Shown in pieces: positions 1-64,000 of a DNA stretch of 64,000 nucleotides. The translations under genes and the position numbers were made by a program. The stretch spans positions 174,219-238,218 of the forward strand of contig JAJDYE010000041.1 of NCBI GenBank assembly GCA_022822905.1, written 5' to 3'. Within the stretch, counting starts at the first letter, position 1. Each line of letters begins with the position of its first letter. This stretch comes from Acidimicrobiia bacterium (lineage in GTDB: Bacteria > Actinomycetota > Acidimicrobiia > Acidimicrobiales > Bin134). Under the pieces are notes generated by a model that saw only the letters and a program-made list of their open reading frames with translations, did not search any database and was not told where the DNA came from.

Positions 1-267
1 CCGCAACAGCTCAGGAGGTGGCGATCCCAGCAGTCGGGCCCACACCTCGGCCGGGCTTCCCGCAGACAGCAGCGCCCGCAGTCGGGCCGGTCCCACTGCG
101 GGCAGAGAGGCCAAGGCCACAAGCCATGCCTCTACCGGCAACTCTCCGGCACCTTCGGCAATGTCCTCCGCGGCGAAGTCCTCCGCGGCCAGGTGCCCAC
201 TGGTGGGCATCGGCGAGTCACCAGGGGTCACCGGCCCAATGCTCGACAAGGCTCGGTCACCGGGCAT
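1..267 (-). CDS. dprA: DNA-processing protein DprA, N-terminal part (runs off window edge)
   Basis: Reverse translation MPGDRALSSIGPVTPG...VEAWLVALASLPAVGPARLRALLSAGSPAEVW; sits directly downstream of comM with start overlapping the comM stop, as is typical. Confidence 0.7.
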   Translation of the reverse strand, partial: MPGDRALSSIGPVTPGDSPMPTSGHLAAEDFAAEDIAEGAGELPVEAWLVALASLPAVGPARLRALLSAGSPAEVWARLLGSPPPELLR

Positions 268-1852
268 TGGCAAGACTCCAGGGATCGTGGGCCACGGTGA
301 CCGGTTCGGTGCGCATGAACAGCGCCTGCGCCACGATGCCCCCAGTGAGCGGGGGTTCCTGCCCAGCCAAGTCGGCCATAGTCAGGGCGACCCGCCGGAC
401 CCGCTGGAACCCTCGAGCGGTGAGACGGCCATCTGCGATGGCGTTGCTGAACAGGCCTTTGGCCTCTGGGTCGAGCGGAGCGAACTCTTCCAAGGCGTCG
501 TCGGGCAATTCGCTGTTGGATGCCACCCCGCGGTCGCGCGCAACCACTCGGACCCGGTCCACCCTGGCCCTCACCTCGGCCGAAGACTCCCCTGGCGGCG
601 CGTCGAACAGGTCGCTGACCTCCGGCCGGCCGACATGGATTCTCAGGTCGAAGCGGTCCAGCAACGGCCCGCTCAACCGCCGGGCATAGCGCAATCGGGC
701 CAGGGGCGTACACCGGCACATGCCGGGCTGTCCCAGTTCCCCGCACGGGCACGGGTTCATCGCCCCCACTAGAAGGAATCGAGCAGGAAACGACGCCACC
801 GCCGAAGCGCGGTTGACTCGGATGACTCCTTCTTCGAGGGGCTGGCGCAGCGCATCCAGAGCCTGGGGACCGAACTCTCCCATCTCATCCAAGAACAGCA
901 CGCCGCCATGGGCGCAGCTGATGGCACCGGGGCGAAGCATCCTGCTCCCGCCCCCTACCAAGGCGATCATCGAAGCAGAGTGATGGGGCGCTTGCCAGGG
1001 AGCTCGCCGTATCAGTCCCGAGGAGGGCAGGTTCAATCCGACGGCCGAGTGCACCATGGTGGCTTCGATGGCAGTGGCCTCGTCTAACGGCGGCAGAAGT
1101 CCGGGAAGCCGCCGGGCCAACATCGTCTTGCCTGCGCCCGGAGGACCGATCATCAACAGGTGATGTCCGCCTGCCGCGGCCACTTCCAAGCCCAAGCGCG
1201 CCATGTGCTGACCTCTCACGTCAGCCAGGTCTGCGATTTCATCCAGCGGATTCGCCGACCCCGGCTCGGGTGGATCAGGCCATGCTTCTTCTCCTCGGAT
1301 TGCCGAGATGAGCTCGCTAAGGGTGGCCGGCGACCGGATCACCGGACCTTTGGCCAAGGCAGCCTCTGCGGCGCTCTCGGGAGCGACTACCACTTTGGCA
1401 GTATTCAAACAGCGAACTTGGGGCAGCACCCCGGGTACCGCTCGAAGCCTGCCATCGAGCCCCAGTTCGGCCAGGAAGGCCGTGTCGGCCAAGCTTTCAG
1501 CAGAAAGCTGTTCATCGGCCACCAACACCCCCATGGCGATGGCCAGATCAAGCCCAGGACCTTCTTTGCGGATCCCCGAAGGGGCCAAGTTGACGGTTAT
1601 CCGCCCCGGTGGCCAATTGACCCCGCTGGAGAGCAGGGCAGCTCGAACCCGATCACGAGCCTCCCGACAAGCGGCATCGGGCAGGCCCACCACGGTGAAC
1701 GTTGGGAGGCCCACGGAGACATGGACCTCCACCGAAACCGGATGTCCGGTGATTCCGGCGAGGACAGAGGCGGGAATGGTGGCAAGCACATTCGGTGCTT
1801 TCTCGAGGACGATTCCTCGTGCCGGGAAGGTGGCCCGAAGCGCTGGCCACAC
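257..1852 (-). CDS. comM: YifB/ComM family Mg-chelatase-like AAA ATPase
   Basis: VEVHVSVGLPTFTVVGLPDAACREARDRVRAAL, Walker A GPPGAGKTMLARRLPGLLPPL, HGGVLFLDEMGEF. Confidence 0.93.
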   Translation of the reverse strand: MWPALRATFPARGIVLEKAPNVLATIPASVLAGITGHPVSVEVHVSVGLPTFTVVGLPDAACREARDRVRAALLSSGVNWPPGRITVNLAPSGIRKEGPGLDLAIAMGVLVADEQLSAESLADTAFLAELGLDGRLRAVPGVLPQVRCLNTAKVVVAPESAAEAALAKGPVIRSPATLSELISAIRGEEAWPDPPEPGSANPLDEIADLADVRGQHMARLGLEVAAAGGHHLLMIGPPGAGKTMLARRLPGLLPPLDEATAIEATMVHSAVGLNLPSSGLIRRAPWQAPHHSASMIALVGGGSRMLRPGAISCAHGGVLFLDEMGEFGPQALDALRQPLEEGVIRVNRASAVASFPARFLLVGAMNPCPCGELGQPGMCRCTPLARLRYARRLSGPLLDRFDLRIHVGRPEVSDLFDAPPGESSAEVRARVDRVRVVARDRGVASNSELPDDALEEFAPLDPEAKGLFSNAIADGRLTARGFQRVRRVALTMADLAGQEPPLTGGIVAQALFMRTEPVTVAHDPWSLANAR

Positions 1853-1962
1853 GCGCTCCCACGACCATACCGGCTTGGGGTGACAACTGCTCCCTCTCGA
1901 CAGGGGAGAGGGGTCGAAAGCCTCTCAGAGGACTTCGTTGATGTCGAAGGGGAGCGATCCCT

Positions 1963-2328
1963 TCAGAGCACCTCATTGATGTAGCGGAGCACCGCGTCGA
2001 TCTCGCCAGCAGTCAAGAGCCCGCCGAAGGCGGGCATGCGATCGCGGCCCTCCGACACCACTGCGACCGCGTCGCCTGGATCGGGATACGCCTGCAACAG
2101 CCGGCCTCCGCTCAACCGCGGACCATTGCGAGTGCCGCCCCCAGAGGCGCCATGACATGACGAGCAGCGATCGCTGTACACCGAACGGCCCTCAACCAAG
2201 ACAGGTTCGGGAGTTCCATCTGGCCCCGCCTCTACTTCAGGTGAAGTGCCCGACACGCAGCCCGCGGCAATGGCAATGCACAGCGATAGTGCAGCCAACC
2301 GGAAACCACGAACTTCCCTGTCTTCCAC
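1963..2328 (-). CDS. c-type cytochrome, probable lipoprotein
   Basis: CSSCH haem-binding motif, downstream RMPAFGG Met-ligand region, lipobox-like IAIAAGC; start taken at GTG of VEDREVRGF (longer ORF reaches 2385). Confidence 0.8.
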   Translation of the reverse strand: MEDREVRGFRLAALSLCIAIAAGCVSGTSPEVEAGPDGTPEPVLVEGRSVYSDRCSSCHGASGGGTRNGPRLSGGRLLQAYPDPGDAVAVVSEGRDRMPAFGGLLTAGEIDAVLRYINEVL

Positions 2329-2350
2329 CCCGGGGACGATACTGAGGGCC

Positions 2351-2461
2351 ATGGGCTTCGACCCCACACGAAAGCAGCGACGCACCCGGTTCGACTACTG
2401 GTATGTGGCCGTCGGGCTGTTGGTTTGCATCGGGCTGATTTTGTGGGCCGTGCTGGGATGA
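2351..2461 (+). CDS. small single-TM protein (36 aa)
   Basis: MGFDPTRKQRRTRFDYWYVAVGLLVCIGLILWAVLG: basic N-terminus plus one TM helix; divergent to the cytochrome gene. Confidence 0.45.
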   Translation: MGFDPTRKQRRTRFDYWYVAVGLLVCIGLILWAVLG

Positions 2462-2468
2462 GGCTGGA

Positions 2469-2813
2469 TTAGAACGCCCCTTCGATCACCCGCAGCTCGC
2501 GGCCCATAACTTCGGCAACGTCGAATCGAAGCTGCACCGGTCCCGAGCGCTCCTGCTCGGCCAACCACTGGACAGCCAACCGGCGTATCCGCCGCTGCTT
2601 CTGCCATCCGACAGCCTCGGCGGGAGAGCCGAAGGCCAGCGACGACCGGGTCTTGACCTCGCACACGGCAACAATCGGCCCCCGCCTCACGATCACATCC
2701 AACTCTCCGTGCCGACACCGCCAGTTGCGCTCGAGAACCTCGAACCCATGGCGGCGATACCATCGAGCCACGCGGTCTTCGCCCCAGCGACCCAGCGCCT
2801 GTCGGTATGCCAT
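2469..2813 (-). CDS. yraN: YraN family (UPF0102) nuclease-like protein
   Basis: GRWGEDRVARWYRRHGFEVLERNWRCRHGELDVIVRRGPIVAVCEVKTRSS. Confidence 0.9.
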   Translation of the reverse strand: MAYRQALGRWGEDRVARWYRRHGFEVLERNWRCRHGELDVIVRRGPIVAVCEVKTRSSLAFGSPAEAVGWQKQRRIRRLAVQWLAEQERSGPVQLRFDVAEVMGRELRVIEGAF

Positions 2814-2858
2814 GCCCCCACGCTAGGAGGCAGGTGTGACAGTTGGATCGGAGGGAGG

Positions 2859-3203
2859 CTAGAAGCGCTTCTCCTTGACCCGGGCGGCCCGGCCGATGCG
2901 ATCGCGCAGGTAGTAGAGCTTGGCCCGGCGCACATCGCCCCGGGTGCCGATCTCGATCTTGGCGATGATGGGTGAGTGAACGGGGAATGTGCGCTCCACT
3001 CCCACACCGAAGCTCACTTTTCGAACGGTGAAGGTCTCCCGGATTCCGCTGCCCTGTCGCCGGATGACCACTCCCTCGAATATCTGGACCCGCTCGCGGT
3101 TGCCCTCCACCACCCGGACATGCACTTTGACTGTGTCGCCGGCACTGAATTCGGGAATGTCGGAGCGTCTTGTGTCGCGATCGACGATGTCGGTGGGATT
3201 CAT
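2859..3203 (-). CDS. rplS: 50S ribosomal protein L19
   Basis: [60 protein letters not shown]. Confidence 0.97.
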
Positions 3204-3209
3204 GGCACG

Positions 3210-3258
3210 CCTCTTGTGAGTACTTCAGCGCCCATCTCAAGCTTTGGGGCGCAAGAGG
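3210..3258 (-). promoter_or_regulatory. candidate RBS-sequestering hairpin upstream of rplS
   Basis: On the minus strand CCTCTTG...CAAGAGG (outer) and GCGCCC...GGGCGC (inner); the 3' arm contains AAGAGG ~7 nt upstream of the rplS ATG. Confidence 0.4.
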
Positions 3259-3276
3259 AAATCATACCCGCCTTGA

Positions 3277-3999
3277 TCAAGCGAGGCCGAACTCTTCCAA
3301 AAGCGCCTGCTCCGCGTCGGTCAAACCACCACGGGCATCAATCAGGTCTGGCCGCATGGCCACCGTTCGGGCCAGAGACTGCGCTTTCCGCCAGCGGTCC
3401 ACGCGACCGTGATCTCCCGACCGCAGCACTTCGGGCACCGTCCAGCCCCGAAACTCAGCAGGCCGGGTGTAGTGGGGGTACTCCAACAGACCATCGCTGA
3501 ACGACTCGTCAGCGGCCGACATCTCGTTGCCCAGAACGCCGGGAATCAGCCGGCCCACTGCCTCGATGACCGCCATCGCCCCGACCTCGCCGCCAGCCAG
3601 CACGAAGTCTCCCAAGGACAGCTCCCCGTCCACGAGGTGGTCTCGAACTCTCTGGTCTACCCCCTCATAGCGACCACACAGCAGCGAGAAACCGCCCCCG
3701 GAGACCAGCTCCTGGGCGACGACCTGGTCAAACTGCCGTCCAGCAGGCCCCAGAAGGAACAAGGGTCTAGGCGGGCTGGCCTGCTCTACCGAGTTGAACA
3801 GGGGCTCCGGCATCATCACCATCCCCGCACCGCCGCCGAAGGGGGAATCGTCAACCGAGCGGTGGGGATCGCCCGCGCCCGCTCTGAGGTCATGAACACG
3901 CACTTCAAGCCGGCCCTGATCCACCGCCCTCCCGATCACTCCATAGCCCAAGAACACCTCGAACATTGACGGGAAGATGGTGAAAACGTCGACTCTCAT
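3277..3999 (-). CDS. trmD: tRNA (guanine-N1)-methyltransferase TrmD
   Basis: MRVDVFTIFPSMFEVFLGYGVIGRAVDQG..., LLCGRYEGVDQRV, GDFVLAGGEVGAM. Confidence 0.96.
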   Translation of the reverse strand: MRVDVFTIFPSMFEVFLGYGVIGRAVDQGRLEVRVHDLRAGAGDPHRSVDDSPFGGGAGMVMMPEPLFNSVEQASPPRPLFLLGPAGRQFDQVVAQELVSGGGFSLLCGRYEGVDQRVRDHLVDGELSLGDFVLAGGEVGAMAVIEAVGRLIPGVLGNEMSAADESFSDGLLEYPHYTRPAEFRGWTVPEVLRSGDHGRVDRWRKAQSLARTVAMRPDLIDARGGLTDAEQALLEEFGLA

Positions 4000-4574
4000 A
4001 TCTCGTCGAACAAACCGTCTGGCCCATCCACAATCAATCGATCCCCTGTTTGCTCCAGCAAGAAGGTAAGGGGTACCAAAGCACCGGACTCCAAAACCAG
4101 CAGGTCGCTGGCCGGGTTGGCTTGCACTGCTTCAACCCGGCCTCGCTCTGTACCGTCGGTTTCGCACACTGTCATGCCAATCAGCTCATGGACCCACAGC
4201 TCATCGGGATCGGATAAGGGCTCCGCCTTCAGCAGTAGGCCTCGCAAGGCCTCAGCGGTACTCCGGTCGCTGATCTCGGAGAACTGCACAATCCAGCGCT
4301 GCTGAAAGGGCCGGGCCTCTGCCACGGTGAGCTCACCAAGGTCAGCGCAGAGCACGGCCCCGACTTCCAGTCGCTCAAGGCGGTTGGTCCACAACGAGAC
4401 CACGACCTCTCCCCGGATTCCATGAGCCCGGTCGACGCGGCCGATCTCCAGCAGAAGGAGCGCCTCGGATTGATCAGTCGACGAACTCGACGTCGATGGA
4501 ACTGCGTCCGCACCACTCTGCAGTCGTGCGGAAGGTTGATCAGTCGACGAACTCGACGTCGATGGGACTGCCAT
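3996..4574 (-). CDS. rimM: 16S rRNA processing protein RimM (N-terminus uncertain, internal 22-codon-offset repeat)
   Basis: LLEIGRVDRAHGIRGEVVVSLWTNR...; located between trmD and KH/rpsP. Confidence 0.88.
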   Translation of the reverse strand: MAVPSTSSSSTDQPSARLQSGADAVPSTSSSSTDQSEALLLLEIGRVDRAHGIRGEVVVSLWTNRLERLEVGAVLCADLGELTVAEARPFQQRWIVQFSEISDRSTAEALRGLLLKAEPLSDPDELWVHELIGMTVCETDGTERGRVEAVQANPASDLLVLESGALVPLTFLLEQTGDRLIVDGPDGLFDEI

Positions 4575-4890
4575 CTTTGCTGGCCGCGGCCCGCACGATG
4601 GTTCGAATGGAGTTGGCCACCCGGCCCCTGCGGCCGATGACCCGGCCCATGTCCCCCTCGGCCACTGTGACCTCCAGCGAGACCGAACCCTGTCGTTCGA
4701 CTACTTCCACTTCAACATCGTCGGGGTTCTCCACCACCGACTTGACCAGGAATTCCAGAACGGTTCGAGCAGTGGGGACTTCGATGGTGTTGATGTCGCC
4801 ATCGTCATCGAAATCGTCATCCTCGTATTCGTCGCGGTAGTCGTCGTCCTCGTAGTCCTGGTCTTCGGCTCCAAAGTCGGTGTCGCTCAC
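4540..4890 (-). CDS. KH-domain RNA-binding protein (KhpA-like) with acidic N-terminal extension
   Basis: VVERQGSVSLEVTVAEGDMGRVIGRRGRVANSIRTIVRAAASKDGSPIDVEFVD (GRVIGRRG KH loop). Confidence 0.88.
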   Translation of the reverse strand: MSDTDFGAEDQDYEDDDYRDEYEDDDFDDDGDINTIEVPTARTVLEFLVKSVVENPDDVEVEVVERQGSVSLEVTVAEGDMGRVIGRRGRVANSIRTIVRAAASKDGSPIDVEFVD

Positions 4891-5378
4891 GATTCGCCGT
4901 CCTCGGTTTTTTCGGCGTCCTGTTCAGAGTCTTCGGCTGATTCGGCCTCCGATGCAGTGTCAGCTGCATCCACCGATTCGGTCTCAGAATCCTCAGCCGC
5001 CTCCACTGGCTCGACCTCCGATGCAGCTTCAGCGGGCTCGGCCTCAGCGGGTGCGGCTTCAGAATCCTCCGCCGATGCGGCCTTCGTCACTGTCGTAGGA
5101 GCAATCTTCGGCGGTCCGGCTTCACCGGTGAACTCTTCCCATGCGCCGGAGATGACCAGCAGCTTCTGCACCCGCTCGCTGGGTTGAGCGCCATGGCGAA
5201 GCCAGTGCAACGCCCGCTCATTGTCGATCTCAACCAAGGACGGCTCTTGGCGGGGGTTATAGGTGCCCACAATCTCGATAAATCGCCCATTGCGGGCTTT
5301 GCGGGAATCGGCGGCCACCACACGGTACGTGGGCTGCTTCTTCTTGCCCATCCGCATCAGCCGGAGTCTTACTGCCAC
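4887..5378 (-). CDS. rpsP: 30S ribosomal protein S16 with long acidic C-terminal tail
   Basis: MAVRLRLMRMGKKKQPTYRVVAADSRKARNGRFIEIVGTYNP; ~60-aa Glu/Ala/Asp/Ser-rich tail. Confidence 0.96.
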   Translation of the reverse strand: MAVRLRLMRMGKKKQPTYRVVAADSRKARNGRFIEIVGTYNPRQEPSLVEIDNERALHWLRHGAQPSERVQKLLVISGAWEEFTGEAGPPKIAPTTVTKAASAEDSEAAPAEAEPAEAASEVEPVEAAEDSETESVDAADTASEAESAEDSEQDAEKTEDGES

Positions 5379-5516
5379 AAGCCGGTCAGCCCTTCTGTCT
5401 TCCTGGGTCCATTGGGCGTCCTGAGCCCGATCGTCCCGTCATCAGTGCCAGTGCAAGCACGAACCGGCGCCGACCGCCGGAATGGGAGAACTCTACCCGC
5501 CGAAAATCTCTATGGG

Positions 5517-6947
5517 CTACCTCAGGGAGGAGAGATCGAATTCCCCGTCTTCCAAGCCCGGTAAGGTCAACTTGGACTTGCCCGTCTTCTTCTGCTGGCC
5601 GCCCGGCGGCGTCACACGACTCCCCTTTCGGCCCTTCTTGGGCTTCTTTCGGCCCGAACCGGGGCCTTTGTTCCCCATCCGCTTCATCATCCGCTGCACC
5701 TCGCTGAACTGCCGCAAGAGCTGGGAGACCTCCGAGGGGCGGGTACCTGAACCAGCGGCGATCCTCTGACGGCGTGAACCGTCGATCATCCGGGGCGCGG
5801 CCCGCTCCTCAGGGGTCATCGAGCAGATGATGGCTTCAACTTGGGCGATTCGATCATCCTCGATCTCGGCTTTGCGCAATTCCTGGGGCGCACCGGGAAG
5901 CATCCCCACCAGGTTCTGGAGCGAGCCCATCTTCTTGAGCTGGCGCATCTGCTCCAAGAAGTCCTCCAGGGTGAACTCTCCCTCCAGCAGTTTGGCGGCA
6001 GCCGTCTCGGCTTCGGCCTCCTCATATACCTGTTCGGCCTTCTCGACCAGGGTGAGCACATCGCCCATGCCGAGAATCCGGCTGGCCACCCGGTCAGGAT
6101 GGAACAGCTCGAACTCGTCGATCTTCTCCCCAGTGGAGGAGAAGGCGATGGGCCGGCCGACTACTTCCTTCACCGACAGCGCCGCGCCCCCGCGAGCATC
6201 GCCGTCCACTTTGGTGAGGATCACCCCGTCGAGCTCGAGAGCAGCGTGGAACGACTCGGCAGTAGCCACCGCGTCCTGGCCGGTCATGGCGTCGACCACG
6301 AGGAAGGTGTAGTGGGGATCAATGACGTCGGATATCCGCCCGATCTGGTCCATCATCTCGTCATCGATGGCCAGCCGACCGGCGGTGTCGCAGATCACCA
6401 CGTCCCGGCTGGAAGCCACGGCCTCAGCCACGCCTTGCCGGGCCACAGCAATCGGATCGGAGGGCTCGCTGTACACCGGAACCTCGATGGAAGCCCCCAA
6501 GGTGCGGAGCTGCTCAACCGCGGCAGGCCGCTGCAAGTCGGCCCCCACCAACATGGGGTTGCGGCCCTGCTGTTTGAACCAAGAGGCCAATTTGGCCGCG
6601 TTGGTGGTTTTGCCCGAGCCCTGAAGCCCGGCCAACAGCACCACCGTGGGGGGTTTGGCCGGATGGGAGATCTCCAGCGTCTCACCACCCAAGGCAGCGA
6701 TCAGCTCCTCATGGACGAACTTGATCACCTGCTGAACCGGGTTGAGGGCCTTGTGAACCTCGGCCCCCACGCACCGCTCGCGGACCCGGTCTTGGAAGCC
6801 GCGGACCACGTGGAGGTTGACATCGGCGTCCAACAGAGCCAAGCGGATCTCGCGCAGCACCTCGTCGACATCGCTCTCCCGCAGGGTCCCCAGACCCCGC
6901 ATGCGCTTGAAAATGCCCTCGAACCGGTTGCTCAGCGTGTCGAACAT
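5517..6947 (-). CDS. ffh: Signal recognition particle protein Ffh
   Basis: GLQGSGKTTNAAKLA, VDAMTGQDAV, TKVDGDARGGAALS, M domain with RKKPKKGRKG tail. Confidence 0.97.
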   Translation of the reverse strand: MFDTLSNRFEGIFKRMRGLGTLRESDVDEVLREIRLALLDADVNLHVVRGFQDRVRERCVGAEVHKALNPVQQVIKFVHEELIAALGGETLEISHPAKPPTVVLLAGLQGSGKTTNAAKLASWFKQQGRNPMLVGADLQRPAAVEQLRTLGASIEVPVYSEPSDPIAVARQGVAEAVASSRDVVICDTAGRLAIDDEMMDQIGRISDVIDPHYTFLVVDAMTGQDAVATAESFHAALELDGVILTKVDGDARGGAALSVKEVVGRPIAFSSTGEKIDEFELFHPDRVASRILGMGDVLTLVEKAEQVYEEAEAETAAAKLLEGEFTLEDFLEQMRQLKKMGSLQNLVGMLPGAPQELRKAEIEDDRIAQVEAIICSMTPEERAAPRMIDGSRRQRIAAGSGTRPSEVSQLLRQFSEVQRMMKRMGNKGPGSGRKKPKKGRKGSRVTPPGGQQKKTGKSKLTLPGLEDGEFDLSSLR

Positions 6948-7040
6948 GGGCTGCCCAGACTACGCGCTAGCGGTGCGGGTTGGACATCCGACGGGAAGGG
7001 AAGCGCTAGGAAGTCAGGACCTTGACCAGAAAGGGAAGCG

Positions 7041-7928
7041 CTAGGAAAACAGGGCCTCGACAAACTCGTCGGCGTCGAATTCCACCAAATCGTCGATTCC
7101 CTCCCCCAGACCGACCAGCTTCACCGGGATCTCCAATTCGTCTTGAACCGCCAAAACGATGCCGCCCTTGGCTGACCCGTCAAGCTTGGTGAGCACCACG
7201 CCGGTCAGCTCAGCCGACTCGGTGAAGCGGCGAGCCTGGGCTAGACCGTTCTGGCCGGTGCTGGCGTCGATCACCAACAGCACCTCGGTAACCGTTCCCG
7301 GCCCCTTGCCAGCCACTCGGTAGATCTTGGACAGTTCCTCCATCAAGTTGGTGCGGGTATGCAGACGGCCAGCTGTATCGGCCAGAACCAGTGGCACGCC
7401 GGCCGCCGAGGCGTGTTCGATGGCGTCAAAGATAACCGAGCTGGGATCAGCCCCCTCCGCTCCCCGCACCAGTTGAGCACCCGATCGGTCGGCCCATTGG
7501 CCCAGCTGCTCGGCGGCTGCCGCTCGAAAAGTGTCCCCGGCAGCAAGCACCGCTTTGCGACCGCTTTGCGCCTCTCGAGCAGCCAACTTGCCAATGGTCG
7601 TGGTCTTGCCCACTCCGTTCACTCCCACAAACAACCACACCGCGGGGCTGCCATCGATGCCCAGCTCGAGATCATGGCCCCCCAAGCTCTCGGCCATCTG
7701 GGCCTTGAGCAGGGCCACGAGCTCCTCAGCATCGGTGACCTTCTCGGCCTTGGCCTGCTCCTTCAGCCGATCCAGCAGTGCAGTGGTAGTGCCAACACCG
7801 GCGTCGGCCAGGATCAACGCGTCCTCCAGCTCCTCCCAAGTGTCGTCGTCTACCCCTCGGGAGACCACCGAAGTCAAGAATCCTGAAAACGTCCCCCGAG
7901 CGGTGGTCAACCGATCCCGAAGTCGCAC
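7041..7928 (-). CDS. ftsY: Signal recognition particle receptor FtsY
   Basis: VNGVGKTTTIGKLAAREA, DTFRAAAAEQL, DTAGRLHTRTNLMEEL, TKLDGSAKGGI. Confidence 0.96.
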   Translation of the reverse strand: MRLRDRLTTARGTFSGFLTSVVSRGVDDDTWEELEDALILADAGVGTTTALLDRLKEQAKAEKVTDAEELVALLKAQMAESLGGHDLELGIDGSPAVWLFVGVNGVGKTTTIGKLAAREAQSGRKAVLAAGDTFRAAAAEQLGQWADRSGAQLVRGAEGADPSSVIFDAIEHASAAGVPLVLADTAGRLHTRTNLMEELSKIYRVAGKGPGTVTEVLLVIDASTGQNGLAQARRFTESAELTGVVLTKLDGSAKGGIVLAVQDELEIPVKLVGLGEGIDDLVEFDADEFVEALFS

Positions 7929-7936
7929 CCGTACCC

Positions 7937-9337
7937 TTACTCCTCGTCGGGCTCTTCGAAGGATGGCCGAGAGCCGATGACCACGGTGAGATTGATGTGC
8001 TCGCCGTCGCGGACCACCTCCAGCTCCACTTCGGTTCCCGGAACGCGGAACTGAACCTTGGCCGCCAGCTCGGTGAACGTTGAAACCACCTCACCGTCGA
8101 TCAGCACTATCAAATCCCCAGCCATCAACCCGGCTTGCTCGGCGGGAGTGTCGGGCGACACTTCCACCACCAGGGCACCGGGAAGGCCGATCTCCGGATC
8201 AGCCCCGTATACGCCCAGGAATCCCAGTTCGGTGCTCTCTCCGCTCAATATGCGCTGCGCGATGTTGAGGGCGATGTCAGAGGGGATGGCAAACCCCAAC
8301 CCGATGTTCCCAAACGAACCGTCGGTCTGGATAAGAGTGTTCATTCCGATGACCTGACCGTTGCTATTGGCCAGGGCACCCCCCGAATTGCCCCGGTTTA
8401 TGGGAGCATCGGTCTGAATCATCTCCACAAAGGCACTGTCGCCGGTTCCCTCTCTTACCGCTCTTCCCACCGCGCTCACAATCCCGGAAGTCACCGACTG
8501 CTGCAACCCGAACGGGCTTCCCACCGCCACGGCCAGCTGTCCTACTTCGACGGTTGACCGGTCGGCAAAGACCGCGGGGGTCAGCGTCATGTCGGTATCC
8601 ACCCTCACCAAGCCCACATCAATGGCCGGTGCTGTGCCCACCACCACGCCCTCCGCCCGGACCCCGTCGGCAAATTGAACCCTCACCGTCTCAGCCTCAC
8701 CCAGAACGTGGGCGTTGGTGAGAATGAGGCCGGACGCGTCGTAGATGATCCCCGAGCCCTGTCCGTAGGTCGGAGCATCCTCGGGGATCTCCGACTCAAG
8801 GTCAGGGCTATCCGGGTTCAGATCAGGAGGCACTGGGGATTCTTGATCCAATGCATCCACGTTCACTTCAATGAGCACTACCGAGGGAATGACCGCCCGG
8901 GCCACCGCCACCACCGGATCGCCGAGCGCCAAGGGCGCCTCCGATTGGCCCGAGTCAGAGGGCTCGCCGGGCGGCGGCGAGTCGGAGGGTGCCACGACCA
9001 TCGGTGTCTGGAGCGGCGGCGATTGCTGTGGCGAGGCACTCACCACCTGCGGCCCGGAGACCACGACTATCTCAGGAGGAGGGGCATCCTGATTGAAGAA
9101 GACGCTGCCGACGCCGATCCCGATGCCCACCAGCCCCAGTACGGCCAAGGCCACCGACGCCACCAGCATGACCACTGCGGGATTGCGGGGTTGGCTCGAC
9201 CGATCTCCTGTCGGCCCCCAGGACACGACCTCCACGGTGCGGGGGGCTGGCAAGTTTCTGGGCTGCTCGGCTGGGCCTTCCAGTTCCCATCCCAAGGGAT
9301 CCCACTCCGACCGGGGATCGTCGGGCTCGTTGCTCAT
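7937..9337 (-). CDS. membrane-anchored HtrA/DegP-type trypsin-like serine protease with PDZ domain
   Basis: TNAHVL (His), DIGLVRVD (Asp), RGNSGGALANSNGQVIGMNT (Ser), C-terminal PDZ, N-terminal TM. Confidence 0.93.
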   Translation of the reverse strand: MSNEPDDPRSEWDPLGWELEGPAEQPRNLPAPRTVEVVSWGPTGDRSSQPRNPAVVMLVASVALAVLGLVGIGIGVGSVFFNQDAPPPEIVVVSGPQVVSASPQQSPPLQTPMVVAPSDSPPPGEPSDSGQSEAPLALGDPVVAVARAVIPSVVLIEVNVDALDQESPVPPDLNPDSPDLESEIPEDAPTYGQGSGIIYDASGLILTNAHVLGEAETVRVQFADGVRAEGVVVGTAPAIDVGLVRVDTDMTLTPAVFADRSTVEVGQLAVAVGSPFGLQQSVTSGIVSAVGRAVREGTGDSAFVEMIQTDAPINRGNSGGALANSNGQVIGMNTLIQTDGSFGNIGLGFAIPSDIALNIAQRILSGESTELGFLGVYGADPEIGLPGALVVEVSPDTPAEQAGLMAGDLIVLIDGEVVSTFTELAAKVQFRVPGTEVELEVVRDGEHINLTVVIGSRPSFEEPDEE

Positions 9338-9388
9338 TTTGTGTGGCGATTTTCCAGCGGCTCGCTACTCATCTTGGGTGGTGAGTCC

Positions 9389-12300
9389 TCAGCCTTGTTC
9401 GAGAAGTACCTTCGGTTTTGAGGCTACCACCACTTTTTCGGAAAGCACCTTCGAGCTGCCCCCCGGCTTCATGGATACGCCGTAGAGGCAATCGGCTGCT
9501 TCCATTGTGCGCTTTTGGTGGCTGACTATCAGCAGCTGGGCATCAGCTCGGAACTCGTCGATGAGCTGAAGGAAGCGGTGCAAATTGACATCATCGAGGG
9601 CCGCCTCCACTTCGTCCATGACATAGAACGGCGAAGGACGGCTGCGGAACACCGCAAACAGAAAAGCCAGCGCGGTAAGCGAGCGCTCCCCTCCCGAAAG
9701 CAGGCTCAGGCGGCGGATGTTCTTGCCCGACGGTCGGGCCTCGATCTCCACCCCGGTGTCCAGCAGGGCGTCGGGCTGGGTGAGCCGCAGCTTGCCCTCA
9801 CCGCCGGGAAACAGCGTCTGGAACAGCTCGGAGAAGTTGCGCTCCACATCGGCATAGGCCGACGAGAACACGCTGACGATCTCCTCGTCGATCTTGCGAA
9901 TGATCTTGCGGAGCTCCCGGCGGCTTTGTCGAATATCGTCAATCTGGCCCTGGGTGAACTCATAGCGCTCCGAGAGTGCCTCGTATTCTTCCAGCGCCAA
10001 CGGGTTCACAGGCCCCATAATGCGCAGCTCCTGCTCCAGAGCCCTGATCCGGTCGGAGGGAGCAACGCCCGGCTCCAAGGGAGGGCATTCCGCAGCCACA
10101 GCCTCGCCGGGTTCGCAGTCCAGCTCCCGGCGGCAGCGGTCGACCGCCGCCTCCAGCCTTATCCCCGCCTCGGCCAACTCAATCTCGGCGCTGCGGTCTC
10201 GTTCTCGGCACTGTCCCAGCCGAGCCTCGGCCTGGGCCCGCTGGCTTCGCAGTTCCTCAAGCCTTCGGGCCGCGTCCCGGGCTGCCTCTGATTCCTGCGC
10301 CCTTCGGCGGCGAAGGTCTTCAAGCTGGTGGTCTGCCTCTTGGACCCTGTGAGCCAATAGGTCTGCGAGTAGGTCGACGACAGCTAGCCGCAAGTCGACG
10401 GCCTCCCGTCGAGATGCAACTTCGGCGCGAGCTTGAGCCATCTCGCTCAACCGCCGCTCAATGTCGTCTCGCTGTGTCGATAGCAGGCGGCGGCGCTCTT
10501 CCAACCCTGCGGCCCGTATTCGGTAGTCGGAGCGAAGGGTGCTCACGGTCTGTGACTTGTAAGACAACTCATCGCGTTCTCGGTTCATGCTCTCCACACG
10601 CGCCTGATGCTCGGCTTCTCGGGCCTCGTGTTCGGGCAGCTCCTCTTGCAGCTCGCCAGCCCGGCGCCGATCCTCGGCAATCCTGGCATCCAGTTCTCCA
10701 CGACGGGGACCGAACGCAGCAATTCCCACTTCCACGTCGCGCAGCTCCCGTTCCACCGCGGCGGCTCGCCCCCGGGCAGTCTCCAGAGCCTCCGACCGGA
10801 TCGATGCCGTCTGCCGAGCCTGGGCTGCTCGCTCCTCGGCCTCCTCTCGCCGGCGGTCGACAATCGCAAGATCTTGCTTGGCAGCGTCCTCTGCTTCAGA
10901 TGCCCGCGCCAATGACTGCTCGGCTTCTTCCAGCAAACCTCTGGTGGCCCCTGAGCGCCGAACGCCCACTCTCCATCCCGACGGGGAGAACCGGTCGCCC
11001 CGGCGGGTTACCACCACCGCGGAGGGATCGGCGACTGCCGCCGCAGCCGCCTGCTCACTGCTCTCCACCACCCCAACCGAGCCAACCAAGGCGTCGAGCA
11101 GCTGGTCCATGCCCGCTACCGAGGAATGCACGTGGGAGCGCAGAGGAACGCCGACCGCCGGGGTCGCCGCGGCTAGACCCGATCCGCTCAGGGCCAAGAC
11201 CGCCCCGCTCACATTGTCTGCTTCCAGGGTGGCTATGGCTCGCATGGCGACCTCGGTGTCGGTGGCAACCACCGCGGCCACCGCTTCGCCCGCCGCAGCT
11301 TCAAAGGCCGCCTCCCACCCCCGATCGATGTCGACAACCTCGAGTAGCGTGCCCACCACACCATCGATGCCGGCCAGACGCTGGGCACCAGACTGATCGC
11401 GTGCCTCGTCCAAGGCGAGGGAGAGGGCCTCTCGCCTTGCCTCCCACGCATGGCGTTCGCCAACCGCTTCGGCAAGCACGGCTCTCTGATGCTCGCTCGC
11501 CGCTCGGGCCTCGTCTACCAACCGATCGGCACCGTCGAGCTCGTGTCGCTGGGACTGCTCAGCCTCTTCCATGCTCGTGGCCTCGGCCCAGCATCGGTCC
11601 AACTCCTCCACCAATGCCTGTTGACGTCCTTCCAACTCCTCAAGGTTCCGGCCCAGGCGGTCTGATTCCGCTTGATCCCGTTGGATCGACGCCTCCAAGA
11701 TTCTCAACTCGCCTTTGATCCGAGGGGCATCCGGTGCCGATAACGGCAGGCTCTGGTCGCCCCACCGCTCGTCGAACAACAGACGAAGCTGTTCCAGCTG
11801 CTGTTCGGCATCAGCCACTACAGCCTCATCGGGTGCCAATGCCGTCGCGGCGTCCTCAACTTCGCGCAGCTCTCTGCCCAGTCGGTTTGACTCGGCCTCC
11901 AATGTGGCCACCACATCCTCGTCCACTCCGGCATTTCGCTCCCGCTGCAAGCGCAGACGGCGCTCCGACAACAGGGCCTCCATCCCTCGAAGCCGTTCGG
12001 TGAGCCCCTCAAAGCGCATAAGCGCGTCGCTGATGTCCTGCCCGTCGGCCGCTGACAATTGGGCTTCGGCCGCGGCCAAGTCTCGGTCTACGGCCTCCAC
12101 CTGCACCGCCAGTTGCTCCATCTCCCGGCGATCGGCCGCCTGGTCCTGAGTCAGCTGGCGAACCCGTCGGCGAAGCTGGTCGATCTCCTGCCCCGCGAGA
12201 TGGCGGCGTAGACCGCCCAGTTCTGCCAGAAGGCCGCCGTGCCGCCGGGCGGCCTCGGCTTGACGCTCCAACGGCCGCAACTGGCGTCGAATCTCCCGCA

Positions 12301-12883
12301 CCACGTCGGATAGCCGGGTGAGGTTGGCCTCAGACGCGGCTAGCCGCCGTTCCGACTTCTCCTTGCGGCGACGATACTTCAACACGCCCGCGGCCTCCTC
12401 GATGACGACCCGACGGTCTTCAGGCCGGGCGCTCAGAACCCCTTCGATCTGGCGCTGGGAGACGATCACATGCTGCTGGCGGCCAACGCCGGAGTCGCTC
12501 AGCAGTTCCTGAATGTCGAGCAGCCGACAGGGCACTCCGTTGATGGCATACGTGCTGTCCCCACTCCGGAACAGCGTCCGAGTGATGGTGACCTCTTCGA
12601 ATTCGATAGGCAGCAGACGCGAAGAGTTGTCGATGCTCAGCGACACCTCCGCCCGACCCAACGCCGCTCGAGAGGCAGTTCCCGCGAAGATGACGTCTTC
12701 CATCTTGGCCGAGCGCACCGACGTCGGGGCTTGGGCTCCCAGAGTCCAGGCCACCGCGTCGACCACGTTGGACTTGCCGCTGCCGTTGGGCCCGACGATT
12801 GCCGTCACGCCGGGCTCGAATACCAGCGTGGTTGTATCAGCGAAAGACTTGAACCCCTTGAGCGTCAGCGCCTTCAAGAACAC
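9389..12883 (-). CDS. smc: Chromosome segregation protein SMC
   Basis: MFLKALTLKGFKSFADTTTLVFEPGVTAIVGPNGSGKSNVVDA, LSLLSGGERSLTALAFLFAVF, coiled coils and hinge. Confidence 0.97.
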   Translation of the reverse strand: MFLKALTLKGFKSFADTTTLVFEPGVTAIVGPNGSGKSNVVDAVAWTLGAQAPTSVRSAKMEDVIFAGTASRAALGRAEVSLSIDNSSRLLPIEFEEVTITRTLFRSGDSTYAINGVPCRLLDIQELLSDSGVGRQQHVIVSQRQIEGVLSARPEDRRVVIEEAAGVLKYRRRKEKSERRLAASEANLTRLSDVVREIRRQLRPLERQAEAARRHGGLLAELGGLRRHLAGQEIDQLRRRVRQLTQDQAADRREMEQLAVQVEAVDRDLAAAEAQLSAADGQDISDALMRFEGLTERLRGMEALLSERRLRLQRERNAGVDEDVVATLEAESNRLGRELREVEDAATALAPDEAVVADAEQQLEQLRLLFDERWGDQSLPLSAPDAPRIKGELRILEASIQRDQAESDRLGRNLEELEGRQQALVEELDRCWAEATSMEEAEQSQRHELDGADRLVDEARAASEHQRAVLAEAVGERHAWEARREALSLALDEARDQSGAQRLAGIDGVVGTLLEVVDIDRGWEAAFEAAAGEAVAAVVATDTEVAMRAIATLEADNVSGAVLALSGSGLAAATPAVGVPLRSHVHSSVAGMDQLLDALVGSVGVVESSEQAAAAAVADPSAVVVTRRGDRFSPSGWRVGVRRSGATRGLLEEAEQSLARASEAEDAAKQDLAIVDRRREEAEERAAQARQTASIRSEALETARGRAAAVERELRDVEVGIAAFGPRRGELDARIAEDRRRAGELQEELPEHEAREAEHQARVESMNRERDELSYKSQTVSTLRSDYRIRAAGLEERRRLLSTQRDDIERRLSEMAQARAEVASRREAVDLRLAVVDLLADLLAHRVQEADHQLEDLRRRRAQESEAARDAARRLEELRSQRAQAEARLGQCRERDRSAEIELAEAGIRLEAAVDRCRRELDCEPGEAVAAECPPLEPGVAPSDRIRALEQELRIMGPVNPLALEEYEALSERYEFTQGQIDDIRQSRRELRKIIRKIDEEIVSVFSSAYADVERNFSELFQTLFPGGEGKLRLTQPDALLDTGVEIEARPSGKNIRRLSLLSGGERSLTALAFLFAVFRSRPSPFYVMDEVEAALDDVNLHRFLQLIDEFRADAQLLIVSHQKRTMEAADCLYGVSMKPGGSSKVLSEKVVVASKPKVLLEQG

Positions 12884-12955
12884 CTAAGCGACCCTACCCA
12901 GCCGAAGGGCGCGATTTGTGGAACTACGCCGAGTTGGCTGGATAGACATGGCGGG

Positions 12956-13801
12956 TCAGATCTGGCACTGCTCGCAGTAGTACGTCCACCGGCGGCGGAA
13001 GCGGTACTTCTGGATCGGGCGATGACAGCGGGGGCAAGGCCGTCCGCCCTTGCCGGCCTGCTTGAACACGTTGAGGTACTCCTCGTAGCCGCCCGGCTTT
13101 CCGTGCACGTCCACGTAGAAGCCATCCTCCAAAGTGGCACCCCGGTGTTTGGCCGCATCATGCAAAGTTTCCACCATCGCCCGGTGCAGTCGCCTGACCT
13201 CTTGAGGCCCCAAAGAGTTCGGCAGACGGTCGAACCTAAGACCAGCTGCAAACAAGATCTCGTCTGAGTACAGCTCTCCCAGTCCAACCACCACGCGGTC
13301 ATCGGTCAGCACGGCTTTCAGCTTGGCGTCTTGGGCCAAAAGGATCTCGCCGAACATCCGCCACGGCACCGGCTGTTCGAGGGGATCAATCCCCAGTCCC
13401 CCCAACTCGGGGACTTCCTCAATCAGCTTTTCGGCATTGGCCAAGAACAGTGTGGCATCGCCAGTTCCGTCTACCAGTCGAAGCTGCCCGCTCTTGGTGA
13501 AGGTGATCACCACCGCGGTATTGGGCTCAATGCTGTCTCGGTTGGCGTGGCGTCGGAGCTGGCCTCCACTGCCCAGATGTGCAACCACCACATCCTCGCT
13601 GTCCAGACCCATAATCAAGTACAGCCCCCGACGGCGGACATTGGTGATCTTCATCTTCTCCAGCCGGGCCGCAAGCTTCTTTGCCCCTCCGGACCGCTTG
13701 GCGTGCCCGGTCTCGAAGGCCTCCACAGACTTGATGCGAAGACCAGACAGTTCTCTGTCCAAGTCGCGGCGGATAGTCTCGATTTCCGGTAGTGCGATCA
13801 T
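12956..13801 (-). CDS. Fpg/MutM-family DNA glycosylase-like protein lacking canonical catalytic residues
   Basis: MIALPEIETIRRDLDRELSGLRI..., HLGSGGQLRR, C-terminal zinc finger CPRCHRPIQKYRFRRRWTYYCEQCQ; position between smc and rnc. Confidence 0.85.
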   Translation of the reverse strand: MIALPEIETIRRDLDRELSGLRIKSVEAFETGHAKRSGGAKKLAARLEKMKITNVRRRGLYLIMGLDSEDVVVAHLGSGGQLRRHANRDSIEPNTAVVITFTKSGQLRLVDGTGDATLFLANAEKLIEEVPELGGLGIDPLEQPVPWRMFGEILLAQDAKLKAVLTDDRVVVGLGELYSDEILFAAGLRFDRLPNSLGPQEVRRLHRAMVETLHDAAKHRGATLEDGFYVDVHGKPGGYEEYLNVFKQAGKGGRPCPRCHRPIQKYRFRRRWTYYCEQCQI

Positions 13802-13853
13802 CGGATCACTCCTCGTAGTCCTTCTCCTTCTACCACTTCTGCTCCTGCCGAGA

Positions 13854-14510
13854 TCACGGGGCTGCTCCAGACGCAACGGCAACCTCATCATGGTTCAGGG
13901 TTTGCCAGACCGAGGCAGCAGCGGCCTGCTCGGCTTGCTTTTTGGACCGACCTCGGCCTCGACCTCGTTCTTCGCCTCCCACATGCACAACGGCGAGGAA
14001 CTGCTTGGCATGGTCAGGCCCCTTCTCCGTCAGGCGGTACTCCGGGGCATTTTGGCCGATGCGGGCGCAGTACTCCTGCAACCTCGTCTTGAAGTCCCTG
14101 ATGCCCGGGCATTCAGACGCCGCGGCAATGCGATCATCCAGCCATCCCCGAACCAACTCGATCAGTTTCTCCCACGGGGCATCCAGATAGACCGCGCCGA
14201 TCACCGCTTCCATGGCATCGGAGAGGATCGACAGCTTTTCCCGCCCTCCGGACGCCTCTTCACCGCGACCCAGGCGTAGCACCTTCCCCAACTGCAACTC
14301 GACCGCGAGATCGGCCAGGGCTTCGGCCCGGACAACCTCGGCTCGCAGCGGCGCTAGTTGGCCCTCGGCCATTTCGGGATAGGCGGTGTAAATGTGGTCG
14401 GTCACCACCAAAGCCAAGACGGCATCACCCAAGAACTCCAGACGCTCGTTGGAGGAAGTACCGGCATGGTCGGCGCACCAGGATCGGTGGGTCAACGCCT
14501 CGACCAGCAA
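13854..14510 (-). CDS. rnc: Ribonuclease III (5' end lies upstream of the called start; exact start unclear)
   Basis: LVEALTHRSW...NERLEFLGDAVLALVVTDHIY, SDAMEAVIGAVYLD, dsRBD; upstream in-frame ALADRLGYQFARPSL is also family-like. Confidence 0.93.
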   Translation of the reverse strand: MLVEALTHRSWCADHAGTSSNERLEFLGDAVLALVVTDHIYTAYPEMAEGQLAPLRAEVVRAEALADLAVELQLGKVLRLGRGEEASGGREKLSILSDAMEAVIGAVYLDAPWEKLIELVRGWLDDRIAAASECPGIRDFKTRLQEYCARIGQNAPEYRLTEKGPDHAKQFLAVVHVGGEERGRGRGRSKKQAEQAAAASVWQTLNHDEVAVASGAAP

Positions 14511-14572
14511 GCTGGGCCGGGCGAATTGGTAGCCGAGGCGATCGGCTAGAGCAGCGATGTCGGATTCAGCGG

Positions 14573-14911
14573 TCAGGAGCTTCGGCTCAGGCGGCCGTGG
14601 ACATAGTCGACGGCGTCTCGCACCGTCTTGAGATCCTCCAGGTCTTCGTCATCGATGCTGAAGCCAACAGTCCTCTCGCTCAACTCCTCTTCCAGGGTTT
14701 CCACGAGCTCGATGAGAGCAAGTGAATCGGCGTCGAGATCGTCGGCAAATGCCTGTCCTTCGGTGATCCGGTCCGGGGAAATCTCCAAGATGTCGGCCAG
14801 GCATTCAGTGACGAGGGTCAAAACCCCGTCGCGATCCAGCGGGCTCTGTTCGACATGGGTTTCGGATGGCACGGCATCTCCGGGGCGGTTCAGCAACTCG
14901 GCGCCCGACAA
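14573..14911 (-). CDS. acpP: Acyl carrier protein
   Basis: FADDLDADSLALIELVETLEEEL (4'-phosphopantetheine Ser in DSL). Confidence 0.9.
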   Translation of the reverse strand: MSGAELLNRPGDAVPSETHVEQSPLDRDGVLTLVTECLADILEISPDRITEGQAFADDLDADSLALIELVETLEEELSERTVGFSIDDEDLEDLKTVRDAVDYVHGRLSRSS

Positions 14912-14961
14912 GTATACGTTAGCTTGTCCCCCTCCTTACCCACCAAGGACTGAGGGAATCC

Positions 14962-15957
14962 CTATTCGGAGGACAAAATCCGGCGCAATGACCCCACAGT
15001 GTCGCGTTCGGCCAGTTCATGGGCCACTTCTATGGCATTGGCCAATGCCCTTGGGGACGACGCCCCATGGCTGATGATCGTGACGCCCCTCACCCCGAGG
15101 AGGATGGCACCACCCACCGAATCGGGGTTGAACTCGTCGTAGAGCGGGGTCAGCGCGGGTGCCAGCAGCTCGGCCCCCTGCCTGGCTTCGTCAGAGGAGT
15201 CGAACGCATCCAGGAGTGCGCCGATCAACTGCTTGGCCACGCCCTCAGCGGTCTTGAGGGCGACGTTCCCGGTGAAACCGTCCGTGACGATCACATCCAC
15301 CAGATCCTCCAGCAGGTCACGTCCTTCGACATTGCCGGCGAACACCGCACCCGTTCTGGCTTGCCAGGTTTTGTCCTCCAACAACTCAAAGGCCTCCTTG
15401 ACCAAGGGCGATCCTTTGCCGGCCTCCTCCCCGTTGGACAAGAGCCCGACTCTGGGCTCTGCAACCTCCCAGCGGTCGCGGCAGTACACCGCACCCATCT
15501 GGGCAAACTGCACCAGCCATTCCGCGCTGCACTCGGTGTTGGCGCCCGAATCCAGCATCACGTTTGGCCAAGCACGGCCGGGAACGACGATCGGCGTGGC
15601 GATAGCGGGACGGGACACACCCCGGATACGCCCCATCCTCAACAGGGACGCCGCCATGGCCGCTCCGGTATTGCCACCGCTGACCATGGCAGAGGCGCGG
15701 CCGTCGCGAACCGCCTCGGCTGCCCGCACCACAGAAGAGTCCTTCATCTTTCGCACGCTGGACGCCGCTTCGGCCCCCATGGAGATCACTTGCGACGCGG
15801 GAACCACCTCGAACTCGCCGTCATCGGGCAATTGCTCGGGTTGACCCACCAGCAACACGGGAATGCCCTGCTCAGCCGCGATTCGGACACCAGCCAACAC
15901 CGACTGAGGGGCATTGTCGCCCCCCATTGCGTCAACGGCAACGGGAAGCGATGTCAA
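14962..15957 (-). CDS. plsX: Phosphate acyltransferase PlsX (TTG start)
   Basis: VAVDAMGGDNAPQSVLAG..., SGGNTGAAMAASL, VTDGFTGNVALKTAEG. Confidence 0.95.
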   Translation of the reverse strand: MTSLPVAVDAMGGDNAPQSVLAGVRIAAEQGIPVLLVGQPEQLPDDGEFEVVPASQVISMGAEAASSVRKMKDSSVVRAAEAVRDGRASAMVSGGNTGAAMAASLLRMGRIRGVSRPAIATPIVVPGRAWPNVMLDSGANTECSAEWLVQFAQMGAVYCRDRWEVAEPRVGLLSNGEEAGKGSPLVKEAFELLEDKTWQARTGAVFAGNVEGRDLLEDLVDVIVTDGFTGNVALKTAEGVAKQLIGALLDAFDSSDEARQGAELLAPALTPLYDEFNPDSVGGAILLGVRGVTIISHGASSPRALANAIEVAHELAERDTVGSLRRILSSE

Positions 15958-15968
15958 AGGACGCTCCT

Positions 15969-16013
15969 AAATTGCGATATGGCAAATTGCGACATGGCAA
16001 ATTGCGATATGGC
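15969..16013. repeat. three tandem copies of a 15-bp unit (AAATTGCGAYATGGC)
   Basis: aaattgcgatatggc / aaattgcgacatggc / aaattgcgatatggc, directly upstream of plsX. Confidence 0.95.
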
Positions 16014-16034
16014 CAATAGGCGGAATGGAAGGGC

Positions 16035-16214
16035 TCAGGCCACTTCCATGGCTTCGCGGCCGGCGTACCACCCGCACACCCCGCACACCCGGTGCGGCCG
16101 CTTGACCGCTCCACAGCGGGGACACGTGCTCTGCGCTGGTGCCGATACTCGCCAAGCCGCGGCCCGGCGGCTTCGGCCTTTGGCCTTGGAAGTTTTCTTC
16201 TTGGGTACAGCCAT
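16035..16214 (-). CDS. rpmF: 50S ribosomal protein L32 (missed by the ORF track because it is 59 aa)
   Basis: MAVPKKKTSKAKGRSRRAAAWRVSAPAQSTCPRCGAVKRPHRVCGVCGWYAGREAMEVA. Confidence 0.95.
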   Translation of the reverse strand: MAVPKKKTSKAKGRSRRAAAWRVSAPAQSTCPRCGAVKRPHRVCGVCGWYAGREAMEVA

Positions 16215-16284
16215 CGAACGGTCCTAGGTGTGGAGAAAGAATGCCGCGCCGCGGATGAAACCGGCGCTGATGCGACTAATAAAT

Positions 16285-16782
16285 CTACTGGCCCGTTTGC
16301 AGCGCGTCTAACGCAGCCCATCGGGGATCCTTGGGGCGGTCATCGCCGGTGGGCTCGGGCTGGTTCATCGGATAGGCATCGGGGGCCGGCCCGAGGCAGT
16401 CGTCTGAGCAGAGTGGGGCGATGGGCAGAGCGAGAACAAGGCTGTCGCGCACCATCGGGGTCAAGTCCACTTCTCCATCGTGAATCGGATACGTCTCTTC
16501 ATCGGTCGGGGCGCTGGCGTACATCTCCCGCAGATCCTGTTGCACTGTCTGCTCAATGGGTTCCAGACACCGCCGACATGACCCGCGCCATCCAGCATGA
16601 AGCGAGCCGCTCACTTCCAGACCGCTAATGGCCGACTCCAGATGGAGGTGGAGATCAACCGGCCCGTGTACCACGGCATCGGAGTTGGACAGGTCGTCGA
16701 AGTGGGCCTGGAGGGAGATCTCCCGTTGCGAGCCGGGACGGCGCAGCAATTCTGCCACCGGCACGACCAGCTGCCTCGACAT
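16285..16782 (-). CDS. DUF177/YceD family protein
   Basis: GLEVSGSLHAGWRGSCRRCLEPIEQTV...; directly upstream of rpmF as usual for this family. Confidence 0.85.
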   Translation of the reverse strand: MSRQLVVPVAELLRRPGSQREISLQAHFDDLSNSDAVVHGPVDLHLHLESAISGLEVSGSLHAGWRGSCRRCLEPIEQTVQQDLREMYASAPTDEETYPIHDGEVDLTPMVRDSLVLALPIAPLCSDDCLGPAPDAYPMNQPEPTGDDRPKDPRWAALDALQTGQ

Positions 16783-16800
16783 GGTGCCTCCTCCCGCGGT

Positions 16801-17391
16801 TCAGCCCACGGTGTCTTGATCGAAAAAGCCGTCGTCGGGCTCTGGTTCCGGCTCGGAATCGTAGGCCCGAACCAAATCGGCAAGCGGGTCGCCTTGCAGC
16901 CGGGACCGGGCTTCCTTGACGGTATTCAAGATGCGCTCGAGGGCGTTCTCGAAACTACCCAATTTGGTATCGCAATAGTCCTCGGTCTCCAAGCGCAGTC
17001 TGCGGGCGGTGGCCTCGGCCTCCTCTACCATTCTTCGGGCCCGTTGTTCAGCCGCCTTGACCACCTCCGTGCGCTGCACCATGGCCTCAGCCTGCGACCG
17101 GGCAGCCACCAAGATCTCGTCGCCTTCCCGGTGGACCCTCTTCAAAAAGTCCTCACGCTCCTTCAGCAGCCAGCGAGCTGCCCGCATCTCCTCGGGAAGA
17201 CGGTTCAAGCAGCTCTGAAGCAGCTCGAGGACTTCGTCCTTGTTGATCATGGAAGAAGCCGACAGCGGCATAGGGCGGGCGGTATCCACCAGCTCAATTG
17301 CCCGTCGCAGCAGCAAGTCGAACTCGGGGTCCACAAATGTCCCGGCCACTGCCTGGTGGGTTGCAGATGTATTGGGATCGATGTCAGCCAT
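16801..17391 (-). CDS. coiled-coil protein, DivIVA/cell-division-initiation-like (hypothetical)
   Basis: DEILVAARSQAEAMVQRTEVVKAAEQRARRMVEEAEATARRLRLE coiled coil. Confidence 0.6.
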   Translation of the reverse strand: MADIDPNTSATHQAVAGTFVDPEFDLLLRRAIELVDTARPMPLSASSMINKDEVLELLQSCLNRLPEEMRAARWLLKEREDFLKRVHREGDEILVAARSQAEAMVQRTEVVKAAEQRARRMVEEAEATARRLRLETEDYCDTKLGSFENALERILNTVKEARSRLQGDPLADLVRAYDSEPEPEPDDGFFDQDTVG

Positions 17392-17437
17392 CTTGGTACC
17401 TCTCGATCAAACGTTTGGCCACCGGAATGGAATCACG

Positions 17438-17917
17438 TCAGCCATCTCGATATCTCTCCATCAGACGCTTGGCCACTGGTGCCGGGACCATGGAGTCAAT
17501 GTGTTCTCCGAAGCGAGCAAGCTCGCGGATGAGCTTGGATGCCAGGAACGAATGCTTGCTGGCTGAGGGGATGAACAGCGTGTGAACCCCGGAAATGGCC
17601 TGGTTCATCTGGGCCATCTGAAGCTCGTTCTCGAAGTCGGAAACCGCTCTGAGGCCCTTCACAATGAAGTCGACCCCTTCTTCTCGGGCCAGATCCACCA
17701 CCAGGCTGGCGAACAGGGTGGTCCGCACATTGGGCAAGTGGGCGAAGCACTCATCCAACATCGATTGACGCTCTTCCAACTCGAACAGAGGAGTCTTCTG
17801 CGGATTGTGAACTGCGGCCACAATCACCTCCTCGAACAGACGCGCCGCGGTCTCCACGATTTCCATGTGCCCGTTGTGTATCGGGTCGAACGATCCGGGA
17901 AACAGGACGCGCGTCAC
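17438..17917 (-). CDS. coaD: Phosphopantetheine adenylyltransferase
   Basis: MTRVLFPGSFDPIHNGHMEIVETAARLF...; FASLVVDLAREEGVDFIVKGLRAVSDFENELQMAQMN. Confidence 0.97.
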   Translation of the reverse strand: MTRVLFPGSFDPIHNGHMEIVETAARLFEEVIVAAVHNPQKTPLFELEERQSMLDECFAHLPNVRTTLFASLVVDLAREEGVDFIVKGLRAVSDFENELQMAQMNQAISGVHTLFIPSASKHSFLASKLIRELARFGEHIDSMVPAPVAKRLMERYRDG

Positions 17918-17944
17918 GAAGGGTTCTCCTGGGGTCTGTCGTTG

Positions 17945-18469
17945 CTATTGCTGGCTTGCAATCACCACAACGGTACCCGCGTAGCGGCGCTGTTTGATGA
18001 CATCCCAGCCGGATCCTGGAACCACAGCCTGATCAGACTCAGCCATCACCACATCGGCGGGAATCTGGGACAGCAGTTCTGGCCAGGCGTCGAATTGATA
18101 GGGAGGATCGCAGAGGGCCACGTCATAGCCATCACCGAGTCGGGGAAGCTCCTCCCATACATCTCCGGGCACCACTCGGCAGCGATCGTCGAACCCCGTG
18201 GCCTCGATGTTCGCCCGCAACGCGGCCAACGCCGCCGGTGCACACTCCACAAATGTTGCCGAGGCCGCGCCCCTCGATACGGCTTCCAGTCCCAGAGCCC
18301 CTGATCCGGCAAAGAGGTCCAGAACAACAGCACCTTGCAGGTATCCCATGCTGTGCAAGGAATTGAACACGGCTTCGCGAACCCGACTGGTGGAGGGACG
18401 CACGTCTATGCCCTCTGGGGTGCTCAATCGACGGCCCCTGGCCTCCCCGGCGATGATGCGCAGCGTCAT
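17945..18469 (-). CDS. rsmD: 16S rRNA (guanine966-N2)-methyltransferase RsmD
   Basis: MTLRIIAGEARGRRLSTPEGIDVRPSTSRVREAVFNSL, DLFAGSGALGLEAVSRGA, LCDPPYQ. Confidence 0.95.
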   Translation of the reverse strand: MTLRIIAGEARGRRLSTPEGIDVRPSTSRVREAVFNSLHSMGYLQGAVVLDLFAGSGALGLEAVSRGAASATFVECAPAALAALRANIEATGFDDRCRVVPGDVWEELPRLGDGYDVALCDPPYQFDAWPELLSQIPADVVMAESDQAVVPGSGWDVIKQRRYAGTVVVIASQQ

Positions 18470-18471
18470 GG

Positions 18472-19101
18472 CTATTCGGGGGGACGGGGTTCTCGGGCCA
18501 TGGGAGTGATGAGCACCCCGTCGCCCAGCAGGAACTCGCCGACCGGCTCGAAACCGTGGCGGCGATAGAAGCCCACGTTGGCCGGATTGCTGGACTCCAG
18601 ATATGCCAATTCGCCGGTCCGGTCGCAGCGATTCAGCATTGGGGCCAGAACCCTGCCTCCGTGTCCCTGGCTCTGCTGGTCGGGAGACGTACCCAGCACG
18701 GCCAAATACCAGTGGGACTCAGACAGGCGGGCCTGGTGCATCTGGCCCAGAGCCTCCATTCGAGACGGGGCCAGCTCCCCCAAGAGCTCGGTCATCATGG
18801 CGACAAACGCCCTATGGCCATCTGACTCCCCGAGATCAGCCGCATCTGGCTCTGCTGACGAGTCATTCTCCCTCCGAGGTGGCTGCCAGTAGGCCACGCA
18901 GCCATCGATCCGGGTGCCGTGCAGCTCGGAGCCGGGTGGCTGATGGTCGAGGGAGAACGCCCACCAGCGCCGCAGCGACTTCACCCGAGTGGCATTATCG
19001 GGAAACACCCATTTCATCAGCGGGTCCTGCTCGAAGGCATCGGCCCAGATAGCCGCGATCTGCTCCCGCCTCTCTAAGCCCATCCGCACAATTTCCAACA
19101 C
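18472..19101 (-). CDS. GNAT family N-acetyltransferase
   Basis: LAVLGTSPDQQSQGHGGRVLAPMLNRCDRTGELAYLESSNPANVGFYRRHGFEPVGE. Confidence 0.85.
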   Translation of the reverse strand: MLEIVRMGLERREQIAAIWADAFEQDPLMKWVFPDNATRVKSLRRWWAFSLDHQPPGSELHGTRIDGCVAYWQPPRRENDSSAEPDAADLGESDGHRAFVAMMTELLGELAPSRMEALGQMHQARLSESHWYLAVLGTSPDQQSQGHGGRVLAPMLNRCDRTGELAYLESSNPANVGFYRRHGFEPVGEFLLGDGVLITPMAREPRPPE

Positions 19102-19117
19102 AGTGCCTCCCAGGGCG

Positions 19118-21289
19118 TCAGCTCTTCATCAGGTAGTCGGCGTCGTCGTCCACCAGCAACAGCTCCACCTCGGCGTGCAGCTCGGCGTGCCGTTGGAGGT
19201 CGGGGTCGTCGTCCAACATCTCCCCGGCTGCTTGACGAGCCCACATCACCCAATCCTTGTCCCGGCGCAACGAGGCCAGCTGCAAGTCGCTTCGGCCCTT
19301 TTGGCGCTCGCCCAAGATGGTGCCCTCCCCCCGCAATTCCAAATCGGCCTCGGCCAGATCGAACCCGTTGGTGGTCTCCACCAGAGCCCGGAGCCGCTCA
19401 GCGGCAATCCCCACCGCGTCGGCAGCCAATAGGCAGCACCACGACTCGTGGGTACCCCGACCAACTCGACCTCTGAGCTGGTGAAGCTGCGCGATCCCGA
19501 AACGGTCGGCGTCCACGATCACCATGATGGTGGCGTTGGGCACATCCACCCCCACCTCGATCACGGTGGTGGCCACCAACACGTCGATGCCCCCGCTTCG
19601 GAATAGATCCATCACCGATTCCTTCTCCGCCGGGGTGAGCCGGCCGTGAAGCAGCCCAACCCGCAGTCCGGCCAGCTCATCGGCCTGAAGACGCTCGTAG
19701 GTCTCGGTAACCGACCGGGCTTCGATGCTGTCGGACTCCTCGATCAGCGGACACACCACATAGGCCTGTCGGCCCAGCCCGACTTCGGCTCTGACCTGCT
19801 CCCACACCCCGGCTTCCTCGGGCGCGGTTCGGGCCCATCGGGTGGCAATCGGGGTTCGCCCCGGGGGCATCTCATCCAGCGTGGACACGTCCAGGTCGCC
19901 GTACACGGTCATGGCTGCGGTTCGGGGAATGGGGGTGGCCGTCATCACCAGCACATCGGGAGAGGCCGCTTGGGCGCCTTTGGCCCGCAACGCGGCCCGT
20001 TGCTCCACTCCGAACCGGTGCTGCTCATCAACCACCACGACGCCGAGCGAGGAGAAGTCCACCCCTTCTTGAATGAGGGAGTGGGTGCCGATCACGATGT
20101 CAATTGCTCCTGAGGCCAAGGACTCCTGGATGCGGGTCCGTTCGGCGCCCGCGGTCTGATTGGTAAGCAGCGCCACCCGCAAGGGCCGATCGGCCAACAG
20201 CGAATCGGACGCGGGCACCACCAGCCCGTCAAGCAGAGTCCGAACTCCCAAGTAGTGCTGGGTGGCCAGCACCTCGGTGGGCGCCATCAAAGCCCCTTGG
20301 TGGCCGCCTTGCACCGCGGTGAGCATGGCCACCACTGCCACCACGGTCTTGCCCGCCCCCACATCTCCCTGCAAAAGGCGGTGCATGGGCACCGGGCGAG
20401 CCAAGTCTGCCGTCACTTCGCCGATCACCTGCCGCTGGGCGCCGGTCAGGGGAAACCCCAACGAGCTGGTGAACCGATCGACAAGCTCTCCGCTGGTGTC
20501 ATGGCTGATGCCCACGGCCGACTGCTCCACTGCCCGCTTGCGCATGATCAGCTTGAGTTGGAGCCGGAGCAGCTCGTCGAACACCAGCCGATTCCGGGCG
20601 GCGTAGTGGACATCCATGGTCTCTGGGCGATGGATGCTGTCGATGGCCTGGTGGCGGTCGATCAATCCGTGATGCTTCCGCAGGGACTCGGGAACCGGAT
20701 CGCTGATCCCCCGCTGTTCGGATCGGCGCAAGGCCTCGTCCACCCACCGCCTGATCTCGCGGGTCTGGAGTCCGGCTTTGCCCGACTGGGGGTAAACCGG
20801 CACGATGCGCCCGGTCTCGTCTCCCACCAGATCGACTATGGGATTGGTCATCTGGTTCTGACCTCGATACCGGTCCAGTTTCCCGAACACCACCACCTCT
20901 TGGCCCTCGGACAACTGGCGATCCCGCCAAGGCTGATTGAAGAAGATTAAACCCAAACGGCCAGTGTCATCGCTGACCGTCACTCTGACCATCGTTCGGC
21001 TGCCTCGAAGCCTCTTGGAGAACACGCTGTCCACCCGGGCCATCACCATGGCCTCCACCCCGTCTTCCAGGTCGGAGATGGCGGCTCGGTTCGTCCGATC
21101 GATGTAGCGACGGGGGTAATAGGTCAGAAGATCCAGCACCGATTCCACCTCGACCGCGGCCAGCGCCTTGGCTTTGGCTTGACCCACACCGCTCAGTACT
21201 TCGACGTTCATGGCCTTGAAATCGGCCATCGTCAGCGGAGGCCGATCGGCCACCTGCTGGTCAGAGCTGACCACCGATGACAGGGTCAC
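19118..21289 (-). CDS. recG: ATP-dependent DNA helicase RecG (start ambiguous: GTG 21289 or ATG 21229)
   Basis: LLQGDVGAGKTVVAVVAML, VVDEQHRFGVEQR, VMTATPIPRTAAMTVYGDLDVSTLDEMPPGR, QLRGRVGRG. Confidence 0.95.
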   Translation of the reverse strand: MTLSSVVSSDQQVADRPPLTMADFKAMNVEVLSGVGQAKAKALAAVEVESVLDLLTYYPRRYIDRTNRAAISDLEDGVEAMVMARVDSVFSKRLRGSRTMVRVTVSDDTGRLGLIFFNQPWRDRQLSEGQEVVVFGKLDRYRGQNQMTNPIVDLVGDETGRIVPVYPQSGKAGLQTREIRRWVDEALRRSEQRGISDPVPESLRKHHGLIDRHQAIDSIHRPETMDVHYAARNRLVFDELLRLQLKLIMRKRAVEQSAVGISHDTSGELVDRFTSSLGFPLTGAQRQVIGEVTADLARPVPMHRLLQGDVGAGKTVVAVVAMLTAVQGGHQGALMAPTEVLATQHYLGVRTLLDGLVVPASDSLLADRPLRVALLTNQTAGAERTRIQESLASGAIDIVIGTHSLIQEGVDFSSLGVVVVDEQHRFGVEQRAALRAKGAQAASPDVLVMTATPIPRTAAMTVYGDLDVSTLDEMPPGRTPIATRWARTAPEEAGVWEQVRAEVGLGRQAYVVCPLIEESDSIEARSVTETYERLQADELAGLRVGLLHGRLTPAEKESVMDLFRSGGIDVLVATTVIEVGVDVPNATIMVIVDADRFGIAQLHQLRGRVGRGTHESWCCLLAADAVGIAAERLRALVETTNGFDLAEADLELRGEGTILGERQKGRSDLQLASLRRDKDWVMWARQAAGEMLDDDPDLQRHAELHAEVELLLVDDDADYLMKS

Positions 21290-22962
21290 TCCACCCCGAA
21301 ATAGAACGGATAGAGCGGCTGGCTGCCCTCGTGGACCTCCACTTCCACCGCGGGATGGTGCTCGGCCAGCCAAGCGGCCACTTCGTCGACCTCCTCGGTC
21401 GTGGCATCGGCGCCGGAGATGACCGTGACCAGCTCATGGCTGTCATCAATGAGCTCGTCCAAGAGCCCGGTGGCCGCCTGAGCCGCGCTTGGGGCCACCA
21501 CCCGCAGCCCGCTTCGATCCAGTCCCAGCCACTGGCCCGCGGCAATGGGTCCCAGCTCGCTTTCGGTGTCGCGCACCGCTTGAGTGACCTCCCCGGTCAC
21601 CACGTCGGCGGCGGCTTCGCCCATGGCCGACAGATTCTGTTCAGCATCGGCCGATGGGTCGTAGGCCATCAAGGCGGCCAGGCCTTCGGCGATGCCCCGG
21701 GTGGGCACCACTCGCACGGTGGCGTCGGTGCACTCGTCTACCCGTTCGGCCACCGGGACGATGTTCTTGTTGTTGGGCAGCAACACGATCTCGGAAGCGT
21801 CGAGCTGCTCGACAGCCTGCATGAAATGCTCTGTGGAGGGATTCATGGTCTGGCCTCCGGCAATGACCGCTCGGACCCCCAGCGATTCGAAGATTCGGCG
21901 CACTCCTGTTCCCACCGATACCGCAACAACCGCGGTACGCACCGGCTCGCCGGCCACCGTGGTGACCGTGCCGCCGATCTCAGCCTCGGCCATCGACTCG
22001 ATGTGCTCAACCTGCTCGAACAAGTCGGTCACCCTTATGTCGAACGGGCGGCCGACGCCGATGCCCGCTTCGATGCTCCCCCCGATGTCGTTGCTGTGGA
22101 TGTGGCAATTCCACAGGCCATCGCCACCCACCACCACGATGGAATCACCCAAGGCCTCCCAGGCGGACCGGAAGTCGCCGATGCGTTCGTCTTCGGCCTC
22201 CAAGAAGAACATCACCTCGTAGCGCGTGCCGTCGCCTTCGTCACCGGAGTAATGAGGGTCTACGGCGCCATGGGGGTCATCGGCCCCGGCTACCGCCGCG
22301 CCCACCCCCGCGGTTGGGTCCACCGGCGGCGGGTCGGGCAGCGGCCGGCCGTCCATCGCGGTGATCAGCGCATCCAGAAAGAGCAGAAACCCTGCTCCCC
22401 CGGCGTCAACCACATTGGCCCGGGCGAGTTGCGGCAACAGCTCCGGGGTGCGGTCCAGTGAGGCCCGCCCCGCCCGCTGGCATTCCTCCACCATTTGGAC
22501 GAGACCGTCGACGCCCACCTCTACCGCCTCGGAGGCGGCGGTCGCCACATCCCGCACCACAGTCAGGATGGTTCCCTCCACCGGGGTGGATACCGCTTCG
22601 TCGGCCGCGACCGAAGCCCGTTTCAGCGCACCGGCCAGCACAGGGGGATCCATATGGCCGGCAGCGGCCACCGTGTCGGCCAAGCCGCGCAAGATCTGCG
22701 ACAGGATCACTCCAGAGTTGCCCCGAGCCCCCATGAGCGATCCGTGGCTGATGGCGTGGCACACCTCGGCCATCCCCTCACCAGCGCCGGTCACCTCGGC
22801 CACCACCGTTTCCAGGGTGAGCGCCATGTTGGTGCCGGTATCGCCATCGGGAACCGGGTAGACATTGAGCTGGTTGATGACGTCCCGGTGCATGCCGAGG
22901 ACGTCTCGGTACCGCTCCATCGCCGCCCGCAATCCATCGGCGCCCAGCCGGTTTGCCGTCAT
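21286..22962 (-). CDS. DAK2 domain-containing protein (YloV/FakA-like)
   Basis: LNVYPVPDGDTGTNMALTLETVV, SHGSLMGARGNSGVILSQILRG, GGQTMNPSTE. Confidence 0.92.
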   Translation of the reverse strand: MTANRLGADGLRAAMERYRDVLGMHRDVINQLNVYPVPDGDTGTNMALTLETVVAEVTGAGEGMAEVCHAISHGSLMGARGNSGVILSQILRGLADTVAAAGHMDPPVLAGALKRASVAADEAVSTPVEGTILTVVRDVATAASEAVEVGVDGLVQMVEECQRAGRASLDRTPELLPQLARANVVDAGGAGFLLFLDALITAMDGRPLPDPPPVDPTAGVGAAVAGADDPHGAVDPHYSGDEGDGTRYEVMFFLEAEDERIGDFRSAWEALGDSIVVVGGDGLWNCHIHSNDIGGSIEAGIGVGRPFDIRVTDLFEQVEHIESMAEAEIGGTVTTVAGEPVRTAVVAVSVGTGVRRIFESLGVRAVIAGGQTMNPSTEHFMQAVEQLDASEIVLLPNNKNIVPVAERVDECTDATVRVVPTRGIAEGLAALMAYDPSADAEQNLSAMGEAAADVVTGEVTQAVRDTESELGPIAAGQWLGLDRSGLRVVAPSAAQAATGLLDELIDDSHELVTVISGADATTEEVDEVAAWLAEHHPAVEVEVHEGSQPLYPFYFGVE

Positions 22963-23061
22963 GCTCCGCGATGCTACCTAGTCGAGCCTGCCCGACTCGC
23001 GAACCGTCTGGACCAGCCATTACCCTGCCATAATCCCCGATCACTGTCAGAAAGAGTCCCT

Positions 23062-23310
23062 GTGCAGGGTGTGATCAAGGCATACGATCCCACAACCGGT
23101 CTTGGCGTTGTGGTGCGAGACACCGACCTGGCCGAGTTCGACTTGGCTGCCGATGCGCTAGAGGGATCGGTGTTCCGGATGCTGCGCCAAGGCCAGCGAG
23201 TGCTGTTCGATCTGGATGAAGGGCAAGCCACCCGTCTTCGGTTGGGCTCAGAGGTAGACATGGGCACCCCATCGTTCCTCACCGCCGCCGGCGACCCGGA
23301 GCCCGCGTGA
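23062..23310 (+). CDS. cold-shock-domain-like small protein (GTG start, 82 aa)
   Basis: VQGVIKAYDPTTGLGVVVRDTDLAEFDLAADALEGSVFRMLRQGQRVLFDL; overlaps the pckA start by 4 nt. Confidence 0.65.
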   Translation: MQGVIKAYDPTTGLGVVVRDTDLAEFDLAADALEGSVFRMLRQGQRVLFDLDEGQATRLRLGSEVDMGTPSFLTAAGDPEPA

Positions 23311-24965
23311 GCCCTTCGGTTGCCGACCAGCTTGGCGCTCGCTTCGGCTTGGACTCGGTAGACGTCCGGGCCGGGCTGACCCAAGACGAGCTGTTCACCG
23401 CCGCCATCGCCGGAGACCGGGGCCGCACCCGCGTCGATGGAGGCGAGCACGACCAGAAGGCGTTCGCCACCGCTTTGGGCACCGACGGGCCGCTGATCTT
23501 CTACTCCGATCCCACGTGTACCGGCCGTCCCGTTCAGGACACCTTTGCGGTGGCCTGGCCCGAGTTGGTGGACGACGTGTGGTGGAAGGCGGACTTCAAC
23601 CAGCTGGACGGCGACCACTACTCGGGATTGCTGGAGCGAGTGCTGGCCCATCTGAACGAGCGGCAGGCTGTGCTGTACACCGCCGACGTGTTCTGCGGCT
23701 GGGACCCGGAGTTCGCCATCCCCTACCGACTGGTGAGCGAGTACGCCACCCACGCCTACTTCGCCAACATCATGTTCCCCAAAGGCGTGCGCGACGACGC
23801 CGACCGCGATGCCGTGGGCTGGACCATGATCAACGTCCCCAGCTTCCGCTGCGATCCCCACCGCGACGGCACCCGCACCGACCGGGCGGTCATCATGGAC
23901 CTGCGCAACCGGCTGGGGCTGGTTCTCGGGCGGGCCGACTACTGCGGAGTGGTCAAGAAGACCATGTTCACGGTGATGAACTTCGTGCTGCCCGATGCCA
24001 AGCAGCTAACCATGCACTGCTCGGCCAACGTGGACGACAGCGGCAACAGCGCCATCCTGTTCGGCTTGTCCGGCACCGGGAAGACCACGTTGTCAGCCGA
24101 TCCCGACCGCAGCCTGATCGGCGACGACGAGCATGTGTGGACCGAGACAGGAGTCTCCAACTTCGAGGACGGGTGCTACGCCAAGCTCATCGACTTGGAC
24201 AAAGAGGCCGAGCCCATCATTGCCGCCGCATTGTCGAGGGGAGGAACCCTCATCGAGAACGTTCCCGCCCTGCCCGGCCGGGATCTGGCCGACACCGACC
24301 CCCAAGAGCTCGACCTCGCCGACGACTCGATCACCGAGAACACCCGGTTCGCTTATCCGCTCTCGTGCAACCCCCACGTGGCCCCTGGCGCCAAAGGGCC
24401 TCACCCCCGCACCATCGTGCTGTTGACCGCCGATGCTTTCGGCGTGCTCCCCCCGGTGTCGATCCTCGATCGGGACGAGGTGATGTACCACTTCGTGATG
24501 GGGTTCACCGCCAAGCTGGCCGGCACGGAAGTGGGCGTGGTGGAGCCGCAGGCCACGTTCAGCGCCTGCTTCGGAGCGCCGTTCATGTCGCACAAGCCAT
24601 CGGTGTACGCCGAGCTGCTGGCCCATCGCATGGATGCCCACTCGGCCCGCTGCATCCTGTTGAACACCGGCTGGTCGGGAGGGCCCTACGGGGTGGGGAA
24701 CCGCATGTCCATCTCTTACACCCGGGCGCTGCTCAACGCGGCCCTCAACGGCGACCTCGACACCATGGACACTGTCAGGCTCCCCATCTTGGGGCTGCGA
24801 ATCCCCGTCTCGTGCCCGGGTGTCCCCGATGAGGTGTTGAACCCCCGGAACACCTGGAGCGACCCCGACGCCTACGACGAAGCCGCCGTACGGCTGCGAG
24901 ACCTTTTTCGGCAGAACTTCGAGGAACAGGGCTACGCGTCGCTGGGCATAAAGGCGATGCTCTAG
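23307..24965 (+). CDS. pckA: Phosphoenolpyruvate carboxykinase (ATP)
   Basis: LFGLSGTGKTTLSADPDRSLIGDDEHVW, VNVPSFRCDPHRDGTRTD-type region, ENTRFAYPL, FVMGFTAKLAGTE. Confidence 0.96.
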   Translation: MSPSVADQLGARFGLDSVDVRAGLTQDELFTAAIAGDRGRTRVDGGEHDQKAFATALGTDGPLIFYSDPTCTGRPVQDTFAVAWPELVDDVWWKADFNQLDGDHYSGLLERVLAHLNERQAVLYTADVFCGWDPEFAIPYRLVSEYATHAYFANIMFPKGVRDDADRDAVGWTMINVPSFRCDPHRDGTRTDRAVIMDLRNRLGLVLGRADYCGVVKKTMFTVMNFVLPDAKQLTMHCSANVDDSGNSAILFGLSGTGKTTLSADPDRSLIGDDEHVWTETGVSNFEDGCYAKLIDLDKEAEPIIAAALSRGGTLIENVPALPGRDLADTDPQELDLADDSITENTRFAYPLSCNPHVAPGAKGPHPRTIVLLTADAFGVLPPVSILDRDEVMYHFVMGFTAKLAGTEVGVVEPQATFSACFGAPFMSHKPSVYAELLAHRMDAHSARCILLNTGWSGGPYGVGNRMSISYTRALLNAALNGDLDTMDTVRLPILGLRIPVSCPGVPDEVLNPRNTWSDPDAYDEAAVRLRDLFRQNFEEQGYASLGIKAML

Positions 24966-25156
24966 GGCTGCCGGCAGCATCCCGCAGTGCCGCGGGGCGA
25001 TAAGCCGTTGCGAGGCCAGGCGAAGCTCTAGCACTGTGGGCAGCGTCTAGCCGGGAACCACGAGATAAATCTCAGTTTCTCTACGCTGGGACTGCCTGAA
25101 ACCCCTGAAACCGCAGAGGCCGCCGCCCCTGTTGCCGATGGTGGAACAGGCCTGCC

Positions 25157-26374
25157 TCAGTTTCTGAGAACAGGGTTCAACTGCTTGGGTTGCCAGCGGG
25201 TTGTCCCGGTGTCGGGGAATGCTTCGGGGGGTGGGACGACTCTGTGCCTGCCGGTTTGGCTGTCTTGTTCTACTTCGTGCTGTCGTTCGTGGATGTCGTG
25301 GTGGCAGTCGTTGCATACCAGCACGAGGTTGGGGTAGTCGGTTTTGCCGTTGTTCTTCCAGTGTTGGATGTGGTGGGCGAAGCTGCGATTGGCGTCGGCC
25401 CCGCAGCCCACACACGCTTTGTCGCGCACCATCAGGGCGACTCTCTGGGCGTCTGAGGCGCAGCGGCGCCGCCGTCCCAGCCACAAGTCCTGGGTTCTGG
25501 CATTGAACACCGCCGGAAAGATGTCTGCCTCGCGCGCCAGCTTGACCAGCTCCTTGGCGGGAAGCGGCGTGCCGTCACAAACTCTGGCGTTAACCAGTTC
25601 CTTGTGGGCGGCGTCGTAGTCGGCCACCAGCACCAGCGCGACGCCTGCGGCCTTCCCCCTCTCAGGATGCAAAACCAGCTCCGCCAAAGCGTCAGCGGAG
25701 CGCTGGGCGTGGGTGCGCCGAGCCTTGGGATCCTCTGCGCGCCACAGCTCTTTCTCCTTGTGGGCAAGCACCCCAGCGATGTGGCTGCCGGTAACCGGGT
25801 CGAACTCCGCGTTGAGCACATACATACCCGTGTCGCCGTTTTGGAACAGCCGGGCCGAGCGCTTCTGCTTTCGCCGGTCGTGGATCGACTGCCCGCCGTC
25901 GCCCGACAACTCGTGCTGCTGGCGCTTGACGGTCTTGGCCAACTCGTCGTAGGTCTGGGTCTTGGCCGCCTCCACGAGTTCGCGTTCGTCGATCGGCCCC
26001 TCAGACGATGCCCGGGCGATCAACCGCGCATGGTCCGCAGGCACCTCGCCCGAAGCCAAAGCCTCACAAGTCGCGGCCAAACCGGCCAGCCGCTCAGCCG
26101 CCTTCACGTCGTGGTGGGCTTTGGAGGGAGACGACCGCAGCACCTCACGGGCCATCTTCTTGGCCCCCGATGTGTCATGGCGGCGAGCCATCTCGGCCAT
26201 CGTCTGAGCCTTCAACGCCTCCAACTGCGACTCAGCCTCTCCCAAAAGCCCCAACCGCTTGCGCAAACCGGCATCAGACAACCCGGCCACATCCACGCGA
26301 TCAACGCACACCGTAGCCCCGCAACCGCCACCGGCGGTCCCGGTCTCCGAGTTCGAAGAAGGCGAAAACTCCAT
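25157..26374 (-). CDS. DUF222-type HNH endonuclease domain protein
   Basis: DKACVGCGADANRSFAHHIQHWKNNGKTDYPNLVLVCNDCHHDIHE; N-terminal DUF222/13E12-like helical region. Confidence 0.85.
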   Translation of the reverse strand: MEFSPSSNSETGTAGGGCGATVCVDRVDVAGLSDAGLRKRLGLLGEAESQLEALKAQTMAEMARRHDTSGAKKMAREVLRSSPSKAHHDVKAAERLAGLAATCEALASGEVPADHARLIARASSEGPIDERELVEAAKTQTYDELAKTVKRQQHELSGDGGQSIHDRRKQKRSARLFQNGDTGMYVLNAEFDPVTGSHIAGVLAHKEKELWRAEDPKARRTHAQRSADALAELVLHPERGKAAGVALVLVADYDAAHKELVNARVCDGTPLPAKELVKLAREADIFPAVFNARTQDLWLGRRRRCASDAQRVALMVRDKACVGCGADANRSFAHHIQHWKNNGKTDYPNLVLVCNDCHHDIHERQHEVEQDSQTGRHRVVPPPEAFPDTGTTRWQPKQLNPVLRN

Positions 26375-26584
26375 ATATGTATTCTACCGACGGCAGTGAC
26401 AACTACTCCCCGTATAACACCCTTTGACCAGGATAAACATAGATAACCCTGCTCCTCACCCACGGCACCGCCAGGATGCCGCTGTCGGTCACCAGCTTCA
26501 GCGTCAGGCAGCTCACTGCCATCTCGCTCATACAGGGAGCCGAAGCACTCGATATGGTCGGCCGGCTGGGGAATTCAGCGGCTG

Positions 26585-29500
26585 CTAGCAGCCGGGTTTG
26601 GTGGCGTCGAGGACGACCATGGATATTCTGCGGGCTTCCTCGGGGGCCAGGTCTTGCTCGAGGCGCTGCTGTAGCTCCTCGGCTGTTGCAGGCCGATGAC
26701 CGTGGGGCGGGGAGGTGGGCTTGCTGTTTTCGCGTCCGAACCAGATCGGCATGTAGATGCCATAGCCGCTGGTGGTGGGATCGGTGGTGTACCGGCTGAC
26801 GAGTTGGTTGCGGGGCGCAGTCCAAAGGTCGGGGTGGGTGTCTTTCTTCAGTTCGATGGGGATGTTGTGGCCGCCATAGCTCACACGGATGTCGGCGCGG
26901 GTGCCTGCGGCGTAGTGGCCTTCCGGCACGGTATCCACCTCGGCGGGAAGGGCATTTCGCAGGAGTTCGAGTATTGCGTCTCGACAGGAGTTTTCGGGCT
27001 TCGGATCGGTGGGGATGCCATTTGAGTCTTCGTTCCAGAACTGGCGCCACAGATTGCTGCTGTCGCCCCGGAGGCGATCCGATATCTCATGCAGCTTTAC
27101 CTTTACCAATGCAGCCAGATCCGCCGCGTTGGCGGGCAGGGTGTTGCTGAGAGTGCTTTGGACCTGGTCGATGTCGGGGTGGACGTAGGAGGCGTCACCA
27201 AAGAGAATACTCTGGCTCTCCAAAGCGCCCTGGATATAGCCATGCCAGGCAGCGAGTTGTGGGGCATCGGCCAGGCTGGTCAGCGCCTCATGGGCTTCTT
27301 TGCTCGGCATAGCGCCAAGCTGTGAGATCATTCCGTAGACGCGCTCTGATGCGTGGTATTCCAGGGTTACCGAGCCGCTCGACAACATCAGCGGCTCATA
27401 GAGGCGACCCAACGTTTGAATCGCATCGTGCAGTAGGGCAGGGTCAGAGCATATGGCCATGATCCCAGGGCCGAGCGCCCCGCCCTCGGAGCTGTTGCGC
27501 AGGAACTCGGCCAAGAGCCTGGTTCGGTCATCGTTGTTGCCGATGAAATCTTTGAGCGCTTGTCGATGATGGTCTGGTGAGAGGAGGGCGCCAGCGATCA
27601 GCCACCGCACCTTTTGTGCATCAGTGGCGCTCTTGGCCCCTAGCTTTTTCTCGACGACAGACACCAGCGAGGCCCGGTCAGGGAATCGCAAGGCTCGGCC
27701 CAGCAGCCGGTCGAGCAAGGGCAGCTGCGTGCTGGGGGCTCGTACCGGAAACGCTCGGAGAAGCCGAGCCCTGGTTTCGTTGACCCGTTTGGCCTGGCCT
27801 TCGACCCGGTCGAGGTCATAGAGCCCCGGCGGGTATTCGTCTCCGGACTTGAGAGCAGCGACAGCGCACCGGTAGAGAATATCGAACACCAGATCGGGAT
27901 CCTGATACAGCCAGCGGTCGTGGCTCGGGGCTGTTGAAACATGGCGAAGGGTGTCGGGAACGCAATAGCGGATGGCGAGGATCTTGCGCCTCTGGTCGTC
28001 GCTGAGCTGGTCCAAACGCGAAGGCGATCCCGCTAGGAGAATGTCGAGGCTGGCAAACACGGGGTAGGCCAGGAAGTGATGGCGGGATTCGGAGTAAAGC
28101 GAGAGTGTTCTATCGACCTCGGGCAGGTCGTCTCGAAACGCTGTCTCGCGCAGTGCAGTGAGAACCACAGACACCAGTTCGGATTCGCCTCCCAAGAAAT
28201 CCCTGATGCGGTCTTGCGGGAGCGCGTGCTGGTCGACGTCATGGAACAGGGCGAAGTAGACCCCGGCCAGAGTATGCAGAAACTGCGGGACAGCCTGATT
28301 TTCCTTCAGCTCAGCTTCCCGTATACGCACCATTTCCGCCCATTCAGATTGCTGCTGGCGCTTGCTTCGTTCGTGTTCTTCTCTGCGTTTTTGCAGTGCT
28401 TGCTCCCATTCTCTTTGCTCTTCGCTGGGAGGCGGAGGGCTGCACAGCTCCCCCAGCAGCGCTGCTAGCCGGCTGTTGCCCTTCGTCCGATTCTGCAAGT
28501 CTTCAAGCGTGAGACCGTCGCTGATGGATGGGTCTTCCAGAGAGCGGTATGCCTGCTGGAGCAGCTTTTCGGAGACGAGCGGCTCGGAATCTGCCAGGTG
28601 AAGCGCCGTGTCGAGGCACCAATGGCCGAAGTCGCCCGGAAGCCGGCTCCAATGCAGGGCGTTGCAGCCCCAGGGCCAGAGAACCTCGAAGCGCTCGCTG
28701 GCCTCGCATCGCCTTATCCATGTCAAAAACATGGATTTCTGGGTTTCAGGGCGCTCTTCCAGCCACTCTTTGATTCGTTGATGGTGATTCTTCTCAGAGA
28801 ACCGATGCATGTCCTCTTGTGAGCGCTTCGGTGCATCCAGCCTGTCGAATAGACGGGATGGCTCAAGTCCGTCGCCCCACGCCTCCAACCCTCGGCTCAG
28901 CAGTTCAAGGGGCAGATCACCGAAACCGGCCTGCTCCAACGCCGAGAGAATCTGAGATCGGTCTTCGCCCAGGGAATCCAGTAGGGCGGCAACGTGGTCG
29001 CCGTCGGACTGCTCAATAAGATCCTGGTACCAGAACAGTGCAAAACGGCCGAGCAATTCACGGTTATTCCTAGGCAAGACATAGCCCCATACCTGCGAAG
29101 GGGGCAGATGGGCTGGGTACAGGTGTCGCAGCAGGGTTCCGCAAAGGTCATCTTCGGGATCGGACAGTGCTCGCGTGCGGATATCACCGAGAAGTCGGAG
29201 CGCGGAACGGGCTTGGGAGTCGCGTTCGGCAACTAGGCGAAGCCACACATCAAGCGCCAGCCGCCTTGTGAACGGAGGCTGCTCAGGGTTGCGAACAATT
29301 GCCTCAGTGTCCGACTCGAGATCGTCAAGCAAATGCAAGCTGGAGCTGTCGACGGCCGTTAGCACGGTCAAAACAAACTCCACGATCCGGTGTGTGCCAC
29401 CTGAAGGGTCGGGGTCGATTAGCAAGTCTCTGATGGCAGTCGCTGTGTCTGTCGATACGAGCGGAAGGAAAGCCCAGGCTGTGTTGTCTCGGAATCCGTC

Positions 29501-30745
29501 GATCCTCCCGTCGCGCTGCTCGTGGCCGAGCAATTGGCCAACGGCGGCGAATCGGGCCAGCGACTTCAGCAGGCGTTTCTTCTCGTTAGCGGAAAATCTG
29601 CCGATGTCCCCGTACAGGCCCACCCCCACGGGATCAGCGTTGATCAGCAGATTCCGTGCGCTGGAAGAATGGGCCGCAAGCCAAGCGGACAAGCCCCGCA
29701 GCGCGGTGACCACCCGATCATCTGTCGGCCTGGTCATCAACGCCACCACCCTTGAGGCCGGGAGTTCCTTGTCAATCAGCTTGGCGAGATAGCGGCCAGC
29801 CAGGAACTCTGCCAGGTGGCGGTGGGCAGGGCGATGACCGTATTCGTTTTCAGCGGCGAACAGCCTTGTCCTCAGCGCTCGCTCGCAGTCTTCCCCGGCC
29901 GGCAAGGCGGGAAGCATGTCGAACGAGTGGATCGGCACCGACCCACCGGTGTCAGTGTCGAGCGCAGCGGAGAATCCTGAGACATCCGCGATCAGATGCA
30001 AGGCACTCAGGTAACCGGCGGCGTCCAAGACAGCGCCATTAGATGAGACCCCAGCGCCAGCGCGGTGCTCTTCATTCTGCTCTGAGGCCATCTTCTGACA
30101 GGCCATCTCGAAGGTCTCCAGGCGGCTTTCCGGCCACTCGCCGCTGTGCGCCACCGCATCGGCCAGCAGCATCAGCGTTTGCGGGTTGCCAAGCAAGACG
30201 CTGAGACCTTGCTGCACAGCTTGGCGCTTGAACTCCTGCGCGCCAGCGGAGCCTGGCAGCGTGCCCAGCAGTTCGGCGATGCCGTCATCGCGCAGGGGAT
30301 CGAGGCGCAGAACAGCGACCAGCAAATCAGGGGAGACAGCTTCCAGGCTGCGGCAGTCGTTTCCGCCGAGCCAGTCAGCCTCTCGGCACGAAATGCGAAA
30401 ACTCGGGCGTCCAAGCTGGTCGAGCCGGCTGCGGACCTGATCCAGGGGAGACCGCCGGTCGACAACGCCGGCTCGCACCTCGTCGAGTCCATCGATGAAG
30501 AGGGTCTTGCCCCGCCACTCGGGGTGGGAATCCACCGAGAAGGCAATGAAGTCCCTGGCGCTCATATAGACGGCAACGTCGCCCAGTACCGCCTGCTCCC
30601 GCTTGAACTCAGTCGTCTTCCCTGAGCCAGGATCGCCGAGCAGCACATAGGCAGACCGCTCTCGGAAGTGGCTGAGCGGCGCGGAGGCATCGGCAGCTCT
30701 TCCGGTGTCCACTTCGGTACATGTGCGGGCGACATAATCGCTCAT
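26585..30745 (-). CDS. large NACHT-like/STAND P-loop NTPase with helical middle region and C-terminal PD-(D/E)XK-like domain (putative anti-phage)
   Basis: Walker A LLGDPGSGKTTEFKREQ, Walker B TLFIDGLDEVRAG, FRISCREADW; C-terminal RADIRVSYGGHNIPIELKKDTHPDLWTAPRNQLVSRYTTDPTTSGYGIYMPIWFG. Confidence 0.75.
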   Translation of the reverse strand: MSDYVARTCTEVDTGRAADASAPLSHFRERSAYVLLGDPGSGKTTEFKREQAVLGDVAVYMSARDFIAFSVDSHPEWRGKTLFIDGLDEVRAGVVDRRSPLDQVRSRLDQLGRPSFRISCREADWLGGNDCRSLEAVSPDLLVAVLRLDPLRDDGIAELLGTLPGSAGAQEFKRQAVQQGLSVLLGNPQTLMLLADAVAHSGEWPESRLETFEMACQKMASEQNEEHRAGAGVSSNGAVLDAAGYLSALHLIADVSGFSAALDTDTGGSVPIHSFDMLPALPAGEDCERALRTRLFAAENEYGHRPAHRHLAEFLAGRYLAKLIDKELPASRVVALMTRPTDDRVVTALRGLSAWLAAHSSSARNLLINADPVGVGLYGDIGRFSANEKKRLLKSLARFAAVGQLLGHEQRDGRIDGFRDNTAWAFLPLVSTDTATAIRDLLIDPDPSGGTHRIVEFVLTVLTAVDSSSLHLLDDLESDTEAIVRNPEQPPFTRRLALDVWLRLVAERDSQARSALRLLGDIRTRALSDPEDDLCGTLLRHLYPAHLPPSQVWGYVLPRNNRELLGRFALFWYQDLIEQSDGDHVAALLDSLGEDRSQILSALEQAGFGDLPLELLSRGLEAWGDGLEPSRLFDRLDAPKRSQEDMHRFSEKNHHQRIKEWLEERPETQKSMFLTWIRRCEASERFEVLWPWGCNALHWSRLPGDFGHWCLDTALHLADSEPLVSEKLLQQAYRSLEDPSISDGLTLEDLQNRTKGNSRLAALLGELCSPPPPSEEQREWEQALQKRREEHERSKRQQQSEWAEMVRIREAELKENQAVPQFLHTLAGVYFALFHDVDQHALPQDRIRDFLGGESELVSVVLTALRETAFRDDLPEVDRTLSLYSESRHHFLAYPVFASLDILLAGSPSRLDQLSDDQRRKILAIRYCVPDTLRHVSTAPSHDRWLYQDPDLVFDILYRCAVAALKSGDEYPPGLYDLDRVEGQAKRVNETRARLLRAFPVRAPSTQLPLLDRLLGRALRFPDRASLVSVVEKKLGAKSATDAQKVRWLIAGALLSPDHHRQALKDFIGNNDDRTRLLAEFLRNSSEGGALGPGIMAICSDPALLHDAIQTLGRLYEPLMLSSGSVTLEYHASERVYGMISQLGAMPSKEAHEALTSLADAPQLAAWHGYIQGALESQSILFGDASYVHPDIDQVQSTLSNTLPANAADLAALVKVKLHEISDRLRGDSSNLWRQFWNEDSNGIPTDPKPENSCRDAILELLRNALPAEVDTVPEGHYAAGTRADIRVSYGGHNIPIELKKDTHPDLWTAPRNQLVSRYTTDPTTSGYGIYMPIWFGRENSKPTSPPHGHRPATAEELQQRLEQDLAPEEARRISMVVLDATKPGC

Positions 30746-32019
30746 CTCGAATCGAACCAGTGGTCGGGAGGCAGAGCCAGAAACTCTTGGAGAGGCACGC
30801 CGGAACCTCCAACCAAGACTGTGTTGCGGGGTTGGAATCGGCCTTCGAACTCCGCCATGCCCCGAGTTGTCGTGGTGCCTTGTCCGCTCTTTGCCTCAAT
30901 GCCGACGAGATGCGGCCCGCGCTGGAGCACGAAATCGACCTCGTAGGCTTTGTCTCGCCAGTACTTGACCTCGGTCCTCGGCGAGACGGTATTCAGAAGG
31001 TGGGCACCGACGCAGCTTTCGACCAAGCGGCCCCAGTGGGAGCGGTCAGCCCGGGCCTCGTCGAAACTGTATCCGCAGACCGCAGACATGAGAGCGGTGT
31101 TGAGCACGTTCAACTTCGGGGTGGGCATCTTGGCCGACGCCGGGCGATTGGTGAGCTTGGGCAGCCCCGCGACCATGCCCACCTGATTTAGAAGCTCCAG
31201 GTACCGGGTCAGGGTGGTCGTGTTGCCCGCGTCTTGCAAATGGCCTTGCAACTTGCTGTACGAGACCTGCTGGCCGGAGTAGCGCGCCGCAAGATCGAAT
31301 AGCCGCTTGAGCAGCTCGGGCTTGTCCACCCTGGCCATCGACAGCACATCGCGCTCCACAACCGGCCCGATGAGAGAGCTGCGCACATATTGGCCCCAAC
31401 GATCGGGGTCGCCGATCCTGGCGGACGCGCCTGGGTAGCCGCCAAAGTAGATGTACTCTTCCAAGCTGAGGCCGAATGCCTCCGACATCTCTGGAAATGA
31501 CCAGTGTGGGAATTGGATCGGCTCAAACCGCCCGGCCAGGCTTTCGCGGAGGCCCTCCTGCATCAGCAGGGGCGCTGACCCGAGGACGACTACATGCAAG
31601 GGACAGCCTGCGAGACGGTCGGCGTCCCAGAGCCCTTTCACCACCTCCGACCAGCGGTCGATCCGCTGAATCTCATCCAGGACGAGAACGAAACCTCCTG
31701 GCGAGCGCATTGCCTGGTGACGGCAGTATTGCCAGACGTCGGTTAAGTAGCGGGCATCTGGCCGGGATACGGCGGGGATCCGAGCACCTGAATCCACCGC
31801 AGGGGACTCAAATCCCCCCTGAGGCAAGGGTGCCTTCGGTGCATCAAGAGACGCTTCCATCGCCTCATAGCGAGATTCCTGCTCAATGGCTGAAAGCGCT
31901 TGAAGCACCGCCGTCGTCTTACCAGTTTGGCGGGGACCGAAGATCGCGATGATGAACTCGGGCCGCTCCGACAGCCTATGAATAAGAGCGCTCACCTGCG
32001 CCCGACGAAACTCGGCCAT
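30742..32019 (-). CDS. AAA_14/DUF4143 family ATPase
   Basis: FIIAIFGPRQTGKTTAVLQAL, FVLVLDEIQRIDRW, VVLGSAPLLM; C-terminal VDFVLQRGPHLVGIEAKSG. Confidence 0.88.
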   Translation of the reverse strand: MAEFRRAQVSALIHRLSERPEFIIAIFGPRQTGKTTAVLQALSAIEQESRYEAMEASLDAPKAPLPQGGFESPAVDSGARIPAVSRPDARYLTDVWQYCRHQAMRSPGGFVLVLDEIQRIDRWSEVVKGLWDADRLAGCPLHVVVLGSAPLLMQEGLRESLAGRFEPIQFPHWSFPEMSEAFGLSLEEYIYFGGYPGASARIGDPDRWGQYVRSSLIGPVVERDVLSMARVDKPELLKRLFDLAARYSGQQVSYSKLQGHLQDAGNTTTLTRYLELLNQVGMVAGLPKLTNRPASAKMPTPKLNVLNTALMSAVCGYSFDEARADRSHWGRLVESCVGAHLLNTVSPRTEVKYWRDKAYEVDFVLQRGPHLVGIEAKSGQGTTTTRGMAEFEGRFQPRNTVLVGGSGVPLQEFLALPPDHWFDSR

Positions 32020-32048
32020 ACAACCAGCTTAACTGCAAGAGTTACATC

Positions 32049-32068
32049 TATGAGCAAATTTACTCATA
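32049..32068. promoter_or_regulatory. near-perfect palindrome upstream of the DUF4143-NTPase operon, candidate operator
   Basis: tATGAGCAAATTTACTCATa, one mismatched base pair in 20 bp, in an AT-rich intergenic patch. Confidence 0.45.
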
Positions 32069-32099
32069 ACCATAATATTTTGTAACCGGCATGGGCGGG

Positions 32100-34878
32100 T
32101 CAGATGAGGTCTAGGTTGGTTTGGTTGTCGGGGGGTTTTTGGGCTTGTTGGGTGAGGTCGGGCCAGGCGGCGGCGAGGCTGTTGTAGGCGAGGGCGTCGG
32201 CGGCCCATCCGTTGCGGTCGCAAATGTGGTGGAGGCGATAGGCGAGGTGGCGGGCCGCGTCGGCGAGGCCGCCGACCTGGGCGAGGAGTCGGGCGGCGGC
32301 TTGTTCGCCTCGGGTTTCGAGGCGGCGGGCGAGGTGGTTGGTGATCTCCCAGACGGTGAGGCGCTCGTCAGAGGCGGGAGACCAGTCCTCGTCGAGCTCG
32401 TGGCGGGGGATGAGGCGCACTCGGCCGGCCCGGGACTCGACGATGCCGGCCTGCACGAGGCCCTGCACTGAGGTGTTTCGGGATTTGGAGAGCTGCTCGG
32501 CCTGGCCGTAGTCGCCGGGCTCGAAACCGTTTTGGGCGTGCCAGGTGAGCGCCCAGCGGGTGTCGGAGTCGAGTTCGGCCTCGGTCGCCTCCAGGGTCTC
32601 ATCGAGCACCCGGTTGATGGCGGCCAAAGCGGCCCGCACCCCCATTCGGGCGCCGTCGGCCTCGATCACCCGGCTGTAACGGGAGAACACCGCCATGCCC
32701 GGCCCGATCGCGGCTTGCGCCACATCCACCGGCGCGATGCTGGCCGCCTGGAGATCGCCCAGCGCGGCGGGCAGCTCCGCGGCCAGCGCGTCCAAGAACT
32801 CGCGGCGCGACGCCAACGGCGCGCCCTCGGGCCGGGGCCGGCACACCAGAACAATCGACGACGCCAGCGCGTTGGACTGCTGCGAGCGCATCCGGTTGGC
32901 CAGCTCCGAGCGCACCGGCCACGTCCCGGTTATCTGGAAGCCCGCGCGCAGCAGCCCGGTGAGCATGGTCTCCCACCCCGTCGACGCCGTCGCCCCCTCC
33001 ACGGTTTCGGACTGCTTGAACGCGTAATACACGCTCAACGGGAACCCCGGATCCTGCGCCTGCCGCAGACGGGCGAACACACCGCCCAGCCCATCCTCGA
33101 AGAACTCCTCGGCCCCCCCTGTCGCCGCCGTGGCGATACGGCGCCGCGATCAACTCCTGAGCCTTGGGCGCCAGCAAAGTCGAGCACACATCCGGGAACA
33201 CCCTGCCCACCGTGCGGCGCAGCCACACATAGAAGAAATCCGACAAATCCGCATAGCCGATATTGTCGTAATACGGCGGATCCGTCGACACCACCACCGG
33301 ACCCCCAACCAAAGCCGACGCATCCCTCTGCACAACCACACCCCGCCCTTTGGCAGGAACAGCCGCCAGCGCCTTCTGCACGAAATCCACCATCGCCGAC
33401 CAGTTCCCCGTCGAATCAGAGAACGGGTTTGCCTCCACAAAGTCCCAGTTCATCGGAATCGCCTGCCGGGCAAAGGTGCTTCTCAGGCCGCGGGTTATGT
33501 CCCAGGTACACATCTGCGAGCCCCGATCGGCCAGCTTCGACACCGCGAACCCCAAGTACACCGACACGGCCTCGGTGTAGGCCGCCGCGCCGGTGCCGCC
33601 GTCCCTTAGCGGGGTGGGGTCGTCGCCCATCCCGGCGGCCAGCGCGTCGGCGCGGGCCTGCTCTCGGGCCTCGCCCACCAGATCGGCGAAACAGCACAGG
33701 ACGGTGAGCTGGCGGGGCGTGAACAGATCGGCCCACTCCCCCATGCCATAGCGCTGCACCCGGAAACCCAGCGCCTCATCGGGCAGACGGCCGGCAGGCG
33801 GGTCAGGGGGCGGCGGGATGCAAGCGGCCTGCTCGTGGAACGGGTCGGACGGCAGGTAGACGCGTCGGCTGTCACCTTGGGCGACGACGGCCATGAGCCG
33901 GGCGCCGAGCCCATCCCCTTGGGCCTGGGCCCGAACGTGGTCTGTGGGCATGGCCGAAGAGCAGAACACGTAGCGGAACTGGGCTCGGCCCTGCTTTGGT
34001 GCCTCCGACGGCCCGCCCTCACCGCCGCCGATCTCATACCGGACGGTCTTGGCCGCGTGGTCTGCCACCGGCTCGATCCACGCCTGGCGGCCCTTCTTCT
34101 TCGACAGCCACCACGACGACGCCAAGGGCGCCTCGGCCCCGCACACCGGATTCGGACAGCGCGCCGTGCGGGTCCACAACCACGCGATCACCGGCGCCTT
34201 GCCGCCGCCGTGCTCGGCGGGCAACTCCACCTCCGGGTACAGATGCCCGATCCGCTCCCCAGCCCGCTGGCGCATCCAAGACCCGTACCAGCGCACATCG
34301 CAGGCCAAACCCGACGCGCCCGGCCACGACCCCAAACCAGCGCTCTGACGGTCACCGGGGTTCACTGGCGCCCGCCCGGCGAACACCGGCGGAATCTCCA
34401 CCAAAGCCTTGTTGATCAACACCGCCACCGGATTCAAATCCGACCCATGTGCCTCCAACCCCAAACGCTGAGCCTCCAAAGGAATACTCCCCCCGCCCGC
34501 GAACGGATCCAACACTGAGGGAAGCCCGCCATCGCAGCACTTGGCGATCTCCGCCCGAGCCTCGCCCAGCACCCCGGCATCGCCGCTGTTCTCCCACTGC
34601 ACCAACCGCTCCACCAGACCGAACAGGCGCTCCCGCTCCGCGCCCTGCGCCTCCTCGGTGGGGAACAGATCAGGCCGGGCCGACGGATCATCCACCAAAG
34701 ACGCGAACAACACCGCCCGACACGCCGCCAACGGCCGCCGAGCCCACCACAAATGCAGAGTGGAAGGATGGCCATGGCGAATCGACTTCTCCCGAGCCGA
34801 CGCCGCATTGATCGCATCCAGCGGCAACGCCACCTCGATCAACTTCCGCCGGAACCCGTAGTCAGCCATCAGCGCCAC
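32100..34878 (-). pseudogene. DUF1156-type DNA (adenine) methyltransferase split by a single-base frameshift at a G7 run (33113-33119); pseudogene, phase-variable or sequencing artefact
   Basis: ORF 32599..34878 (MADYGFRRKLIEVALPLDAINAASAREKSIRHGHPSTLHLWWARRPLAACRA, DPFAGGGSIPLEA, TDPPYYDNIGYADLSDFFYVWL) continues as family-like sequence in the frame of ORF 32100..33080 (EEFFEDGLGGVFARLRQAQDPGFPLSVYYAFKQSET). Confidence 0.85.
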
Positions 34879-34955
34879 ACCCTAGAGCCCTCCACCGGCA
34901 TCCACCGGTTCAGAGCCCCGCACCTGACCGTTCCCTGGCGTTATGCGCGATCTCC

Positions 34956-35990
34956 CTATGTCCGAGACCGGAATCCCTGGGGATGGGTTGACTGCCAGGC
35001 CCAGGCATCTCGACACATTTCTGCCAATGTCCGGCTAGCCGACCAGCCCAGTTCCTTGAGTGCCTTGCCCGGGTCGGCCCACAACTCGGGCACGTCGCCC
35101 GGGCGGCGGTCTAGCTCCTCATAGGGCAGGGGGTGGCCGGTGGCCTCCCGCATGGCGGCGACGACCTCCAGCACTGAAGCTCCCTGGCCAGTGCCCAGGT
35201 TGTAGGTGTGCGCTTGCCTGGAAGAGGCCTCCAATTGCTCCAAGGCGGCCACATGGCCACCGGCCAAGTCCATCACGTGGATGTAGTCGCGCAAGGCAGT
35301 GCCGTCGGGAGTGGCATAGTCGGTGCCGTAGAGCGGCAGTTGGGGGTGGCGCCCTACGGCCACTTGGAGCAGGTAGGGCATCAAGTTGCCGGGAATGCCC
35401 TCGGGATCCTCCCCGATCAGCCCGCTGGGGTGGGCGCCCACCGGGTTGAAATAGCGAAGCAAGGTCGCCGACCAACGGGGGTCGGCCCGAACCACATCAG
35501 CGATCATCTGCTCGATGAGGAGCTTGGTCCAGCCATAGGGATTGGCCGGGCGGGTTGTGGCCGTCTCGGGTACCGGCAGCTCGTCAGGCAGCCCATAAAC
35601 CGTGGCCGAGGAAGAGAACACGATCCGGCGAACCCCATTGCGCTCCATCACTGCCAAGAGAACGGCAGCCGAGTCCAGATTGTGGCGGTAGTACCGCAGC
35701 GGATCGGCCACTGAGTCGGGCACGGACTTGAGCCCTGCGAAGTGCAACACCGCGTCGGGGCGGACGTCGGCCATGACCTTCTCCAGCGCGGATTCGTCCC
35801 GACAGTCGGCTACTTCGAGACGGGGGCCGCGGCCGGCGATCTCCCCCACCGCGTCGATGGCGGCGGAGGAGGAGTTGACCAGGCTGTCCAGCACCGCCAC
35901 CTCGTAGCCGGCCTCGAGCAGAGCGACGCAGGTGTGGCTACCGATATAGCCCGCCCCCCCGGTCACCAGCACCGTCGCCATGTTGGGCAC
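34956..35990 (-). CDS. galE: UDP-glucose 4-epimerase
   Basis: VLVTGGAGYIGSHTCVALLEAGYEV, SSSATVYG, NPYGWTKLLIEQM, RYFNPVGAHPSGLIGEDP. Confidence 0.95.
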   Translation of the reverse strand: MPNMATVLVTGGAGYIGSHTCVALLEAGYEVAVLDSLVNSSSAAIDAVGEIAGRGPRLEVADCRDESALEKVMADVRPDAVLHFAGLKSVPDSVADPLRYYRHNLDSAAVLLAVMERNGVRRIVFSSSATVYGLPDELPVPETATTRPANPYGWTKLLIEQMIADVVRADPRWSATLLRYFNPVGAHPSGLIGEDPEGIPGNLMPYLLQVAVGRHPQLPLYGTDYATPDGTALRDYIHVMDLAGGHVAALEQLEASSRQAHTYNLGTGQGASVLEVVAAMREATGHPLPYEELDRRPGDVPELWADPGKALKELGWSASRTLAEMCRDAWAWQSTHPQGFRSRT

Positions 35991-36029
35991 GTTAGCGGCG
36001 TGTTGTTGGGGCAGAGCAGCAGACTGCGG

Positions 36030-37589
36030 CTAGCCCGGACCCCGCAGGACGCGGGTCTTGCCGTACATGGAGCCGAACAGCAGCCGGCCGTCGTCGTCCA
36101 CGGTCACCCCCGCGCCGATGGTGTTGAACTTTGAGCCTCCCAGCACGTAGTGGAACCGGGACTCCCCGGTAGCCCAGTCGGCGGCCTCAATGGTCCACTT
36201 CTTATCGCGGACCCCGCACGTGTACACCAGGCCGCTCTCCTCAGCCACAAAGGGAACCGAGTTGGGCGAGGAGATGTCGAGGTTTACCCAGGCCTCCTTC
36301 AGCTCCCGGGCCACTGGATCCCACTCGTACTTGTGGAGGCCGTGGGGCTGGTACTCGGGTTTGTGGCCGAGCATGAAGCACAGCATCCGGGCGCCCTGTG
36401 CGGGGAAGCCTTCGGGGATGGAGGCCGGCTCGTTGTTCACCGTCATGGCGCCGTATCCCGCCACGGTGATGGACTGCTCGGTCTTGATCTCGGCCAGGTC
36501 GGGATTGCCCATGTTGGCCGGCCCGATTCCGGCGATTCGCCGGTCGGGCGCGTTGGGCAGCTGCTCCCAGTCGTCGGGGATCTCGTCTCGCCACAACAGG
36601 GTGATGTTGACCACTTCGTCGCCGTCGCCGATAACCACGAACTTGTCCTCGTCGGGGCCGAATCCCATCAGCGAGGGCGTGGTGCCCGAGCCGTAGCCGC
36701 CGCCGTTGCGATAGGGCACCGTCCAGCAGCCGTGGGCGGGATCGTCGGTGAGCTCATCACCGGTCCAGCGCAGCTTGTGGTGATGGCTATTGGATGACAC
36801 GTAGATCCCGTTGTCGGAGTCGATGCAGATGCTGGTGCGCATCCAGCCGTATCCCGTATGGCCCTTCTCTGCCGCCTGCCGAGCACAGTACTCGGCGGCT
36901 ACCTCGGCCCCTCCGGCGACCTGGAGCGCGTGGTAGGCGCTGAAGTCGCGCTCAAGCACGACGACCCATCCATGGTCGGTAGACATCACCAGCTTGCCGT
37001 CGAAGGTCATGTTCATCCCCACGAAGAAGCCCTCGATGTGGTCGGGCTTGTTCCACCGGTTCCGCTCCACAATGGGCGACGCCGGGTCAGACGGATCGGT
37101 CTCCACATAGGCCACCGCGTGGTCCTTGCGGCCCAGGAACAGGGTGTGGTCGCGGTCCAGCAGCGCATAGACCCCGTCGATTCCGGTCATGAACTTCATC
37201 GACATCTCGATGGCGTGTTCGACGGCTTCCCAGCCGTCCTTCTCGTCAAAGCCCCGGAGATATTCCTCCAGCTCGACTACGGGTGTGCGCCCCTCCCCGC
37301 CGACGATTTCATGGTCGGCCAGCAACTCAAGGGTCTCGTAGTCGAGCTTGGCGATGTTCTGCCGGCCGTTGCTCCACACCACCCGGCGGCCGTCGGGGTA
37401 GGGCCCCGACGTCAGGTGGCCGAAGTGGCCCGGGCCGAGCCACGCGTATTGCAGATCGACCGCCTCGTCGAGCACTTCGGTGGGGCCTTCGGGCCCCCGC
37501 CAGGGAACGTTGTCCTGCTGGTCGCACCGTCCGTGGGCGATGCCATAAGAAGATGCGGCGAGAAACGGGTTGTCCGGAGCGCGGTTCAT
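36030..37589 (-). CDS. hypothetical protein (possible beta-propeller-like)
   Basis: 519-aa ORF with repeated YVETD/MSTDHGWVVV/IYVSSNSHHHKL blade-like strands; no family recognised. Confidence 0.55.
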   Translation of the reverse strand: MNRAPDNPFLAASSYGIAHGRCDQQDNVPWRGPEGPTEVLDEAVDLQYAWLGPGHFGHLTSGPYPDGRRVVWSNGRQNIAKLDYETLELLADHEIVGGEGRTPVVELEEYLRGFDEKDGWEAVEHAIEMSMKFMTGIDGVYALLDRDHTLFLGRKDHAVAYVETDPSDPASPIVERNRWNKPDHIEGFFVGMNMTFDGKLVMSTDHGWVVVLERDFSAYHALQVAGGAEVAAEYCARQAAEKGHTGYGWMRTSICIDSDNGIYVSSNSHHHKLRWTGDELTDDPAHGCWTVPYRNGGGYGSGTTPSLMGFGPDEDKFVVIGDGDEVVNITLLWRDEIPDDWEQLPNAPDRRIAGIGPANMGNPDLAEIKTEQSITVAGYGAMTVNNEPASIPEGFPAQGARMLCFMLGHKPEYQPHGLHKYEWDPVARELKEAWVNLDISSPNSVPFVAEESGLVYTCGVRDKKWTIEAADWATGESRFHYVLGGSKFNTIGAGVTVDDDGRLLFGSMYGKTRVLRGPG

Positions 37590-37681
37590 ATCCTTACATC
37601 ATTGCGCTGCGTCCAGCCCGCCATCCCACCGGAGCCGATCTTTGGTTACGATGCGGGATAGCCAACTGGAGGTGTAGTCAC

Positions 37682-37918
37682 GTGGGTGTCAGCTCATATG
37701 TTTTGATCCAAACCGAAATGGACAAGGCCCGTCAGGTGGCCGAGGCCATCCGCGAGATCGATGGCGTGGTGATCTCTGAGATCATGACCGGCCCCTACGA
37801 CGTGATCGCCAAGGCCGAGGCTGAGTCCATGGACCAGTTGGGCCGCCTGGTGGTGAGCCAGATCCAGATGGTGGACGGCATCACCAGAACCCTCACCTGC
37901 CCCGTAGTAAACCTCTGA
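37682..37918 (+). CDS. stand-alone Lrp/AsnC ligand-binding (RAM) domain protein
   Basis: GVSSYVLIQTEMDKARQVAEAIREIDGVVISEIMTGPYDVIAKAEAESMDQLGRLVVSQIQMVDGITRTLTCPVV. Confidence 0.8.
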   Translation: MGVSSYVLIQTEMDKARQVAEAIREIDGVVISEIMTGPYDVIAKAEAESMDQLGRLVVSQIQMVDGITRTLTCPVVNL

Positions 37919-38064
37919 CCTCCCCTTGGGAGAGTTCAGCCTGAACAGGCTGCCAATCTCGCCGGCGGCCTGGCCCCCCTGCCGGGCACAATCTAAAGAT
38001 GCATGGGAACGCCCACACTCCGCAATAGGCTATAGCGCGTCAAGGTGCATTTCTGGAGGTCCAG

Positions 38065-40806
38065 ATGAGCAACTCATGGGATTGGCCCGGCTCTCGTTGG
38101 TGGCGCGTCGACCTCCACGCCCATTCCCCAGCCTCCTACGACTTCGGGACCAAGGCAGACCGCGACAACCCAGACTGGACAGCTTGGATTGACGCAGTAC
38201 GTGACGCCGGAATCCATGCTGTCGCAATTACTGACCACAACACCGCCACGGGAATACAACATCTTCAGACTGCCGCTTCCCAGCTTCCCCATGCTCCAGT
38301 CCTCTTCCCTGCCGTAGAAGCCACCGTCAGCGACGGCGTCCACCTACTGCTTCTCATGGACCCTGCGCACACTCAACAACACATTGAAGCCGTCTTGTCG
38401 CAATTGAACATCTCTGTCGATGAGCAAGGAACAACTGAAGGCCAGTCCACCCTAAGTGTCCAGGACGTCTTCGAAGCTGTGGGAAGAGATGTGCTAATCG
38501 TCGGTGCTCATGTGAACGACAAAAAGGGAATACTGACGCAATACAAAGGCCTGCCCCTGCAAAGGATTCTAAACGACCAACATCTCCATGCCGTAGAGGT
38601 GGTTCCAACCCCCAATGCTGAGATAGACCTTTCAACAGCCGAACAACAACTTACTGGACGTCGTACTGGACTTCGACGAGTACCAAGAATATGGGCATCC
38701 GATGGTCATTCTTCCAATGACCTTGGATGCCGATTTACTTGGGTAAAGATGACCACACCATGCTACGAGGGTCTCCGCCTAGCACTCCTTGATGGTGACG
38801 ATTCGCTGCAGCCTTCCGAAGAATCGAATCAGGACAATCCAAACAACAACCACGCTACCTTAGCTATCGAGAGCATAAGCATTGCGGACGCAAAATATAT
38901 CGGGAGAAAAGAACCTGTCATTGTAAACTTCAATCCTTGGCTCAATACAATCATCGGGGGTCGAGGAACCGGGAAATCCACGATAGTCGACTTCTGCCGA
39001 AAGACATTCCGACGAGACTTTGAATTGGATCGAAGCAGCACTGGCGACGAAGGGTCTCTCAGGAGTGTCTTTGACCGTAGAATGAGCGACTCCTCTCAAC
39101 AAGGCGACGGATTAGCTACAGGAAAAACCATTGTCGAAGCAATTTATCGGAAGAACGGGGAGCGTTTTATCGTCTCTTGGAGTATTGATGGTAGTGCACA
39201 AGCTATCTCCCGTATCGATGGTGAAAATAAAGTTCCAGAAGATGGCAACATAAGTGAACTCTTTCCTGTAAGAATTTATAGTCAAAAGCAACTTTTTGCC
39301 CTCGCACAACATCCTAATGCCCTTTTGACAGTCATCGACCAAAGTAATCGTGTCAATGAAGCAGAAATACAGCGTACTGCCAAACAACATCTTGAACAAT
39401 ATTTGTCTCTGCGCGCGCAAGCGCGGGCAGCTCGCTCTTCTTCCGAAGACTTGCCAGATAGGCAAGCCGCGCTTCGCGACGTCGAGCGGAAATTGAATAT
39501 TCTTCAGGATGGAGAAAATGCAATCACTCTGAGCGAATACCGACTTCGGCGCCAACAAGATGATACCTGGCAAGTAATTCTAAACACTGCTATCAGCAAG
39601 ATTGATACAATTGAGCTGTCTACACGTGACCTCACCGTTGCGGATCTTGAAATAATTTCTAATGATAAACCTGACGAAGCATCAGAAAGTCTCACCAACA
39701 CACATGCTAATGTTAAGAAAGTGGTAGACGAACTGAAGCAAGAGATATTGAACCTTATAGCTGAAGCAAAACTCGAGATTGATGAGATCCAATCAAGCCC
39801 AGATGCCAGCGTGTGGAACGCCGCAAAAGCCGACAGTGATGCAAAATTTGAGGCTCTATCAGCCACACTTGCAAAAGAAGGGGTTGCCAGCATTGACGAA
39901 TACGATAGTCTTTTGCACCAAGCTGCCTCTCTCAAACAGGAAATCTCACGAATTGAAGGCGAGACTCGCCGATCAGAAGAACTAGACATCGAGGCTCAAA
40001 TCGTTCTGTCCAAGCATCGCGAACTACGCGAGGAACTAAGCACCAGACGACTGCAGTTCATTGCTACCGAAACAAGTGGAGAAATAATTCGTGTAACGAT
40101 AACACCCAATGGGAGTTGTGCTGCTCTCCGAACTGCACTTGCGACAGCATTTGGATTTGATAGTTTCGAGAGCGACCGCGAAACATTATTCGAAAGAATA
40201 AGCCCTTCTTCTGACCAGGAATGGGACTGGCAGAGGCTGGACTCCGTCCTTTCAGATTTGATGGCAATTCGTTCTGGTAAAGAACCTGCATGGACCCTCA
40301 AAGATCGTCGGTTCTTGAACGCCGTCAAGAAAGCAACTCCAGAAGCAATTGATCGTTTGGCACTTTACCTCCCCCAAGACACGGTTACGGTAGAATACCA
40401 GGATCAGAACAGTAAGAAGTGGAAGGACTTATCTCAAGGATCTCCAGGCCAGCAAACAGCTGCATTACTGGCATTCGTTCTTGGGTATGGCTCTGAACCC
40501 ATCATTTTGGACCAGCCAGAAGATGATCTAGACAATACCCTCATTTATGAACTTCTGGTCAGCCGTTTGCGTGAAGCCAAGTTTGACCGGCAGGTCATTG
40601 TCATTACTCACAACCCGAATATCGTAGTACATGGTGATGCCGAATTGCTGATTTCCCTTGCAAGTGTCAGCGGTCGAACAAAAATCACTCGTCAAGGAGG
40701 ACTGCAGGAAGAGGATGTTCGGGAAGAGATCTGCCGTGTGATGGAAGGCGGCCGCGAAGCATTTGAACGCCGTTATCAACGTATTATGACTTCGGCAGGT
40801 GTGTAA
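38065..40806 (+). CDS. PHP-domain + SMC/ABC-type ATPase (TrlF-like architecture)
   Basis: PHP RVDLHAHSPASYD; Walker A IIGGRGTGKSTIVDF; coiled coil; signature LSQGSPGQQTAALLAFVL; Walker B PIILDQPEDDLDN; VIVITHNPNIV. Confidence 0.88.
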   Translation: MSNSWDWPGSRWWRVDLHAHSPASYDFGTKADRDNPDWTAWIDAVRDAGIHAVAITDHNTATGIQHLQTAASQLPHAPVLFPAVEATVSDGVHLLLLMDPAHTQQHIEAVLSQLNISVDEQGTTEGQSTLSVQDVFEAVGRDVLIVGAHVNDKKGILTQYKGLPLQRILNDQHLHAVEVVPTPNAEIDLSTAEQQLTGRRTGLRRVPRIWASDGHSSNDLGCRFTWVKMTTPCYEGLRLALLDGDDSLQPSEESNQDNPNNNHATLAIESISIADAKYIGRKEPVIVNFNPWLNTIIGGRGTGKSTIVDFCRKTFRRDFELDRSSTGDEGSLRSVFDRRMSDSSQQGDGLATGKTIVEAIYRKNGERFIVSWSIDGSAQAISRIDGENKVPEDGNISELFPVRIYSQKQLFALAQHPNALLTVIDQSNRVNEAEIQRTAKQHLEQYLSLRAQARAARSSSEDLPDRQAALRDVERKLNILQDGENAITLSEYRLRRQQDDTWQVILNTAISKIDTIELSTRDLTVADLEIISNDKPDEASESLTNTHANVKKVVDELKQEILNLIAEAKLEIDEIQSSPDASVWNAAKADSDAKFEALSATLAKEGVASIDEYDSLLHQAASLKQEISRIEGETRRSEELDIEAQIVLSKHRELREELSTRRLQFIATETSGEIIRVTITPNGSCAALRTALATAFGFDSFESDRETLFERISPSSDQEWDWQRLDSVLSDLMAIRSGKEPAWTLKDRRFLNAVKKATPEAIDRLALYLPQDTVTVEYQDQNSKKWKDLSQGSPGQQTAALLAFVLGYGSEPIILDQPEDDLDNTLIYELLVSRLREAKFDRQVIVITHNPNIVVHGDAELLISLASVSGRTKITRQGGLQEEDVREEICRVMEGGREAFERRYQRIMTSAGV

Positions 40807-40808
40807 CC

Positions 40809-42035
40809 GTGGTAAGCGCTAATGAGTTGTACAGACGTATCTTGCTTGGAGAAGATTCGACGCTGGAACTCAAGAGAGTGCTTTTCTCAGGAAATAAGGT
40901 GACGGACCCAAGCCGGAAATCCTTTTCTGACGAACTCGCTGGAATGGCCAATAGCGTCGGTGGCACTATTTTGCTAGGCGTCGACGACAAGACCCGTGAC
41001 ATTATTGGAATTCCAGTGGATCGATTAGATTTGGTAGAGACATGGATTCGGGAAATCTGTAACGATTCGATCAAACCCCCCTTGGATGTGACTATAAGAA
41101 AGATCGAATTGCCGTTGAGTTCAGATAGGAGCTCCCCTATCATTCGGATAGATGTGCCCCGTAGTCTGTTTGTACACATGAGTTCCGGTGGCTACTTCAC
41201 AAGGATTGGAAGTTCGAAACGCGAGATGGCGCCTGAGATTCTTTCCCGTCTATTCCAAGAGCGGAGCCAAAGCAGAGTCATCCGATTCGATGAGTCGATA
41301 GTCCCTACCTCTTCTCAGGATGACTTGGATGGACCCTTGACTACCCGATTCGTCCGCGGAGGAGACTCCGACGACGACAGCGTGCTACGAAAGCTTCGGA
41401 TTGTTGCAGATGATGACGAGGGGATTGCGCGTCTTACGGTTGCAGGCGTGCTGCTGTGCGTCACCGAACCAATCCAGTGGATGCCCCATGCGTATATTCA
41501 AGCTATCAGCTACACCGGTGAACGCTCCGATGTGAACTATCAAAATGACGCTCGAGACTTTACTGGACCTCTTGACTCTCAAGTCATGGAAGCTCTCGGC
41601 TTTGTGCGCAGAAATATGTTTGTCGAGGCAGACAAGCAGATAGCTCGGGTCACCCGTCCTCAATTCAGTGAACGAGCCGTGTTCGAGGCGTTGGTCAATG
41701 CGGTCGCCCACCGCGACTATTCGATGGCAGGTGCCCGAATTCGCCTCCACATGTTCCGTAACCGACTAGAGCTCTATGTTCCTGGCCCACTAGTCAACAC
41801 GCTGACACCCGATAGTCTGCACCTAAGGCAGTACAGCAGGAACGAGCTCGTAGTCTCCTTACTCTCTCGATGCCCGGTGGACCCATCTGGCCTGCTGGAA
41901 CGTTCTCACATGATGGAGAAGCGAGGAGACGGTGTCCCAATTATTCTGGAAGAAAGCATCCAATTGTCCGGTCAAACCCCGGAGTACACGTTGATCGATG
42001 ACAGTGAACTCCGGCTAGTGATCTGGTCTAGCTAG
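40809..42035 (+). CDS. AlbA_2 (Schlafen-type) / ATP-binding HTH-like regulator
   Basis: LLGEDSTLELKRVLF...FSDELAGMANSVGGTILLGVDDKTRDIIGI; VFEALVNAVAHRDYSMAGARIRLHMFRNRLELYVPG. Confidence 0.85.
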   Translation: MVSANELYRRILLGEDSTLELKRVLFSGNKVTDPSRKSFSDELAGMANSVGGTILLGVDDKTRDIIGIPVDRLDLVETWIREICNDSIKPPLDVTIRKIELPLSSDRSSPIIRIDVPRSLFVHMSSGGYFTRIGSSKREMAPEILSRLFQERSQSRVIRFDESIVPTSSQDDLDGPLTTRFVRGGDSDDDSVLRKLRIVADDDEGIARLTVAGVLLCVTEPIQWMPHAYIQAISYTGERSDVNYQNDARDFTGPLDSQVMEALGFVRRNMFVEADKQIARVTRPQFSERAVFEALVNAVAHRDYSMAGARIRLHMFRNRLELYVPGPLVNTLTPDSLHLRQYSRNELVVSLLSRCPVDPSGLLERSHMMEKRGDGVPIILEESIQLSGQTPEYTLIDDSELRLVIWSS

Positions 42036-42273
42036 CGACCACTCTCCCATGGAGTTGGATTGCTTATGGCGTGGAAATGTTTGACCGCCCAACCCAACGT
42101 TGCTCTCATTTCATTCAAGACTTGCCCATCTGCATACTATTGACTCACAACTCACGCTTGAACGACCCTTTAGGAAGCCAATCTACCGGTATCGCCGCAC
42201 CCAAATTCTTGAACATTCCAGGCCCAGAGCAGGTCAACCCATACACCCGCAAACCTTCGCCTAGAGTCGATTC

Positions 42274-45200
42274 ATGGGTTTAGAAGGCCATATCGATCTC
42301 AGCGAGCTAATCTCGCGGTTGGCAAACCGTTCCCGCCGTGGTCGCACAGAGGCAACGCTCCAGGCAGATATTCGTATGCTGCTCTTGGCTGCAAGGTTGA
42401 ACCTCACTGAGGACGACGTGCTGGATGTTGATTTGGAGGCGCCGCTCGCGGACCGGCGACGCATCGACATCGAGATGGGCCGCACTGTCATCGAAGTTAA
42501 GCGGAACCTGACTTCAAGAGGCTCGCTGGACGACGCGGCTGGCCAGCTTGCTGGATACGTGGAGATGCGAAGCCAGAGTCTCGCGCAGCAGTATGTGGGC
42601 ATCATCACTGATGGGTGTGACTGGCACCTGTTCCACCACACCGATAGTGGGTTAGTGGCTGTAGCGGAGCATCACGTGGATTCGGCAGCGCCCAACGTAG
42701 AAGCGCTGGTGACCTGGCTTTCTTCGGTGCTTACAACAGAAGAGTTAATTGAACCGACCAGACAAGCGATAGCAGATCGGATCGGGGCAGCCAGCCCCGG
42801 CCATGAACTTGAACGCGCAACGTTGCGCTCTCTTTACGATGCCCACCACAGCAACCCCGAGATCGCGATCAAGCGTGAGCTATGGGCGAAGCTACTAACC
42901 ACGGCGCTGGGAACCCAATTCAGTGCCGATGAGGAGGACTTGTTTATCGAGCACACCCTGCTGGTTGCCACTGCGGAGTGCGTCGCACATGCTGTCCTGG
43001 GCTATTCGATCTCCCAGCTTCCGTCGGCAACTCTGCTACGGGGCGAGCTTCTGTCCAACGAGTCTCAGATTCACGGGGTTGTCGAGCAGGATTTCTTCGA
43101 CTGGCCGCTGGACTGCGGAGACCCGGGACGGCGATGGGTCACCTCCCTCGCTCGCAGGCTTGAGCAGTTCGACTGGGGTACCGTCACCCACGATGTGATG
43201 AAGACCATCTACGAGTCCGTCATCACCGTCGAGACCCGAAGACGCCTAGGTGAGTACTACACGCCGGATTTCCTGGCAGAAGCCATCACTGAGGAGGCTG
43301 TGGCCGAACCCCTCATCGAAACGGTCATGGATCCAGCCTGCGGATCGGGCACGTTTCTGTTCCACGCTGTCCGGCGCTATCTGGAGGCGGCTGATCGGGC
43401 CGACATGTCTAACGGTGATGCTGTCGCCGGCGTCTCTTCGCACGTCTTTGGTGTGGATGTCCACCCCGTTGCTGTGACCCTGGCCCGTGTGACCTATCTG
43501 CTGGCAATCGGCACAGAACGATTGGCGGCACCGGACAGGCGGCCGCTGCGGATTCCGGTGTTCTTGGGCGACAGCATTCAGTGGGGCCAGCGCGGTGACA
43601 TCTTCGCGTCTGAAACGCTCAACGTCAGTACTGATGATGGAGCGGAGATGTTTGCCGACCAACTCCGATTCCCGCAGCGGCTACTAGACGACGCTGACAC
43701 CTTCGATGCTCTGGTGGCCGATATGGCCGAACTGGCCACAGACCGGGAGCGGGGCCAGGACGCGCCGTCGATTGCTGGGCTAGCAAGGCGCCACGGTCTT
43801 TCTGGAACTGACCTGGAGACCGTTGAGGCGACGTTCAAGACGATGTGCCGACTGCATGACGAGCACCGTGACCACATTTGGGGCTACTACGTGAGAAATC
43901 TGGCCCGACCCGCTTGGCTGGCCCGCAAGGAGAATCGGCGAACTGTTCTGGTTGGGAATCCTCCATGGCTCGCGTATCGGTACATGACAGATGCCATGAA
44001 GGCCGTATTCCAGCTGATGGCCAAAGAGCGCAAGCTTTGGGCTGGCGGAAACGTTGCTACTCACCAAGATCTTGCCGATCTGTTTGTTGCACGATCTGTG
44101 GAGCAGTACCTCGCACCTGGTGGCCGGTTCGCGTTTCTGATGCCCGCGGGCGTGTTGACCCGCGGACAGTCAGCAGGATTTCGATCTGGGGTGTTCCCGC
44201 TCAGCAGGGAAGGTCGCACCCTTGTAGAGTTCGACCCCGCCTGGGACATCTCGCCAATCAGCCACCGGTTCTTCCCCCGCACCGCTTGCGTGGCCTTCGG
44301 CAGGCGCTCAGACAGGCACGCCGCCCTTCCCGAAGAAGTGGAGCGGTGGTCGGGTAACCTTACAGACCCAGGCGCCCCGTGGGCCGAGGTGCAGAAAACC
44401 ATTGAGCGACAGAGAGCTAAACGGGTCAGCATCGAAAGTGACAACGAAATTGAATCGCCCTACAAGGAGCGCTTCGCTAATGGTGCCAACCTCACCCCGC
44501 GAATGTTGATCATGGTGGAATTTGATAAGGAGCCACCGCTCGGTGTCGGCGAGGGTCGAAGACCAGTGCGCTCTTCTAGGGGCATCTACGAGAATGACCC
44601 TTGGAAATCAATGGACGATCTAAAAGGGGTCATCGAATCACAATTTATCCACCAAGTGCTGCTCGGCGAATCGGTCATGCCCTTCTGGCAGCGTAGACCC
44701 CTCGAAGCAATCCTTCCGCTGCGTAGGGGCAAAATCATGCGGAATGAAGAAATCGATGACCATCAAGGACTGAAGCGCTGGTGGCAAGAGGCCCGGCCGT
44801 TGTGGGACCAGCACGGCAAAGGCGACCAGACTCTCGACGAGAACATCAACCACTATCGCAAGTTGACCTCCCAGTTCCCTCTCGCTCCAATCCGCGTGGT
44901 TTACGGTGCTTCTGGAATGCACGTAACAGCCTGCCGTGTGATGGACGAGCAGGCGATCGTGGAACATCAGCTCAACTGGGCTGCTGCACGAACAATCGAA
45001 GAGGCCCAATACCTTTGCGCTGTCCTCAACAGCGTGGCCGTAACGAAAGCCGTAGAACCTTTTATGACCTCAGGCAAGGGAGGCGGACGTCACATCAACT
45101 CCTATCTCTGGAGATTGCCCATACCGCTCTACAACACCGGAGACGAACTCCACAAAAGCCTCGCTCACCTTGGAGACCAAGCCGAGCAGTTCGTGGAAGG

Positions 45201-45339
45201 CCTGGAAATCAAGCCCTCGAAAGCCCACGGTACGATGCGGGCAAGAATTCGCAAACAACTGGCTGAGAATGAACTAGGCCAAGAAATCGAGAAGACAGTC
45301 GGGTTCCTGCTCCATCAAGCAGGAGCCCCGACCCTATAG
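42274..45339 (+). CDS. type IIG-like restriction enzyme / N6-adenine DNA methyltransferase
   Basis: N-terminal DRRRIDIEMGRTVIEVKRNL (nuclease-like), MTase motif I DPACGSGTFLFHAV, motif IV VGNPPWLAYRYM. Confidence 0.87.
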   Translation: MGLEGHIDLSELISRLANRSRRGRTEATLQADIRMLLLAARLNLTEDDVLDVDLEAPLADRRRIDIEMGRTVIEVKRNLTSRGSLDDAAGQLAGYVEMRSQSLAQQYVGIITDGCDWHLFHHTDSGLVAVAEHHVDSAAPNVEALVTWLSSVLTTEELIEPTRQAIADRIGAASPGHELERATLRSLYDAHHSNPEIAIKRELWAKLLTTALGTQFSADEEDLFIEHTLLVATAECVAHAVLGYSISQLPSATLLRGELLSNESQIHGVVEQDFFDWPLDCGDPGRRWVTSLARRLEQFDWGTVTHDVMKTIYESVITVETRRRLGEYYTPDFLAEAITEEAVAEPLIETVMDPACGSGTFLFHAVRRYLEAADRADMSNGDAVAGVSSHVFGVDVHPVAVTLARVTYLLAIGTERLAAPDRRPLRIPVFLGDSIQWGQRGDIFASETLNVSTDDGAEMFADQLRFPQRLLDDADTFDALVADMAELATDRERGQDAPSIAGLARRHGLSGTDLETVEATFKTMCRLHDEHRDHIWGYYVRNLARPAWLARKENRRTVLVGNPPWLAYRYMTDAMKAVFQLMAKERKLWAGGNVATHQDLADLFVARSVEQYLAPGGRFAFLMPAGVLTRGQSAGFRSGVFPLSREGRTLVEFDPAWDISPISHRFFPRTACVAFGRRSDRHAALPEEVERWSGNLTDPGAPWAEVQKTIERQRAKRVSIESDNEIESPYKERFANGANLTPRMLIMVEFDKEPPLGVGEGRRPVRSSRGIYENDPWKSMDDLKGVIESQFIHQVLLGESVMPFWQRRPLEAILPLRRGKIMRNEEIDDHQGLKRWWQEARPLWDQHGKGDQTLDENINHYRKLTSQFPLAPIRVVYGASGMHVTACRVMDEQAIVEHQLNWAAARTIEEAQYLCAVLNSVAVTKAVEPFMTSGKGGGRHINSYLWRLPIPLYNTGDELHKSLAHLGDQAEQFVEGLEIKPSKAHGTMRARIRKQLAENELGQEIEKTVGFLLHQAGAPTL

Positions 45340-45534
45340 CCCCACAGTTTCGCATACGATGAAGCTGGCCCCTCATGACTAACCCCTGTGGGCAGTAAAG
45401 CTAGATGCGGTAGTTCACAACCATTACCTTGGCATCAGGGCCTCACCCCGTAGTGAGACTGGCCGACGAGCTATCAGCCTCTATGGGCACTACAGCTAAT
45501 GCCGCTCGCCCCATGAGCCAAGAGAGAGAGTCGA

Positions 45535-46446
45535 TTGCACTTGAGAACCAGAATCAAGAAGCTGAGCATCGTTTTGGTGTCACTGGGGGCAGTCTCGTGG
45601 CTGTCAGCTTCGTTTAGGTCGCCTTCTGTCCAAGCTGCCGATATCGCCGGGGGCATTTCAGCTTCCATTGCGATAGTGATTGGACTCGTTGTTCTGTATC
45701 CCAGGCTGAACTACCTTCTCCTCCCCAGGCGAATCCGAAAAACTCACCTCGCCCACATCAAGCAGGTCATGCTGATGGCCAGTAGCGCCTCTCTCGTTTA
45801 TTCCGGAAGCACTGGTCGCGCTGGAGCCCGAACCGAAGCGCTGGCAACCATCTACATTGCGACCTCGGCCCTTCCCCATTTCCCACCGAGCCCCCTCGAC
45901 GACCTCTTTGACGTTCCTGACGCGTTCAGGGCGGACCTCGCCCGCAGCAAGGAAGCGGCTGAACAGGCGATCAATTCCGGCGGGCTAGAGGATGCTCGCT
46001 TCGCCTATCAGTCAAACCTGCTCCTAGCCTTCGGGAAATTCGCTTCAGCAGCGGGGTACGAGCTTGGCGGACACGGTTATGTCACTGACCATTGGGAACA
46101 GAACCTCTTCGAGTGGATCGAGTGCGCCAGAAAACAAAGCGACGCGCTCCGCAAACCACTGGGTCCACCTGCTCCGGACACACAACTCTTGAACCTTCTG
46201 GATCGCCTCAATTCCGTTGATGTTGGGGACTATCTGACTAAGCCACTCACCAAGGGAAAGATGGTCAGAATCAGGAATGATGACGGGAGTTGGTCAGGCA
46301 CCTTGAAGCTAACTGCAGACCCCAAGAGAGTTGACGAATTTGAGGCGATCCTCCCTAGCTGGGAGCTGAGTGTCATTGACAGGAATGATACCGAAGAGAC
46401 CTACGTCCTCGACCGGAGAAGCTTCGAGCCTGCTCCCCTAGGGTAG
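45535..46446 (+). CDS. hypothetical membrane protein (two predicted N-terminal TM helices, soluble C-terminus)
   Basis: LSIVLVSLGAVSWLSA... and IAGGISASIAIVIGLVVLYPRL; TTG start; last gene of the AT-richer cassette. Confidence 0.6.
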   Translation: MHLRTRIKKLSIVLVSLGAVSWLSASFRSPSVQAADIAGGISASIAIVIGLVVLYPRLNYLLLPRRIRKTHLAHIKQVMLMASSASLVYSGSTGRAGARTEALATIYIATSALPHFPPSPLDDLFDVPDAFRADLARSKEAAEQAINSGGLEDARFAYQSNLLLAFGKFASAAGYELGGHGYVTDHWEQNLFEWIECARKQSDALRKPLGPPAPDTQLLNLLDRLNSVDVGDYLTKPLTKGKMVRIRNDDGSWSGTLKLTADPKRVDEFEAILPSWELSVIDRNDTEETYVLDRRSFEPAPLG

Positions 46447-46546
46447 CGCCAACTTGAATATGAGAACTCACCTTAGGTCGATTGACCCAAAAGTAAGTCC
46501 AAGCGTTTTCGTAATCGAGGATCCGTCTCCCTACCGTCAACACGCT

Positions 46547-46990
46547 TTAGCTGAGGATCATGGCCCGAATGGCTAGTCCGGCCAGAAAGAAGCTGCCGCC
46601 GGCGTAGAGCAGTTCGCGCCGATGGGAGAGCTGGATTCGATAGGCGTAGATGATGGCTACTGCGGCGATGGCCGCAAAGCCATAGAGGCGGTGCAGGTCG
46701 CCCGGATCTATGCCCGAGCGGTTCTCCAGCACCACGCCGACAATCACCTGGGCGAAGACGGTGCATTGGGCTGCGGCGATGAAAGCCCACAGCAGCCAGC
46801 CGCGCATCCGTGGTCGAAAGTGGGCGCCCAGAGCCCACCCCCCGGCAGCGGCGTTGGCCAACATCACCACCCAGGAGAACCAGTCGTGGAAGCCGGCCAG
46901 TTGCGTGGCAGCGAGAACCGACGCGGTGCTCACCTGAACAAGTCGGTGGCGAAGTCGCCTGTCCGGGGCGGTCCAGGAGCCACGAACCAC
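46547..46990 (-). CDS. four-TM membrane protein, hypothetical
   Basis: multiple hydrophobic segments, e.g. WLLWAFIAAAQCTVFAQVIVGVVL. Confidence 0.65.
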   Translation of the reverse strand: MVRGSWTAPDRRLRHRLVQVSTASVLAATQLAGFHDWFSWVVMLANAAAGGWALGAHFRPRMRGWLLWAFIAAAQCTVFAQVIVGVVLENRSGIDPGDLHRLYGFAAIAAVAIIYAYRIQLSHRRELLYAGGSFFLAGLAIRAMILS

Positions 46991-47721
46991 TCGGTGCTGA
47001 ACGCGTCGGCGAACTGCTCGTCGGTCATGGTGCCGAAGAAGGACTCGGCGGTGATCTGGCTGGTGTGGGCCAACATTGCGACTCGCTTGCGCTCCAGATA
47101 GGCGCTCACGTCTACCGCGTGGGTGATGTCGGCTTCCTCGGTGCCGAAATCGTCGCCCTCGAACCGCTCCACCTGCTCGGCGTCCATCTCCTCCAACGCT
47201 TCGGCAAACGACTCCACCTCGGCCATCTGGCGCTTGATCTGAGTGCGGTTCATGGTGACGTAGAACACTCTTTCAACCCCGGCCTGGCGGGCGGCCTCCA
47301 CCCCCACCCGGTGGACTTGGATGTGGTCGGGGTGGCCGTAGCCGCCGTGGTCGTCGTACACGGTGAGCACGTCGGCGGACTCCTCGGCCAAGATCCCGGC
47401 CACCCGCTCTACCGCCTCGTCGAAATCGGCTTGCCAGAAGCAGGCTGGGTTGTCGTTGGCCTCGTCGCCAGCCATGCCCGAGTCCTCGTAGCCCAAGAAC
47501 TCCACCCGGTGGGCACCGATGATCTCGGCCGCGTCATGGGTCTCTGCTGCTCGCCGCTCGCCCAGTGTTTCGCCCGGGCTCAGCGCGTCGGGAGCAACCT
47601 CGCCCTGCTCCCCTTTGGTGGCCACCACCAGCACCACCCGGTGGCCCTCGTCGGCCGCCTTCATCATGGTGCCCGAAGTGGCGATGGCCTCATCGTCGGG
47701 ATGGGCGTGGAAGTTCACCAT
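46930..47721 (-). CDS. PIG-L/LmbE family deacetylase
   Basis: MVNFHAHPDDEAIATSGTMMKAADEGHRVVLVVATKGEQGE; YGHPDHIQVHRVG. Confidence 0.92.
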   Translation of the reverse strand: MVNFHAHPDDEAIATSGTMMKAADEGHRVVLVVATKGEQGEVAPDALSPGETLGERRAAETHDAAEIIGAHRVEFLGYEDSGMAGDEANDNPACFWQADFDEAVERVAGILAEESADVLTVYDDHGGYGHPDHIQVHRVGVEAARQAGVERVFYVTMNRTQIKRQMAEVESFAEALEEMDAEQVERFEGDDFGTEEADITHAVDVSAYLERKRVAMLAHTSQITAESFFGTMTDEQFADAFSTEWFVAPGPPRTGDFATDLFR

Positions 47722-47729
47722 CGTTCCCA

Positions 47730-48866
47730 CTATTTGACGGCCCCCGATTCTTGTAGCGCAGCCACCCCAGCGGCATCGAAACCCCAATCGGCAAGCGCCT
47801 CGGCAGTGTGTTCACCAGGATGGGGGGCAGGACGGACAACCTGGGGCGGAGTGCGGCTGAACCGGGGTGCCGGGCCGGGCTGGGGAACTCCCCCCACATC
47901 GACGAATGTGCCCCGGGCGGCGTTGTGGGGATGCTCCGGAGCCTCGGCCAGGCTGAGCACCGGTGCGAAGCAGACGTCGGAGCCATCGAGTATCTGACAC
48001 CACTCGTCCCGGGTCTTGGCCTTGACTGCCTCGGTCAGCCGGACCCGCATCTCCGGCCAGGTGGAACGGTCGTTCTGGTCGATCCCTTGGGCATCGATTC
48101 CCAGCTTCTCCACCATCTCGGCGAAGAACTGCGGCTCCAGCGAGCCCAGTGAGATGTACTCGCCGTCGGCGCACTCGTAGACGTCGTAGAACCAAGCTCC
48201 GGTATCCAGCAGGTTGGTGCCTCGGGGCCCCCACGCTCCCAGGCCGTGCATGCCGTAGATCATGGTGATGAGCAGGGCAGAGCCCTCCACCATCGAGGCA
48301 TCCACCACCTGGCCCTGACCCGAGGTGCGGGCCTCCAGCATCCCGGCCACCATACCGAGAGCCAGCAGCATCCCTCCCCCGCCGAAGTCGCCGGCCAGAT
48401 TCACCGGCGGCACCGGCGCCTCGCCCTCCCGCCCGATGGCCCCCAGCACGCCCGACAGGGCGATGTAGTTGATGTCGTGGCCGGCCATGGACGCATACGG
48501 GCCGTCTTGGCCCCAACCGGTCATCCGCCCGTAAATCAGCCGGGGATTGCGGGCCAGGCATTCCTCGGGACCGATGCCCAAACGCTCGGCCACGCCGGGG
48601 CGAAATCCCTCGATCAGCCCGTCGGCGCTCTCCACCATCTTCAACACCGTCTCCACTCCGTCAGGATGCTTGAGGTCGACGCCCACACTGCGGCGCCCTC
48701 GGTTCAACACGTCGAAATGGGGCGTGTCGGGAATCTCGTCTCGGACCCGATCGGCGCGATCGATCCTCACCACATCGGCCCCCAGGTCGGCCAGCATCAT
48801 GGCGGCAAACGGACCCGGCCCAATGCCGGCGATCTCCACCACGCGAATGCCTTTGAGCGGTCCCAT
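47730..48866 (-). CDS. CaiB/BaiF family CoA-transferase (alpha-methylacyl-CoA racemase-like)
   Basis: MGPLKGIRVVEIAGIGPGPFAAMMLADLGADVVRIDR; LNRGRRSVGVDLKHPDG; GRMTGWGQDGP. Confidence 0.93.
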   Translation of the reverse strand: MGPLKGIRVVEIAGIGPGPFAAMMLADLGADVVRIDRADRVRDEIPDTPHFDVLNRGRRSVGVDLKHPDGVETVLKMVESADGLIEGFRPGVAERLGIGPEECLARNPRLIYGRMTGWGQDGPYASMAGHDINYIALSGVLGAIGREGEAPVPPVNLAGDFGGGGMLLALGMVAGMLEARTSGQGQVVDASMVEGSALLITMIYGMHGLGAWGPRGTNLLDTGAWFYDVYECADGEYISLGSLEPQFFAEMVEKLGIDAQGIDQNDRSTWPEMRVRLTEAVKAKTRDEWCQILDGSDVCFAPVLSLAEAPEHPHNAARGTFVDVGGVPQPGPAPRFSRTPPQVVRPAPHPGEHTAEALADWGFDAAGVAALQESGAVK

Positions 48867-48925
48867 GCTGCCTCCTGAGCTCTCCACCGCTCGGACAGTA
48901 CCCGCGTTTTCCCTGACTGCCCTGA

Positions 48926-49285
48926 TCAGGCCCAGCCCAACTCGTGTAGGCGGTCGTCTTCAATGCCGAAGTGGTGGGCCACCTCGTGGATGACGGTAAC
49001 GCGGACCTCCTCCACCACCTCGGCCTCGCTAATGCACCCCTCGCAGATCGGCAGCCGATAGATGTAGATGCGGTCGGGCAGAACCATCTCTCCCCCGCCG
49101 TAGTCGACCCGATCGGTGAGCGGGATTCCGTCGTACAGCCCCCAGATATCCGGGTCCTCCCCCTCCTCCTCCACCAGCACCACCACGTTCTCCATCATCT
49201 GGCCAAGGTCATCGGGAATGGAGTCCAGCGCCCGTCCCACCAATTCCTCAAACCGCTCCCGCGACACCGCAACCATCCCCTCCAT
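48926..49285 (-). CDS. zincin-like metallopeptidase
   Basis: MEGMVAVSRERFEELVGRALDSIPDDLGQMMENVVVLVEEE...VTVIHEVAHHFGIEDDRLHELGW (HExxHxxGxxD). Confidence 0.85.
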   Translation of the reverse strand: MEGMVAVSRERFEELVGRALDSIPDDLGQMMENVVVLVEEEGEDPDIWGLYDGIPLTDRVDYGGGEMVLPDRIYIYRLPICEGCISEAEVVEEVRVTVIHEVAHHFGIEDDRLHELGWA

Positions 49286-49366
49286 CCTCCCACTATTCCC
49301 AGGGCATGCCATCAACCCGGATGACTGTGCGGTCTGAACTGTCACTGGCCTCGGTACCTTGGTGGG

Positions 49367-50833
49367 GTGACCGGGTTGGAGGGGCTCTTGGAGGGGCTGA
49401 ACGAGCGGCAGCAGGCAGCGGTGGAAGCACCGGAGACTCCGCTGTGCATCCGGGCGGGGGCAGGCACCGGCAAGACCAGGGTGCTCACCCGCCGGATTGC
49501 CCACCAATCTGAGATTGGGGCCATCGACCCCAAACGCACGCTGGCCCTCACGTTCACCCGCAAAGCGGCCGATGAGCTGCGAAGCCGCCTGGCTGGGATG
49601 GGGCTGAGGGGATCGGTGAGCGCGGGCACCTTCCACAGCGCAGCGTTTTCCCAGTTGCGCACCCGCTGGGCCGAGCAGGGGGTTCGACCCCCAGAACTGC
49701 TCCAAGACAAGCGAGGCCTAGCGGCCAGGGCGGCGAAGCAGGCCGGAATGCGGCTGGCCAAGGCAGAGGTGCAGGACGCGGTGACCGAGATCGAATGGGC
49801 CAAGGCCCGCCGCATCACCCCCGATGGCTACCCCGCCGCCGCAGCCAGCCTTAACCGCTGGTCAGCTTTGGACCACGCAATGATCGTTGATCTCTACCAG
49901 CGATACGAGGCCGAGAAAACCAGGCGGCGGGTCGTGGATTTCGACGACCTGCTGATTCTGGCGCTGCGGGACCTGTCCGACGACGCTGACTACGCGGAGG
50001 CCCGCCGCTGGAGTTACCGGCACCTCTTCGTCGACGAGTTCCAGGACGTGAACAAGCTCCAATTCGACTTACTGCGGGCCTGGCTGGGAGATCGCACCGA
50101 CCTCTGTGCGGTGGGCGACCCCAACCAGGCCATTTACAGCTGGAACGGCGCTGACTCCCAATACATCGAGCGGTTTGGCGAATGGTTCGCGGGAGCAGAG
50201 GTGCTCGAACTGTTGGACAACTATCGTTCTACCCCCCAGATCCTGGCCGCGGGCCGAGCAGTATTGCCCTCGGGGGCAGCGTCGCTGGTTTCCCACCGTC
50301 TCGACGGACCCCGGCCGACCGTCAGCACCCACGCCGACGACTTCGACGAGGCGGCCACCATCGCCCGTGCTCTGCGCGACGCCAAGGGGCCCGAGACGGC
50401 CTGGTCGTCGATGGCTGTGCTGGCCCGCACCAATGCCCAGACCGCCAAACTGGCGACCGCTCTGCGCCAGGCCGGAATTCCCTATCGGGTTCGAATCGAC
50501 ACCCATCGCACCGAAACCGACGACGGTGCCAGCCTCCCCGACGGCGCCAGCCCCCCAGTCAGCGCCGACGCGGTGGATGTGGCCACTTTCCACGCCGCCA
50601 AGGGGCTGGAATGGCCCATTGTCCATTTGGCCGGCCTCGAGCAGGGTCTGGTGCCCATCAGCCGGGCCCAGACACCAGCCGAGGTCGCCGAAGAACGGCG
50701 GCTGCTCTACGTGGCAATCACCCGAGCCGAGCGCGAGCTGCACTGCCACTGGGCTTCGCAGCGGGCATTTGGGGACCGGATCGCAAATCGCTCCCCCTCG
50801 CCGTATCTCAACAACATCCTCAGCGCGGTCTAG
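49367..50833 (+). CDS. compact UvrD/PcrA-type SF1 helicase (488 aa)
   Basis: RAGAGTGKTRVLTRRIA, LFVDEFQDVNKLQ, AVGDPNQAIYSWNGAD, ATFHAAKGLEW, LLYVAITRAERELH. Confidence 0.9.
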   Translation: MTGLEGLLEGLNERQQAAVEAPETPLCIRAGAGTGKTRVLTRRIAHQSEIGAIDPKRTLALTFTRKAADELRSRLAGMGLRGSVSAGTFHSAAFSQLRTRWAEQGVRPPELLQDKRGLAARAAKQAGMRLAKAEVQDAVTEIEWAKARRITPDGYPAAAASLNRWSALDHAMIVDLYQRYEAEKTRRRVVDFDDLLILALRDLSDDADYAEARRWSYRHLFVDEFQDVNKLQFDLLRAWLGDRTDLCAVGDPNQAIYSWNGADSQYIERFGEWFAGAEVLELLDNYRSTPQILAAGRAVLPSGAASLVSHRLDGPRPTVSTHADDFDEAATIARALRDAKGPETAWSSMAVLARTNAQTAKLATALRQAGIPYRVRIDTHRTETDDGASLPDGASPPVSADAVDVATFHAAKGLEWPIVHLAGLEQGLVPISRAQTPAEVAEERRLLYVAITRAERELHCHWASQRAFGDRIANRSPSPYLNNILSAV

Positions 50834-52980
50834 AGATCGAAGGGGATGAGCACCACCACCACGGTGGCGTCGCAGTCCCGGAGCACCTGTTCCACGCGGT
50901 GGCCCAAGAACGGGCGGTCGCCGACGCGGCGGAGGTTGGCGCCCATGACCACCAGATCAGCTTCTATGTCTCGTGACAGCTTCAATATCTCATCGGCCGG
51001 CGAGGTGCCGTCCATGACCGCCGTCTGGGTTGTTGCCCCGAGTTCATGGGCGAGCGTCTCGGCTTGGGCCACCACTTGCACGCCGACGATAGAGCCGCTG
51101 CGGGCAATCATCCGGCGGCTGAACAGCGACGGCAGACCGGCAGGCTCGCTCCTCACCGTGTTGACGTGGGTGAGGTGCAGTTCGGTGCCGAGTTGGGCGC
51201 TGAGGTTGAAGGCCACCTCCTGGGCGGCCCGTGACACCGGGCTGCCGGTTACCGGCACCACCGCCCGGCTGTACGCCCCCGGCAGTGGGCGGTCTTGGTT
51301 CCTTGCCCGGCGCACCACCACCACCGGGATGGGGCTCTCCGACAGAACCCCGTCTACCAGGGGCGAGATCACCTGCATGGTGTCGGCGTAGTCCTGAGCA
51401 CCCAGCCCGATAACGCCGAACCCCAGCCGACTCTCATCGATGATGGCTCGAACCGGGTCGTCATGGCGCACCCGGCGGTGCTCCAAAGCCCGGTCGTGCA
51501 GCACGTTGCGCAGCGGCGTGATGTCCACTTCAGCGTCTCGGTCGCCCACGGTGAGCACGGTGGCCCCGGCCTCGATCGGCCAAGCGAAGTGCAGTATTTG
51601 GGCCGCGGCAATCGACTCAGGGCCGCCGCGGCTGGGCAGCAGCAGCCTTGACGTCCGCACCACCAGATTGCGGCTCAGCGCCTGCTCCCGGCCCAGCCGC
51701 TCCTGCTCGTCGGGGGTTCCCTGCCAGTTGTTCACCACTCCCCGCAGGGTGGCCGAGGCGAACAGCGAAGTGAGCACCGGCACCAGCACGATCACCGAGA
51801 AGGCAGTGGGGCTGAACACTCCGACGCTCAACCCCACGGTGGCAATGACGATCTCGAGGGTCCCCCGGGCGTTCAGTCCTGCGCCCAAGGCCAGTCCCGC
51901 CCGGTGGGTGCGGCCCGCGAGGCGGGCGCCGCCGTAGGCCCCGGCAAACTTGAAGACGATCGCCACCGCAAGCACGATCAAGGCCCACCAAAGGGCCTCG
52001 GCATTGTTCAACAAGCGGAGATCTACCTGCAAGCCGGCGGTGGCGAAGAAAACCGGTGCGAACAAGGCGTTGGTCAGGCCTTCGAGGTGGTGGATCACGT
52101 CCTCGTGCTGGAATCGGGACCGGTGCAGCACCACCCCGGCGACAAACGCCCCCAACACCGCTTCCACCTTCAGCCACTCAGTGGCCACTCCGAATCCCAG
52201 CATGGTCACTATGGCCACGCCCAGTGCCGCGGCCAGGCTGCCCCCAGTGCGCCGCACCTGCCGCAGCAGCAGGTCCACCAAGCGCTGGCCCACTGTCAGT
52301 GCCAACACCCCGAATGCCGCAATCCCCCCCAGTGTGACCAACACCTGCCCGGCCGACACTCCGCCTGAGGTGGCCAAGCCGGTGAACACGCCCAACAAGA
52401 TCCAGCCGATCACATCGTTGGCCATGCCCGCGGCCACGGTGATCTGGCCGAAGTCCCGCCGCATCAGGCCCAGTTCGCTCAGAATCTTGGCAACCACCGC
52501 CAATGAAGACACGGCGAGCGCCAGGGCCACGAACAGCGTGAACGTGAGCCGTTCGGCATCCTCGCCCAAGAACAGGGAGGGCAGCAGCAGGCCGACCACA
52601 ATGCCGCCGATCAGCGGCACCACAAGGCTGCCCGCGGTAACCAGCAGCGCAGACCGCCCCAGCTTGGTGATGAGCCCCAAGTCGGTCTCGAAACCGGTCA
52701 CCACCAACAGCAGTGCCACCCCCACCCAGCTAACGGCGGCCAGCAAGGTCCATTGCGCGCCCTGGCCGATCTCCGGCAAGAACCACTCGAAGCCCGACTC
52801 CCACACCACCCCGAACACCGACGGCCCCAGCACCAGACCAGCCAGGAGCGCTCCCACCACCGAGGGCAACCCCACTCTTCTCATCACCAGGCCGAAGAGA
52901 TGGGACGCAGCCACCAGCACCAGGATGTTGACCCAAAAGACCAGGAGGTCGAACCCTCCCGTTTCGGCGGCAAATACCAT
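50830..52980 (-). CDS. CPA2-type cation:proton antiporter with C-terminal universal-stress-protein-like domain
   Basis: LVVAASHLFGLVMRRVGLPSVVGALLAGLVLGP..., many TM segments; C-terminal ADEILKLSRDIEADLVVMGANLRRVGDRPFLGHRVEQVLRDCDATVVVV. Confidence 0.9.
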   Translation of the reverse strand: MVFAAETGGFDLLVFWVNILVLVAASHLFGLVMRRVGLPSVVGALLAGLVLGPSVFGVVWESGFEWFLPEIGQGAQWTLLAAVSWVGVALLLVVTGFETDLGLITKLGRSALLVTAGSLVVPLIGGIVVGLLLPSLFLGEDAERLTFTLFVALALAVSSLAVVAKILSELGLMRRDFGQITVAAGMANDVIGWILLGVFTGLATSGGVSAGQVLVTLGGIAAFGVLALTVGQRLVDLLLRQVRRTGGSLAAALGVAIVTMLGFGVATEWLKVEAVLGAFVAGVVLHRSRFQHEDVIHHLEGLTNALFAPVFFATAGLQVDLRLLNNAEALWWALIVLAVAIVFKFAGAYGGARLAGRTHRAGLALGAGLNARGTLEIVIATVGLSVGVFSPTAFSVIVLVPVLTSLFASATLRGVVNNWQGTPDEQERLGREQALSRNLVVRTSRLLLPSRGGPESIAAAQILHFAWPIEAGATVLTVGDRDAEVDITPLRNVLHDRALEHRRVRHDDPVRAIIDESRLGFGVIGLGAQDYADTMQVISPLVDGVLSESPIPVVVVRRARNQDRPLPGAYSRAVVPVTGSPVSRAAQEVAFNLSAQLGTELHLTHVNTVRSEPAGLPSLFSRRMIARSGSIVGVQVVAQAETLAHELGATTQTAVMDGTSPADEILKLSRDIEADLVVMGANLRRVGDRPFLGHRVEQVLRDCDATVVVVLIPFDL

Positions 52981-52987
52981 CGCGGCC

Positions 52988-53812
52988 TCAGGCGCCCCTG
53001 GCAGCTTCGTCCCAGTCGAAGTCGACCACCACCGGGGCGTGGTCCGACGGCTTCTCCCCTTTGCGGGCGTTGCGGTCCATGAGCACCGTGGTCACCTGTT
53101 GGGCCAGCGGCTCGGTGGCCATCACCATGTCGATGCGCATGCCCTGGCGCTTGTGGAACCGTCCCGCCTGGTAGTCCCAAAAGGTGTACAAGCCGTCGTC
53201 GGGCCACCGCTGGCGGAACACATCCACCAGTCCCCAGTCGGCCACCGCGCCAAACGCCTCGCGTTCGGGCTCACTCACATGGGTGAGCCCTTCGAAGTCG
53301 GCGATGTCCCATACGTCGTTGTCGGCCGGGGCCACGTTGAAGTCGCCGGCCACCACCACCGGCGCGTTGGCATCGGCGTTGGCCTCGAGATGAGACCGGA
53401 GCCGGCCCAGCCAGTGGAGCTTGTAGTGATAGTGGTCGTGGCCCAGCTCTCGCCCGTTGGGGATGTAGGCGCTGGCCACTCGCACTCCCCCGCAGGTGGC
53501 CCACACGATGCGGGCATCGGGATCGGCGTCGCCGCCGTCGGCGAACCCGTTGCCGGGATCGGCCAGCCCCACCCGGCTCAGTATGGCCACCCCGTTCCAC
53601 CTTCCCTGTCCGTGGTGAGCCCACTCGTAGCCCATTGCCTCAAAGGCCAGGCCGGGAAAGGCATCGTCGGCCATCTTGGTCTCCTGCATGCACAGCACAT
53701 CGGGTTCGGCCAGCTCCAGCCACTCTTCCACTCGGGGCATGCGGGCGTTCAGGGAGTTCACATTCCAGGTGGCCAGCCGCACTCCCAGAACCTTAGTGGT
53801 CCCGAAGTTCAT
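52988..53812 (-). CDS. xthA: Exodeoxyribonuclease III
   Basis: VRLATWNVNSLNARMPRVEEWLELAEPDVLCMQETKMADDAFP; GDFNVAPADNDVWD; SDHAPVVVDF. Confidence 0.93.
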   Translation of the reverse strand: MNFGTTKVLGVRLATWNVNSLNARMPRVEEWLELAEPDVLCMQETKMADDAFPGLAFEAMGYEWAHHGQGRWNGVAILSRVGLADPGNGFADGGDADPDARIVWATCGGVRVASAYIPNGRELGHDHYHYKLHWLGRLRSHLEANADANAPVVVAGDFNVAPADNDVWDIADFEGLTHVSEPEREAFGAVADWGLVDVFRQRWPDDGLYTFWDYQAGRFHKRQGMRIDMVMATEPLAQQVTTVLMDRNARKGEKPSDHAPVVVDFDWDEAARGA

Positions 53813-53823
53813 AGACTCTCCCC

Positions 53824-56800
53824 ATGGCCCCAGACCCGGAGTCGATGGTCGGCCAGAACGCCTGGCTGGTGGACGAGATGCACCGTCAGTACCTGGACGA
53901 CCCAAAGTCGGTCAGCGAGAGCTGGCAGGACTTCTTCTCCGACTACCGACCCGACCGGGTTCTCCCCGACTCGGACGCCCCTGAGACCCCGCCCCCGCCG
54001 GCGCCCGAGCCCGATGAGGCCCCTGAGCCTCCTCCAGGGGACCCGCTGCGGGGGGCGGCGGCCCGCATTGCCCGCAACATGGAGGCCAGCCTGGCCGTCC
54101 CCACTGCCACCAGCTTCCGGGAAGTCCCGGCCAAGCTGCTCGACGTGAACCGCCGGATCGTCAACGGCTATCTGGGACGCACCGACGGCCGCAAGGTGTC
54201 GTACACCCATCTGATCGCCTACGCCGTGGTGCAGGCCATCGCCCGCCACATGCCGGTGATGAACTCCACCTTCGTCGATGGCGACAACGGCCCTCGGGTA
54301 GTGCGCCATCCCCACATCGGCCTGGGCATCGCCGTAGACGTGGAGAAGGCCGACGGGTCCCGCTCACTTCTGGTGCCGTGCTTGCCCGAAGCCGACACGC
54401 TGGACTTCCCCAACTTCGTCGAGCTCTACGACACCATGATCCGCAAAGTGCGGAGCAATGATCTGAGCCCCGACGACTTTGCGGGCGTCACCGTCAGCAT
54501 CACCAACCCCGGCACCCTGGGCACGGTGCAGTCGGTGCCCCGGCTCATGCCCGGCCAAGGGGTCATCGTCGGCGTGGGCACGATTGACTATCCCACGGCC
54601 TATCAGGCCGCCGACTCCCGAACGCTGGCCGACCTGGGGGTGTCGAAGGTGATCACCCTGTCGTCCACCTACGACCACCGCATCATCCAGGGTGCCGAGT
54701 CGGGGATGTTCCTGGGCGCGGTTCACGAACTGCTGCTGGGCAAGCACAACTTCTACGACGACATATTCCGTGCGGTGGGCGTGCCTTATGAAGCAGTTCG
54801 CTGGCGGCCCGACATCTTGCCCCTCGACCGAGAGCAGGCCGTGATCACCAAGCAAGTGCAGGTGAACGCGCTCATCAACATGCACCGAGTGCGAGGGCAC
54901 CTCATCGCCGACCTCGACCCTCTGTCGGCCAACGAACCCGAGATGCACGCCGAGCTCGATCCAGCCACCTACGGCCTCACCATCTGGGACCTCGACCGGG
55001 AGTTCCTCACCACCGGGCTAGGCGGCATCGACATGGGCCAGCCCGACGGCAAGATGCCGCTGGGCGAGATCCTGCACGTGCTCCGCAATGCCTACTGCCG
55101 CACCGTCGGGGTGGAGTACATGCACATCCAGGATCCCGACGAGAAGCAGTGGATCCAAGAGCAGGTGGAGGGACTGGGCGCTCCGGCGGGGCTGGAAGAG
55201 AAGCTGCACATCTTGGATCGGCTGAACGCGGCCGAGGCGCTGGAACGATTCTTGGACACAAAGTACGTAGGCCAGAAGCGCTTCGGGATCGAGGGCGCCG
55301 AGAGCGCCATCGTGGTGCTGGATTCGGTGCTGGGAAAGGCCGCCGACCTGGGCATGGCCTCGGCGATCATGGGCATGGCCCACCGGGGACGGCTCAACGT
55401 GCTGGTGAACATCGTGGGCAAGGACTACGGACAGCTCTTCGGTGAGTTCGAAGGGAACCTGGATGAGTCGTCTACCCAGGGGTCGGGTGACGTGAAATAC
55501 CACCTGGGAATGACCTCGGAGTTCGAGAGCATGGCGGGCAACCGCATCCCAGTGGAGCTGGCCGCCAACCCGTCGCACTTGGAGGCGGTGAACCCGGTAG
55601 TGGAGGGCATGGTCCGGGCCCGCTTGGACGACCTCAGCCACGACCAAGGCGAACACAGCCCGGTCAGCGGGCTGGTGAGGGGCCAGGTGGCCGACGAGGA
55701 TGACCGCTGTCCGGTGCTTCCCGTGCTGGTCCACGGCGACGCCGCCTTTGCCGGTCAGGGGGTGGTGAGCGAGACCTTGAACCTGTCGCTGATCGAGGGA
55801 TATCGCACCGGGGGCACCGTGCATTTGGTGATCAACAACCAGGTGGGGTTCACCACGACGGCTGAGTCGGCTCGCTCCAGCTATTACTGCACGGATGTGG
55901 CCAAGATGATCCAAGCGCCCATCTTCCACGTGAACGGCGACGATCCCGAGGCCTGCGCCCGAGTGGCCCTTTTGGCGCTGGCCTACCGCAATCACTTCCA
56001 CAAAGACGTAGTGATCGACATGTGGTGCTACCGCCGCCAGGGGCACAACGAGGCCGACGACCCCAGCTACACCCAGCCGGAGATGTACCGGCGGATCGAG
56101 AGCCACCGCTCGGTGCGAAAGCGGTACGTGGAATCGCTGGTGAAGCGGGGGGACATCACCCTGGACGAGGCCGAACAGGCCATGGACGAATTCCGGGCCA
56201 AACTCCAGAAGGCGCTGGAGGAAACCCGGGACCACACCTCCGACGAATCGCTGGGGGAAACCGTTGGATCTGCGAATGCCGCCAGCAGAGATCTTCAGCT
56301 GTCGATTTCGGAAGGGCTGGCCGACCCCACTCCCCACGTTGCGCCCCCCGTGGACACCGGCGTGTCGGAAAGGCAGATCAGGCGGGTGTTCGACGTGCTC
56401 ACCTCGGTGCCCGACGGGTTTGTGCTCCACCCCAAACTGGCCCGCCAGTTCGAGGCCCGAGACAAGATGATGGCCGAGGGCATGGTGGACTGGGGGCTAG
56501 CCGAGGCGTTGGCCTTCGGCACCCTGCTTGATGAGGGAACATCGATCCGCCTGGCCGGCCAGGACTCCCGCCGGGGAACGTTCTCCCATCGCCACAGCAC
56601 CCTGGTGTGCAACCAAACGGCCCGGGAGCACTGCCCGCTGGCCGAACTGGCCCGCAGTGGTACCAAGTTGTGGGTGTACGACTCGCTGCTCTCGGAATAT
56701 GCAGCCCTAGGCTTCGAATACGGCTACTCCGTAGGCGACACCAATGCGATGGTCCTCTGGGAGGCCCAATTCGGCGACTTCGTCAATGGTGCGCAGATCA

Positions 56801-57519
56801 TCATCGACCAATTCGTCATGTCGGCCGAGGACAAGTGGAGCCAACGCTCTGGACTGGTGATGCTTCTTCCCCATGGTTTCGAGGGTCAGGGGCCAGAGCA
56901 CTCTTCGGGGCGGATCGAGCGGTTCTTGCAATCGGTGGCCGAGAACAACATCCGAGTGGCCAACCTGTCTACTGCGGCTCAGTACTTCCACCTGCTCCGA
57001 GACCAAGCGAGGCGGTCGAAGCGCAAGCCGCTGGTGCTGTTCACGCCCAAATCGCTGTTGCGCCACCGCGACGCAAGATCGCCGGTGGGCGATTTGACCG
57101 ATGGCTGGTTCTCCCCGGTGCTGCCCGATCCCGGCGATTTCGATCCCCGGCAGGTCACCGGTGTTGTGCTGGCCAGCGGCAAGATCAGCCATGAGGCCAT
57201 CGCAGAGCGAAACCGGGTGGGCACCCCCGCGGCGGTTGTGCGAGTGGAACAGCTCTACCCCTGGCCGGCCAGCGCCCTGGCCGAAGCACTCGGCCACTAC
57301 CCCCAAATCGACAAAATCGTCTGGCTCCAAGAGGAGCCCCAGAACATGGGACCGTGGAACTACGTGAAGGGCCATCTCCATGAGGCGTTCGGAGACCATT
57401 GCGAGATCCTTCGGGCCAGCCGCAACGAGTCGTCTAGCCCGGCCACCGGCAGCGGCGCCATTCACGCCCAGGAGCAGTCGGAGCTCATTGCCCGAACTCT
57501 TGATCTACTGAATTCCTAG
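53824..57519 (+). CDS. kgd: Multifunctional 2-oxoglutarate dehydrogenase E1/E2 (Kgd/OdhA-type)
   Basis: N-terminal NAWLVDEMHRQYLDDPKSVSESWQDFF, E2-like catalytic region with THLIAYAVVQAIARHMP and SSTYDHRIIQGAESG, E1 GMAHRGRLNVLVNI, GDDPEACARVALLALAYR. Confidence 0.96.
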   Translation: MAPDPESMVGQNAWLVDEMHRQYLDDPKSVSESWQDFFSDYRPDRVLPDSDAPETPPPPAPEPDEAPEPPPGDPLRGAAARIARNMEASLAVPTATSFREVPAKLLDVNRRIVNGYLGRTDGRKVSYTHLIAYAVVQAIARHMPVMNSTFVDGDNGPRVVRHPHIGLGIAVDVEKADGSRSLLVPCLPEADTLDFPNFVELYDTMIRKVRSNDLSPDDFAGVTVSITNPGTLGTVQSVPRLMPGQGVIVGVGTIDYPTAYQAADSRTLADLGVSKVITLSSTYDHRIIQGAESGMFLGAVHELLLGKHNFYDDIFRAVGVPYEAVRWRPDILPLDREQAVITKQVQVNALINMHRVRGHLIADLDPLSANEPEMHAELDPATYGLTIWDLDREFLTTGLGGIDMGQPDGKMPLGEILHVLRNAYCRTVGVEYMHIQDPDEKQWIQEQVEGLGAPAGLEEKLHILDRLNAAEALERFLDTKYVGQKRFGIEGAESAIVVLDSVLGKAADLGMASAIMGMAHRGRLNVLVNIVGKDYGQLFGEFEGNLDESSTQGSGDVKYHLGMTSEFESMAGNRIPVELAANPSHLEAVNPVVEGMVRARLDDLSHDQGEHSPVSGLVRGQVADEDDRCPVLPVLVHGDAAFAGQGVVSETLNLSLIEGYRTGGTVHLVINNQVGFTTTAESARSSYYCTDVAKMIQAPIFHVNGDDPEACARVALLALAYRNHFHKDVVIDMWCYRRQGHNEADDPSYTQPEMYRRIESHRSVRKRYVESLVKRGDITLDEAEQAMDEFRAKLQKALEETRDHTSDESLGETVGSANAASRDLQLSISEGLADPTPHVAPPVDTGVSERQIRRVFDVLTSVPDGFVLHPKLARQFEARDKMMAEGMVDWGLAEALAFGTLLDEGTSIRLAGQDSRRGTFSHRHSTLVCNQTAREHCPLAELARSGTKLWVYDSLLSEYAALGFEYGYSVGDTNAMVLWEAQFGDFVNGAQIIIDQFVMSAEDKWSQRSGLVMLLPHGFEGQGPEHSSGRIERFLQSVAENNIRVANLSTAAQYFHLLRDQARRSKRKPLVLFTPKSLLRHRDARSPVGDLTDGWFSPVLPDPGDFDPRQVTGVVLASGKISHEAIAERNRVGTPAAVVRVEQLYPWPASALAEALGHYPQIDKIVWLQEEPQNMGPWNYVKGHLHEAFGDHCEILRASRNESSSPATGSGAIHAQEQSELIARTLDLLNS

Positions 57520-59138
57520 TCCTCGAGCAGCCGCCTGGCCACCGCTCGGGCTTCATCCTGGGTTCCGACGATCTGATCCTCGGGAACCCGCTGGAGCACG
57601 TCGAGGGACTGCAAGGTGCGGGCGGGCAGCCCGGTGAGCGCCATCACTATGCACTCGGTGTCTTGATCGATGGCGGCGTCGATGAGCTGCTCCAACACCA
57701 GTGCCGCGCTCTCGTCCATGTAGACGGTGTCGGTGAAATCGAAGATCACCACCTCATGCTCGCTGATGTCCACGCTCACGGTGTTGATGATCTTGTTGGA
57801 CGACGCCACCGAGAAGCTGCCCTTGAAGGCCACCATGCCGACCCGGGCGGCATGGGGGTCGGCCCCCTCCTCGGGGGCAGCCACCTCGCCTGCGAAGAAG
57901 ACCTGGTCGAGGATCGGCACAGACACCACGTTGTCCATTTCCAGGCGCTCGAACTGCCGGGCACGGGTCATACCGGCGATGATCAGGCCAATGGCCACCG
58001 CGGTTATCAGATCGACGAACACCGTCAGGCCGAACGTGGCGAACATCACGAACAGGTGCTCGCGGTGGAGCCGGGTGACCTTGGTCAAGAACCGCCAGTC
58101 CATGATGTCCCAGCCCACCTTCATCAAGATGCCGGCCAGAGCGGCGTGGGGAATGTCCTCCACGTATGCGCCCAGGCCCAGAACCAAAGCCAGCAAGATG
58201 AGCGCCCGCAGCACGCCAGAGACTCGGCTGTGGCCTCCAGCCCGAATGTTCACCACTGTGCCCATGGTCGCCCCAGCACCGGGCGTCCCGCCGATGAATC
58301 CAACCATCATGTTGCCGAGGCCCTGGCCGATCAGCTCCCGATTGGGCTGATGGCTGGTGCGGGTCATCGAATCGGCTACCAGCGAGGTGAGCAGGCTGTC
58401 TATGGCGCCCAGCAGGGCGATGGTCAGTGCCGGCTGAACGGCCCCAGCCAGCACATCTCCGGATAGCTCGGGCAATTTGAAATCCGGCAGACCAGTCGGC
58501 ACGTCTCCGATGACGGGGGTGTCGTCCAGCCACAGAACGCTCAGCAGCGTCCCGACGATCAGCGCCATAAGCATCGGGGGAACGAAGGCTCGCAGGCGAG
58601 GGGGCCAGAAGATGCAGACGCCCAGCGAAGTGGCCGCAATGGCCAACGAGCTGTAGTTGGCGTCGCCGAACACGTCGGGCCAGGAGCGGACCGCGTCGAT
58701 CGGCCCGCCCAGCTCCACCGGCGCCCCCAGAAACGGCAGGGTCTGCACCAAGATGATGATCACCCCGATGCCCGACATGAACCCCGACACCACCGAGTAC
58801 GGCGTGTACACCACGAACCGGCCGATTTGCAGCATCCCCAGGCAGATCTGGAGCAAGCCCGCCATCACTACGATGGTGAACGCCTCTTCGAGGCTCTCGG
58901 CATGGCTGGTGACCACCACCGCCATGGCCAGAGCCATGGGGCCGGTAGGCCCCGATATCTGTGCCCGAGTCCCGCCGAAAACCGCGGCGAACAGCCCCAA
59001 GGCGATCGCCCCGTACATCCCGGCCACCGCCCCCAACCCCGACGCCACCCCGAACGCCAATGCCGTAGGGAGACCGACAACCGCCGCAGTGATGCCCCCG
59101 AAGGCGTCTTCGCGAAAATCGTGAAGCGAGTAGCTCAC
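57516..59138 (-). CDS. SulP family inorganic anion transporter with STAS domain
   Basis: REDAFGGITAAVVGLPTALAFGVASGLGAVAGMYGAI; FIGGTPGAGATMGTVVNIRAGG; C-terminal STAS DFTDTVYMDESAALVLEQLI. Confidence 0.93.
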   Translation of the reverse strand: MSYSLHDFREDAFGGITAAVVGLPTALAFGVASGLGAVAGMYGAIALGLFAAVFGGTRAQISGPTGPMALAMAVVVTSHAESLEEAFTIVVMAGLLQICLGMLQIGRFVVYTPYSVVSGFMSGIGVIIILVQTLPFLGAPVELGGPIDAVRSWPDVFGDANYSSLAIAATSLGVCIFWPPRLRAFVPPMLMALIVGTLLSVLWLDDTPVIGDVPTGLPDFKLPELSGDVLAGAVQPALTIALLGAIDSLLTSLVADSMTRTSHQPNRELIGQGLGNMMVGFIGGTPGAGATMGTVVNIRAGGHSRVSGVLRALILLALVLGLGAYVEDIPHAALAGILMKVGWDIMDWRFLTKVTRLHREHLFVMFATFGLTVFVDLITAVAIGLIIAGMTRARQFERLEMDNVVSVPILDQVFFAGEVAAPEEGADPHAARVGMVAFKGSFSVASSNKIINTVSVDISEHEVVIFDFTDTVYMDESAALVLEQLIDAAIDQDTECIVMALTGLPARTLQSLDVLQRVPEDQIVGTQDEARAVARRLLED

Positions 59139-59232
59139 CTCGACAGATTGCCACGAGCACCAGCCCCAACCCGCCATCCCGCCAAAGACCCAGCACCGAC
59201 ACCCCCACTCCCAATCACCAACCTCTCCACGA

Positions 59233-59487
59233 TTAGGGGGGAAGCTCAACCCGCTCTTTTTTGGTGTAGGGCGGTATCCTGACCTTTTTGTTCCCCACGA
59301 ACTTCTTGGTCACCACGTCCTCATACTGGGGAACGTCTACATAGTTGTAGGCGGGAACGTCTTTGTAGTTGTAATCGGGAATCGTTTTGGTGCCGTCCTG
59401 CTCCTGGGCTTGGTAGGGCTCTTGTCTGGTGATCTCGGTTCTGGTCGGATCGTGAGCACTGGCCGCAGCGGGCAGCAGGGTTGTCAC
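59233..59487 (-). CDS. short secreted protein with YNYxDVPxY-type repeats (true start unresolved)
   Basis: ASAHDPTRTEI...KTIPDYNYKDVPAYNYVDVPQYEDVVTKKFVGNKKVRIPPYTKKERVELPP; in-frame upstream RRFLVLFAVFCVVTTLLPAAASA resembles a signal peptide. Confidence 0.5.
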   Translation of the reverse strand: MTTLLPAAASAHDPTRTEITRQEPYQAQEQDGTKTIPDYNYKDVPAYNYVDVPQYEDVVTKKFVGNKKVRIPPYTKKERVELPP

Positions 59488-60057
59488 AACACAAAAAACA
59501 GCGAACAGAACAAGGAAACGTCGGAACGTCGGGCGGTCCCCTTCGGACGGTCGGGTAATTCCGACTACAGAAATCCGCTGTCAGGCCCGAAGGGGACCAA
59601 GACGAAGCCCGACCCACCTCGGAGGGGAATGGGCAAGCACCCGACTCGCCATCGCACCTGACCGCAGGGGAAATCTCACGGATCTCTGTAGTCGGGGCCG
59701 AACCTAACCCGGCCTCTGAGCAGGCCGCAGGCGCCGCAAGCCCGACCTCTCCCTAGTGGCTTTGCATATGTCTATACGAGTGCTAATTTGGCTGCATGGC
59801 TCCCGCTCTGGAACCCGATTGATGTCGCGTTTGTCACCGACTGTGCGCCAGCAAAGGGCCGAAGCGCTGGTGGCTGTTGCCGCCATAGGCCGCCAGCTCG
59901 ATGCCGACACAGAAGCGCTGACAACCGCCATGAGCCACGCCAACAGCGTCGGTTGCTCATGGCACTAGATCGCCCGTCATGCCCCCTTGAACCGCGCTAC
60001 CGCCCAACGCCGAGTCGAGCGGTAGCGGCAAACCACCAACACAACCGAAAGGCAGCC

Positions 60058-60534
60058 ATGACCACACCGCCAACCACGCCACTCCAAACGCCGTCGGTCA
60101 TCTCGCCGCCTAAAAGTCGCCATTTGGTCATCATGGTGGCGGTGGTTTTGGCTCTAGGTGGGGCGCTATTGCCGATAGCACCGGAGCTGACCATAGCCCT
60201 CGTTAGTCTGCTTATGGCCTATTGTCTGATCTTCATAGCGCGCTATGCAGTGTTTTGGCTCAAACACCGCCCACTGCCACGAAATTACGACGACAACGGC
60301 AAGCTCCAACCGAACAAAATAGAAAATTTTCTGCTTTGCATATTTGCATTTTCCCCGTGTTGGGTTTGGGCGGTATTCAGCAGCGATGGAAGATTGGACT
60401 TCTCATTTTGGTTGGCTACTGCATTGATAGTGCTTTCCTATTTTCTCGGTAAACTCGTCCTGTTCCGCTGGTGGCTTCCCCGAAGAAAACGACAACAGCA
60501 ACGAGAAGACAGCATGTCTGGCCTACGGGGGTAA
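60058..60534 (+). CDS. hypothetical multi-TM membrane protein
   Basis: HLVIMVAVVLALGGALLPIAPELTIALVSLLMAYCLIFIARYAVFWL...; ATG in GGCAGCCATG context. Confidence 0.6.
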   Translation: MTTPPTTPLQTPSVISPPKSRHLVIMVAVVLALGGALLPIAPELTIALVSLLMAYCLIFIARYAVFWLKHRPLPRNYDDNGKLQPNKIENFLLCIFAFSPCWVWAVFSSDGRLDFSFWLATALIVLSYFLGKLVLFRWWLPRRKRQQQREDSMSGLRG

Positions 60535-60943
60535 CCGTTCCAGATCTCTTGCCTTGGCAGGGAACTTACAGCAAAGAGAGAACAGCGGGCAACAGCCGCC
60601 TATGCGGGGAGGGTTAGAAGTTGCCGCGGCGCGGGCGGCCGCTGGAAAAAATCAGGCTTGATCGCTCAGCACTGGCGCAGAGAGCGCCCTGACATGTCTA
60701 ATGATTGATGGAGACACAATCATCAAGACCCCAATAGCCTCGATTGCCATTACCACGATCATGCGGTGGATGTTCAGCAGGCCAGCGAACCACGGGGCGA
60801 ACACAAAGAGGGTGAGATATACAAAGCCCTACCCACCACGGCGAGCAGCCAGTTCCAACACTCCCACGGCCAGAGCCGCACAACAACGTAAAGAGAGTGT
60901 GAGTATCCCCCCTTTGGCCGGTCACCTCGATTAGGAGGTAACC

Positions 60944-61261
60944 ATGTCATTGATGGAAAGGAACGGGCCGCCGGGCAGGACCAGGCGGCGGTTCACTAAG
61001 GAGTTCAAGGCTGACGCGGTGGCGTTGGTGTTGGACGGGGGCAGGCCGGTGGCCCACGTGGCCCATGATCTGGGGATCGGGGCGACGAGTCTGGGCAACT
61101 GGGTCCGCCAGGCCCGCATCGACCGGGGCGACAAGCCGGGTTTGACGACCGAGGAGCGCTCAGAGCTGGTGCGGTTGCGCCGGGAGAACTCGAAGCTGCG
61201 AATGGAGCGTGAGCTGCTCAAACGAGCGACGGCCTTCTGGGTGCAGGAGTCGGGACAGTGA
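60944..61261 (+). CDS. IS3-family transposase OrfA
   Basis: RRRFTKEFKADAVALVLDGGRPVAHVAHDLGIGATSLGNWVRQARID...LRRENSKLRMERELLKRATAFW. Confidence 0.93.
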   Translation: MSLMERNGPPGRTRRRFTKEFKADAVALVLDGGRPVAHVAHDLGIGATSLGNWVRQARIDRGDKPGLTTEERSELVRLRRENSKLRMERELLKRATAFWVQESGQ

Positions 61262-62151
61262 CCCGCTATCGGTGGGTCGCTGCCCGGAGGGCCGAGGGGT
61301 TCCCGACTGCGGTGTCGTGCCGGGTCGCCGGCGTGAGCCGCCAGGCGTTCTACGACTGGGTCGCCCGCCTGAAGGAGGGGCCCTCCCCAGCTGAGCTGGC
61401 CGACGCCGAGCTGGTGGGTGCGATACGCGCCGTCCACGCGGAGTCGGGCGGGGCCTACGGGTCGCCCAGGGTCACCGCGCAGCTGCGCCGACAGGGCCGC
61501 AGAGTCAACCACAAGCGCGTCGAGAGGCTCATGCGCCTCAACGGCATCTGCGGCATCCACAAAAGGCGCACTCCCCGCTTCACCGGCTCGGCTGGCACCA
61601 GATCGGCGCCTGAGGACCTGGTGCGCCGGCGGTTCCGCCCCGGCCGGCCGGATCGGGTGTGGGCCGGCGACATCACCTACATCCCCACCGGACAGGGCTG
61701 GCTGCACCTCGCAGTCGTGCTCGACATCGGGTCCAGGCGGATCGTCGGCTACTCCATGGCCCCCCACATGGCCGCCCCACTGGTCATCGACGCCCTCGAC
61801 ACCGCCGCCGCGTCCAGAGGCCACCGCACCGCCGGGGTGACATTCCACTCCGACCGCGGCCCGCAATACCTCTCCAGGGATTTCGCCTCGGCGCTGCGCC
61901 GCCACAACATGCGCCAATCCGCAGGGCGGGTCGGCAACTGCTGGGACAACAGCGTCGTCGAGTCGTTCTTCGCCACCTTGAAGCGCGAGCTCGTCACACA
62001 GACCCGGTTCGCGACCCGAAACCAGGCCCGCCAGGAGATCTTCGCCTGGATCGGCCGCTACAACAACCGGCGAATCCACTCCACACTCGAATACCTGACC
62101 CCCACAGAATGGGAGGACCACCACCGACAACCACTAGAACAAGCCGCATAA
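61258..62151 (+). CDS. IS3-family transposase OrfB (DDE integrase core)
   Basis: RPDRVWAGDITYIPTGQGWLHLAVVLDIGSRRIVGY, VTFHSDRGPQYLS, NCWDNSVVESFFATLKREL, YNNRRIHSTLEYLTPTEWE. Confidence 0.95.
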   Translation: MTRYRWVAARRAEGFPTAVSCRVAGVSRQAFYDWVARLKEGPSPAELADAELVGAIRAVHAESGGAYGSPRVTAQLRRQGRRVNHKRVERLMRLNGICGIHKRRTPRFTGSAGTRSAPEDLVRRRFRPGRPDRVWAGDITYIPTGQGWLHLAVVLDIGSRRIVGYSMAPHMAAPLVIDALDTAAASRGHRTAGVTFHSDRGPQYLSRDFASALRRHNMRQSAGRVGNCWDNSVVESFFATLKRELVTQTRFATRNQARQEIFAWIGRYNNRRIHSTLEYLTPTEWEDHHRQPLEQAA

Positions 62152-62339
62152 ACCAAGTGACCGGACAACGGGGGGAACCTCAAGTGCGACTGGTGGTTTG
62201 AAGGGTGTTTATGCTGGTGGGAGCGGGTTTGGAGGTTTGGGTTTACATAACGGGGATTCTCCTACACCGGCGGCGTTCCCCCAGGCCAGCGGGCCGGGAG
62301 GCCAGTGGACCGGAGCCGGTGGAGGCGCTGGAGCTGGTG

Positions 62340-62564
62340 TCAATCCCGGTGTCGATCATCGCCGGGCAGCTCCTCGCGTTGGTCGATCCCCACGCCCAGC
62401 GCCATACCGCAGGCCGCCCAGATGATGCGGACCCGCTCCGGCCACGACTTGCCGGAGCGGATGACCACCACCACTTCCAGGGCGTCACCCATGTCTGCGG
62501 CGGCGTCTTCTGCTATTACAGCCCAGCTCCCGTCGGGTATCTGAAACGGCCTGCCTTCGACCAC
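62340..62564 (-). CDS. short hypothetical protein between the two IS elements
   Basis: VEGRPFQIPDGSWAVIAEDAAADMGDALEVVVVIRSGKSWPERVRIIWAACGMALGVG; protein-like composition, antisense frames look worse. Confidence 0.3.
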   Translation of the reverse strand: MVEGRPFQIPDGSWAVIAEDAAADMGDALEVVVVIRSGKSWPERVRIIWAACGMALGVGIDQREELPGDDRHRD

Positions 62565-62715
62565 AGCCCCATTATCCCGGTGCCGGCGACACTTGCACGG
62601 GGGCCGGCATCGAGGGCCACGCCCACAGCCGCCTCGCAGAGCCGATTCTCGCCGCCCCAGCCCGCTGGGCAGCCCGCCCTAAGCGGTGCGATCCGGGCGT
62701 TCAGCTCGCCCGCTC

Positions 62716-64000
62716 TGTGTTGGTTCAGGACATGTGCAACGCATGAGTCGAGACATGTGAAACGCCGGGGTCCGCTGATGTGGGTGGATGAGCTTGCGCC
62801 GGTCGGTGGTGTTGTCAGTTGTGTTGGAGGGCCGCACCCAGGCCCAAACAGCCGGGGATTACCAGGTGTCCAGGGCCACGGTGTCGCGGTGGGTCGCCCG
62901 ATACCGCTCAGAGGGCGACGCCGCTTTCGAGCCCCGGTCCAGACGTCCTCGCACCACCCCGGCGGCGATCCCCGCCGACACAGTCGATCTGGCGGTGAAC
63001 CTGCGCTCAGAGCTGGAGTCGGAGGGCCTCGACGCGGGGCCCCACACCATCTGCTGGCACCTCCGCCAGCGCCACCACATCACGGTGTCGCCCTCCACCA
63101 TCCGCCGCCGGCTCGCAGAGCTGGGCCTAGTCGAGCCCAACCCGAAGAAGCGCCCGAAGTCGTCCTATGTCCGGTTCGCCGCCGACCTGCCCAACGAGAT
63201 GCGGCAGTCGGACTTCACGCACTGGCGCCCCGCCGACGGGTCCACAACCGAGATCATCACCTGGCTCGACGACCATTCCCGCTTTGCCCTGCCGGTGAGC
63301 GCCCACCGGCGCATAACCGGCCCCATCGCCGCCGACACCTTCGCTGAAACCGCAGACCAGCACGGGTTCCCCGCCTCGGTGCTGACCGACAACGCCATGG
63401 CCTAAACCACCCGCCTCTCCGGCGGGAAAGGCGGGCGCAACGCCCTGGAGGCACTCCTGGCAGACCACGACATCGAACAGAAGAACTCCGCCCCCAACCG
63501 GCCCACCACCTGCGGAAAAGTCGAGCGGTTCCAGCAGACCCTCAAGAAATGGCTCAGAGCCCAACCCCCCGCCACCACCCTCGCCCAGCTCCAAGCCCGC
63601 ATCAACAGCTTCACCCACACCTACAACCACAACCGCCCCCACCGAGCGCTCAACCGGACCACCCCGGAGGCCGCCTACACCCGGCTGCCCAAAGCAACCC
63701 CCGAACACAACCGCGACAGAACCCACTTCCGAGTCCGCAAAGACCGCGCCGACAAATCAGGAACCGTCACCCTGCGACACAACGGCAGACTCCACCACAT
63801 CGGCATCGGCAGGGCCCACAAACACACCCCCGTCACCCTGCTGGTCGCCGGCACCCACATCCGCGTCATCGACCACACCACCGGCGAACTCCTCCGCACC
63901 CTCACCCTCGACCCCACCCGCGACTACCAACCCCGAAACAAAACATGAAAAACACCCGCCCGCGCAGGTTCACCCGTTCCACATGTCCTGACACATCACA
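62716..64000 (+). mobile_element. IS481-type element reaching the right edge of the window
   Basis: Left TGTGTTGGTTCAGGACATGTGCAACG and right-end revcomp TGTGATGTGTCAGGACATGTGGAACG form imperfect TIRs. Confidence 0.8.
62788..63948 (+). pseudogene. IS481-type transposase interrupted by an in-frame TAA at 63403-63405
   Basis: MSLRRSVVLSVVLEGRTQAQTAGDYQVSRATVSRW...SDFTHWRPADGSTTEIITWLDDHSRF...SVLTDNAMA* then same frame TTRLSGGKGGRNALEALLADHDIEQKNSAPNRPTTCGKVERFQQTLKKWL...YNHNRPHRALNRTTPEAAY. Confidence 0.9.

What the first reader, a model, noticed from the sequence alone, without database searches (positions are those of the whole stretch)
26585..32068. Two-gene operon: DUF4143 ATPase coupled to a 1386-aa NACHT-like NTPase ending in a PD-(D/E)XK-like domain
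Seen: the genes overlap by 4 nt (30742-30745), implying translational coupling. The large protein has the P-loop near its N-terminus (GDPGSGKT, TLFIDGLDEV), ~1000 aa of Leu/Ala-rich helical sequence, and a C-terminal RADI-(12)-ELK motif followed by QLVSRY. Established: STAND/NACHT NTPases in bacteria (e.g. Avs, bNACHT) are anti-phage sensors, usually with the effector N-terminal and the sensor C-terminal. Inference: here the order seems inverted (NTPase first, nuclease last). A DUF4143 ATPase, itself carrying VDFVLQ..GIEAKS, is the partner and a palindrome lies just upstream, so this is a candidate undescribed defence module.
Basis: partly seen in the sequence, partly recalled or inferred. Interest (0 to 1): 0.72.

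Follow-up and report, generated by a model that had tools for sequence, protein, structure and literature searches.

The report
Operator-controlled EruA-like phage-defence gene pair
The two genes form a conserved operon in which a large NACHT-type protein with a nuclease at its tail, a distant full-length relative of the named antiphage protein EruA, is translationally coupled to a DUF4143 ATPase whose relatives carry a matching palindromic DNA site in front of their genes, which suggests that the ATPase binds that site and regulates the operon.

Summary
In detail: a DUF4143 ATPase (425 aa) and a 1386-aa NTPase overlap by 4 nt, with a palindrome upstream. The large protein is not undescribed: it matches NCBIfam 'antiphage protein EruA' over its whole length (849 bits), but below the curated cut-off (1000). 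Its C-terminal domain is a PD-(D/E)XK nuclease (conserved residues, confident model, nuclease-dominated fold hits), so the effector-last order is real, but EruA relatives in general share it. What is new is the pairing. I found 28 EruA+DUF4143 pairs in 18 genomes of about ten phyla, always DUF4143 first and tightly coupled. Trees of both proteins fit one recruitment with two later losses. The palindrome is one copy of a conserved operator, TGAGTAAAWTTACTCA (18/25 pairs, 1/31 solo EruA, 18/1120 random stretches). It also precedes 22 of 28 unpaired relatives of this DUF4143, so it belongs to the DUF4143 protein, probably an autoregulator that brought EruA under its control. In four pairs the EruA nuclease site is destroyed while the DUF4143 motif stays intact, so a second-effector role remains possible. 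Verdict: a new variant of a known kind. Nothing was tested experimentally.

The parts
26585..30745 (-). EruA-family NACHT-type NTPase, 1386 aa: P-loop at residues 37-44, Walker B 84-89, long middle region, C-terminal PD-(D/E)XK domain
   Evidence: NCBIfam NF058535 EruA 848.6 bits, residues 7-1380 vs 1-1316 of 1318, cut-off 1000; 4 of 15 homologues match Pfam NACHT
26588..27268 (-). C-terminal PD-(D/E)XK nuclease domain of the large protein (residues 1160-1386); E1251, E1275, D1285, E1298-x-K1300, Q1314-L-x3-Y1319
   Evidence: motif conserved in homologues; AlphaFold2 pLDDT 89.1; Foldseek PDB hits dominated by PD-(D/E)XK nucleases (Can2, Can1, BspD6I, Bax1, SfsA, McrC)
30742..32019 (-). DUF4143 ATPase, 425 aa: AAA_14 P-loop domain, presumed winged-helix middle, C-terminal PD-(D/E)XK-type motif E334, D362, E375-x-K377
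   Evidence: Pfam DUF4143 8.3e-27 and AAA_14 6.5e-18; PADLOC PDC-S01 1.9e-146; motif columns conserved in paired relatives; fold hits to SSO1545 and Orc1/Cdc6
30742..30745 (-). 4-nt ATGA overlap of the two genes (translational coupling)
   Evidence: sequence; a start codon within -3 to +6 nt of the DUF4143 stop in the 16 homologous pairs examined
32049..32068 (.). palindromic operator TATGAGTAAATTTGCTCATA (gene direction), core at -47 to -32 from the DUF4143 start
   Evidence: conserved in paired and unpaired DUF4143 loci; nearly unique in the genome

Best explanation
This is a two-gene variant of the EruA type of bacterial NLR-like defence, controlled by a DUF4143 ATPase. SHOWN by sequence: EruA family membership of the large protein; C-terminal PD-(D/E)XK domain; one ancient DUF4143+EruA pairing; an operator that travels with this DUF4143 subfamily. 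INFERRED: the DUF4143 protein (AAA+ ATPase, winged helix, nuclease-like tail) binds the palindrome in front of its own gene and holds the operon at low level. On infection the middle region of the EruA protein senses a phage product, its NACHT module binds ATP and oligomerises, and the clustered C-terminal nucleases cut DNA, stopping the phage or the infected cell. DUF4143 may also lend its own nuclease.
For: Whole-length EruA match. Nuclease: D1285, E1298, K1300 and Y1319 kept in all 31 solo and 22 of 26 paired homologues; model pLDDT 89.1 and nuclease-dominated fold hits. Pairing: 28 pairs in 18 genomes, DUF4143 always directly upstream. The EruA tree puts all 25 paired rows with 2 solo rows in one clade at SH-aLRT 100; the DUF4143 tree has the paired proteins on one side of a branch, support 94. 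Distances of partners correlate, r = 0.845, 0 of 5000 permutations as high. Operator: 18/25 paired loci within 4 mismatches vs 18/1120 random stretches, p about 1e-24, and 22/28 unpaired DUF4143 relatives, an independent set. L057, a paired-clade member that lost DUF4143, keeps a perfect palindrome and a 29-residue DUF4143 remnant. DUF4143 fold hits include DNA-binding AAA+/winged-helix Orc1/Cdc6.
Against: No experiment exists here for any step. The EruA match is below the curated cut-off and the source paper for EruA was not found. DNA binding by DUF4143 is deduced from co-travelling, not shown; the winged-helix part of the model has low confidence. No sigma-70 consensus was found around the site. 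Seven of 25 pairs, all in the Bacteroidota/Rhodothermota-like part of the trees, lack the operator. Many pairs come from metagenome-assembled genomes, so phylum labels may contain binning errors.
Confidence: 0.52

Rival explanations
1. DUF4143 is a second effector: it forms a complex with EruA and supplies an additional or alternative PD-(D/E)XK nuclease, the operator being only ordinary autoregulation.
For: In four pairs (L093, L094, L095, L100) the EruA nuclease residues are gone while the DUF4143 E-D-E-x-K residues remain (28 of 29 proteins keep the D, all keep the E-x-K). No solo EruA has lost its site (0 of 31; Fisher p = 0.038). Tight coupling and correlated distances.
Against: The four losses need as few as two events on the tree, three are in one genome, and all lie in one part of the tree; unpaired DUF4143 proteins are common.
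Confidence: 0.27
2. Toxin-antitoxin-like unit: EruA is a toxic nuclease that DUF4143 holds inactive, with the antitoxin-like gene first and autoregulated.
For: Order, overlap and upstream operator resemble autoregulated toxin-antitoxin operons (sequence; the resemblance is from general knowledge).
Against: Most EruA relatives have no DUF4143, and two members of the paired clade lost it yet keep long intact EruA frames with all catalytic residues (L052, L057). This DUF4143 subfamily also stands alone with the same operator.
Confidence: 0.1
3. The palindrome is bound by an unrelated host regulator, or is a leftover recombination site, and DUF4143 has no regulatory role.
For: Binding was not tested; seven of 25 paired loci lack the site.
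Against: The same core precedes DUF4143 genes in several phyla but not solo EruA genes (1/31, itself a former pair), and 17 other DUF4143 genes of the same genome lack it. A site shared across phyla without a shared neighbouring regulator points to the DUF4143 protein. In the window's genome no second copy flanks either pair.
Confidence: 0.11

Closest known systems
EruA (NCBIfam NF058535, NACHT domain-containing antiphage protein)
   Same: Whole-length profile match; same NTPase-first, nuclease-last layout
   Different: Scores 849, below the curated cut-off of 1000; belongs to a clade that carries an upstream DUF4143 gene and operator; the best-scoring EruA members checked (L102, L103, L090) lack that partner
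HyoA (NCBIfam NF058534, NACHT domain-containing antiphage protein)
   Same: Weak match over most of the protein (133 bits)
   Different: Far below its cut-off of 1200; EruA fits much better
Bacterial NACHT (bNACHT) and Avs STAND defence proteins
   Same: NACHT-type NTPase; PD-(D/E)XK nuclease as effector in some members
   Different: Described architecture is N-terminal effector, central NACHT, C-terminal sensor (PMC12169576); here the NTPase is N-terminal and the effector C-terminal
PDC-S01 (PADLOC candidate; DUF4143/AAA_14 ATPases)
   Same: Small protein matches PDLC04791 at 486 bits, and all 28 paired relatives match the same model
   Different: Annotated as a stand-alone candidate of unknown function; here the gene is fixed in front of EruA

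Membership tests
EruA (NF058535) | match over the whole model | tested here: met
   residues 7-1380 vs model 1-1316 of 1318, E 1.2e-254
EruA (NF058535) | score above the curated equivalog cut-off of 1000 bits | tested here: not met
   848.6 bits; the second copy 811. Two paired relatives do pass (L061 1026.8, L058 1000.0)
EruA (NF058535) | antiphage activity | not testable with these tools
   only the family name says so; source paper not found
bNACHT / STAND defence protein | NACHT-type NTPase with Walker A and B | tested here: met
   G40, G42, K43, D85 and D88 near-invariant; 4 of 15 homologues hit Pfam NACHT, this protein itself does not
bNACHT / STAND defence protein | N-terminal effector, central NACHT, C-terminal sensor | tested here: not met
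   P-loop at residue 37 leaves no room for an N-terminal effector; the nuclease is C-terminal; canonical order from PMC12169576
PD-(D/E)XK nuclease (C-terminal domain) | fold and D-(x)n-E-x-K active site | tested here: met
   D1285, E1298, K1300 conserved; model pLDDT 89.1; top PDB matches are PD-(D/E)XK nucleases, best E 7.9e-4 with low TM-scores
PD-(D/E)XK nuclease (C-terminal domain) | DNA cleavage | not testable with these tools
   needs purified protein
DUF4143 / PDC-S01 | AAA_14 plus DUF4143 domains; PDC-S01 profile | tested here: met
DUF4143 / PDC-S01 | role in defence | not tested
   PADLOC lists it as a candidate; [quoted passage not shown]

The most novel reading that the evidence does not exclude
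A widespread subfamily of DUF4143 ATPases, of unknown function, are palindrome-binding AAA+ regulators with a conserved operator in front of their own genes. One such regulator was captured once in front of an EruA-type NLR-like nuclease and has spread across phyla as a self-regulating two-gene immune module, in some lineages replacing the EruA nuclease with its own.
Probability: 0.4. Interest if true: 0.68.

Novelty: new variant of a known kind. Interest (0 to 1): 0.55.

Why it matters
DUF4143 ATPases are very common (PDC-S01 is called the fourth most common defence across all prokaryotes in PMC12988326) and have almost no literature (one paper in the held library names the domain). A conserved operator gives a concrete biochemical handle on what one subfamily does. 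The pair also offers a natural experiment, the same EruA-type effector with and without a regulatory or nuclease partner, and a clear case of a NACHT protein with its effector at the C-terminus.

Tried and rejected
Undescribed family: rejected, since it matches EruA over its full length. Known AVAST/Avs membership: no PADLOC hit for the large protein. Obligate pair for all EruA: rejected, since most distant EruA relatives are solo. Operator belonging to EruA: rejected (1 of 31 solo loci). Operator common to all DUF4143 genes: rejected, since 17 others in the genome lack it, though several have other palindromes. Transposon-like terminal repeats: no second copy flanks the pairs in this genome. 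An E. coli EruA reference: the DNA search found nothing. Direct PDB sequence searches gave only P-loop matches. Literature for EruA/HyoA was not found in the held library.

Full report
OBSERVATION. On the minus strand a 425-aa gene (32019-30742) is followed by a 1386-aa gene (30745-26585); stop and start overlap as ATGA. The small protein matches Pfam DUF4143 and AAA_14; the large one matches no Pfam family. A second copy of the whole pair, with the same 4-nt overlap, lies on contig C2 of the same genome.

WHAT THE LARGE PROTEIN IS. NCBIfam scores it 848.6 bits against NF058535, 'NACHT domain-containing antiphage protein EruA', over residues 7-1380 and model positions 1-1316 of 1318. The curated cut-off of 1000 is not met, so I call it an EruA-family homologue, not EruA itself. 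In a 15-member alignment the invariant residues cluster in the P-loop/Walker B region and at the C-terminus: E1251, E1275, D1285, E1298, K1300, Q1314, L1315, Y1319. The C-terminal 227 residues were modelled with mean pLDDT 89.1. The PDB matches are led by PD-(D/E)XK nucleases (Can2, Can1, Cdn1, BspD6I, Bax1, SfsA, McrC), with modest E-values (best 7.9e-4) and low TM-scores. Motif and fold together make a PD-(D/E)XK nuclease domain very likely. The usual described order in bacterial NACHT proteins is effector, NACHT, sensor (PMC12169576). Here the NTPase is first and the nuclease last, but solo EruA relatives have the same order, so this is a family trait.

THE PAIR IS REAL AND OLD. From genome and contig searches I found 28 distinct pairs in 18 genomes: the window's genome (2) and one of the same order, Sva0996, Chloroflexota, Nitrospinota, Latescibacterota, Dadabacteria, several Pseudomonadota, Gemmatimonadota, Bacteroidota and Rhodothermota, most as metagenome-assembled genomes. 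DUF4143 is always directly upstream on the same strand; in the 16 pairs examined a start codon of the large gene lies within -3 to +6 nt of the DUF4143 stop. About 30 more distant EruA relatives have no such partner, including the three best NF058535 scorers: L102 (1439 bits), L103 (1318) and L090 (1227). In the EruA tree all 25 paired rows and only two solo rows form one clade with support 100; the label needs three changes, as one gain and two losses would give. The two solo members look like losses. L057 keeps a 29-residue DUF4143 remnant immediately before the gene. L052 has an unrelated ORF in that place which I read by eye as an IS110-type transposase; that identification was not tested. 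In the DUF4143 tree the 27 paired proteins are separated from 27 unpaired relatives by one branch (support 94). Distances within the two proteins correlate at r = 0.845 (0 of 5000 permutations as high).

THE PALINDROME IS A CONSERVED OPERATOR. Within 4 mismatches it is found upstream of DUF4143 in 18 of 25 usable pairs, against 18 of 1120 random 150-nt stretches of the same loci and 1 of 31 solo EruA genes; that one is L057, the former pair. The final paired count uses corrected gene starts and a slightly different scan from the random control, so the p-value of about 1e-24 is approximate. In the window's 3.8-Mb genome only three sites come within 3 mismatches, two of them in front of its two pairs; 17 other, more distant DUF4143 genes there lack it. 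A test on sequences not used to find the motif gave a clear answer: 22 of 28 unpaired relatives of this DUF4143 (about 37-49% identical), from genomes of the window's own phylum, Gammaproteobacteria, and plasmids of Thermus, Collinsella and Bacteroides, carry the core in front of their gene. So the operator belongs to this DUF4143 subfamily. The outer half-sites differ: paired loci have ATTACG...CGTAAT, unpaired ones TTACTCA...TGAGTAA. The DUF4143 model (pLDDT 73.7, weak in the middle) matches SSO1545 and DNA-binding Orc1/Cdc6 AAA+/winged-helix proteins. I infer that the protein binds its own operator. No sigma-70 consensus was found there by the simple scan.

NUCLEASE SITES. The EruA site is intact in 31 of 31 solo and 22 of 26 paired proteins; L093, L094, L095 and L100 have lost it. 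DUF4143 keeps E334, E375 and K377 in all paired proteins and D362 in 28 of 29. The difference is weak statistically (Fisher p = 0.038) and may be only two events, but it keeps alive the idea that DUF4143 can act as the nuclease.

MECHANISM. Shown: family, nuclease domain, pairing, operator. Inferred: repression of the operon by DUF4143; sensing of a phage product by the middle of the EruA protein; ATP-driven oligomerisation; DNA cleavage by the C-terminal domain. The antiphage role rests on the family name alone, since the source paper was not in the held library.

VERDICT. It is not an unknown family but an operator-controlled two-gene variant of the EruA kind.

Noticed in passing
32599-34878 (-): DUF1156 methyltransferase matching PADLOC HmaB (692 bits) only over model 8-629 of 967, so probably a truncated Hma gene next to the pair.
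   Followed up: partly
38065-45339 (+): Further defence-like genes: Ppl/TrlF-family ATPase (38065-40806), a protein with weak pAgo-profile similarity (40809-42035) and a type IIG restriction-methylase (42274-45339). The pair lies in a defence island.
   Followed up: partly
L041 2348-5029 and 6929-10963: A Pantoea agglomerans plasmid also carries Ppl near an EruA relative, with one small gene and an integrase between them.
   Followed up: no
own genome, L109 and L113: Other DUF4143 genes have different strong palindromes upstream (TGAAATTCCACTATTGCATAGTAGAATTTCA; ATCTACTGTTAGACAGTAGAT), suggesting that each subfamily may have its own operator.
   Followed up: no
G406 (L054, L092-L095), G407 (L055, L097-L099): Single Bacteroidota/Rhodothermota-like genomes hold four or five divergent copies of the pair, some with a dead EruA nuclease site.
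   Followed up: partly
L037 7482-11771: A distant EruA relative carries a MntA-like nucleotidyltransferase domain fused behind its nuclease.
   Followed up: no
25157-26374 (-): HNH protein downstream of the pair, weak similarity to IscB only in the HNH part.
   Followed up: no
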